NCBI GenBank assembly: GCA_902500785.1
Contig: CABVRW010000024.1
Coordinates: forward strand, 1 to 40,565
Length of the DNA stretch: 40,565 nt
Reading direction: 5' to 3'
Source of the DNA: an uncultured Nitrospira sp.
GTDB lineage: Bacteria; Nitrospirota; Nitrospiria; Nitrospirales; Nitrospiraceae
Each line of letters opens with the position of its first letter. Within the stretch, counting starts at the first letter, position 1. This document shows, one piece after another, positions 1-40,565 of this stretch. The notes beneath the pieces were generated by a model. That model saw only the letters and a list, made by a program, of their open reading frames with translations. It was not told the DNA's origin and did not search any database. The position numbers and the translations under genes are program-made.

Positions 1-54
1 CGAGAGGGCGGCAAGACCGTCGGCTCGGGCGTCGTCACGGAAATTCTAGCGTAG
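1..54 (+). CDS. tuf: Elongation factor Tu, C-terminal end only
   Basis: Only the last 17 codons and the stop are inside the window. They read [17 protein letters not shown], the usual end of the beta-barrel third domain of EF-Tu, the GTPase that brings aminoacyl-tRNA to the ribosome. Its position directly before rpsJ is the common str-S10 junction. The body of the gene lies upstream of the window. Confidence 0.93.
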
Positions 55-94
55 TGATGTCCCGGTCAATTGGCCGGCATGTGAGGAGTTGAGC

Positions 95-406
95 GTGAAA
101 GTCGATCAAAGAATTCGTATCAGGTTGCGCGGGTTCGATTATCGCGTGCTTGATCAATCAGTAGTCGAGATCGTTGAGACGGTGAGGCGTAGTGGTGCCA
201 GGGTTGTGGGCCCTATTCCCTTACCGACTCGGATTGAGAAGTTTACGGTGCAGCGCTCGACTCACGTTGACAAAAAGTCCCGTGAGCAATTTGAGATCCG
301 TACTCACAAGCGGCTGTTAGATATCATGGAGCCGACGCCGGAAACGATGGACTCGCTGATGAAGTTGAATTTGGCGGCCGGGGTGGACGTGGAGATTAAG
401 CTCTGA
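95..406 (+). CDS. rpsJ: 30S ribosomal protein S10
   Basis: Small-subunit head protein, also the NusB partner in transcription antitermination (family knowledge). The product is 103 aa from the GTG at 95, matching the usual S10 length. It has the typical IRIRLRGFD start and the [18 protein letters not shown] segment. A TTG at 89 is also in frame, but the GAGGAG ribosome-binding site (83-88) would touch it, whereas it sits 6 nt from the GTG; I therefore prefer 95. First gene of the S10 cluster after tuf. Confidence 0.96.
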
Positions 407-448
407 CGATTGACTTCGGTCAATCACTTTTGAGCTGACAGGAAGACG

Positions 449-1069
449 ATGACAAACGGATTGTTGGGTAAAAAGTTGGGGATGACCCAAATTTATGACG
501 AAAGCGTTCTGGAGCCTGTCACAGTCATTGAGGCTGGCCCCTGTCGCGTCGTGGCAATTAAGACGAAAGAGCGTGACGGTTATGAAGCGGTCCAGCTGTC
601 GTTCGGAGAAGTTAAGGAGCGCAGGCTGTCGCAGGGTGAGCTAGGTCACCTGAAGAAGCATCAAGCTCCGCCCAGTCGATGGTTACGGGAATTCCCGAAA
701 GTTGGAGACGTCACGGTCGGTCAGACTATTAAGGTCGATATCTTCAAGAAGGGCGACTGGGTTGATGTAGTTGGAGTGTCGAAGGGTAAAGGATTTCAAG
801 GTGTGGTTCGGCGGCACAATTATTCCGGCGGTCCGGAGTCTCACGGATCCATGTTTCACCGCGCTCCAGGATCGATCGGCGCCAGTTCGTACCCGTCGCG
901 TGTGTGGAAAAACAAGGCCTTGCCTGGGCATATGGGGGATGAGCGCGTCACCGTTCAGCGATTGAAAGTGATTGACGCACGTCCAGATGAAAACCTGTTG
1001 TTTGTCCGCGGAGCAGTGCCCGGTGGTGAGAATGGGCTGCTGGTTGTGCGGAAGTCAAAAAAGAGTTGA
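449..1069 (+). CDS. rplC: 50S ribosomal protein L3
   Basis: Early-assembling 23S rRNA-binding protein whose long loop reaches towards the peptidyl transferase centre. The 206 aa product starts with LLGKKLGMTQIY and contains the conserved HRAPGSIGASSYPSRVWK loop followed by LPGHMGDERVTVQ. The position that is a methylated glutamine in E. coli (AGQMG) is histidine here, which occurs in many bacteria. AGGAAG lies 6 nt before the ATG. Four bases separate the stop from rplD. Confidence 0.97.
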   Translation: MTNGLLGKKLGMTQIYDESVLEPVTVIEAGPCRVVAIKTKERDGYEAVQLSFGEVKERRLSQGELGHLKKHQAPPSRWLREFPKVGDVTVGQTIKVDIFKKGDWVDVVGVSKGKGFQGVVRRHNYSGGPESHGSMFHRAPGSIGASSYPSRVWKNKALPGHMGDERVTVQRLKVIDARPDENLLFVRGAVPGGENGLLVVRKSKKS

Positions 1070-1072
1070 GCT

Positions 1073-1696
1073 ATGCCGATCGTTGATGTGGTGGACTCGA
1101 AAAAGAAGAAAGTTGGAACTGTGGATTTGCCGAACGAAGTGTTCGGTTGTAAGCCGCACGGTCCGCTCGTGCATGAGGCAGTCGTGATGCAGCGTGCGTG
1201 CGACCGCCAGGGGACCGCGTCCACTCTTCGCCGAGGCGAGGTCAGCGGATCTGGCAAGAAGCCTTGGAAGCAAAAGCATACCGGGCGGGCCCGTGCCGGC
1301 TCTTTGCGTTCCCCAGTCTGGAGGCACGGAGGGACAGTATTTGGTCCGAAGCCAAGAAGCTACGCGTTTGGTATGCCGCGAAAGAAATATCGCGCAGCCT
1401 TGCAGAGCGCGCTGTCAGCCAAGGTGCTTGAGGGGAATGTTGTTGTGGTGTCTGAGTTAGCCATTGCGCAAGCGAAGACTAAGTTGCTTGCCGCTGCGTT
1501 AACGCAACTTGGTATCTCGGGTACCGCACTACTGGTGATTGGCGATGTCAATTCTCATGTAGTGCAGGCTGGCAAGAACCTTTCGAACATTACTGTGTTA
1601 AGGCCGGAAGAATTGAATGTCTACGACGTCCTTCGCTGTCACTCCCTGGTGATCCCGCAGAGTGAATTGAGTCGTGTCAGTGAGGTGTGGTCATGA
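1073..1696 (+). CDS. rplD: 50S ribosomal protein L4
   Basis: Lines the peptide exit tunnel and, in some bacteria, represses its own operon. The 207 aa product contains the tunnel-loop signature (GSGKKPWKQKHTGRARAGS, then SPVWRHGGTVFGP). The last bases overlap the rplW start as ATGA, which suggests translational coupling. I saw no obvious S10-type attenuator, but the operon leader is outside the window. Confidence 0.97.
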   Translation: MPIVDVVDSKKKKVGTVDLPNEVFGCKPHGPLVHEAVVMQRACDRQGTASTLRRGEVSGSGKKPWKQKHTGRARAGSLRSPVWRHGGTVFGPKPRSYAFGMPRKKYRAALQSALSAKVLEGNVVVVSELAIAQAKTKLLAAALTQLGISGTALLVIGDVNSHVVQAGKNLSNITVLRPEELNVYDVLRCHSLVIPQSELSRVSEVWS

Positions 1697-1986
1697 AGGG
1701 CGACCTCCATCAGGTGTTAATCCAGCCGCTGTTGACCGAGAAAATCACCGCGTTGCGTGAACGGAGCAACACCGTAGGGTTTCTTGTGCATCCAGACGCG
1801 AATAAGATTCAGATCAGGCAGGCCGTTGAGTCACTCCTCAAGGTCAAGGTCTCCCGCGTAAACGTGGTCAACATTCGAGGCAAGGTGAAGCGATTGGGAC
1901 GGTTTGTCGGGAAGCGATCTGATTGGAAGAAGGCATTTGTCACGTTGAAAGAAGGCGAGAAGCTAGAGCTATTCGAAAGCGTGTAG
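1693..1986 (+). CDS. rplW: 50S ribosomal protein L23
   Basis: Exit-tunnel protein that docks trigger factor and SRP. It is 97 aa from the ATG at 1693, which overlaps the rplD stop (ATGA). A GTG at 1687 is in frame but sits almost on the GAGG ribosome-binding site (1682-1685), so ATG is the better start. The sequence carries the L23 pattern LIQPLLTEKITALRE, VHPDANKIQIRQAVE and the NVVNIRGKVKRLGR loop. Confidence 0.95.
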   Translation: MKGDLHQVLIQPLLTEKITALRERSNTVGFLVHPDANKIQIRQAVESLLKVKVSRVNVVNIRGKVKRLGRFVGKRSDWKKAFVTLKEGEKLELFESV

Positions 1987-2019
1987 CCATCGGGCCTCTC
2001 GATAGAGTGAGAATCAGCT

Positions 2020-2847
2020 ATGGCATTAAAGGTCTATAAACCAACGACACCCGGCCGGCGCGGTATGACGGCAATCCAGGGCGAGAAGCTCACGAAGAAA
2101 GAACCTGAAAAGGCTTTGACGGGCTTCCATCTCCGGACGGGTGGTAGAAACAATGACGGTCGCCAAACGATTCGCTTTCGTGGGGGTGGGCATAAGCGAC
2201 TCTATCGTCAAATTGATTTTCGGCGGGATAAAGCCGGAATTCCCGCTAAGGTTGCGGCTATTGAGTATGACCCTAACCGCTCTTCAAGAATTGCTTTGTT
2301 GCACTATGCCGATGGAGAGAAGCGCTATATTCTGGCCCCCGTCGGTCTGAGCGTCGGCGATATGGTCCAGTCTGGGGTTGGTGCAGAGGTTCGACCGGGA
2401 AATGCCCTCCCGCTCGTCAACATCCCCTTGGGTACCACGATTCACAACATCGAATTAAAACCCGGTAAGGGTGGTCAGTTGATCCGCAGTGCGGGTGGCT
2501 CTGCCCAAGTCATGGGCCGTGATGGGGCCTATGTTCAGATTCGCCTGAAGTCTGGGGAAATGCGTAAGGTTTTATCGACCTGTATGGCTACGGTCGGGCA
2601 GGTTGGAAATGTGGATCACGAAAACGTTGTGGTCGGTAAGGCCGGTCGTACGCGATGGAAGGGGAAGCGTCCCCACGTTCGCGGTGTGGTTATGAATCCT
2701 GTGGATCACCCGCACGGCGGCGGCGAAGGTAAGTCTGGCCAGGGTAACCCTCATCCTGTGTCTCCATGGGGAACGCCGGCTAAGGGCTACAAAACTCGCA
2801 AGAATAAAGCGACCGATAAATTCATCATCGCGCGCAGGAAGAAGTAG
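2020..2847 (+). CDS. rplB: 50S ribosomal protein L2
   Basis: Core 23S rRNA-binding protein needed for subunit joining and peptidyl transfer. At 275 aa it is standard length. It begins [16 protein letters not shown] and has the highly conserved C-terminal loop [13 protein letters not shown]; the histidine in this loop is the residue linked to peptidyl transferase activity in E. coli. It lies 33 bp after rplW and 11 bp before rpsS. Confidence 0.98.
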
Positions 2848-2858
2848 GAGAGGGGATC

Positions 2859-3146
2859 ATGCCTCGTTCAATTACTAAGGGTCCGTTCGTCGATGATCAT
2901 CTGATGAGAAAAGTCGATCAGATGAATCAAACGAAGGATCGGAAACTGATCAAGACCTGGTCGCGTCGCTCCACGGTTGTGCCGGATATGATTGGGCACA
3001 CGTTTGCGGTGCACAACGGGAAGAAGTTTATTCCCGTCTTTGTGACAGAAAATATGGTTGGCCATAAGCTCGGAGAATTTGCTCCGACGCGCTTTTTCAA
3101 GGGGCACGGGCAGGCAAAGACCGAAAAAGCAGTGGCTCTTAAGTAA
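2859..3146 (+). CDS. rpsS: 30S ribosomal protein S19
   Basis: Head protein of the 30S subunit that contacts S13 and the A-site finger. It is 95 aa, with [15 protein letters not shown] at the start and the [20 protein letters not shown] core. AGGAGAGGGG upstream gives a strong ribosome-binding site. Standard S10-operon position between rplB and rplV. Confidence 0.97.
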
Positions 3147-3191
3147 TCGCTGGTTCGCTGAAGGATCGGAAGGTTTGGGGTGGGGTCAGCT

Positions 3192-3545
3192 ATGGCAGAA
3201 GCAAAAGCAGTGTTACGTTTTGTGAGGGTGACGCCTAGGAAGGCGAGGATCGTAATCGACATGATTCGGGGGCAACAGGTTCCGATGGCATTGGCTATGC
3301 TCAGGCATACCCCTAAACATGCCGCGCGTGTCATTGAAAAGCTCCTGCGTTCTGCGGTTGCCAATGCCGAGCAAAAGGAGCTGGGCGACAGCGATGAGAT
3401 GTGGATCTCTCAGGCGGTTGTCAACTGTGGGCCGATTTATAAGCGTTTCCGTGCGCGGTCGATGGGCCGAGCCAACTCGATTCAGAAGCGCACCAGTCAT
3501 ATCACGATTGCGGTCGCTGCTCCCGGCGTCGCAGTGAATAGCTAG
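3192..3545 (+). CDS. rplV: 50S ribosomal protein L22
   Basis: Large-subunit protein whose beta-hairpin lines the exit tunnel next to L4. From ATG 3192 it is 117 aa. A GTG at 3180 would add four residues (MGSA), but the GGGGTGGGG stretch (3177-3185) is better placed as the ribosome-binding site for the ATG. The VRVTPRKARIVIDMIRG start and the RFRARSMGRANSIQKRTSHI hairpin are typical of L22. Confidence 0.95.
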   Translation: MAEAKAVLRFVRVTPRKARIVIDMIRGQQVPMALAMLRHTPKHAARVIEKLLRSAVANAEQKELGDSDEMWISQAVVNCGPIYKRFRARSMGRANSIQKRTSHITIAVAAPGVAVNS

Positions 3546-3577
3546 GGCTTTTACACTTAGACTGAGGGTTATTCTTA

Positions 3578-4246
3578 ATGGGTCAGAAGACACATCCAAT
3601 TGGATATCGCATCGGGTATAACTACACGTGGAGCTCTCGCTGGTACGCGGATAAAGATTACGCCAGGCTTCTTCATCAGGATATCAAAATCAGAAAGATG
3701 GTGAAGGCAAAGCTGTACCATGCCGGAGTCGCCAAGGTGGAAATTGAGCGGTCTGGAGATCAGACCCGAGTGATTATTCATACGGCTCGACCCGGCATAA
3801 TCATTGGGCGTAAGGGGGCCGAGGTCGACAAGCTCAAGGCCGCCTTGGAGAAGGAATACTCGGGGCAGGCGTACATTACGGTCAAAGAGATTAAGAAGCC
3901 GGAGTTGGACGCCCAATTGGTCAGTGAGAATGTGGCGACTCAACTGGAGAAGCGTGTCGCGTTTCGCCGTGCGATGAAGCGCAGTGTGCAGTCGGCGCTT
4001 CGTTTGGGTGCCCAAGGAATTAAAATTATGGTGGCGGGACGTTTAGGTGGTGCTGAAATTGCTCGAACCGAGTGGTATCGAGAGGGTCGTGTGCCGCTTC
4101 ACACCTTGCGCGCAGAGGTGGACTACGGATTCGCCGAAGCCCACACGACCATGGGACAGATTGGTGTTAAAACCTGGATTTACAAGGGTGAATTATTACC
4201 TGCCCTTCAACTGAAACCAGACTCGGCACTCGGCCGGCTTGGCTAA
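3578..4246 (+). CDS. rpsC: 30S ribosomal protein S3
   Basis: KH-domain protein at the mRNA entry channel, with helicase-like activity together with S4 and S5. It is 222 aa, starts [14 protein letters not shown], carries the KH signature [15 protein letters not shown] around residues 75-90, and has the C-terminal [25 protein letters not shown] block. GAGGG about 10 nt upstream serves as ribosome-binding site. Confidence 0.97.
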
Positions 4247-4274
4247 AAAGCCTTGATAAGGAAAAGGTGGGTTT

Positions 4275-4691
4275 GTGTTAGCGCCAAAGAAAGTTAAGTT
4301 CAGAAAAATGCAGAAGGGGCGGATGCGAGGGAAGGCATACCGTGGAGGAGCCATTACCCTGGGCGAGTTTGGTTTGAAAGCTCTTGAACCAGGATGGGTG
4401 ACGAGCCGCCAAATTGAAGCCGCACGTATTGCCATCACTCGATTCGTCAAACGTGGTGGGCAGGTATGGACTAGAATATTTCCCGACAAGCCCATCACCA
4501 AGAAGCCAGCAGAAACCCGTATGGGTAAAGGTAAGGGCAATCCTGAGTATTGGGTAGCCGTGGTTAAGCCAGGGCGGATTATGTACGAAATGGGCGGGGT
4601 TGCTCCAGATGTTGCGAAGCAAGCCCTGAAGCTGGCGGCTTACAAGCTTCCTATCGCGACCAAATTTGTGGCCCGCGGCGAGTTTCTGTAA
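4275..4691 (+). CDS. rplP: 50S ribosomal protein L16
   Basis: Sits at the A-site tRNA elbow and helps organise 23S rRNA. The start is GTG at 4275 ([17 protein letters not shown]), giving 138 aa, the family norm. It includes the [22 protein letters not shown] block and the [21 protein letters not shown] loop. Followed closely by rpmC. Confidence 0.97.
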
Positions 4692-4718
4692 CCTGTAGCA
4701 TTGTTGAGTGGTGATGTG

Positions 4719-4940
4719 ATGGATGTGAAGGATCTGAGCGGTCTCTCGATCGAGGAGTTGGCCGAAAAAGAAAAGCAGTTGCGCCATGAGCTGTTCAATC
4801 ACCGGTTCCAGCTTGGTATTGGTCGCCTTGAGAACCCCATGCAAGTACGGAGCACGAAACGCGACATTGCTCGCCTAAAAACGGTACGGCGTCAATTGGA
4901 ATTGCTGCAGACACAGGCCGACCAGTCGGTCGGAAAGTAA
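4719..4940 (+). CDS. rpmC: 50S ribosomal protein L29
   Basis: Small helical protein near the exit tunnel, next to L23. ATG 4719 gives 73 aa ([20 protein letters not shown]). An in-frame TTG at 4701 would add six residues but has no better ribosome-binding site. The [20 protein letters not shown] and [10 protein letters not shown] motifs identify the family. The start is uncertain by a few codons. Confidence 0.92.
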
Positions 4941-4954
4941 GAGAGAAGAGGCGT

Positions 4955-5224
4955 ATGAAGGAAGGCCAGCAACATCGACGTGAATGGTATGGCAATGTCG
5001 TCAGTAACAAGATGGATAAGACGGTCGTCGTTGCCGTGGAGCGCTCGGTAACCCACCCGATTTACAAGAAGGTTCTCCGACGCGTGACGAAGTTGAAGGC
5101 GCACGACGAGGGAAACGTGTGCAAAGTAGGGGATCGGGTTCAGCTCAGCGAGACTCGCCCAATAAGCAAAGATAAGCATTGGCGTGTGGTACGCGTCATG
5201 CTGAAGGGGCAGGTCGAGAAGTAA
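4955..5224 (+). CDS. rpsQ: 30S ribosomal protein S17
   Basis: OB-fold protein that binds 16S rRNA early in 30S assembly. It is 89 aa, containing [18 protein letters not shown] and the typical [20 protein letters not shown] / SKDKHWRVV end. GAGAAGAGG precedes the ATG. A 62-bp gap before rplN shows nothing notable. Confidence 0.97.
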
Positions 5225-5286
5225 CTACGGAACACACTTGAACCGCTGGAAGGGCAAGATCCTTTTGGCAGTGAGTAGGGCAGGGT

Positions 5287-5655
5287 ATGATTCAGAATTA
5301 CACATACATGGATGTGGCCGATAATTCCGGCGCGAAGCAAGTCATGTGTTTTCACGTGCTTGGTGGAACTAGGCGACGGTATGGATCGTTAGGCGACATT
5401 GTGGTCGTGGCGGTCAAAGAGGCGATCCCTCAGGCTGGTGTGAAGAAGGGCGATGTGAGCCGGGCGGTCATCGTGAGGACGACTAAGGAAGTGCGACGAG
5501 ATGACGGTTCATATATCAAATTTGATCGGAATGCCTGTGTGTTGATCAATGCCCAAGGAGAGCCTGTTGGTACCCGTATTTTCGGCCCAGTCGCTCGTGA
5601 ACTTCGCTGGAAGAAGTTTATGAAGATTATCTCGCTTGCGCCGGAAGTCTTGTAG
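5287..5655 (+). CDS. rplN: 50S ribosomal protein L14
   Basis: Large-subunit protein at the interface with 16S rRNA, and the target of the silencing factor RsfS. The 122 aa product matches family length exactly. It starts [20 protein letters not shown] and has the central [13 protein letters not shown] and C-terminal [13 protein letters not shown] signatures. Confidence 0.98.
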
Positions 5656-5681
5656 TTGAAGGAAGAAAGGTTCTGGTAGGG

Positions 5682-6008
5682 ATGGCACGAATCAAAACGA
5701 AAATTCGCAAAGGCGACACCGTCATGGTGGTGACTGGGCGTGAGCGCGGAAAGTCTGGCAAGGTATTGTCCGTTGACACCGTGAACGGCAAGATCCTGGT
5801 AGAGAAACTCAATATGATCAAGCGTCACACCAAGCCGAACCAGAAACTTCGTCAGGGTGGCATTCTTGAACGTGAGTCTCCTCTTGCCATTTCCAATGTG
5901 ATGTTTTTGTGTCCAGTTACGAAGAAGCCAACTCGCTTAGGGGTCAAGCGCCAAGAAGATGGTCGGCGCGCGAGACTGAGCAAGAAGTCAAAAGAAATTG
6001 TCGAATAG
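5682..6008 (+). CDS. rplX: 50S ribosomal protein L24
   Basis: Assembly initiator with a KOW motif ([22 protein letters not shown], residues about 10-32). It is 108 aa, normal length. Its C-terminal half shows the [17 protein letters not shown] segment. The next gene, rplE, starts 20 bp after the stop. A longer rplE reading frame that would overlap this gene is not credible. Confidence 0.97.
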
Positions 6009-6028
6009 TCGGAACAGGAAAGACGTTC

Positions 6029-6682
6029 ATGGCAAAAGTAGAGAAGGGTAAGGGCGGCAAGGGAGCTACTCCCCGGTCGTCAACAAAGAAGGAAGCCGCC
6101 GTTCCTGAGGTTTCTCAGGATTCAGGCAGTGAACATCAGTTCGCTCCGCGACTCAGGGAAACCTATCGCGATCAAGTGGTCCCGGCTCTCATGAAAGAGT
6201 TCGGTTATGGGAATTTGATGCAAGTTCCTCGTCTGGAACGAATCGTCTTGAATGTCGGCATGGGTGAGGCGATTCAAAACGTGAAATTGCTCGAAAGCGC
6301 ATCAAACGAATTGGGGATTATCACCGGCCAGAAACCAATCACGACTCGAGCGAAGAAAGCGATCGCTGGATTCAAGCTGAGGCAGGGTATGCCGATCGGC
6401 GCAAAGGTCACTCTCCGCAGCCGCCGTATGTGGGAGTTTTTGGATCGTTTGATCTCGCTGGCCCTTCCCCGAATCCGAGACTTCCGCGGCGTGTCACCGA
6501 AAGCGTTTGATGGACGCGGCAACTATACCCTCGGATTGAAGGAGCAATTGATTTTTCCTGAGATCGAATATGACACTGTGGCCTCCATCCACGGAATGGA
6601 TATTACCATCGTGACCACGGCCCACACGAATGATGAGGGGAAAGCCCTGCTGAAACATCTTGGTATGCCATTTCGAGCTTAG
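6029..6682 (+). CDS. rplE: 50S ribosomal protein L5 with N-terminal extension
   Basis: Binds 5S rRNA in the central protuberance and contacts P-site tRNA. The core is clear ([65 protein letters not shown]). The product is 217 aa, whereas L5 is usually near 180. The first roughly 38 residues are an extra Lys/Gly/Ser-rich tail starting [12 protein letters not shown]. The ATG at 6029 has CAGGAAAG upstream. No start codon lies at the usual L5 N-terminus, so the tail is probably real. Confidence 0.95.
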
Positions 6683-6742
6683 GGCTCGGTTTGAATGAGG
6701 ATCGCTTGGCGGCGTTCGCCATGCGCGATTAAGGGGGATTCC

Positions 6743-6928
6743 GTGTCAAGATTAGCGCTCAAAAATAAGGCGGCTAAGAAATCGAAGTTTGGCTGTCGAG
6801 ATTACAACCGCTGCGGGCTCTGTGGTCGTGTGCGTGGATTCTTGCGTCGCTTTCGGATGTGTCGTATTTGTTTTCGATTTCTGAGCCTCAAGGGTGAGAT
6901 TCCCGGAGTGCGCAAGTCAAGCTGGTAG
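6743..6928 (+). CDS. rpsN: 30S ribosomal protein S14, zinc-binding (type Z)
   Basis: Short 61 aa zinc-ribbon form of S14. Two CxxC pairs (CGLC and CRIC) lie in the C-terminal half, followed by [11 protein letters not shown]. The GTG at 6743 gives exactly the standard 61 aa length and has AGGGGGA (6732-6738) in front. An in-frame ATG further upstream would add 16 unrelated residues and is rejected. Confidence 0.95.
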
Positions 6929-6973
6929 TCGGTCTAGTGGAAGCTTGCCGCTGCAAGCGTAAAAGAGGAATGC

Positions 6974-7369
6974 ATGCTTACTGACCCAATTGCTGATCTG
7001 TTGGTGAGATTAGGGAACGCTGCGCGTCGGCGTCAAGATGTAGTCAAGGTCCCCGTTTCCAAGGTGAAGCGGCAAATTCTGAATATCCTCGGCAAAGAGG
7101 GATTCATTCTTGGCTACGGTGAGATTGAAGAAGATGGTCATCCATTTTTCTCCGTCCAGCTTCGGTATGTAGAAGAGGCGCGTCCGATGATCACGGGTAT
7201 GCGCCGAATCAGCAAGCCAGGGCGCCGGGTGTATGTAGGGAGAGATGAAGTGCCGAAGGTCAGGAACGGGATCGGTGTCGCGGTCATTTCAACCTCGAAA
7301 GGTCTTATGACCGACAGTGATTCCAGGCGGTCTGGGTTAGGTGGTGAAGTTCTCTGTTCTGTCTGGTAA
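6974..7369 (+). CDS. rpsH: 30S ribosomal protein S8
   Basis: Primary 16S rRNA-binding protein, and the translational repressor of the spc operon in E. coli. It is 131 aa, with MLTDPIADLLVRLGNA at the start and the C-terminal signature GVAVISTSKGLMTDSDSRR plus GGEVLCSVW. AAGAGGAA is the ribosome-binding site. A 57-bp gap precedes rplF. Confidence 0.97.
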   Translation: MLTDPIADLLVRLGNAARRRQDVVKVPVSKVKRQILNILGKEGFILGYGEIEEDGHPFFSVQLRYVEEARPMITGMRRISKPGRRVYVGRDEVPKVRNGIGVAVISTSKGLMTDSDSRRSGLGGEVLCSVW

Positions 7370-7426
7370 GCAAAGTTGGGTGAGACGCAGTAATAACCGG
7401 ATTCGGTATAACGTAACGGGGTTCGT

Positions 7427-7963
7427 ATGTCGCGGATAGGGCGTAAACCAATTTCAGTTCCAGCGGGTGTGGACATTAAGGTTGCCGGTCGTCTCGTGTC
7501 GGTTAAGGGACCGATGGGTAAGCTCGATTGGAAGTTGACCGATGGTGTGAGTGTCGCGGTCAACGACGGGCAGCTGGTCGTCAACCGTTCTGGTGATGCT
7601 CGCCAGGTACGGGCGATGCACGGGTTAGTTCGGGCAGAGCTCAGTAACATCATCCAGGGTGTTACCAAGGGGTATGAGAAGGCGCTTGAGATTACCGGGG
7701 TGGGTTACAAGGCCCAGCTTCAGGGACGTGAGATGAGTTTTAACGTCGGCTACATCAATCCCGTGGCTTATACGGTTCCGCCAGGCATTGATGTCAAGGT
7801 CGACAAGCAAACCCTCATCTCGATTCGAGGTGTTGATAAGCGGCTTGTCGGTCAGGTCGCGGCGAATATTCGCTCCATTAAGCCCCCTGATGTGTATAAG
7901 CAAAAAGGAATTCGATACGCTGGTGAAGTCTTGAGGAAGAAGGCAGGCAAGACCGGCAAGTAG
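7427..7963 (+). CDS. rplF: 50S ribosomal protein L6
   Basis: Two-domain protein near the sarcin-ricin loop and the factor-binding site. It is 178 aa, with MSRIGRKPISVPAGVDI at the N-terminus and the C-terminal motif IRSIKPPDVYKQKGIRYAGE that defines bacterial L6. Nine bases separate it from rplR. Confidence 0.98.
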   Translation: MSRIGRKPISVPAGVDIKVAGRLVSVKGPMGKLDWKLTDGVSVAVNDGQLVVNRSGDARQVRAMHGLVRAELSNIIQGVTKGYEKALEITGVGYKAQLQGREMSFNVGYINPVAYTVPPGIDVKVDKQTLISIRGVDKRLVGQVAANIRSIKPPDVYKQKGIRYAGEVLRKKAGKTGK

Positions 7964-7972
7964 AGGCTTCTG

Positions 7973-8338
7973 ATGAATACCCAAGAAAAAAACAGAAAAT
8001 TAGCTCGCCGGAAACAACGTGTTAGGAAATCTGTCATCGGGACAAGTGATCGGCCACGTCTGAACGTGTTTCGTAGCCGCTCTCACATCTACGCTCAAAT
8101 TATCGATGACCTTCGTGGGCATACCATCGCTGCGGCTTCGACGTTGGACGAGGCGTTACGGAAATCGGTGAAGTCCACGGGTAGTATTGAGGGGGCGAAA
8201 GCCGTTGGCAAACTTATTGCTGAGCGTGCGAAGTCAGCCAAAGTCTCAATGGTGGTCTTTGACCGCGGCGGGCGACAATATCATGGGCGTGTAAAGGCGT
8301 TAGCTGATGCGTCCCGTGAAGGCGGCCTGCAGTTCTAA
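7973..8338 (+). CDS. rplR: 50S ribosomal protein L18
   Basis: 5S rRNA-binding protein of the central protuberance. It is 121 aa, with a basic N-terminus ([23 protein letters not shown]), the [15 protein letters not shown] motif and the C-terminal [27 protein letters not shown] block. The 76-bp gap before rpsE shows no further gene. Confidence 0.97.
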
Positions 8339-8414
8339 GTACGGGATCATGCCAAGGTTGGCCGTCCTCTGCTCGTAGCAAGCCAAATGAGACGACTTAA
8401 AGGAGAATGACGCT

Positions 8415-8918
8415 GTGCGAGTCAATCCCGAAGAATTGAGTCTGAAAGACAAGGTGGTGTTTATTAACCGTGTCGCCAAAGTCGTGAAGGGCGGAAAGCG
8501 TTTCAACTTTTGCGCCTTGGTGGTTGTGGGCGATGGGCAGGGGTATGTCGGCGTGGGGAAGGGGAAAGCAGCAGAAGTCCCCGTAGCGATTTCAAAAGCT
8601 GTCGAACAGGCCAAGAAACATTTGGTCCGTGTTCCCATAAAAGGGGGAACCATTCCTCATGAAGTGCACGGACTCTTTGGTGCAGAACATGTCTTGCTCA
8701 AACCGGCCGCCGAGGGAACCGGCATCATTGCCGGGGGAGCGGTGCGGGCGGTCGTCGAACTCGCTGGCGCGCATAATATCATTGCGAAGACTCTAGGCCG
8801 CGGCAATCCTTTCAACGCGGTCAGGGCGACGCTCAATGGGCTTCAGCAGTTGTGTGATCCTCAAGAAATGATGAAATTACGCCGCAGTGCTGGAAACGAA
8901 GCGCAGGTACATCTCTAA
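8415..8918 (+). CDS. rpsE: 30S ribosomal protein S5
   Basis: Needed for decoding accuracy and for mRNA entry-channel function with S3 and S4. The GTG start at 8415 gives 167 aa, with AAAGGAGAA upstream. It has the [19 protein letters not shown] motif and the [14 protein letters not shown] segment. The stop overlaps the rpmD start by one base (TAATG). Confidence 0.97.
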
Positions 8919-9127
8919 TGGCTACTGAAAAAAAAACAGCAAGTGCTCAATCAAGTCTTCGAATTACCCTGAAGCGGAGTCCGATCGGTACGCCGTATAA
9001 GCATCGGTTGGTGCTCAGGGGATTAGGGCTGCGTAAACTTAATGCCACGGTGTTACGGCCCGCAAGCGATCAAGTTAAAGGCATGATTGCCAAGGTGGGC
9101 TATTTACTGGAAGTGAGTCCCCAATGA
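8918..9127 (+). CDS. rpmD: 50S ribosomal protein L30
   Basis: Small large-subunit protein, 69 aa. The L30 pattern is SLRITLKRSPIGTPYKHRLVLRGLGLRKLNATV with VKGMIAKVGYLLEV at the end. Overlaps at both ends (TAATG with rpsE, ATGA with rplO) indicate coupled translation. Confidence 0.95.
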   Translation: MATEKKTASAQSSLRITLKRSPIGTPYKHRLVLRGLGLRKLNATVLRPASDQVKGMIAKVGYLLEVSPQ

Positions 9128-9573
9128 AGTTGCATGATCTTGCTCCTTCTCGAGGAGCGAAACACAAGCGAAAGCGAATCGGGCGGGGTCCAGGATCCGG
9201 TCATGGGAAGACCGCCACGAAGGGGCATAAGGGTCTGAAGGCTCGATCAGGCGGAGGCAAACGCCCTGGATTCGAGGGTGGTCAGATGCCGTTGATTCGT
9301 CGGGTGCCGAAGTATGGATTTACGAATCAATTTCGAACGGAATACACGATCATTAATTTGAAAAGTCTGGCTGATCTGGAAACGACAGAAGCCATTACGC
9401 CCCAACTCTTGATGACCGAAGGCCTTGTGCGACGGAAAGGGGAGCTGATTAAGATCCTTGCCCAGGGAGAGGTCACGAAACCTCTTGTGGTCCAGGCTCA
9501 TAAGTTCAGCAAGTCAGCAGAGGCAAAGATTCAGGCAGCCGGGGGGAGGGCCGAGGTCATTCCCTGTGTTTGA
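9124..9573 (+). CDS. rplO: 50S ribosomal protein L15
   Basis: Late-assembly large-subunit protein, 149 aa. The basic glycine-rich N-terminal arm (RIGRGPGSGHGKTATKGHKG, then GGGKRPGFEGGQMPLIRRVPK) is diagnostic. The C-terminal domain follows. The last eight bases overlap the secY coding region. Confidence 0.97.
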   Translation: MKLHDLAPSRGAKHKRKRIGRGPGSGHGKTATKGHKGLKARSGGGKRPGFEGGQMPLIRRVPKYGFTNQFRTEYTIINLKSLADLETTEAITPQLLMTEGLVRRKGELIKILAQGEVTKPLVVQAHKFSKSAEAKIQAAGGRAEVIPCV

Positions 9574-10879
9574 GCGTCTGCTGACTAGTTTTCAAAACAT
9601 CTTTAAGATACCTGAGCTGCGGACCCGCGTCTTGTTTACGCTGGGGATGCTGATTGTCTATCGCGTCGGCGCTCACATCCCCACCCCGGGTATCAACGGA
9701 GAGGCCTTATCAGAATTTCTGCAGAAGCAGGGTGGAGCCTTGCTGGGATTCTTGGATATTTTTTCCGGGGGGTCCCTGTCGCGACTGACGATCTTTGCGC
9801 TCGGCATCATGCCCTACATCAGCGCATCGATCATCCTGCAGTTGCTGACGGTGGTGATTCCCCACCTTTCCAAACTAGCAAAAGAGGGTGAGCGCGGTCG
9901 AAAAAAAATCATTCAATATACGAGATTTGGCACGATTGTCATCGCCTTGATTCAGGGATTCGGGATTGCCGTGGGTCTCGAACAAATGAATCAAGGGGCT
10001 TTTGTGCTCACCCCTGGATGGGGATTCCGGTTCATGACGGTGATTACGCTCTGCGCCGGGACTGGATTTCTCATGTGGCTGGGTGAGCAAATCACGGAGC
10101 GAGGGATAGGAAACGGTATTTCCCTCATCATCTTCGCCGGAATCGTCGCGAGGTTGCCGGCGGCGGTGGCTCAGACGTTTGACCTGTATAAGGTCGGGCA
10201 GTTGAGTTTCCCACTGTTGGTCGTATTGACGCTGGTGATGTTCGGCGTGGTCGCCGCCATCGTGTTCTTGGAGAGCGGACGGCGAAAAGTTCCGGTTCAA
10301 TATGCGAAGCGGGTCATTGGGCGAAGAGTATACGGGGGCCAAAGCACCCACATTCCGCTCAAAATCAATACGGCCGGAGTCATTCCTCCTATTTTTGCCT
10401 CTTCGATTATTGCTTTTCCAGCCACGATTGCTGGATTTTTTGAAACGCCGTGGATCAAGGCTTTTGGATCGCAGCTCGCTCCAGGGTCTCTTCTCTATAC
10501 GTTGATGTATGTGGGTTTGATCGTCTTTTTCTGTTTCTTTTATACCGCAGTGGTCATGAACCCGGTCGACATGGCTGATAACTTAAAAAAGTACGGGGGA
10601 TTCGTGCCGGGAATTAGGCCCGGACAGCGCACCTCCGACTATATCTACTCGGTGCTCACGAAGATTACGTTTGCCGGGGCTATTTACTTAGCGATCGTGT
10701 GTGTGATTCCAGAGTTTCTCATTTATAAGCTGAACATGCCATTTTACTTCGGCGGCACATCACTCTTGATCGTGATTGGGGTCGGCCTGGATACCGCTCA
10801 GCAAATCGAGTCTCATCTGCTGAATCGCAATTACGATGGGTTTCTACAAAAGGGCAAGCTTCGAGGAAGAACCAGCTAA
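9566..10879 (+). CDS. secY: Protein translocase subunit SecY
   Basis: Channel-forming subunit of the SecYEG translocon in the inner membrane. The GTG at 9566 gives 437 aa starting MFERLLTSFQNIFKIPELR, the usual SecY beginning, with GAGG (9553-9556) 9 nt upstream. There are ten hydrophobic segments; the plug-region motif GIMPYISASIILQLL and the cytosolic-loop sequence GQRTSDYI are visible. A longer in-frame extension inside rplO has no matching sequence and is rejected. Confidence 0.97.
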   Translation: MFERLLTSFQNIFKIPELRTRVLFTLGMLIVYRVGAHIPTPGINGEALSEFLQKQGGALLGFLDIFSGGSLSRLTIFALGIMPYISASIILQLLTVVIPHLSKLAKEGERGRKKIIQYTRFGTIVIALIQGFGIAVGLEQMNQGAFVLTPGWGFRFMTVITLCAGTGFLMWLGEQITERGIGNGISLIIFAGIVARLPAAVAQTFDLYKVGQLSFPLLVVLTLVMFGVVAAIVFLESGRRKVPVQYAKRVIGRRVYGGQSTHIPLKINTAGVIPPIFASSIIAFPATIAGFFETPWIKAFGSQLAPGSLLYTLMYVGLIVFFCFFYTAVVMNPVDMADNLKKYGGFVPGIRPGQRTSDYIYSVLTKITFAGAIYLAIVCVIPEFLIYKLNMPFYFGGTSLLIVIGVGLDTAQQIESHLLNRNYDGFLQKGKLRGRTS

Positions 10880-10888
10880 GGCGAGTTG

Positions 10889-11545
10889 ATGCGACTTGTG
10901 TTTCTCGGCGCTCCAGGGGTGGGAAAGGGAACTCAGGCTGATCGGGTGACCGCTCAGTTTGGATGGCCCAAGATATCTACCGGCGACCTCTTGAGAGAGG
11001 CAGTACGAACGAAGACCGCGTTGGGGCTCGAAGCGAAGAAGAGCATGGATGCGGGCCAACTGGTCCCTGATAGTGTCGTCATTGGTATGGTGCGCGCTAA
11101 ACTGGCTGAACCACTGTGCGAGAACGGCTTTGTGTTGGATGGATTTCCGCGAACCGTTCCGCAGGCGGAAGAGTTGAACGGAATTTTGCACGATCGAGGT
11201 CTCAGGCTTGATCGCGTGATCAACTTTCGCGTCTCTCGTGAGGACATAATTAAGCGGCTCAGTGGACGACGTAGCTGCTCGAAGTGCCAGAGTGTCTTTC
11301 ATGTGGATTTCGCCGCTCCAAAAGTGAGCGGAGAATGTGATCGGTGCGGGGGCGTGTTGGTCCAGCGGAGTGATGATAAACCTGAGACCATTGAAGCTCG
11401 CTTGAAGGTTTATGATGAGCAAACGGCCCCATTAATTGCGTACTACGAACAGAAGCAGATCCTGAGTGAACTGGATGGGTCTGGCGATATGTCTCACGTT
11501 TACGATCGGCTTGCCAAGGTGCTCGTTGGGCTTGGCGCTAAATGA
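10889..11545 (+). CDS. adk: Adenylate kinase, zinc-lid type
   Basis: Catalyses ATP + AMP to 2 ADP in the cytoplasm. It is 218 aa from ATG 10889. The P-loop is GAPGVGKGTQ near the N-terminus, with the DGFPRTVPQAEEL motif at residues about 84-96. The LID domain carries CSKC and CDRC, a four-cysteine zinc site found in many bacterial Adk proteins but absent from the E. coli enzyme. The stop overlaps the map start (ATGA). Confidence 0.97.
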   Translation: MRLVFLGAPGVGKGTQADRVTAQFGWPKISTGDLLREAVRTKTALGLEAKKSMDAGQLVPDSVVIGMVRAKLAEPLCENGFVLDGFPRTVPQAEELNGILHDRGLRLDRVINFRVSREDIIKRLSGRRSCSKCQSVFHVDFAAPKVSGECDRCGGVLVQRSDDKPETIEARLKVYDEQTAPLIAYYEQKQILSELDGSGDMSHVYDRLAKVLVGLGAK

Positions 11546-12297
11546 TCGTGTTTAAGACGCCGGACGAAGTCTCGTTAATGGCGCAGGCCTCACACGTGGT
11601 GGCAGAAGTGTTGGAGTTGCTAAAGACGAAGGTGGCTCCCGGTATCACAACGGATGATTTGGATCGAATCGCCGAAGAGGCGATACGAGGTCGTGGTGCC
11701 ATCCCGGCCTTCAAAGGGTATCGTAACTATCCGAAGACGCTGTGTGCCTCGGTGAATGAGCAGGTGGTTCATGGGATCCCGTCCAAGCGTCGTCTCAAGG
11801 AAGGTGATATCATCGGCCTTGATTTGGGTGCCATTGTTTCAGGATTCTACGGCGATTCTGCGGTGACCGTACCGGTTGGTGCTGCGAGCAGCGAAGCGTT
11901 GCGGTTGATTCAGGTGACCGAGGAGGCGATGTACCGGGGCATTGCCCAAGCAGTGGTCGGAAACCGGCTGTCCGATGTGTCGCACGCGGTCCAAACGCAT
12001 GTGGAGCAGGCCGGCTTTGCCGTAGTGACCGAATTTGTTGGTCATGGTATAGGGCGACAGCTTCATGAGGAGCCGCAGGTTCCGAATTACGGACGGCCAG
12101 GGCAGGGTCCACGTCTCCAGGTCGGGATGGTTTTGGCGATTGAGCCGATGGTAAATCTTGGGAGCAGTGCGATTCGCATTTTGGAGGATCGGTGGACGGC
12201 TGTAACGCAGGATGGCCGCTGGTCGGCGCATTTCGAGCACACCATCGCCATTCAGCCGACGGGCGCAGCACGGATTCTTTCGCAGTTGTCACATTAA
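11542..12297 (+). CDS. map: Methionine aminopeptidase, type I
   Basis: Removes the initiator methionine from new proteins. It is 251 aa. The metal-binding residues appear in order: DLGAIVSGFYGDSAVTV (two Asp), GHGIGRQLHEEP (His), AIEPMV (Glu) and EHTIAI (Glu, after HFEH). No N-terminal zinc-finger extension is present. Usual position between adk and infA. Confidence 0.97.
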   Translation: MIVFKTPDEVSLMAQASHVVAEVLELLKTKVAPGITTDDLDRIAEEAIRGRGAIPAFKGYRNYPKTLCASVNEQVVHGIPSKRRLKEGDIIGLDLGAIVSGFYGDSAVTVPVGAASSEALRLIQVTEEAMYRGIAQAVVGNRLSDVSHAVQTHVEQAGFAVVTEFVGHGIGRQLHEEPQVPNYGRPGQGPRLQVGMVLAIEPMVNLGSSAIRILEDRWTAVTQDGRWSAHFEHTIAIQPTGAARILSQLSH

Positions 12298-12318
12298 GAC
12301 AGGGAGGCGTACTGATAC

Positions 12319-12537
12319 GTGCCAAAAGAAGATGTTATAGAAGTGACCGGCACGGTGGCGGAGACACTCCCGAATGCAATGTTTCGCGTGGAATTGGAAC
12401 ATGGGCACAGAATTTTAGCGCATATCTCGGGGAAAATGCGGATGCACTTCATCCGTATTCTTCCTGGCGATAAGGTGACTGTGCAATTGTCGCCCTATGA
12501 TCTAACCAGGGGCCGGATTACCTATCGCTTCAAGTAG
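12319..12537 (+). CDS. infA: Translation initiation factor IF-1
   Basis: 72 aa S1/OB-fold protein that occupies the 30S A site during initiation. The GTG start follows GGGAGG. Typical motifs are [34 protein letters not shown] and [16 protein letters not shown]. 18 bp separate it from rpmJ. Confidence 0.97.
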
Positions 12538-12555
12538 TGGAGAAATGGAATTGCT

Positions 12556-12669
12556 ATGAAGGTCAAGTCGTCAGTCAAGCCGATTTGTGCGAAATGTAAA
12601 GTGGTCCGCCGGCGTGGTGTCGTTCGGGTGTTATGCGCTAATCCGCGTCACAAGCAGCGACAGGGTTGA
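12556..12669 (+). CDS. rpmJ: 50S ribosomal protein L36, zinc-binding form
   Basis: A 37-codon gene starting [15 protein letters not shown]. The zinc ligands CxxC, then C and H ([12 protein letters not shown]), are all present, so this is the zinc-containing (C+) L36. The ATG lies 18 bp after infA. The following 133 bp up to rpsM hold no further gene that I can support. Confidence 0.93.
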
Positions 12670-12802
12670 CCGGAATGTGGGTTGCCTTGGCAGGGGTATG
12701 TCGAGCCTGCAAGAGGCTGGTCATGGCGACATCGGAACGGTGTTGCGAAGGTCCTTCAAGCCAGCTCACGGTGCAATCAAGGGAAGGAATTAGGGGGTAA
12801 TT

Positions 12803-13192
12803 ATGGCGCGTATTGCGGGCGTGGATTTGCCAAAAGACAAACGGATCGATATCGGTCTGACCTATGTGTACGGGATTGGCCGTGTTGCCGCTCAGGCGAT
12901 TTTGAAAAAGGCCGGAGTCGACGGATCCATTCGCGTGAAGGATGTCAGTGAAGACAAAATCGTCAAGATTCGAGAAGTCATCGAACGTGACTATCGCGTG
13001 GAAGGCGATTTGCGTAAAGAAGTGTCGATGAACATCAAGCGACTGGTGGATACCGGAACATTTCGTGGGCTCCGGCATCGCAAGGGGTTGCCTGTTCGTG
13101 GACAGCGGACCAAGACCAATGCGCGTACCCGCAAGGGGCGCCGCTCCGGTGTAGGAAGCAAACCGCAGAAGCCCGCTGGTTCAAGAGCATAA
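12803..13192 (+). CDS. rpsM: 30S ribosomal protein S13
   Basis: Head protein forming intersubunit bridges and touching P-site tRNA. It is 129 aa. [19 protein letters not shown] begins the protein, and [25 protein letters not shown] is the conserved basic end. AGGGGG lies just upstream of the ATG. First ribosomal gene of the alpha part of the cluster after rpmJ. Confidence 0.98.
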
Positions 13193-13233
13193 GAGATTAG
13201 ACCGAGCAGGCGCCATGCGCTGAGGGAGATTCT

Positions 13234-13617
13234 ATGAGTGTGAAGAAGGGCAAAAAGAAAGAACGCAAGATTGTCCAGAGCGGAGTGGCTCACGTTCAAG
13301 CATCGTTCAACAACACGATCGTGACCATTACGGATATGAGCGGCAATACCGTGGTGTGGGCCAGCTCAGGCAATCAGGGGTTTAAGGGGTCACGCAAGAG
13401 CACTCCCTTTGCGGCACAACGTGCGGGAGAGGCGGCGGCGAGGAAGGCCATGGAAAACGGAATGCGCCAGGTTGATGTGTATGTCAACGGGCCAGGGGCG
13501 GGTCGTGAGTCCGCCATTCGCTCGTTGCAGAGTGCCGGATTGCGCATCAATCTCATCCGCGACGTGACGCCAATTCCTCACAATGGATGCCGACCGCCGA
13601 AGCGTCGGCGCGTCTAG
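13234..13617 (+). CDS. rpsK: 30S ribosomal protein S11
   Basis: Platform protein close to the E site. It is 127 aa. [18 protein letters not shown], the [18 protein letters not shown] segment and the C-terminal [18 protein letters not shown] are diagnostic. AGGGAGA precedes the ATG. Confidence 0.98.
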
Positions 13618-13698
13618 TCGTGATCCCAACGTAGTCAGAACAAGGTAATCGCTGATTCAGTCGTACTTGAGTCGTTGAGGTAGAGGAGGGGTAGTAGC

Positions 13699-14325
13699 GT
13701 GGCAAAATATAGTGGACCTGTCTGCCGCTTGTGTCGGAGAGAGGGCGAGAAGCTCTTTTTAAAAGGGTCTCGTTGCATGACCGAGAAGTGCGCGATTGAG
13801 CGCCGGAGTTATCCCCCTGGGCAGCATGGTCAGGCTCGGCAGCGGACGTCGGACTACAGTCTGCAGTTGCGTGAGAAGCAGAAATTGAAGAGGATTTATG
13901 GCCTGCAAGAGTGCCAATTCCGTGGCATTTTTGAACGAGCGGAACGTCAAACCGGGGTGACCGGCGATACGTTGCTGCGCCTCTTGGAATGTCGCTTGGA
14001 CAATGTGGTATATCGGCTCGGCTTCGGAGCCTCTCGGAAAGAGGCCAGACAGCTGGTCAATCATGGTCACATGATGATCAACGGTCGTAAAGTGAAGGCG
14101 CCCGGTGCCCTCGTCAAAGCAGGCGATTCTGTAGAAGTGCGGCAGAAGAGCCGAGAACTACTCCCCATTCAGGGGGCGCTGCTGGCTGTGGATGGCCGTG
14201 GCATTCCGGAGTGGCTTGAGTTGGACCGGGCGGCCTGCAAGGGCACCATTCGATCGTTGCCGACTAAGGAGCATATCGTGCTGCCGGTCAACGAGCAAAT
14301 GGTCGTAGAATTGTACTCGCGCTAA
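13699..14325 (+). CDS. rpsD: 30S ribosomal protein S4, zinc-type N-terminus
   Basis: Nucleates 30S assembly, and represses the alpha operon in enterics. It is 208 aa from a GTG behind the strong site GAGGAGGGG. The N-terminal region keeps CRLC and two later cysteines (GSRCMTEKC), the pattern of the zinc-binding S4 variant. An S4 RNA-binding domain follows at about residues 95-160 (LLRLLECRLDNVVYRLGF, ARQLVNHGHMMINGRKV). Confidence 0.97.
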   Translation: MAKYSGPVCRLCRREGEKLFLKGSRCMTEKCAIERRSYPPGQHGQARQRTSDYSLQLREKQKLKRIYGLQECQFRGIFERAERQTGVTGDTLLRLLECRLDNVVYRLGFGASRKEARQLVNHGHMMINGRKVKAPGALVKAGDSVEVRQKSRELLPIQGALLAVDGRGIPEWLELDRAACKGTIRSLPTKEHIVLPVNEQMVVELYSR

Positions 14326-14408
14326 GAATACGTGGTCGGGGAGTATCTCGCTTTTCCGGCCATGGCTGAACGATAGACGTGCACACACGAGTTAATGAAG
14401 GGGGAGTC

Positions 14409-15410
14409 ATGATTAAAGCGATGAAAGACTTTCAGATCCCCATGCGGGTGGAAGTCGATAAGGACACTCTTTCCCCGACATTCGGCAGATTTACGACCGA
14501 GGCATTTGAACGAGGATTTGGCACCACGGTGGGGAATTCCTTGCGCCGTGTGTTGTTGTCTTCCTTGACGGGGGCTGCGGTGACCACGGTCAAGATCGAA
14601 GGAGTGTTGCACGAATTCTCCACGATTCCTGGCGTGACGGAAGATGTGACGTCCATTATCTTGAACGTGAAAAGCCTCCGATTGGCGCTCCAGGGCGACA
14701 AGCCCAAGACCATTCGGCTCAAGAAAAAAGGACCGGGGGAAGCAAAAGGCTCTGATATCACTCATGACGGAGATGTGACGATTCTCACTCCGGATCTGCA
14801 CATCGCAACGCTGGACAAAGATGCCGCGCTGGACCTGGAAATGACGATCAAGCATGGTCGCGGCTTTGTGCCGGCTGAACGGAATAAGGAAGAAGGGTTG
14901 CCCATTGGGGTGATCGCCGTGGACTCGATTTTCTCTCCGATCAAGCGGGTCAATTTTCATGTCGAGAATGCCCGTGTGGGGCGGATGACCGACTATGATA
15001 AGCTGACGCTTGAAATTTGGACGGATGGCACTATTTCTCCACGTGATGCGTTGTCTAATGCGGCAGGGATTCTTCGCGAGCATCTAGACATCTTCATTAA
15101 TCCTGAGGAACGTTCTGATGCGAAGCCTTCCGTAGGCAGCGAAGATCTGTCTGATGAGGTGAACAAGAATCTGTATCGAAGCGTGAATGAGTTGGAATTG
15201 TCCGTTCGCGCGGCCAATTGTCTCAAGAATGCCAATATCAAGACGATTGCTGATTTGGTTCAGAAAACAGAAGCAGAGATGTTGAAGACCAAGAATTTCG
15301 GAAAGAAATCCCTCAACGAAATCAAGGAAATCCTGACCGAAATGGGACTGAGCCTTGGAATGAAAGTCGACGCCTTGCCGTCAGGCGAAGCGGGCGTGCG
15401 TTCAGAGTAA
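14409..15410 (+). CDS. rpoA: RNA polymerase alpha subunit
   Basis: Assembly platform of core RNA polymerase, with a C-terminal domain that contacts UP elements and activators. The ATG at 14409 gives 333 aa with GGGGGAG upstream; an in-frame ATG at 14379 would add ten unlikely residues. The N-terminal domain has [21 protein letters not shown], and the C-terminal domain has [20 protein letters not shown] and [14 protein letters not shown]. Confidence 0.98.
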
Positions 15411-15428
15411 GAAAGGAACAGGACTACC

Positions 15429-15881
15429 GTGCGCCACAAAAAGAAGGGTCGACAGCTCGGACGTCAAACGAAACACCGATGGGCTCTGTTCCGGAGTCTG
15501 GTGACGTCATTGTTGGAACATGAACGAATCGAAACGACGGAAGCCAAGGCGAAGGAAATTCGTGGCTTTACTGATCGAATGATTACCCTTGGAAAAGAGG
15601 GGGGGCTTCCGGCCCGTCGTCGTGCCCTGAGCTTCTTGCGAAGCAAGGCGGTGGTGGCGAAGCTGTTCAGCGATGTCGCGTCGCGATTTCGTGAACGCCC
15701 AGGAGGGTATACGCGGATCATCCGCACTCGTCGACGCATTGGCGATGCGGCTGAGATGGTAGCCATTGAATTGGTGACCAGGTCAGAAAAGCCCAAGGCC
15801 ACGTCATCGACGGAGGTTGCGGTAGCTGATAAGGACAAGAAAGATACGACAGAAAAAAGTTCTGCTCCTGCAGAAAGCTAA
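15429..15881 (+). CDS. rplQ: 50S ribosomal protein L17 with C-terminal tail
   Basis: Large-subunit protein near the exit tunnel. It is 150 aa from a GTG. The L17 core is [29 protein letters not shown] and [26 protein letters not shown], ending near residue 120. The remaining roughly 30 residues are rich in Lys, Asp, Ser and Thr, look disordered, and are not part of the E. coli protein. Last gene of the ribosomal cluster, followed by a hairpin. Confidence 0.96.
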
Positions 15882-15890
15882 CGCTTGCAC

Positions 15891-15918
15891 GCCACGACGA
15901 CCCCACGGTCGTCGTGGC
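15891..15918 (+). terminator. Hairpin after rplQ, probable end of the ribosomal operon
   Basis: A 12-bp perfect inverted repeat (15891-15902 with 15907-15918, GCCACGACGACC pairing with GGTCGTCGTGGC) around a 4-nt loop, 10 bases after the rplQ stop. There is no run of T after it, so it may be a weak or Rho-assisted terminator, or an RNA 3'-end stabiliser. Confidence 0.6.
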
Positions 15919-15992
15919 ATATAATCCCTTCCCCCACTGCACTCTCCATCGCAATTTCAAATTAATTTCTCATGTCATTGGCAGTCGGTAGG

Positions 15993-16021
15993 TTTACTTG
16001 GCCTTGGTGGAATGCTACTAT
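15993..16021 (+). promoter_or_regulatory. Candidate sigma-70 promoter for lptC-rapZ genes
   Basis: TTTACT (15993-15998), a 17-base spacer and TACTAT (16016-16021). This predicts a start of transcription near 16028. It supports the lptC start at 16073, because an alternative TTG start at 15998 would lie inside the promoter. Both hexamers match consensus at only four of six positions. Confidence 0.45.
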
Positions 16022-16072
16022 CATGCCACCGGATTTGACCTTGGAAGCTCTTTAAATTATGGGCTTTTCGCC

Positions 16073-16645
16073 ATGTGGGAACGTTGGATTCGACGAGGAC
16101 TTCTCGCTCTCAGCCTAGTTCTTGCTGCATTTCTTGGGTATTTGCTCGTCACCCGCTCGAATCCTGGATCCTCGTCACGTTCGGTCGCCCCTGTCGATAC
16201 TGAAGCGGCCGACGCCCGTATTCAGGACTTCACCTTCACCCAGACAAAAGGCGATCTTGTTCAGTGGAAAGTGGAGGCGGAACAAGCCCGTTTGTTTGAG
16301 AAGGACAGTCGGGCGATTTTGAACAATGTTCAAATTACGCTGTACGGGGTACAGGGCAGAGAACTGACTTTGTCCGGCGATGAGGGCACGCTTGATACGC
16401 AGACGAAAAACTTTCACCTTTCGAACAGGACCACACCGATTGTGGTTGAAACCCAAAGTGGCTATACCATTCAGACAAATCATCTGGTGTGGACCGATGC
16501 GCGGCATGAGATCCAAACTCCTGACCATGTCACAATTCATGGGCATGGGCTGCAAGTCACCGGCAGAGGGCTGCTCGGGAAAATGGACACTGAAGAATTT
16601 CAGGTCTTGGACGATGTGCGGGTGGATGTGGTGCCTGCTTCTTAG
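16073..16645 (+). CDS. lptC: LPS export system protein LptC
   Basis: Bitopic inner-membrane protein that passes lipopolysaccharide from LptB2FG to LptA. From ATG 16073 it is 190 aa, close to E. coli LptC (191). A membrane anchor at about residues 8-27 (RGLLALSLVLAAFLGYLLV) is followed by a periplasmic beta-jellyroll domain with the LptC-like stretch DFTFTQTKGDLVQWKVEAEQ. The reading frame is open back to 15998, but the upstream part lacks a ribosome-binding site and overlaps a candidate promoter. Start confidence is moderate. It overlaps lptA. Confidence 0.88.
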   Translation: MWERWIRRGLLALSLVLAAFLGYLLVTRSNPGSSSRSVAPVDTEAADARIQDFTFTQTKGDLVQWKVEAEQARLFEKDSRAILNNVQITLYGVQGRELTLSGDEGTLDTQTKNFHLSNRTTPIVVETQSGYTIQTNHLVWTDARHEIQTPDHVTIHGHGLQVTGRGLLGKMDTEEFQVLDDVRVDVVPAS

Positions 16646-17207
16646 TCCCGGAGTCGTGCCGACCATTCTGGTGGCACACGCATCGGAGCCGGGCGTTGCG
16701 AAAGAGTCCGCCGCCAATCCTGCGCCGACGACGATTACGTCTCGAACCATGACGGTCAGCAATCAGGAGAATACCGCGATCTTTGATGGATCGGTTGTTT
16801 TGACCCGTGGCCTTCTCGTGGTGCATTCCGATCACATGGTGGTCTCGTTTCATGGCACCGATAGTAAGCCAGTTGCCGGTGCGAACAAATCGCAAGCTCA
16901 TCCGAGTACGAATAAATCGGAAGTGCAAGGGCGGGATGCGCCACCAACGGTCTCGGATCGTAGCATCCGGATGGTTGAAGCAACGGGTCGAGTGAAAATT
17001 GTGAAAGCGGATGGTCGTGCGACCTGTCAGAAGGCTGTCTATTACGAAGATCAAAAGAAAATCATTCTTACGGGTGATCCGGTCGCTTGGCAGAAGGGAA
17101 CTCGGGTATCCGGAAAGCGGATCATCATGTTCCTGGATGAAGATCGAAGTGTGGTGGAAGGCGACTCGCAGGTCGTCATCGAAGGCGAGGGCGGGGGCAA
17201 GCGGTGA
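16626..17207 (+). CDS. lptA: LPS export periplasmic protein LptA (OstA-like)
   Basis: Periplasmic bridge for lipopolysaccharide transport. ATG 16626 gives 193 aa starting [20 protein letters not shown], a plausible signal peptide, and overlaps the end of lptC by 20 bases. The OstA/LptA fold is seen in [20 protein letters not shown], the [21 protein letters not shown] strand pair and the end [15 protein letters not shown]. An inserted Lys/Ser/Asn-rich stretch (about residues 80-105) separates the two halves. ATG 16614 is an alternative start. Confidence 0.87.
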
Positions 17208-17989
17208 TCGGTACGGGCTCAGTAGGTCACGCTTCGCTGGATACGCATGCGACTCCGCCAGGGGTTGCGAATCGCCTAGCCGCCAGCGGTTTGGTGAAAA
17301 GCTTTCGCGGCCGGAAGGTCGTGAAGGGGGTCTCACTGGACGTGCAGGCCGGGGAGGTCGTCGGCCTCCTAGGACCGAACGGAGCAGGGAAGACCACGAT
17401 TTTCGACATGATGGTGGGCTTGTGTCAACCAGACGCAGGGCAAATCGCCTTGAGCGGTCATGACATTACTGATTTGCCTATGTATAAACGGGCTCGACGA
17501 GGCATCGGATATTTGCCTCAGGAATCGTCGGTGTTTCGTCGACTGTCAGTGGAACACAATATCCTTGCGATTCTGGAGATGCTGGGCTATTCGAGAAGTG
17601 AACGGATGGAGCGGGTCGAGACTTTGCTGAAAGAACTGGATCTGGTGCATATTCGCAAGAGTAAGGCCTATGCCTTGTCGGGTGGGGAGCGCCGTCGTCT
17701 GGAGATTACCCGCGCATTGGCGACCAGCCCCCTGTTCATGTTGCTGGATGAACCGTTCGCCGGCATCGATCCCATCGCGGTAGCGGATATTCAGCAAATC
17801 ATCATTCGCTTGAAACAGCGGGACATCGGAGTCTTGATTACCGATCACAATGTTCGAGAGACGTTATCGATCACCGATCGAGCCTACGTCATCAACGAAG
17901 GCACGATATTAGAGGCGGGGCCTCCCGACGTGATCGAGAAAAGTGAAATGGCCAGGGCCGTGTATTTGGGCGAAGGGTTCCGCCTCTAG
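17204..17989 (+). CDS. lptB: LPS export ABC transporter ATPase LptB
   Basis: Cytoplasmic ATPase that powers LPS extraction with LptF and LptG. It is 261 aa from a GTG overlapping the lptA stop. Walker A is GPNGAGKTT, the Q-loop region is [17 protein letters not shown], the signature is [11 protein letters not shown], Walker B is [11 protein letters not shown] and the switch His is in [10 protein letters not shown]. These are LptB-specific sequence patterns. About 20 extra N-terminal residues precede the usual start; a later internal start is possible. Confidence 0.95.
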
Positions 17990-18009
17990 CGGCAGGGAGT
18001 GAGTGCGCG

Positions 18010-19530
18010 ATGAAGCTGCGACTGGATCTCAGGCTCAGTCAGAAACTTATCATGACGCCGCAGTTGCAGCAGGCGATCAAATTGCTGCAGCTGTCTCGCT
18101 TGGAGCTCCAACAGAGCCTGCAACAGCATCTCATGGAAAACCCGTTGCTGGATGAATTGGCGACGGAGACGGAGGAGAGCGAGGAAACGGCGGTTGCCGA
18201 GCGCGAGCAGCCGGATACGTCGACTACCGTGGCCAGTGAGACGCGGAGTGAAGGCGATGATGATAAGCCGGCTGAGAGCGGAGAAAATGCCGAGGAGTTT
18301 TCGGCATCCAGCTGGGAAGACTACTTTGATACGGACATGCGTCGCGGAGAAACGGAGTACAGTTCCTCCTCGAAGGAAGAGTTTCCTTCTTATGAGCAGA
18401 CCGTCGCCAAGTCGACCTCGTTGGAAGACCATCTTGTCTGGCAACTGTCTCTGTCGGGACTCTCGGATCGCGAGAAGGCCATTGGGCGACTGATTATCGG
18501 GAATCTGGACGACGACGGGTACCTTCGGATGACGTTGGAGGAACTCGTGGCGCAGACAGCCTACTCCGTGGCAGAGGCTGAGTCGGTTCTGAAAGACGTC
18601 CAGGGATTTGATCCGAACGGCGTCGCGGCTCGAGACCTGTCGGAATGTCTCCTGCTCCAACTCAAGTTTTTGGGCCGCAGCCAGATTGGTTCATTGGGGT
18701 CTCGTCCCGGGGTGCTGAAGGGATCGGTCCTGGAAGCCATGGTGATGCATCACCTCAAAGATCTGGAGAAGAAGCAATACAATCGAATCGCCAAGGCGCT
18801 GAATATTTCGATGGAGGATGTGTTCGAAGCTACTCGGATCATCGAGGGCTTGGAGCCGAAGCCCGGGCGTCCGTTCTCCAACACGCAAAACTATGCGATC
18901 GTGCCGGACGTCTTCGTCGTGAAGAACGAAGGGGTGTGGGAGGTGCTGCTCAACGATGACGGCCTGCCCCGTATGCGGATCAGTCCGTATTATAAGCAGT
19001 TGATGTCGTCAGGGCAGTCGGGTTCGGCGGAGACCAAAGCCTATCTGGATGACAAACTGCGCGCGGCGCAGTGGGTCATTCGAAGCATTGAGCAGCGGAA
19101 TAAGACGATTGTGAAAGTCGTGTCGAGCATCGTGAAGTTTCAGGAAGGATTTTTCGAGCGCGGGATCCAGCATTTGAAGCCACTGGTCCTCAAGCAAGTG
19201 GCCGAGGACATCGGCATGCATGAGTCGACCATCAGTCGGGTGACGGCCAATAAGTACATGTATTGTCCCCAGGGGATGTTGGAGTTGAAATTTTTCTTCA
19301 ACGCCGGCCTTCAGCGCGCCGATCAGCCGATGGATATGTTGTCTTCGCTTACCGTGCGAGAAATGATCCGGCAAATGGTGGCGGCTGAAGATGCGCGCAA
19401 ACCCCTCAAAGATGAGGAGATCGCGGCGCGGCTGCGTACGCAGCAAGTCCTGATTGCCCGCCGAACAGTGGCAAAATATCGCGCAGAGGACAACATCCCC
19501 TCCGCAACGCAGCGAAGGAAATTTTTCTGA
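18010..19530 (+). CDS. rpoN: RNA polymerase sigma-54 factor
   Basis: Directs RNA polymerase to -24/-12 promoters that need AAA+ activators. It is 506 aa. Region I is the Gln/Leu-rich start (LSQKLIMTPQLQQAIKLLQ, NPLLDE). Region II is acidic (about residues 55-125, many Glu and Asp). The core-binding domain and HTH follow (VAEDIGMHESTISRVTANKY). The C-terminal RpoN box reads ARRTVAKYR. It sits directly after lptB, a common arrangement. Confidence 0.97.
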   Translation: MKLRLDLRLSQKLIMTPQLQQAIKLLQLSRLELQQSLQQHLMENPLLDELATETEESEETAVAEREQPDTSTTVASETRSEGDDDKPAESGENAEEFSASSWEDYFDTDMRRGETEYSSSSKEEFPSYEQTVAKSTSLEDHLVWQLSLSGLSDREKAIGRLIIGNLDDDGYLRMTLEELVAQTAYSVAEAESVLKDVQGFDPNGVAARDLSECLLLQLKFLGRSQIGSLGSRPGVLKGSVLEAMVMHHLKDLEKKQYNRIAKALNISMEDVFEATRIIEGLEPKPGRPFSNTQNYAIVPDVFVVKNEGVWEVLLNDDGLPRMRISPYYKQLMSSGQSGSAETKAYLDDKLRAAQWVIRSIEQRNKTIVKVVSSIVKFQEGFFERGIQHLKPLVLKQVAEDIGMHESTISRVTANKYMYCPQGMLELKFFFNAGLQRADQPMDMLSSLTVREMIRQMVAAEDARKPLKDEEIAARLRTQQVLIARRTVAKYRAEDNIPSATQRRKFF

Positions 19531-19636
19531 AGGGGGCGAAGTCTGACACCATGGAGCAGGCTCTGTGGGGACACAACAATCGTCGCAACGGGCTAGGCCG
19601 CATGGTGGTGGCGGGGGTCCGAGAAACGAGGATGGA

Positions 19637-20188
19637 ATGCGATTGATGATCACAGGACGACACGTGGCGGTCACTGCTGCTCTACGGGAGTATGTCGAGA
19701 CGCGCATGGAGCGGCTGGACCGCTACGGATTGAAGCTGGGGACGTTGCAAATCCTTCTCAGTTTGGAAAAATTTCATCATGTGGCTGAGGTGGTGGGAGT
19801 CGTGCAGGGGCGTCGTTTGCAAGCCAAGACATCGACCGAAGAGATGTATGCGTCGATCGATGAGGTTGTGGATAAGCTCGGTGCGCAGTTGCGCAAACTA
19901 AAGGAGCGGAAGGTCAATCACAAATTCGGCGATCAGCCGCGCGTGCGCGCGTCGGCACGGCAGCCTCCGAGGTCGGAGAGCCACGACGTGCAAGTGGTTC
20001 GACCGACACTCGAAGTGCTGACGATTGAAGAGGCTGTCGAGGCGCTCAATGCCTCGAAGCTGGGTGTCCTGATGTTTGTGAATGCGCTGTCCGGTACGGT
20101 TCAGGTTCTCCAGCGTTTGCCGAATGGAAACGTGTCTCTGATTGATCCCGCGAGCGACCGTGCTCGCACTGCTCATGGCCGCGCTTAA
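19637..20188 (+). CDS. hpf: Ribosome hibernation promoting factor, long form
   Basis: Binds idle ribosomes and pairs them as 100S dimers in slow growth. It is 183 aa from ATG 19637, with GAGGA just before it. Residues 1-95 form the S30AE domain (MITGRHVAVTAALREYVETRM, LEKFHHVAEVVGVVQGRRLQAK). A linker follows, then the C-terminal dimerisation domain (TIEEAVEALNASKLGVLMFVN, NVSLIDP). The long form suggests that dimerisation needs no separate RMF. ATG 19646 is an alternative start. It overlaps rapZ. Confidence 0.93.
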   Translation: MRLMITGRHVAVTAALREYVETRMERLDRYGLKLGTLQILLSLEKFHHVAEVVGVVQGRRLQAKTSTEEMYASIDEVVDKLGAQLRKLKERKVNHKFGDQPRVRASARQPPRSESHDVQVVRPTLEVLTIEEAVEALNASKLGVLMFVNALSGTVQVLQRLPNGNVSLIDPASDRARTAHGRA

Positions 20189-21041
20189 TCTCGTCGTGAT
20201 CAGCGGTCTTTCCGGATCCGGAAAGAGCCATGCGTTGAAAGCCTTTGAAGACGCAGGATACTTCTGCGTCGACAATCTTCCTCCGGCCCTCCTGCCGACT
20301 TTCGTCGAATTGTGTCATCAGCAAGGCGGTGAGATTAAGAATGTCGCGCTCGGGATCGATATTCGCGAGCGGGTATTTTTCGGGGACTTGGCGAAGGTCT
20401 TAGGCGAGCTGAAGGCGCAGGGACATGCCCTGCAACTCGTGTTTTTGGAAGCACGCGAGGAGGTGCTCGTTCGCCGGTTTTCAGAAAGTCGCCGCCCGCA
20501 TCCCTTGTTGCCCCATATGCCGGTCGTGGAGGGCGTGCGGTTTGAGCGGGAGCAGCTCAGCGAGCTGCGGAAGCATGCCGACCGAGTAATCGACACCTCC
20601 AGCATTACGGTGCATGAACTGCGGGAGTTGCTGATCAGGCAATTTCGGCAGGAAACAGCCGCCCGCCGTATGACCATCTCCCTGGTCACGTTCGGTTATA
20701 AGTTCGGTGTGCCGTATGATATCGATCTTCTCTTCGACGTTCGCTTCATTCGAAATCCCTTCTTCGTGCCGGAGCTCAAAGCCTTGACCGGCGAGGATGT
20801 TCGAGTTCAACAGTACGTATTCGGGGACCCGCCAGCCGGTCAATTCCTCGAACATCTGGAAGGTTTGTTTGCTTTCCTGATTCCCCTGTACGAGCGGGAT
20901 CAACGGAGTTACCTCAGTATTGGCATCGGTTGTACTGGAGGGCGGCATCGATCGGTGACCCTGGCGTTACGCCTTCAGGAGCGATTCGCCGCCCTCGGTT
21001 ATGATGTCTCCGTGACTCACCGGGATCTGCAAAAACCCTAG
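20175..21041 (+). CDS. rapZ: RNase adapter / nucleotide-binding protein RapZ
   Basis: In E. coli RapZ guides RNase E to the sRNA GlmZ to control amino-sugar synthesis; the role here is inferred only. It is 288 aa from ATG 20175, close to the family length of 284. Walker A is GLSGSGKS, followed by ALKAFEDAGYFCVDNLP. The C-terminal domain ends with GIGCTGGRHRSVTLALRLQER. In-frame TTG 20142 is a weaker start. No ptsN or hprK gene lies between hpf and rapZ, unlike in many relatives of this cluster. Confidence 0.94.
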   Translation: MAALNLVVISGLSGSGKSHALKAFEDAGYFCVDNLPPALLPTFVELCHQQGGEIKNVALGIDIRERVFFGDLAKVLGELKAQGHALQLVFLEAREEVLVRRFSESRRPHPLLPHMPVVEGVRFEREQLSELRKHADRVIDTSSITVHELRELLIRQFRQETAARRMTISLVTFGYKFGVPYDIDLLFDVRFIRNPFFVPELKALTGEDVRVQQYVFGDPPAGQFLEHLEGLFAFLIPLYERDQRSYLSIGIGCTGGRHRSVTLALRLQERFAALGYDVSVTHRDLQKP

Positions 21042-21097
21042 TTTCTACGCGCTCTTTCCTCGCTTTCCTACGATAAACCTTCGATTGGTCCGCTTTC

Positions 21098-21125
21098 TTG
21101 ACAGGCGGACTATATCAACTATACT
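21098..21125 (+). promoter_or_regulatory. Sigma-70 promoter of the HTH-pilMNOPQ genes
   Basis: A perfect -35 box TTGACA (21098-21103), a 16-base spacer and TATACT (21120-21125). Transcription should begin near 21132, about 45 bases before the HTH gene. An inverted repeat GTCCGC/GCGGAC (21088-21093 with 21105-21110) flanks the -35 box and could be an operator. Confidence 0.75.
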
Positions 21126-21176
21126 TAATTTTGTGAGCTCGGATTATGCGATGAATAGCGGCGTTTGAGGCAGTGT

Positions 21177-21392
21177 GTGAAGAAAGTCAGCGATGTCCCC
21201 AAAAAGAAATTGTACAAGACCAATGAGGTCTGCGAGATGTTCGACATCTCGCGCGCGACGTTATTTCGCTGGGAGCGTGAAGGGTTGATCACCGGGCCGC
21301 CGCGCGATTGGCGGAACTGGCGGCTGTATACCGCCGAGAATGTCGAGCAGATCAGACAGGTGATGGGTGGTGGGCGTAAAGAGGTCGCGTAG
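21177..21392 (+). CDS. Small MerR-type helix-turn-helix protein
   Basis: A 71 aa protein consisting almost only of a MerR-like winged HTH: LYKTNEVCEMFDISRATLFRWEREGLI is the helix-turn-helix, followed by WRLYTAENVEQIRQVM. There is no effector or dimerisation domain. GTG 21177 has TGAGG 6 nt upstream. It stands first in the pil operon, 13 bp before pilM, directly behind a strong promoter with a flanking inverted repeat, so it may control its own operon. Its target is not shown by the sequence. Confidence 0.85.
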   Translation: MKKVSDVPKKKLYKTNEVCEMFDISRATLFRWEREGLITGPPRDWRNWRLYTAENVEQIRQVMGGGRKEVA

Positions 21393-21405
21393 AGAGGACA
21401 TGCGC

Positions 21406-22503
21406 ATGCTGGCTTCATTGAAAAAACTCGCCGATCAGGAATTTCTCTCAATGTTTTCTCCTGCGCGACAGTTGTTGGGGCTCGACATCGGCTCGAGCAG
21501 CATCAAGCTGGTGCAGATTAAGGAACATCGGGGCCGATATACGTTACAGAAATTCGGTGTGAAGGAATTGGAGCCGGAGGTGATCGTCGACGGGACGGTC
21601 ATGGACGAAGGACGGGTTGTTGCGGCCATCAAAGAACTGTTGGTCGAACAGAAGGTCAAATTGAAGCAAGTCGCAATTTCCATCTCTGGCCATGCGGTCA
21701 TTGTGAAGAAAATCACCCTGCCGCCGATGCCCGACGAGGAACTCGACGCGCAGGTGAAGTTGTCGGCCGAGCAGTACATTCCCTTCGACATCAACGAAGT
21801 AAACCTGGATTTTCATGTCTTGCCCCCATCCGAGAATCCCGACGAGCAGAGTGAAATGTCGATCGTCCTGGTCGCGGCGAAAAAGGACAAGATCAACGAA
21901 TTAACTGAATTGGTCAAAGCGGCCGGGTTGATTCCCGTCGTGATGGACGTCGACGCCTTTGCGGTGGAAAACATGTATGGCGTGACTTCGCCCGCCTCGC
22001 AAGAGGACACGACGATATTGGTGAATATCGGGGCCAGCGTGATGAATGTGAATATTGTGGGCGGGGGCGTCTCCCTCTTTACCCGTGATATCCCGTTGGG
22101 TGGAAACCGCTATTCCGAAGCGGTGCAGCGCGAGATGGGCGTCTCGTTCGAGGAGGCGGAGCAACTGAAGAAGAGTGATCGGGACGATGACCATACGCTG
22201 GCCTCCGTCATGGAGAGCGTCAATGCGGAAGTGGCGTCGGAAATTGGGCGCACGATCGATTATTTCAAAACAACCTCCTCTGATAGCGAAATTGCGCGGG
22301 TGTTGCTGTTCGGCGGGGGAGCCAAGGTCAAGGGCCTGGCTCAACAGCTTCGCGATCGAATGCATGTCGAGGTGGATATCGCGAATCCCTTTAACGAGAT
22401 CGACACCTCGCAGTGCGACGTCGATCCCGATCTGTTGACAGAGATGGGGCCGCTTGCGGCGGTAGGCGTAGGCCTCGCGCTTCGGACGGTGGGGGACCGA
22501 TGA
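21406..22503 (+). CDS. pilM: Type IV pilus assembly protein PilM
   Basis: Cytoplasmic actin-like ATP-binding protein that binds the N-terminus of PilN. It is 365 aa. The nucleotide-binding motifs are LLGLDIGSSSIKLVQI near residue 22, VNIGASVMNVNIV in the middle and LLFGGGAKVKGL near the end. ATG 21406 has AGAGGA 7 nt upstream, better than ATG 21400, whose spacing is 1 nt. The stop overlaps the pilN start. Confidence 0.95.
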   Translation: MLASLKKLADQEFLSMFSPARQLLGLDIGSSSIKLVQIKEHRGRYTLQKFGVKELEPEVIVDGTVMDEGRVVAAIKELLVEQKVKLKQVAISISGHAVIVKKITLPPMPDEELDAQVKLSAEQYIPFDINEVNLDFHVLPPSENPDEQSEMSIVLVAAKKDKINELTELVKAAGLIPVVMDVDAFAVENMYGVTSPASQEDTTILVNIGASVMNVNIVGGGVSLFTRDIPLGGNRYSEAVQREMGVSFEEAEQLKKSDRDDDHTLASVMESVNAEVASEIGRTIDYFKTTSSDSEIARVLLFGGGAKVKGLAQQLRDRMHVEVDIANPFNEIDTSQCDVDPDLLTEMGPLAAVGVGLALRTVGDR

Positions 22504-23054
22504 TTAGAATCAACTTACTCGCAACTGGACCGAGGGCCAGGAAAGCCAAACCGCAGTGGGATGTGCGCGCCGAGGCATTGCTCGGTGTCGGGGTGTTGCT
22601 GATCACCTTGGCCGGCTGTTGGTACTACGCCTCCTCACTCGACGACGAGATTCAAGCCAAGCAGAGCGAGAAGCAGGTCAAGGACAAGCAGGTGGCTCAG
22701 CTGAAAGAACAAGTGAAGGCCGTCCAAGACTTTGAGGAGAAGAAGAAGCAGCTTGAAGCAAAGAATCGCATCATCGATCAGTTGGAAAAAAGTAGGACCG
22801 GACCGGTCAAAGTGCTGGACCATGTCAGCCAAAGCCTGAATCCGCTCAAGGTGTGGCTCGTACGGTTGAATCTCAAGGGCAACAATGTCGAGCTCGAAGG
22901 CCGTGCGCTGACGAACGACGATGTGGTCGAATTCGTGAATAACCTCCGGCGGACCGATCAATTCGGCGCTATCAAGTTGATGGAAAGCCGAGCCGGTCAG
23001 GACAACAAGATGAATACCTATCAATTCAAACTTGACCTGTCGATGAAAGGCTAA
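22500..23054 (+). CDS. pilN: Type IV pilus inner-membrane protein PilN
   Basis: Bitopic protein of the pilus alignment platform. It is 184 aa. The start MIRINLLATGPR contains the INLL-type motif that PilM binds. A membrane segment lies at about residues 28-48, then a coiled coil rich in Lys, Gln and Glu (about 50-95), then a ferredoxin-like periplasmic domain (VWLVRLNLKGNNVELEGRAL). It overlaps pilM by ATGA and precedes pilO by 1 bp. Confidence 0.94.
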   Translation: MIRINLLATGPRARKAKPQWDVRAEALLGVGVLLITLAGCWYYASSLDDEIQAKQSEKQVKDKQVAQLKEQVKAVQDFEEKKKQLEAKNRIIDQLEKSRTGPVKVLDHVSQSLNPLKVWLVRLNLKGNNVELEGRALTNDDVVEFVNNLRRTDQFGAIKLMESRAGQDNKMNTYQFKLDLSMKG

Positions 23055-23055
23055 C

Positions 23056-23679
23056 ATGAGTCTGAATGCGATCAGCTTAGACAGCCTCCGCAGCATTCCG
23101 ACGGGCCAAAAAGTCGCGCTGCTTGGATTGTTGGTGGCGGCGATTTTGGTAGGGTTCTATTTCTACGTGGTCGATCCCAAGACCATTGAGCTCGAAGCCG
23201 TCCAGGGGCAGGTCGCCCAGTTGGATACGGAGATTCAGAATCTGACTCTCAAGGTCAAGCATCTGGATGAATTGGTGGCGGCGAACAAGCAGTTGGAAAT
23301 CGAGCTGGCGGCGAAGAAAGAACGCCTCCCGCCGGAAGAAGAAGCGGTTATGTTGCTCAAGCAGGTGTCCGATCTTGGCTTGCGGCTGGGGTTGGATGTC
23401 CGGCTCTGGAAGCCAGGTGCGCAATCGGAGGATCCGTCGAAGTTGTTCATTCGTATGCCCATCAATGTGGAAGTGGCCGGCGGATACCATACAGCCGCCA
23501 TCTTTTTCGATCGAATCAGCAAGTTGTCCCGTATCGTGACCGTCCAGGATGTGCGTATCGGCGCGGCTCGGGTGGATCAAGGACGCGTGGTCACGCAAAC
23601 AGTCTTCGATTTGGTGGCCTATGCCGCTCCGGGGGAGAAGAAGGTCGTGACCCCGGTTCCCGCGGCAAAGCCCAAGTGA
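23056..23679 (+). CDS. pilO: Type IV pilus inner-membrane protein PilO
   Basis: Partner of PilN in the inner-membrane platform. It is 207 aa: a membrane segment at about residues 18-38 (KVALLGLLVAAILVGFYFYV), a coiled coil (LDTEIQNLTLKVKHLDELVA), then a periplasmic domain with the PilO-like motif VEVAGGYHTAAIFFDRISKLSRIV. The stop overlaps the first possible pilP start. Confidence 0.94.
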   Translation: MSLNAISLDSLRSIPTGQKVALLGLLVAAILVGFYFYVVDPKTIELEAVQGQVAQLDTEIQNLTLKVKHLDELVAANKQLEIELAAKKERLPPEEEAVMLLKQVSDLGLRLGLDVRLWKPGAQSEDPSKLFIRMPINVEVAGGYHTAAIFFDRISKLSRIVTVQDVRIGAARVDQGRVVTQTVFDLVAYAAPGEKKVVTPVPAAKPK

Positions 23680-23720
23680 GGAATGGAGCCCAGCTTATGC
23701 CCAACGCGAGGGGAAGCACT

Positions 23721-24335
23721 GTGAATACACGAGTTTGCTGGAAGGAGTGGAGACGGTGGATGACCGCCGCTGCGGTCGTGCTCGTGGTCGGAGGTACGGC
23801 TCCGCCCATTGAGTCGAAAACCCTCCATCACTTGCGCCAAGTCGGATCCATGCGGCCGGCTGATTCTCTCAAGGTCATGCCGTTGCCTGATGGACAGAAG
23901 CCCGTGCCGTCGATTGAGACCATGGCTCCTCGTGCGGAGGCAGCCGTATCACAGTCTGGGGATTCGTTGTCGCTGGAATTCTCAGGGGCGTCGTATGACC
24001 CTTCTGGTCGTCGTGACCCTTTCTTGCCGATGATCCAGCTCGGTCAGCAGGTAGAGCTTGACGCGAGTCTGCCTCCGCTCCAGCGTGTCGGCCTCACGGA
24101 ACTGAGTTTGATCGGAGTGCTCTGGGGCAATTACGGGTATACGGCCATGGTTCAGACGCCGGACGGCAAAGGGTACAGTATTCGGCGGGGTACGCGAATC
24201 GGGCCTAACAATGGGGTGGTCAGTTCAATCACCGAACGAGGCATCATCGTTCAAGAGCGGTTCACGGACGTGTACGGGAATAAACAGGAGCGTGAGTACG
24301 TCAAGCTCCTGCACCCGAAAGAGGGCACAGAATGA
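23721..24335 (+). CDS. pilP: Type IV pilus assembly lipoprotein-like PilP
   Basis: Connects the PilNO platform to the secretin PilQ. The C-terminal beta domain has the family pattern YDPSGRRDPFLPMI, LSLIGVLWGNYGYTAMVQTPDGKGYSIRRGTRIG. From GTG 23721 it is 204 aa; AGGGGA lies 6 nt upstream, and a hydrophobic segment (TAAAVVLVVGG) follows soon after the start. Starts at 23676 (GTG) and 23697 (ATG) are also in frame. I see no lipobox cysteine after this segment, unlike classical PilP. Confidence 0.9.
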   Translation: MNTRVCWKEWRRWMTAAAVVLVVGGTAPPIESKTLHHLRQVGSMRPADSLKVMPLPDGQKPVPSIETMAPRAEAAVSQSGDSLSLEFSGASYDPSGRRDPFLPMIQLGQQVELDASLPPLQRVGLTELSLIGVLWGNYGYTAMVQTPDGKGYSIRRGTRIGPNNGVVSSITERGIIVQERFTDVYGNKQEREYVKLLHPKEGTE

Positions 24336-26326
24336 AACAAACACAGGTTGGTGTACATCCGCTGCTGAGTGTCACTGTGATGGCCGGAGTGTTGGGGCTT
24401 GTCGGGTATGTGCAAGCCGGTACGCCAGACGAGACGACCGGACTGGCCGGATTCACGCAAGCCGCCGATCACGGCGCCGCCGTTTCGGCGAGCAGCGCCG
24501 CGTTTGAGGCGACGCATTCGGTTGCAGCCGTCCCGGTCGCGACGTTGCTGTCGAAAGTGGAGGCGAAGCCCGACGGCGGGCGGATGGCGCTCGTCCTGAC
24601 CGGCAACGGGGTCTTCGCTCATACGGTAAAAATGATCGGGGATCGTCGAATGGTTCTCGACATGCCGCACATTCAGTCAGACGGGCACCAATCGCAGCTG
24701 ACCGTCGGTCACCAACTGCTGTCGCGCGTGCGGTTCGGCTATCATCCGGGCAAGGTGCGGTTAGTTCTTGATTTAACGCAGTCCGTCGATCATCGCATCG
24801 ATTCGAGCGACGGCCGTCTGGTTCTGACGCTCCAGCCAAAGTCGGTGCTGTCTCTCCATGACACGAAGGCTGCGGACGGTGCGGCAATATCATCGGCCGC
24901 TCCAGCAGCGAACCGAGCGGTGTCCTTGGAACTGAATCATGCCACGGCCCAACCGATGTTGGTGGCACACAAGTCGCCCAAAGCGATGTTTCGCATTCAG
25001 CCGATTCAATTGACAGCGGAGACGGTCCAGAAAGAAGATCGGAAGGCTGAGACCAATGAGGTGGTGAATGGGTCGTCCCGATTCATCGGTCGGCGTATTT
25101 CCCTTGATTTTCAGCAAGCCGATATCAGCAATGTGCTGCGTTTGATTGCGGAGGTCAGTGGCTTCAATATTGTGGTCGGCGAGGGTGTCAAAAACAAAGT
25201 CACCATGAAGTTGGCGAACGTGCCGTGGGATCAGGCACTTGAAATGCTCCTGAAAATGAATGCGCTGGGTATGATCCGACAGGGCAATATCGTTTGGGTC
25301 GATACCCTGCAAAATATCGCCAAGCAACAGGATGAAGAGGCGCGCGCCAAGGACTCCAGAGCGAAGGCGGAGCCGATCGTCACCCGAGTGTTTTATATCC
25401 GCAATATCAACGCCACGGAAGTACAGACGTCGTTGCGACAGAATTTGAGCCCGCGCGGAACCATGACGATCAGCGCAGCGAGCAATGCCCTCATCATCAG
25501 CGACACGGAATCGAAGCTGGAAGTCCTACGGCAATTACTGGATGGTGTCGATCTCGAAGTCCCGCAGGTGCAGATTGAGGCACGCATCGTCCAGGCAGAT
25601 ACCACCTATACCCGTTCACTCGGTGTGCAGTGGGGCATTCAGAACGTCAACCAGATGGGAAGCACCAGCGGGACGTCCGCCTTCAGGACCGGTACCACCG
25701 GTGCATTCGGTGCCCAGGCCTCGGACTTCCTGATCAACCTGCCGGCCAACCCTGGACTGCCGTCGGTGCCGGGTGCCGGATTCTCGATCGGAAAAACCGA
25801 CGGTGCGATGTTGGATGTGCGGTTGTCGGCCGGTGAATTGCTGGGGTTAACCAAGGTGATTGCGGCACCGAAGATCACGACGTTGGATAAGCGGGACGCC
25901 AAGATTGCTCAAGGTGAATCCATCCCGTTTCAGACGACGTCCTTGCAGGGAACGCAGACCACCTTCGTGGATGCGAACTTGGAGTTGAACGTGACGCCGC
26001 AAATCACCTCCCGCGATCCGAAAGAGATCGGGAAGCAGATTCTCATGAAGGTGCGAGCCACCAGGAATGCCGTCGGTGCCCGGAGTAACCCAGCCGGTCC
26101 GAGTATCGATCGTCGTGAAGCGACGACACAGGTACTCGTCCGAGACGGGGAAACCATGGTCATCGGCGGTGTCTTCGTCGATACCCAGTCGAACAATGTG
26201 GCGGGTATTCCCTATCTGTCCCGCATCCCGGTTCTGGGGTGGCTGTTTAAGAATAAGACGGAGAATGTCTCCAAGCAGGAATTGTTGATCTTCCTGACGC
26301 CGACGATCGTCCGCTCCACGACTTGA
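24332..26326 (+). CDS. pilQ: Type IV pilus secretin PilQ
   Basis: Outer-membrane ring through which the pilus passes. It is 664 aa. A signal peptide (about 1-30) is followed by an AMIN domain at about 75-165 (GGRMALVLTGNGVFAHTVK), a linker, an STN/N0 domain at about 250-320 (ISLDFQQADISNVLRLIAEVSGFN), a secretin N1 domain (VFYIRNINATEVQTSLRQNL) and the secretin barrel to the end (GETMVIGGVFVDTQSNNVAGIPYLSRIPVLGWLFKN). One AMIN domain is present. ATG overlaps the pilP stop. Confidence 0.96.
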   Translation: MKQTQVGVHPLLSVTVMAGVLGLVGYVQAGTPDETTGLAGFTQAADHGAAVSASSAAFEATHSVAAVPVATLLSKVEAKPDGGRMALVLTGNGVFAHTVKMIGDRRMVLDMPHIQSDGHQSQLTVGHQLLSRVRFGYHPGKVRLVLDLTQSVDHRIDSSDGRLVLTLQPKSVLSLHDTKAADGAAISSAAPAANRAVSLELNHATAQPMLVAHKSPKAMFRIQPIQLTAETVQKEDRKAETNEVVNGSSRFIGRRISLDFQQADISNVLRLIAEVSGFNIVVGEGVKNKVTMKLANVPWDQALEMLLKMNALGMIRQGNIVWVDTLQNIAKQQDEEARAKDSRAKAEPIVTRVFYIRNINATEVQTSLRQNLSPRGTMTISAASNALIISDTESKLEVLRQLLDGVDLEVPQVQIEARIVQADTTYTRSLGVQWGIQNVNQMGSTSGTSAFRTGTTGAFGAQASDFLINLPANPGLPSVPGAGFSIGKTDGAMLDVRLSAGELLGLTKVIAAPKITTLDKRDAKIAQGESIPFQTTSLQGTQTTFVDANLELNVTPQITSRDPKEIGKQILMKVRATRNAVGARSNPAGPSIDRREATTQVLVRDGETMVIGGVFVDTQSNNVAGIPYLSRIPVLGWLFKNKTENVSKQELLIFLTPTIVRSTT

Positions 26327-26350
26327 CAGGCCCTAGCGCGGCAAGCTAAT

Positions 26351-26395
26351 AATCGCCCCCATTGACGATGGTACGCTATCTCAATGGGGGCGATT
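26351..26395 (+). terminator. Perfect 15-bp hairpin after pilQ
   Basis: Positions 26351-26365 (AATCGCCCCCATTGA) pair exactly with 26381-26395, leaving a 15-nt loop. It starts 25 bases after the pilQ stop. No T run follows, so it could be a Rho-assisted terminator, a 3'-end stabiliser or a protein site. The rest of the pilQ-aroB gap (26396-26598) shows no gene or promoter that I can support. Confidence 0.6.
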
Positions 26396-26598
26396 CCCGT
26401 GAAACGTGTCAGCTCCCCGTCATTGATGGCGCTCCTTCCGGGCTTCTTCCCTCCATAGACCTCGTGGTCCACGATTCGTTCCTCGTCCGCATCATTGCAT
26501 GTAAGACCTCTGGATTGTCCGTGCCGCCGTCTTCGTGGATGATGCGGCCATCGCCTGTTCGATATTCAGGATCGTGTCCCCATTCTGCGTGATACCCG

Positions 26599-27756
26599 AT
26601 GACTACTCTTGGTACTGATACGTCTTCCCACGCCATTCATGTCGAGCTCGGTGCGCGGACCTACACCATCGTCATTCGACGGAACCTGGTGCAGGACCTC
26701 GGTGAAGAGCTGAAGCGGCTACGATGTGCCGGCAAGGTGGGGGTCGTGACGGACCGGAATCTTGCCAAACATTATCTCAAGCAGGTGACCCGTAGGGTGA
26801 AGGCGGCCGGGTATACGGTCGTTCCCATCGTGCTGCCGCCTGGAGAACGAACCAAGACGCTCCTTTCAATTGCGAGAGTGATAGACGCGCTTGTGGAGGC
26901 TCGGTTCGAACGTAGTTCGACCTTGTTGGCCTTGGGTGGCGGGGTCATCGGCGATATCACGGGTTTCGCGGCAGCGATCTATCAGCGGGGTATTCCCTTC
27001 GTGCAGGTGCCGACGAGTCTGGTAGCCCAGGTCGATTCCAGTGTCGGCGGGAAGACGGGTGTCGATCACCCCAAGGGGAAGAATTTGATCGGGGCCTTCA
27101 ACCAACCGCGCGCGGTGTTCATCGATCCTGTGATGCTGGCGACCTTGCCGACTCGTGAATGGGTGGCCGGCCTGGCAGAGGTCATCAAGTACGGCGTGAT
27201 CGCGGATGAGACATTTTTTGAGTATCTGGAACGGAACATCGGCTCGATTGGCAATCTGACGGATGAGGCGGTGGCGCACATCGTGAAGCGGTCTTGCGAG
27301 ATCAAGGCCCAGGTGGTGGCCGAGGATGAGCGAGAGGCGGACCGCCGTCGCATCTTGAACTTCGGCCATACGATCGGACATGCGTTGGAATCCCTCGGCG
27401 GCTATCGAGGATTCATTCACGGTGAAGCCGTGGCGATCGGGATGGTGTATGAGGCGGACCTGGCCAGGCATCTCGGCTATTGTGGGGAAGATGTGGTGAC
27501 ACGGGTTCGCGCTCTGGTGAAGGCGGCCGGTTTGCCCGTTCGGTTGCCGCGCGTGACGTTCAACGATTTGTGGGGCGCCATGCAGCAGGACAAGAAAGTC
27601 TCCGCAGGGACGCTTTACTGTGTGGTGCCGGAGCGCATTGGGGTGGTGCGAATCGTTCCGCTGAAGAAGGACGAGACTCGAGCCTGGTTCCAAGCGGTTC
27701 GTGCTCGGGACACATCCGGGTGGAAGCCCGCCAGGTCTGTCAGGCGCGGACGATAG
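26599..27756 (+). CDS. aroB: 3-dehydroquinate synthase
   Basis: Second step of the shikimate pathway: converts DAHP to 3-dehydroquinate, using NAD and a metal ion. It is 385 aa. Conserved elements are LALGGGVIGDITGFAAAIYQRG, PTSLVAQVDSSVGGKTGVDHPKGKN, the metal-site motif NFGHTIGHALE and HGEAVAIGM. The C-terminus is about 20 residues longer than in many AroB proteins. The stop overlaps the ribosome-binding site of the next gene. Confidence 0.97.
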   Translation: MTTLGTDTSSHAIHVELGARTYTIVIRRNLVQDLGEELKRLRCAGKVGVVTDRNLAKHYLKQVTRRVKAAGYTVVPIVLPPGERTKTLLSIARVIDALVEARFERSSTLLALGGGVIGDITGFAAAIYQRGIPFVQVPTSLVAQVDSSVGGKTGVDHPKGKNLIGAFNQPRAVFIDPVMLATLPTREWVAGLAEVIKYGVIADETFFEYLERNIGSIGNLTDEAVAHIVKRSCEIKAQVVAEDEREADRRRILNFGHTIGHALESLGGYRGFIHGEAVAIGMVYEADLARHLGYCGEDVVTRVRALVKAAGLPVRLPRVTFNDLWGAMQQDKKVSAGTLYCVVPERIGVVRIVPLKKDETRAWFQAVRARDTSGWKPARSVRRGR

Positions 27757-27763
27757 GAATGGG

Positions 27764-29023
27764 ATGGCGACGAAACGAACACTGACTCAAGTCGAGCAGG
27801 CCTTGCGTGAAAAGACTCGTGAGGTGGATGCTCTTCATCGCATCAGTGAGTCGATCAGCAACACGCTTGATTTGGAGGCGGTGCTCCGGCATATCGTGGA
27901 CATGGTCGTTGAAGTGACCAAAGCCGATGCCTGTTTGTTGTATCTGCTGTCCGATAACCGGGACGAACTCATTCTGCGGGCCTCAAAGAACCCACACCCG
28001 AAGTTGATCGGCCGGATCACCATCGGGATGGGAGAGGGAATCACCGGGTGGGTGGCGCGAGAGCGGACGCGTGTCGTCATCCCGAATACCGCCAGTGATG
28101 ACCCGCGCTTCAAGTTCTTTCACAACCTCCCTGAAGATCGCTACCAGGCATTCGTCTCCGTTCCGATTACGACCAAACAGGAAGTGGTCGGAGTGATCAA
28201 TGTGCAGCACAAGCGGTCGCGCCGGTACCGGCCGGACGAGTTGGCGCTTCTGTCGACGATCGCCACGCAGGTCGGCGGAGCCATTGAGAACGCGAGACTG
28301 TACGATCAGATGACACGCAAGGCGCTGCAGCTTGATACATTGTCCCAAGTATCGGAAACCGTGTCGTCGAATCGGCTGATCGAAGACGTGCTGCAACTTA
28401 TTGTGACCATGACGGCGCAAATGATGGGATCGAAAATTTGCTCCATCATTCTTCTGGATCAGACGACGGGTGAACTTCGAATTACTGCCACGCAAAGTTT
28501 GAGCGAACAATACCGGCGCAAGCCCAATGTGAAGGTCGGCCAGAGCATCAGCGGTCGTGCCGTTCAGGATCGTCGCCCGATCATCGTTCCGGATGTTACC
28601 AAAGAAGGCTCCTATATGTATCCGGAAATGGCCGCGAAGGAAGGCCTCTGCTCACTCCTCTGTGTGCCGATGCTCGTGCGGGAGAAAGCTATCGGGGTCA
28701 TCAATACGTATACCTCCAGGCCACATACCTTCACGGCTGAGGATGTCAAGCTGATGCAGGCCATTGCCAATCAGGCCGCGATTTCTATTGAACACACAAC
28801 TTTGCTGGAAAAATCGTTTGAGATGCAGGAAGCCTTACAGGTCCGCAAATTGCTGGACCGGGCCAAGGGATATCTCATGCGATCGAAACGGCTGTCGGAA
28901 GACGAGGCGTTCAAACTGATCCAGCGGCAGAGTATGGATCTTCGCAAGTCCATGCGAGAGATCGCGGAGGCCATTCTCTTGGCCGGTGAAATCGAAGATC
29001 GGGCCGATAAAAACCGAGGGTAG
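27764..29023 (+). CDS. GAF-GAF-ANTAR protein, probable RNA-binding antiterminator
   Basis: 419 aa from ATG 27764. A short coiled start is followed by GAF domain 1 (about residues 30-180; ADACLLYLLSD, GEGITGWVARERTRVVIPN, SVPITTKQEVVGVINV) and GAF domain 2 (about 195-340; GQSISGRAVQDRRPIIVPDV). A C-terminal ANTAR domain spans about 356-408, with the typical core LDRAKGYLMRSKRLSEDEAF. ANTAR domains bind paired RNA stem-loops with six-base loops and prevent termination (known from AmiR, NasR and EutV). The GAF domains probably sense a small molecule or partner, not identified. It lies 7 bp after aroB. A matching RNA target lies at 30138-30238. Confidence 0.93.
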   Translation: MATKRTLTQVEQALREKTREVDALHRISESISNTLDLEAVLRHIVDMVVEVTKADACLLYLLSDNRDELILRASKNPHPKLIGRITIGMGEGITGWVARERTRVVIPNTASDDPRFKFFHNLPEDRYQAFVSVPITTKQEVVGVINVQHKRSRRYRPDELALLSTIATQVGGAIENARLYDQMTRKALQLDTLSQVSETVSSNRLIEDVLQLIVTMTAQMMGSKICSIILLDQTTGELRITATQSLSEQYRRKPNVKVGQSISGRAVQDRRPIIVPDVTKEGSYMYPEMAAKEGLCSLLCVPMLVREKAIGVINTYTSRPHTFTAEDVKLMQAIANQAAISIEHTTLLEKSFEMQEALQVRKLLDRAKGYLMRSKRLSEDEAFKLIQRQSMDLRKSMREIAEAILLAGEIEDRADKNRG

Positions 29024-29027
29024 CCGC

Positions 29028-29990
29028 TTACGGCGTCCGGTCTGTGGATCGGGAGGGAGGCGGCGGTTGTGCGGGCCCACTGCTTCGGTTGGTCTGTTGC
29101 TCTCTCAATTGTCGTTTAATGTCTTGAAGTTCCTTTCGCAGCTCCTCGACCTCAGAATCCTTTTTCTTCAAATCTTCCCGGATGGCTCGAATATCGGTAT
29201 CGGTTTCGCTCGACTGAGCCGGAGGCGGCGTCGGGGACGTCTGTGGTTGCTCGGTGGGTCGAGTGGTGACGGGCGGCGTAGATGATGGGGAAGAGAGTGT
29301 GGCCAGCCGATCATAATCGATGATCAGGACGTTCGCCGGATCTTCCACAAACGCCGGGGCGAACTGATCGGAACGCAGGGCTTCCTCCGGCATGAACAAG
29401 ACTCGGCGATTCAGTAGGCCGCTTGGCTCGGGCAAACGGCGATTGGGCATGTTCACCGTGTCAGGAGCATCTCGCCGCTGCCGGTACTCGGTCAGATAGA
29501 GATAGAGCGAACGTCCGTAGGCAAACACCAGGCCGCTCGTGGTTTCTCGAGATAAAGGCCGGAGTGGCGGTTCCGAGGAGCCGATGGCCGCTCCCGCCCG
29601 TTCTCGATAACCGCCGTTACTCGCCTGAATCAGCCGAAACCCCACCGCTTGATCTGAGGCAGCCTGTTTTAATCCTTCGGCGATAGCAGGCGTTAGGAAG
29701 GCAATCTCAGTTCCTGAGAAGACGGGGATGGCCGGCGTGTCATTCGAGGTCAGGGCTCGGAGGAGTCCGGTTTCTTCACGGATCAGCATGCCCTGTAAGC
29801 TGCGCGCGATCAGGGCCTCGTCGAGTCGAATGGGATGGCTGGCCTGGAATCGGCTATCGGGTAGACGATCTAGATACACCATCCCTTGGGCGGTTTCACG
29901 GACGAGCAGATCGACTCGCGAACCGGTGGTACAGCCCGCAGCCAAAAGCCAGCAGGACAAGACCAATGCAATAGGTCGAGCGTAGTGCAT
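29028..29990 (-). CDS. Putative lipoprotein with coiled-coil, proline-rich end
   Basis: 320 aa, not recognised as a known family. A signal peptide with lipobox LLAAGC (cysteine near residue 20) predicts a lipid-anchored envelope protein. A globular middle (about 25-225) is followed by a Pro/Ser/Thr-rich linker, a charged coiled coil (IREDLKKKDSEVEELRKELQ) and another Pro/Ser-rich tail. The gene converges on the GAF-GAF-ANTAR gene, 4 bp between the stops, and is divergent from the porin, with which it shares the 307-bp upstream region. The function is unknown. Confidence 0.85.
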   Translation of the reverse strand: MHYARPIALVLSCWLLAAGCTTGSRVDLLVRETAQGMVYLDRLPDSRFQASHPIRLDEALIARSLQGMLIREETGLLRALTSNDTPAIPVFSGTEIAFLTPAIAEGLKQAASDQAVGFRLIQASNGGYRERAGAAIGSSEPPLRPLSRETTSGLVFAYGRSLYLYLTEYRQRRDAPDTVNMPNRRLPEPSGLLNRRVLFMPEEALRSDQFAPAFVEDPANVLIIDYDRLATLSSPSSTPPVTTRPTEQPQTSPTPPPAQSSETDTDIRAIREDLKKKDSEVEELRKELQDIKRQLREQQTNRSSGPAQPPPPSRSTDRTP

Positions 29991-30032
29991 GTGGGATGGT
30001 GTCGGTTTCCGAGCTCAGCCTGTGATGGACGC

Positions 30033-30041
30033 AGTGTAGCA
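30033..30041 (-). promoter_or_regulatory. Candidate extended -10 for the divergent lipoprotein
   Basis: On the minus strand this reads TGCTACACT, an extended -10 (TGn followed by TACACT), about 45 bases upstream of the lipoprotein ATG. No good -35 box is seen at the usual distance. Confidence 0.4.
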
Positions 30042-30052
30042 CAGAGAAAACC

Positions 30053-30078
30053 ATCGACGCCTGAAAGAACTCGTCGAT
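30053..30078 (+). repeat. Inverted repeat upstream of porin promoter, possible operator
   Basis: ATCGACG (30053-30059) pairs exactly with CGTCGAT (30072-30078) across 12 bases. It ends 8 bases before the -35 box of the porin promoter, where activators often bind. The binding protein is unknown. Confidence 0.5.
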
Positions 30079-30086
30079 TCTCTTGC

Positions 30087-30116
30087 TTGACAGCAGCGCC
30101 CTGAAAAGCGTATACA
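30087..30116 (+). promoter_or_regulatory. Sigma-70 promoter of the porin-urt operon
   Basis: TTGACA (30087-30092) is a perfect -35 box. After 18 bases comes TATACA (30111-30116) as -10. Transcription would start near 30123, leaving a leader of about 175 nt before the porin ATG at 30298. The -10 lies within a palindrome (30109-30131). Confidence 0.65.
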
Positions 30117-30131
30117 CCCCGCTTGTATACG
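30109..30131 (+). promoter_or_regulatory. Palindrome over the -10 box, candidate operator
   Basis: CGTATACA (30109-30116), a 7-base spacer, then TGTATACG (30124-30131): a perfect 8-bp inverted repeat. The left arm contains the predicted -10 and the right arm covers the predicted start site, so a dimeric repressor bound here would block the promoter. I do not recognise it as a known regulator's site. Confidence 0.55.
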
Positions 30132-30137
30132 GCAGGG

Positions 30138-30202
30138 GTCCTGACAACGGCGTCCGGACTTTGTTGCAGACGCTACGAGTGCAAAGGACAATGACGTCCT
30201 TT
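30138..30202 (+). promoter_or_regulatory. ANTAR-type tandem stem-loops (P1 and P2) in the porin leader
   Basis: P1: 30138-30145 pairs with 30152-30159 (8 positions, one T-C mismatch) around the hexaloop AACGGC (30146-30151). P2: 30183-30189 pairs with 30196-30202 (7 perfect pairs) around the hexaloop AATGAC (30190-30195). Both loops have A at position 1 and G at position 4, the hallmark of RNA bound by ANTAR dimers. A 23-nt linker separates them. The 3' arm of P2 is part of the 5' arm of the following terminator, so P2 and the terminator cannot form together. A GAF-GAF-ANTAR protein is encoded about 1.1 kb upstream. Confidence 0.82.
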
Positions 30203-30238
30203 TGGTCCAATGGTTGGACCGGAAGGGCGTTTTTTTTT
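30194..30238 (+). terminator. Leader intrinsic terminator (conditional)
   Basis: A 17-bp stem with three G-U pairs (30194-30210 with 30214-30230), a TGG loop, then nine T residues (30230-30238). It lies between the promoter and the porin start on the same strand, so it would end transcription before the operon unless prevented. The first nine bases (30194-30202) are shared with stem-loop P2, giving mutually exclusive structures. Confidence 0.88.
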
Positions 30239-30297
30239 GCGCGCTGGCTCTCCGGTCTGGTTCATTCCAATCGTGTGTAACCAGGAGGGCTATCAGG

Positions 30298-31665
30298 ATG
30301 AGTGCAGGAATGTCACGAAGACTCCTACTGGGGGCGATCATGATGACGGTCGCCGCCACGGCTCCGGTAATGGCAGAGGACCAGAGTGCGGGAGAAGCGG
30401 CGGGAGCCGGTCGCCTGAGCCGTGAAGTGGAGACTCCCCCCGCGGTGATTTGCGGCGGATGCGTCACTCCCAGCTTCGCGGGCGAAGGGAAAGGAAGCAT
30501 CGTTCCCTATGGTCGTATCGAGCTGGATGCGATCTACAGCAACAGAAACACAAATCCACTCGATCCTGGGCAGTTCAACGGCTATGCCACCGCTGCGGGA
30601 AAAAGCAGCAACGCGTCCTCCACGCTCAACCCTCGTTATAGCGTGTTCGGCCTGCGAGCCGACCGGACGGACGGGAAACATACCCTGACTGGTGTCGTCG
30701 AAGCGGATTTTTACAGTCAGACCGACAATGCCGGCAATATCTCACCTCGCCTGCGGTTGGCCAACGTCAAATATTCTCCCAACAATAGTCGGACGACCAT
30801 CACGGCAGGCATGGATTGGACGCCGATCATGTCGTCTCATCCAAACCTGATCGATTTTTCTATCATGGGTTATAACGGGAACTTGTGGCAGCGTCTCCCG
30901 CAGATTACCGTGAAGCATCAATTTACCGACAACGTGAACGGCCTGTTGACGGTCATGCGATTCGAGCGCGGATTGTCGGCCATCCAACCGCAGACGCAGC
31001 GCCGAACCTTTCAGGGAGCCGGCGCCGCCGCGGCCACACCGGGCAGTTGCGGAAGCAGCGGATTTGCCTGTTCGGAAAACGCATTCAACGATCCAGTGCA
31101 GATGCCCTATGTCGGAACCCGGTTTGCCTACATGGGAACGGGTGATCGGGCGGGCTACATGGTGGCATTGAATGCCGCGTTTCGCCATTATCGATCCGCG
31201 CCGACGGCCGGAGGAATTCCTGCCGGCAACGATATCAATTCGTATCTCGTGGGGGCGGAACTCGCGGTGCCTTTGACCAACCGGTTGAGATTCACCGGTG
31301 AGATTGCTTATGGGCAAGCGCTGGGGGTTGAGTTTTTCCGATACGGACAGGAGCGAAATCTGGGCACGGGCAAGTCGATCCGGACCGTGGTCGGCTGGGG
31401 AGAGTTGGATTATGCCTACGATCGGCAGCTCACGCTCATCGCCGGCTATGGGTTCGATAACCCGCTGAACGCCGACCTGCGAGGCACCAGCGCCGGGCCT
31501 GACACCCAATATGTCCTCAATCATCGGACCTACCTGACGGCCGTCCGGCATATTTGGGGTGATTTGTACACGTCGTTCGAGTGGAATCACCTCATGACCG
31601 AATGGTCCACCGGGGAGCATTTTGCAGGAGACAATTTCATGCTCTCAACTTGGTACAACTTTTAG
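30298..31665 (+). CDS. Outer-membrane porin, FmdC-like (urea / short-chain amide uptake)
   Basis: 455 aa from ATG 30298 (AGGAGG 9 nt upstream). A signal peptide ending near APVMA-ED is followed by a porin-type beta barrel: alternating polar and aromatic strands (VPYGRIELDAIYSN, YSVFGLRADRTDGKHTLTGVVEADFY) and a C-terminal phenylalanine (LSTWYNF) for barrel insertion. It is first in the operon before urtABCDE, which suggests outer-membrane passage of urea or amides; FmdC porins in Nitrospira are annotated this way. A CGGC pair near residue 55 is unusual for a porin. The frame is open further upstream, but that part covers the terminator. Confidence 0.85.
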   Translation: MSAGMSRRLLLGAIMMTVAATAPVMAEDQSAGEAAGAGRLSREVETPPAVICGGCVTPSFAGEGKGSIVPYGRIELDAIYSNRNTNPLDPGQFNGYATAAGKSSNASSTLNPRYSVFGLRADRTDGKHTLTGVVEADFYSQTDNAGNISPRLRLANVKYSPNNSRTTITAGMDWTPIMSSHPNLIDFSIMGYNGNLWQRLPQITVKHQFTDNVNGLLTVMRFERGLSAIQPQTQRRTFQGAGAAAATPGSCGSSGFACSENAFNDPVQMPYVGTRFAYMGTGDRAGYMVALNAAFRHYRSAPTAGGIPAGNDINSYLVGAELAVPLTNRLRFTGEIAYGQALGVEFFRYGQERNLGTGKSIRTVVGWGELDYAYDRQLTLIAGYGFDNPLNADLRGTSAGPDTQYVLNHRTYLTAVRHIWGDLYTSFEWNHLMTEWSTGEHFAGDNFMLSTWYNF

Positions 31666-31694
31666 CCTGGCCTGACGTCGAAAGGAGTCTCACG

Positions 31695-33059
31695 ATGACC
31701 TCTCCGAAACCACAGAGTACAGACCAAGAGATTTCCACGAGCAGGGTTGAGGGCCTTCCGTCGCGCCGCGATTTCCTCTTGCAGAGTTCACGAACCGCGG
31801 CGGGCATCGGGGTAGCGGCGTTGCTGGGCAACCTGGGCCATTGGGCTTTATCTTATGGGGCCGACAAGGAACCGATCAAGGTCGGGGTCTTGCACTCGCT
31901 CAGCGGCACGATGGCTATCAGTGAAGTGTCGTTGAAGGATGTCGTGTCGATGGCGGTGGAAGAAATCAACGTGAAGGGCGGCCTGTTGGGACGCCCGTTG
32001 AAGCTGGTGATCGTCGATCCAGCTTCGAACTGGGACTTGTTTGCAGAAAAGGCCAAACAATTGTTGGTACAAGACAAGGTGGCGGTGGTCTTTGGCTGCT
32101 GGACGTCGGTCAGCCGGAAATCCGTCTTGCCGGTGTTTGAAAAGAACAACGGTTTGCTCTTTTATCCTGTGCAGTATGAAGGCGAAGAGTGCTCACGGAA
32201 TGTGTTCTACACCGGGGCGGCGGTCAACCAGCAGGCTGTGCCGGCAGTCGAATATCTGATGAGCAAAGAAGGCGGCGGGTTAAAAAAGTTCTATCTTCTG
32301 GGGACCGACTATGTCTATCCACGGACGACGAACAAGATTCTCCGCGCCATGCTGTTGGCCAAGAAAGTTCCCGCCGCTAACATCATGGAAGAGTACACTC
32401 CGTTCCATCATCAAGATTACCAAACCATCGTGGGAAAGATTAAGAAGTTTGCGGCCGGTGGCGGCGCCTGCGTCATCAGCACGATCAACGGTGACAGCAA
32501 TGTGCCGTTCTACAAGGAGTTTGCCAATCAAGGTCTACGAGCCGAAGATGCGCCGATCATGGCTTTTAGCGTCGCGGAAGATGAGCTGCGCGGAATGGAC
32601 AAGACGGCGCTGGTCGGACATCTCGCGGCCTGGAATTACTACCAAAGCGTCGACACGCCGCAGAACAAGCAATTTGTGGCGAACTTTAAGGCCTATTGCA
32701 AAAAGCATAATTTGCCGGATGGAGATAAGCGCGTCACCGACGATCCGATTGAGGCCGCCTATTTTGGGGTACATGTCTGGAAGCAAGCGGCCGAGAAGGC
32801 GGGCAGCATTGAGGTGGACGCGGTTCGTAAGGCCATCTATGGACAGAAGTTCCTGGCGCCGGGCGGGGAGATCATGATGGACGTCGCCAACCATCACACG
32901 AACAAACCGGTGCTGATCGGGGAAATTCTCAAGGACGGCCAATTTAAGGTCGTGTGGCGATCGAAGGGTTTGGTCAAACCGGAACCGTGGAGTGAGTATA
33001 CGAATCCGGAAAAAGGGTGTGATTGGGTGACGCATCAAGGAACCTATAAGAAAGCCTGA
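31695..33059 (+). CDS. urtA: Urea ABC transporter, substrate-binding protein UrtA
   Basis: Periplasmic urea-binding protein. It is 454 aa from ATG 31695 with AAAGGAGT upstream. The N-terminus SRRDFLLQSSRTAAGIGVAAL looks like a twin-arginine signal. The mature part begins EPIKVGVLHSLSGTMAISEVSL and contains VVFGCWTSVSRKSVLPV and QYEGEECSRNVFYTGAAVNQQ, characteristic of UrtA/FmdD. It lies 29 bp after the porin with no terminator, so it is probably in the same transcript. Confidence 0.95.
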   Translation: MTSPKPQSTDQEISTSRVEGLPSRRDFLLQSSRTAAGIGVAALLGNLGHWALSYGADKEPIKVGVLHSLSGTMAISEVSLKDVVSMAVEEINVKGGLLGRPLKLVIVDPASNWDLFAEKAKQLLVQDKVAVVFGCWTSVSRKSVLPVFEKNNGLLFYPVQYEGEECSRNVFYTGAAVNQQAVPAVEYLMSKEGGGLKKFYLLGTDYVYPRTTNKILRAMLLAKKVPAANIMEEYTPFHHQDYQTIVGKIKKFAAGGGACVISTINGDSNVPFYKEFANQGLRAEDAPIMAFSVAEDELRGMDKTALVGHLAAWNYYQSVDTPQNKQFVANFKAYCKKHNLPDGDKRVTDDPIEAAYFGVHVWKQAAEKAGSIEVDAVRKAIYGQKFLAPGGEIMMDVANHHTNKPVLIGEILKDGQFKVVWRSKGLVKPEPWSEYTNPEKGCDWVTHQGTYKKA

Positions 33060-33108
33060 TGGGTATGCAACATTCAGGTCGCCGGATGCAGAGGAGGGTG
33101 CGCGGCGA

Positions 33109-34647
33109 ATGAGGCGCATCGTTGGGTTGGCACTGGTCTGGTTCATGGTGTGGGTCGTGACAGGCGGATGGGCGGCGGAGGCGCATACAGGCGCCTCCCC
33201 GCCGATGCAGCTTGAGCAGGCGTTGAAAGATTTGTCGAGCGAAGAAGAGACGACGCGAGACCTGGCGATTCATGCGCTGATCGAACAGGGAGACTCGACC
33301 TGGTTGCCACGCTTGGATGCGTTGCGGGCCAACGCAGATAGAAGTCTGCGCATGGCGATCAAGCCGGTGGCCGATGCCTGGAAACACCGCGCCAATCTGA
33401 CTAGTCCCGATGCCGATACGCGCAGGTCGGCGGCGACTGATCTGGGAACCAGCGGGCGGACGGTGGCTATTCCTTGGCTGGAGGCCGCGACGGCCACCGA
33501 ATCGCATCGTTGGGTGCGATATGCGATGGAGGAGTCGATACAACTCCTGAAACTCGCCTCGGATGATCCGGTGGTCAAGGCGCAGGCGGCGGCAAAGCTG
33601 GGTGAGCTGCGCAGCCAGAATGCGGTTCCAGCGTTGAAGACATTAGCGCAAGGCGCCGGTGAACCGAATAGCTCCGAGGATCAGAATCATGTCGCGCGGG
33701 TGGCGGCTGTCGCGATTGATCAGATTGAAACCTGGAACGTTTGGTCCACGGCGATCGAAACGTTATTTCGCGGTCTCAGTCTGAGTTCGATTCTCCTCAT
33801 CATGTCCGTCGGACTTGCGATTGTTTTCGGGTTGATGGGCGTCATCAACATGGCGCACGGCGAGCTGATGATGATCGGAGCCTATGCCACCTTTGTCATG
33901 CAGGAATGTTTTAAGTTATATGTTCGTCCAGACTGGTTCGACGCGTACTACCTTGCGGCCCTTCCGGCCGCATTTCTGGCAGCGGCCTTGTTCGGATTGG
34001 TCCTGGAAGCGACCGTCATTCGTTTCCTCTATGGCCGCCCGCTCGAAACGATGCTGGCGACCTGGGGAGTCAGTCTGATCCTGATTCAGGGGGCGCGAAT
34101 TTATTTTGGCGATTTGACGGCGGTCGCCGCGCCGACCTGGCTCAATGGCGGCACGCAAGTCATGGTGGGGGTGTTCTTGCCGTTCAATCGTCTGTTCATC
34201 ATCGGGCTCTCCATCCTTTGTGTCACCGGGATTTACCTGTTACTGTTTCGGTCGAGCGTTGGGTTGCGAGTGCGGGCTGTCACGCAGAACCGCAACATGA
34301 GTGCGTGCCTGGGCATTCCTACCAGGAAAGTCGATGCCTACACCTTTGCCTTCGGTTCCGGCCTTGCCGGCATCGCCGGTTGGGCCCTGACCCTGGTCGG
34401 GAATGTCGAGCCGGGACTCGGGCAGAACTACATCGTGGACTCGTTCATGGTGGTGGTGACGGGCGGTGTCGGAAAACTCGCCGGAACTATCATTGCCTCG
34501 TTGGGGATCGGAGGATTGAATAAACTGATGGAGCCCAGTTTTGGAGCGGTCTATGCAAAGGTGTTGATCCTCGTGCTGGTGATTCTCTTCCTGCAGCGAC
34601 GACCTTCGGGGCTGTTTTCAGTCAAGGGGCGTCACGCCGAGGGGTAA
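33109..34647 (+). CDS. urtB: Urea ABC transporter permease UrtB, long form
   Basis: LivH-type inner-membrane permease. It is 512 aa. An N-terminal signal sequence (about 1-24) precedes a HEAT-repeat-like helical domain (about 30-205, LKDLSSEEETTRDLAIHAL), probably periplasmic. The permease core with about eight membrane helices follows (IVFGLMGVINMAHGELMMIGAYATFV, FAFGSGLAGIAGWALTLVGNV). The long form with this extra domain is usual for UrtB as opposed to LivH. GAGGAGGG lies upstream. Confidence 0.95.
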   Translation: MRRIVGLALVWFMVWVVTGGWAAEAHTGASPPMQLEQALKDLSSEEETTRDLAIHALIEQGDSTWLPRLDALRANADRSLRMAIKPVADAWKHRANLTSPDADTRRSAATDLGTSGRTVAIPWLEAATATESHRWVRYAMEESIQLLKLASDDPVVKAQAAAKLGELRSQNAVPALKTLAQGAGEPNSSEDQNHVARVAAVAIDQIETWNVWSTAIETLFRGLSLSSILLIMSVGLAIVFGLMGVINMAHGELMMIGAYATFVMQECFKLYVRPDWFDAYYLAALPAAFLAAALFGLVLEATVIRFLYGRPLETMLATWGVSLILIQGARIYFGDLTAVAAPTWLNGGTQVMVGVFLPFNRLFIIGLSILCVTGIYLLLFRSSVGLRVRAVTQNRNMSACLGIPTRKVDAYTFAFGSGLAGIAGWALTLVGNVEPGLGQNYIVDSFMVVVTGGVGKLAGTIIASLGIGGLNKLMEPSFGAVYAKVLILVLVILFLQRRPSGLFSVKGRHAEG

Positions 34648-34663
34648 GGATAGAGCAGGAAGA

Positions 34664-35812
34664 ATGGCAGAATCATTGGCCCCACGGTTGAATGCGGAGC
34701 GAAACGAAGGTCCCGTCTTTTGGGTCGTCGGGTTCGTGCTACTGTTTGTGCTTCCGGTCCTCAACGTGTTGCCGGCGGAGGATTCCTGGCTGCATGTCTC
34801 CGATTTCGCCTTGAACCGATTCGGGAAGTTCCTGGCTTTTGCCATCCTGGCGCTCGGCCTCGATCTGATCTGGGGATACGCAGGCATCCTCAGCCTGGGA
34901 CAGGGCGTGTTCTTCGGGTTAGGGGCATACTGCATGGGCATGCACCTGATGCTCGCGATCGGAAGCGAGGGCGTCTACGGCAGTGCCTTGCCGGATTTCA
35001 TGGTCTGGAATCAGGTCACCGCATTGCCGTTTTTCTGGGAGCCGTTCCATAGCTTCACCGCCGCTATCCTGGCCGGCCTGTTGGTGCCGGCGGGCTTCGC
35101 GCTGCTGTTCGGCTTTCTCGCCTTCCGCAGCCGGATTCGGGGAGTATATTTCGCGATCATTACGCAGGCCTTGGCTCTCATGGCGTGGCTCATCTTCAAT
35201 CGGAATGAAACGAATCTCGGCGGAACGAACGGTCTGACGGATTTCAAGACAATCCTGGGCTTTCGGCTGTCCGAGCCAGGGACGCAATTCGCGCTCTATG
35301 TCATCACCGTGTTGTGCCTGGGCGGAGCCTACCTGCTCTGCCGCTGGATCATCACGTCGCGCGCCGGCCGAGTGTTGATCGCCATTCGAGACAGTGAGCA
35401 ACGCGTCCTATTTTCAGGCTACTCGCCGGCCAACTACAAATTGTTCGTCTTTGTGATATCGGCCGCGCTGGCGGGGCTGGCCGGAATGCTGTATGTCCCG
35501 CAGGTGGGGATCATTACTCCGGCGCAGATGGGCGTCCTGCCGTCCCTCGAAATGGTGGTCTGGGTGGCGGTGGGCGGCCGCGCGACCCTGGTCGGCGCCA
35601 TTGTCGGAGCGGTGGGCGTCAATCTAGGCCGTAGCATTCTCACCAACCATTTTCCGGAATTATGGCCGTTTTTTCTCGGCGGGCTCTTCGTCGTGGTCGT
35701 GCTGCTGTTTCCAGACGGAGTCATGGGTCTCACCAGGACCGTGAGTGAAAAGATCGCAAAGCGGAACGTCCGTTTATCAAAAACCCCAGCCGTCGAAGAG
35801 GAACAGGCGTGA
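34664..35812 (+). CDS. urtC: Urea ABC transporter permease UrtC
   Basis: LivM-type second permease, 382 aa, about ten membrane segments. Family features are ILALGLDLIWGYAGILSLGQGVFFGLGAYCMGMHL near residues 62-96 and AALAGLAGMLYVPQVGIITPAQMGVLPSLEMVVWVAVGG near 265-303. A GTG start for urtD overlaps its stop. 16 bp after urtB. Confidence 0.95.
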   Translation: MAESLAPRLNAERNEGPVFWVVGFVLLFVLPVLNVLPAEDSWLHVSDFALNRFGKFLAFAILALGLDLIWGYAGILSLGQGVFFGLGAYCMGMHLMLAIGSEGVYGSALPDFMVWNQVTALPFFWEPFHSFTAAILAGLLVPAGFALLFGFLAFRSRIRGVYFAIITQALALMAWLIFNRNETNLGGTNGLTDFKTILGFRLSEPGTQFALYVITVLCLGGAYLLCRWIITSRAGRVLIAIRDSEQRVLFSGYSPANYKLFVFVISAALAGLAGMLYVPQVGIITPAQMGVLPSLEMVVWVAVGGRATLVGAIVGAVGVNLGRSILTNHFPELWPFFLGGLFVVVVLLFPDGVMGLTRTVSEKIAKRNVRLSKTPAVEEEQA

Positions 35813-36576
35813 CGGAACAGGGCTCCATTATCTATTTGGAAGGCGTCACCGTCGATTATGACGGCTTCAAAGCGTTGAACAATCTGAATTTCATCGTCAA
35901 TCATCGTGAATTGCGGGTAGTGATCGGGCCGAACGGCGCCGGGAAGACGACGTTGCTGGATGTGATTTCAGGCAAGACGAAACCGGCGGCCGGTCGCGTC
36001 ATTTTCGGGAAAGACACTGATCTCATCGGTATGCGGGAATACGAGATCACCCAGCTGGGGATCGGGAGAAAATTCCAGGCGCCCTCGATTTACGGCAATC
36101 TTACGGTGTGGGAGAATCTCGACCTATCGTTGAGTCGCGTCAGCAAGGGCGTGTTGTTTACCTTGCGAGGTCGGTCCACGGCTGCGGAACGGACGCACAT
36201 CAATGAGGCTTTAGCGACGATCGGTCTCACGGAGCAGGCCTTTCTGCGCGCGGGCGCTCTCTCTCATGGTCAGAAGCAATGGCTTGAGATTGGCATGGTC
36301 ATGTTGCAGGATCCTGAGCTGCTGCTGGTCGATGAGCCGGTGGCCGGCATGACCGACGAAGAGACCGCACAAACGGGGCGGTTGCTCCAGTCGCTGGCGG
36401 AGAAACATGCGATCGTCGTGATCGAGCACGATATGGAGTTTGTTCGGCAAATCGCGCGGACCGTGACCGTGTTGCACGAGGGGACCGTGATCTGCGAGGG
36501 GTCGGTGGAAAAAATACAAGCTGATGAGCGGGTGAGAGAGATTTATCTCGGTCGCCAGAAGGTGGCGCATGCGTAA
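35809..36576 (+). CDS. urtD: Urea ABC transporter ATPase UrtD
   Basis: LivG-type ATPase, 255 aa, GTG start overlapping the urtC stop. Walker A is [12 protein letters not shown], the Q-loop region is GRKFQAPSIYGNLTVWENL, the signature motif is degenerate (ALSHGQKQWLEI, with H in place of G), Walker B is LLLVDEPVAGMTDEE and the switch is VIEHDMEFVR. The SHGQ signature is seen in UrtD-type proteins. Confidence 0.95.
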   Translation: MTEQGSIIYLEGVTVDYDGFKALNNLNFIVNHRELRVVIGPNGAGKTTLLDVISGKTKPAAGRVIFGKDTDLIGMREYEITQLGIGRKFQAPSIYGNLTVWENLDLSLSRVSKGVLFTLRGRSTAAERTHINEALATIGLTEQAFLRAGALSHGQKQWLEIGMVMLQDPELLLVDEPVAGMTDEETAQTGRLLQSLAEKHAIVVIEHDMEFVRQIARTVTVLHEGTVICEGSVEKIQADERVREIYLGRQKVAHA

Positions 36577-36630
36577 GCGGCCTCGTCGGAGACTTTGCTG
36601 AACATCCTGGGAGAGTCATCGAACACGATT

Positions 36631-37341
36631 ATGCTGCGGCTTGAGAAGGTCAACGTCTACTATGGCGAGAGCCACATTCTTCGGAACGTCTCATTTCACA
36701 TCGAGGCGGGCCAGGTGGCCTGCGTGATGGGCCGGAATGGCGTCGGTAAGTCGACGACGTTGAAAGCAATTATGGGCCTGTTGCCGGTAGGCAGCGGACA
36801 AGTCCTCTTCGACGGAGCGGACATCACCAAGGAGGCGACCGACCGGCGGGCCAGGAGTGGCCTCGCGTACGTGCCGCAAGGTCGGGAAATCATTCCGCAT
36901 CTGACGGTCCGAGAAAATCTCCAGTTGGGCTATTGGGCGCGTGGAAATGGGACGAATGGAGATTCAGAGAAAGCCGCCTTCGACGAAGTCTATACGCTGT
37001 TTCCCAAACTTACACAGATTCTAGAGCGGCCGGGTGGGGTGCTGAGCGGTGGAGAACAACAGCAATTGGCCATCGGTCGAGCCATCTTGTCGAGCCCGAA
37101 AGTCCTGTTGTTGGACGAACCGACGGAAGGCATCCAACCCTCGATCGTTGATCAGATTGAAGATGTCATCATCGGTTTTAAAACCGCGCGTCGATTTGCC
37201 ATCGTCCTAGTGGAGCAGGGTCTGCACTTCGCGGCACGGCTGGCGGACAGCTACGTGGTGATGGCTAAGGGAGCGGTCATGGCAGCGGGGAAAAAGGATG
37301 CGCTCAGCGCCGAGATGGTGAAGCAGCACTTGACGGTGTAG
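36631..37341 (+). CDS. urtE: Urea ABC transporter ATPase UrtE
   Basis: LivF-type ATPase. It is 236 aa from ATG 36631 (MLRLEKVNVYYGESHILRNV, the usual UrtE start). An in-frame TTG at 36595 would add 12 residues with a badly spaced ribosome-binding site. Walker A is GRNGVGKSTTLK, then YVPQGREIIPHLTVRENL, signature LSGGEQQQLAI, Walker B LLLDEPTEGIQPS and switch LVEQGL (Gln for His, usual in this subfamily). Last gene of the urt set. Confidence 0.95.
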   Translation: MLRLEKVNVYYGESHILRNVSFHIEAGQVACVMGRNGVGKSTTLKAIMGLLPVGSGQVLFDGADITKEATDRRARSGLAYVPQGREIIPHLTVRENLQLGYWARGNGTNGDSEKAAFDEVYTLFPKLTQILERPGGVLSGGEQQQLAIGRAILSSPKVLLLDEPTEGIQPSIVDQIEDVIIGFKTARRFAIVLVEQGLHFAARLADSYVVMAKGAVMAAGKKDALSAEMVKQHLTV

Positions 37342-37444
37342 GGCCGCAGGGAAGGAAGGGCGTCGTGGATGAACGCACATTGAACCTCGCCACGTAGTGC
37401 TCGATATGGCACCAGCCTCTGTGCAGAGGGTTGAAATGATACGG

Positions 37445-37473
37445 TTGATCTGATGGACTTCCCTGGCTACTAT
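37445..37473 (+). promoter_or_regulatory. Candidate sigma-70 promoter for lipoprotein-ureABC
   Basis: TTGATC (37445-37450), a 17-base spacer, TACTAT (37468-37473). It lies in the 185-bp gap after urtE and would allow urease to be transcribed apart from the porin-urt transcript. Each box matches four of six consensus bases. Confidence 0.45.
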
Positions 37474-37544
37474 GTCTCCCGTATGCCGGGCTGTTTGTTG
37501 TTTCGCTTACCTGAGGGGAACTGGCTCTGAAGTCCTCTATCAAG

Positions 37545-37913
37545 ATGCTGCTTGTGGCCTGTCTCCTCACGGTGGCGGCTTGCGCAACTGGAAACTACAC
37601 CCCGCTGGCAGGGGCCGATAAGGATCAAGTCGAGCAGCTCAAGGAGAACGTCTATCGCGTTGAGTATCGCGTCAGTTCATTTACGTCGCAGGAGCAGTTG
37701 GATGCCTACCTGCGCCGGCGTTGTGCTGAATTGACGTTACGGGAAGGGTACGATTTTTTTCATCTGGCGCAGCGGGCTGACGTCCTGGCCCTGTCACGGC
37801 GAACTTCGATGACGGTGACGATGTATAAGGGATCGAAGCCAACCGGTGCGGTCGATCTGCATGATGCCCGGGACGTCTTGGCCAAGCCGGCGATCCTGCT
37901 AAAAAATGAATGA
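37545..37913 (+). CDS. Small putative lipoprotein (CC0125/CC1285-like)
   Basis: 122 aa from ATG 37545. A hydrophobic start ending in VAAC suggests a lipoprotein signal with the cysteine near residue 13. The mature part has YRVEYRVSSFTSQEQLDAYLRRRCAELTLREGYDFF, which resembles the CC0125/CC1285 lipoprotein family of unknown function (from memory). The ATG has no ribosome-binding site; an in-frame CTG at 37527 has AGGGGA 7 nt upstream and would add a basic n-region. It sits between urtE and ureA. Confidence 0.8.
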   Translation: MLLVACLLTVAACATGNYTPLAGADKDQVEQLKENVYRVEYRVSSFTSQEQLDAYLRRRCAELTLREGYDFFHLAQRADVLALSRRTSMTVTMYKGSKPTGAVDLHDARDVLAKPAILLKNE

Positions 37914-37939
37914 CGAATCATGTGTGACGAGGGCCGGAT

Positions 37940-38242
37940 ATGCATCTGACACCGCGTGAACAGGAAAAGCTGTTGATCTATGTGGCGGCGAATTTGGCCA
38001 AGGATCGCAAAGCGCGAGGCCTAAAGCTTAACCACCCGGAAGCGGTCGCGTTCATCACCGCCGAGATTCTGGAAGGCATTCGCGACGGCAAGTCGGTGTC
38101 GGAATTAATGAGTGCCGGCGCCACGCTGCTCACTCGAAAAGATGTCATGTCGGGTGTGCCGGAAATGATCCCGGAACTTCAGGTCGAAGGCACGTTTCCG
38201 GATGGCACCAAGCTGGTGACGGTGCATGAGCCGATCCGATAG
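37940..38242 (+). CDS. ureA: Urease subunit gamma
   Basis: Smallest subunit of the urease trimer, 100 aa, the standard length. [47 protein letters not shown] and the C-terminal [18 protein letters not shown] are signature stretches. The separate gamma, beta and alpha genes are the common bacterial layout. Urease hydrolyses urea to ammonia and CO2 in the cytoplasm. Confidence 0.97.
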
Positions 38243-38250
38243 GTGAAGGA

Positions 38251-38718
38251 ATGAAGACGAAAGCCAAGACCGTGGTGAGGAAATCTCGACCAAAAGCGCC
38301 CGCCTCAGTGAGTCGGCGCGATGGACTCCAGCCTGCAGCCGTCATCCCCGGCGAAGTCATTCTCGGCGAAGGTGATATCATTGCGCTGCATGGTCGGCAG
38401 ACAGTCGAACTCACCGTATCGAATACCGGCGACAGGCCGATTCAGGTGGGGTCGCATTGCCACTTCTTTGAGGCCAATCGGGCGCTGATGTTTGATCGCG
38501 AGAGGGCCTATGGATTCCGGTTGCAGGTGCCGGCTGGGACGGCGGTGCGGTTTGAACCTGGTGAGTCGAAGCGGGTGACGCTGGTCGCGCTTGGCGGCCA
38601 TCGTGAGGCTTACGGCATCAATGGTTTGGTGAATGGCAAGCTGGATGATCCGATAGTGCGGGAACGAGCTCTGGCCAGCGCTAGAGAAGCAGGGTTCTTG
38701 AGCAAGCGGCCTGGCTAG
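38251..38718 (+). CDS. ureB: Urease subunit beta, with N-terminal extension
   Basis: 155 aa. The conserved core starts at [11 protein letters not shown] (about residue 33) and includes [24 protein letters not shown], with Cys at a site that is often Tyr, and [17 protein letters not shown]. Most UreB proteins are near 100-110 aa and begin at this core; here about 30 basic residues ([18 protein letters not shown]) precede it and about 15 follow. It lies 8 bp after ureA. Confidence 0.95.
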
Positions 38719-38820
38719 TCCCGTTGCTCGTAGAACGCCCACGATGAAACAGTGCTCGTCCCATGCGCGCAGTCGGGCCCAACCAGGCCGCTGCTCCAAT
38801 GCTCTGAGAGGCTGGGGATA

Positions 38821-40548
38821 ATGAACATTCCGCGACGCCAATATAACGATCTCTACGGCCCCACCGCTGGGGATCGCATTCGTCTGGCCGATACGGAGCT
38901 GTTGGTCGAGATCACGCGCGATCTGACCGTGCCTGGGGAAGAGGCCAAGTTCGGCGGCGGCAAGGTCATTCGCGACGGCATGGGACAATCACCAGCCGCG
39001 ACGCGGGCAAAGGGCGGGCTGGATCTCGTCATCACCAATGCCGTTATCATCGACTGGTGGGGCGTGGTGAAGGCCGACATCGGGATTCGCGACGGACGAA
39101 TCACGGGGATCGGGAAAGCGGGGAACTCCGATCTGATGGACGGCGTGACACAGGGCATGGAAATCGGCCCTTGCACGGAGGTGTTGTCGGCTGAAGGCAA
39201 AATCATCACGGCCGGCGGGATCGATTCGCACATCCATTTCATCTGCCCGCAAATCATCACTGAGGCGTTGGCCAACGGGTTGACAACGCTGATCGGTGGC
39301 GGGACCGGCCCGGCCACGGGCACCAATGCGACGACCTGCACGCCCGGGCCCTGGAACATTCATCGCATGCTGGAGGCGGCGGACGGCTTCCCGATCAATC
39401 TTGGATTTCTAGGCAAAGGGAATTCTTCCTTGCCTGAAGGGTTGAACGAACAGGTCGAGGCGGGTGCCATCGGGTTAAAGCTGCATGAAGACTGGGGAAC
39501 GACGCCGGCAGCTATCGATACCTGTTTGAGCGTGGCAGAGCGCTATGACGTTCAGGTGGCGATCCATACCGATACGATCAACGAAGCCGGCTTTGTCGAG
39601 GATACGATCAAGGCGTTCAAAGGCCGGACGATTCACTCGTTCCATACCGAGGGTGCTGGCGGAGGACATGCTCCCGACATCATCAAAGTCTGCGGTGAGG
39701 CGAATGTGTTGCCTTCCTCGACGAATCCCACCATGCCCTTCACGGTCAATACGATGGATGAACATCTGGATATGTTAATGGTGTGTCACCATCTGAATCC
39801 GCGGGTGCCGGAAGATATCGCGTTTGCCGAATCGCGCATCCGCCGGGAAACGATCGCGGCCGAGGATATTCTGCACGACATGGGCGCGATCAGCATCATG
39901 TCGTCCGACTCGCAGGCGATGGGACGGGTGGGCGAGGTCATCATCCGCACCTGGCAGACGGCGCACAAGATGAAAGTGCAGCGGGGGCACCTGTCTGAGC
40001 GCGGCATCGACCAGCAGGATGGCCGGCATGACAACTGGCGCGCGCGGCGGTATATCGCGAAGTATACGATCAATCCCGCCATCGCGCATGGGGTGGCTCA
40101 CGAGGTCGGGTCGGTTGAAGTCGGGAAACTGGCCGATTTGGTATTGTGGAAACCGGCCTTTTTCGGCGTGAAGCCTGAGATGGTCATCAAGGGCGGATTT
40201 CCCATGTCGGCGGCCATGGGCGATCCCAATGCATCGATTCCGACGCCGCAACCGGTGCTGACAAGACCCATGTTTGGCAGTTTCGGCCGGGCACCCTTCT
40301 CCACGAGCGTGACCTTTCTCTCTCAGAAAGCCTTGGAGCGAGAGGTGCCGAAACAACTGGGATTGCAGAAGCGCGTCGCTGCGGTCAAAGGTTGTCGGAG
40401 CATCGGTAAGCGAGATTTGAAATTGAACGATGCGTTGCCGCAAATCGAGGTGGATGCTGAAACCTACGAAGTACGCGCGGACGGTGAGCTTCTCACATGT
40501 GAGCCGGTAGCAGTGTTGCCGATGGCGCAGCGCTACTTCCTGTTTTAA
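38821..40548 (+). CDS. ureC: Urease subunit alpha (catalytic)
   Basis: Ni-dependent catalytic subunit, 575 aa from ATG 38821 ([22 protein letters not shown]). Nickel ligands and active-site residues are all visible: HSHIHF (two His), the carbamylated Lys in GLKLHEDWG, His in [12 protein letters not shown], His in [12 protein letters not shown], the flap motif MVCHHL (Cys and His) and Asp in SSDSQAMGR. An in-frame start at 38752 would add 23 unrelated residues. The stop is 17 bases before the window end; accessory genes ureEFGD are not seen here. Confidence 0.98.
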
Positions 40549-40565
40549 TCAGAATGCTGAAACAG

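Follow-up and report, generated by a model that had tools for sequence, protein, structure and literature searches.

A predicted ANTAR-dependent attenuator before the porin-urtABCDE unit of an uncultured Nitrospira, one probable target in a nitrogen-assimilation regulon

The leader of the porin-urtABCDE unit in an uncultured Nitrospira is very likely a transcription attenuator that depends on an ANTAR protein. A first-pass annotation of this DNA had proposed an ANTAR antitermination leader for porin-urt, and our analysis supports it: relatives keep both hexaloops, the promoter and the terminator whose folding excludes that of the second hairpin, and the adjacent GAF-GAF-ANTAR gene, 1.1 kb upstream of the leader, encodes the only ANTAR-domain protein of the source genome. 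Since further leaders of this type stand before nadE-OMP-amtB-glnB-glnD and FNT-cynS-nirA, porin-urt is best seen as one target within nitrogen assimilation, not as a urea-only switch.

The window, that is, the whole 40.6-kb stretch of DNA analysed, carries the following genes on its plus strand. The GAF-GAF-ANTAR protein, the proposed antiterminator, is encoded at 27764–29023 (PF03861, 69.5 bits against a cut-off of 27.3). The unit itself opens with a gene for an outer-membrane porin-like protein of 454 residues (30298–31665), which has a strand-rich, low-confidence model and found no match in family or structure libraries. It continues with urtA, for the substrate-binding protein of a urea ABC transporter (31695–33059; TIGR03407), urtB (33109–34647; TIGR03409), urtC (34664–35812; TIGR03408), urtD (35809–36576; TIGR03411) and urtE (36625–37341; TIGR03410), all above cut-off. 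After a gap of about 200 nt follow a CC0125-family lipoprotein gene and ureA, ureB and ureC (37545–40548), with family matches for the lipoprotein, ureA and ureC, and ureB assigned by its position between them; a common transcript with urt is a possibility only. On the minus strand, antisense to ureC, Rfam’s 5_ureB_sRNA matches at 38967–39262, a match probably due to conservation of the coding sequence of that urease gene and not to a real antisense RNA.

The promoter, the two hairpins P1 and P2 and the terminator named in the earlier annotation are all in the sequence upstream of the porin, with both loops positioned as it had read them. The promoter, TTGACA-N18-TATACA, occupies 30087–30116, which agrees with the start predicted near 30123; its motif, spacing and distance to P1 are alike in nearly all porin leaders, and our sigma-70 scan missed it because that scan demands a T at position 6. 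P1 (30137–30160) pairs 30137–30145 with 30152–30160 in eight pairs, with a single T·C mismatch at 30142/30155, around the hexaloop AACGGC (30146–30151). The linker of 22 nt (30161–30182) leads to P2 (30183–30202), the antiterminator, whose seven perfect pairs (30183–30189 with 30196–30202) enclose the hexaloop AATGAC (30190–30195). Both six-base loops have A1 and G4, and in both hairpins a C-G and then an A-U pair close the stem under the loop (GAC-loop-GTC). The intrinsic terminator (30193–30238) has an 18-pair stem (30193–30210 with 30214–30231) and a run of nine T (30230–30238); the porin ATG lies at 30298, with AGGAGGGC at 30283. P2 and the terminator have about 10 bases in common (30193–30202) and compete. 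Their mutual exclusion, already claimed from the first reading, was borne out by folding: with the 3′ part removed both P1 and P2 fold, and in the full leader the terminator takes the place of P2. The full-leader fold reaches −44.3 kcal/mol, against −30.3 (s.d. 3.3) for shuffles. RNAalifold recovered the helices of P1 and P2 unprompted from 22 leaders. A conserved linker hairpin that would draw P1 and P2 together was considered and rejected; it is foldable in the window, yet RNAalifold leaves the linker unpaired over the 22 leaders.

In outline, RNA polymerase would start near 30123, and P1 would fold first and P2 next. An active GAF-GAF-ANTAR protein is predicted to bind the A1/G4 hexaloops and would hold P2 folded; the 3′ strand of P2 would thereby be kept from the terminator, and transcription would proceed into porin-urt. 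With the protein inactive, the far more stable terminator would form and transcription would stop at about 30235. Across the leaders, the terminator hairpins range from −19 to −36 kcal/mol and P2 from −5 to −9 kcal/mol; in 14 of 14 porin leaders and 22 of 22 nadE leaders, the T-run hairpin takes up the 3′ strand of P2. These values suggest that the default is probably termination and that a bound protein would have to hold P2. From the energies and from EutV, NasR and AmiR we infer the presumed off-by-default state, the direction of control and the binding.

In the predicted model of the GAF-GAF-ANTAR protein (mean pLDDT 79), both GAF domains can be made out, with a long helix and an ANTAR end that is also helical. 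Among the residues with which EutV contacts the hexaloop, R142, K143, K149, E160, M172 and R175 are identical here, Y164 is replaced by F, K147 by R and N173 by D, and the R168 and R177 positions differ; the identical and aromatic contact positions are invariant in 12 orthologues, down to 70% identity. An ANTAR protein was found in 93 of 101 genomes, nearly always exactly one in each. Four genomes that have urtA and lack the ANTAR protein (G052, G063, G066, G069) show no convincing leader.

A covariance model trained on 22 leaders (21 porin and one nadE, L027) found matches in 79 of the 101 genomes, with porin-urt, nadE (with OMP, amtB or glnD after it), amtB, cynS and FNT recurring downstream. 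The source genome has matches before nadE-OMP-amtB-glnB-glnD (E 8.6e-5) and before FNT-cynS-nirA (E 2.3e-4), where another hexaloop-terminator unit follows in tandem; the match before OMP-amtB is weaker (E 0.15). N. defluvii has leaders before nadE and before FNT-cynS-nirA; N. moscoviensis has a nadE leader and, by eye, a tandem leader before an nrtA-like gene. Weak hits in N. defluvii (812 and 2417 kb) and N. moscoviensis (769 and 1602 kb) were discounted, because none of the reference nitrogen genes lies there and the ones inspected lack the layout. The same ANTAR protein very probably controls a set of nitrogen-assimilation operons, namely nadE-OMP-amtB-glnB-glnD, FNT-cynS-nirA and urt, together with the nrtA-like gene in N. 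moscoviensis. With copies of the switch before genes for ammonium, nitrite/cyanate and NAD synthesis, nitrogen uptake in this nitrifier group is probably set by one RNA-binding protein.

For a regulon of nitrogen-assimilation genes, the signal is most likely the internal nitrogen status, rather than urea. The first-pass annotation had spoken of control over urea or amide uptake, and an ANTAR attenuator responding to urea (or amide) itself would fit the fact that most genomes of the genus that carry urt have the ANTAR gene beside it. We consider this unlikely, since nadE-OMP-amtB-glnB-glnD and FNT-cynS-nirA also have the motif in front of them, and the protein also occurs in genomes devoid of urt, where the leaders stand before nadE, amtB and FNT-cynS-nirA. 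Furthermore, in distant families the ANTAR gene adjoins nadE-glnD, the leader and these two genes following it within about 100 bp (L132, L133, L134, L218, L222); this arrangement suggests an older, perhaps ancestral, core of the regulon to which urt was added later.

As to what might be sensed, the EI-Ntr and NifA GAF domains are the closest to the first GAF domain among named families. Because the ligands of GAF domains vary widely, this likeness is a lead only, which may point to glutamine or 2-oxoglutarate. The GAF domain of EI-Ntr is needed for that protein to bind glutamine (PMC4848567). No protein in 21 genomes reached the NtrC cut-off and many NtrC relatives are present, an absence that is only suggestive as the cut-off may be tuned to Proteobacteria. 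Tentatively, we raise the possibility that in the Nitrospirales the single GAF-GAF-ANTAR protein acts as an RNA-level master regulator of nitrogen assimilation, filling the role of the proteobacterial NtrC, sensing a nitrogen-status metabolite through a GAF domain and using long-linker targets that EutV does not tolerate.

Several targets depart from the porin leader in their build. Tandem leaders before FNT-cynS-nirA or an nrtA-like gene (C80:1163–1336 in the source genome, L127; L128:13196; L255:353–542; L258:9618–9822) consist of a full P1-P2-terminator unit and, behind it, one more hexaloop hairpin that has a separate terminator. In several Nitrospira MAGs (L170, L172, L173, L178, L183, L188, L195), a gene adjoining the ANTAR gene encodes a large sensor-like protein, two-domain and extracellular by eye, and has in front of it an ANTAR-type leader whose terminator is weak or different. 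ANTAR leaders also stand before a small lipoprotein-like gene (L130:3198–3254, L141:284–342, L142:7590–7650), which in two cases lies just upstream of a porin-urt unit that keeps its own leader. Two genomes of one distant genus (G062, G083; L143, L145) have a seven-base P2 loop, AATGAAC, which departs from the hexaloop rule and keeps G4. Finally, between nadE and OMP-amtB of the source genome (C24:46097–46144, L126:6098–6145) there is a short-linker dual hexaloop, a type seen also at L146, L150, L152, L157, L129 and in N. moscoviensis (L254:14084). Its linker is 4–7 nt and its loops are 25 nt apart, as conserved in six genomes, in five of which no T-run hairpin using P2 was detected; it may work through translation, RNA stability or Rho.

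This OMP-amtB target, which has no detectable overlapping terminator, bears on whether ANTAR binding might have the opposite sense, or work mainly through RNA stability or translation, so that porin-urt would be repressed. Actinobacterial ANTAR targets, which often overlap the ribosome binding site (PMC8164766), offer a precedent. For the porin leader itself this is improbable: in that of every relative, P2 and a strong T-run terminator exclude each other, which is the arrangement of the eut and nas leaders.

Attenuation with release by the ANTAR protein draws further support from conservation. Within the genus, all 15 genomes whose urtA is full or nearly full have the porin leader and none of the 12 lacking the gene does, a count that leaves out G006, whose urtA has decayed, and the incomplete G028, both leader-positive; the leader persists where porin identity falls to about 60%. 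In 22 leaders, A1, A2 and G4 of P1 and A1, A2, G4 and C6 of P2 are invariant. As most of these were selected by a detector that demands A1 and G4, the covariance-model alignment gives the fairer count: A1 in 85/90 and G4 in 88/89 for P1, A1 in 80/90 and G4 in 90/90 for P2. The C-G and A-U closing pairs are nearly invariant across leaders. The annotation had proposed looking for covariation in related leaders; besides the conserved hexaloops, compensatory changes exceed those in shuffles. P1 has 16 cells altered on both sides, compared with 6.3 in shuffles, none of 500 of which reached 16. Over 85 distinct leaders from all targets there are 168 both-sides changes versus 53, although that alignment was fitted to the model and leans towards structure. 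Covariation is strong in both P1 and P2. G006, with only fragments of urtA left, has a broken P1 closing pair, which is what relaxed selection would lead one to expect.

Two cautions that accompanied the first reading are partly resolved. The P1 mismatch is confined to the window species and its closest relative (G020), other leaders having G-C or G-U there, and the long linker, being conserved across the group, is no defect. Several facts count against an attenuator: the 22-nt linker itself, the differing R168/R177 positions, and N. moscoviensis urtA, which has no recognizable leader in front. In addition, one order-level family (f2) has the protein and no covariance-model match, and in three incomplete genomes, G051 among them, leader matches occur without an ANTAR match.

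Could the hairpins serve another RNA-binding factor or a riboswitch ligand? ANTAR binding is predicted here and the long linker is unlike that of eut. Nevertheless, the A1/G4 loop code and the closing pairs fit ANTAR targets, the leader co-occurs with the genome’s only ANTAR protein, and an Rfam search of the leader returned no ANTAR-target or riboswitch match (a miRNA match was put down to chance), making this improbable as well. Hairpins with A1/G4 hexaloops are small motifs, but chance pairings or an ordinary terminator of the upstream gene may be dismissed, given that a scan of both strands of the window for two stable A1/G4 hexaloop hairpins with an overlapping terminator found exactly one site, the porin leader, and none in 200 dinucleotide-preserving shuffles, that conservation extends to 60% porin identity with covariation and a promoter, and that the upstream gene lies on the opposite strand.

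Nitrospira are major nitrite oxidisers and complete ammonia oxidisers; as to which this genome belongs to, ammonia monooxygenase gave no match, though the control likewise gave none. In the accessible literature we found no account of how Nitrospira regulate uptake of urea, ammonium, cyanate or nitrite. By title and abstract, no publication joining ANTAR and Nitrospira was on this subject, most subscription journals and supplementary tables lying outside that scope, and a 2025 paper on Nitrospirales comparative genomics does not mention antitermination. The annotation’s statement that such control is not known to have been described for urea uptake in Nitrospira-type bacteria holds as far as we found. 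From other bacteria, ANTAR targets before genes for PII and for ammonium, nitrite and urea transporters, as well as multi-operon nitrogen regulons, were reported in 2012 (PMC3369931). The main text of that paper does not name Nitrospira, and N. defluvii may be among the genomes scanned there. What appears to be new is the Nitrospira case, in which neither the sensor architecture nor the linker length has so far been characterised. PMC3369931 states that, as of 2012, ANTAR proteins with GAF or PAS domains were uncharacterised, a gap that work on the GAF-GAF-ANTAR protein would fill. The one protein, the RNA code as defined here and the listed operons are all testable in a purified system without Nitrospira genetics.

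Among known systems, GnfR of Geobacter is an ANTAR-type nitrogen-gene regulator that acts by antitermination, as a two-component response regulator. It is named in PMC7962754. NasR, acting on the nasF leader of Klebsiella oxytoca (PMC7496416), is like the present protein a one-component regulator, with sensor domains fused to ANTAR and a nitrogen-assimilation target; its sensor, however, is a NIT nitrate domain and not two GAF domains. The predicted nitrogen regulon of Desulfotomaculum acetoxidans (PMC3369931) likewise places many ANTAR leaders before nitrogen genes in one genome, but in another phylum and with another set of operons. The eut leaders of Enterococcus faecalis (PMC3369931, PMC8934654) share the two A1/G4 hexaloop hairpins, the same closing pairs, which are required in eutP, the overlap of P2 with the terminator and the ANTAR protein; EutV differs in being a receiver-ANTAR response regulator. 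Their linkers are also shorter, 5–12 nt as opposed to 22 nt here and mostly 20–34 nt in relatives, and extending a eut linker to 14 nt, or by 20 nt, left little or no function (PMC3369931, PMC8934654). Over the targets measured in this study, linkers span 13–34 nt, mostly at least 20, the OMP-amtB target being the exception. Actinobacterial ANTAR RNAs (PMC8164766) mostly lack a terminator and often sit at the ribosome binding site, but they too have dual A1/G4 hexaloops and were accepted as targets with linkers of 2–25 nt, a range that takes in the 22-nt linker lying beyond that of eut.
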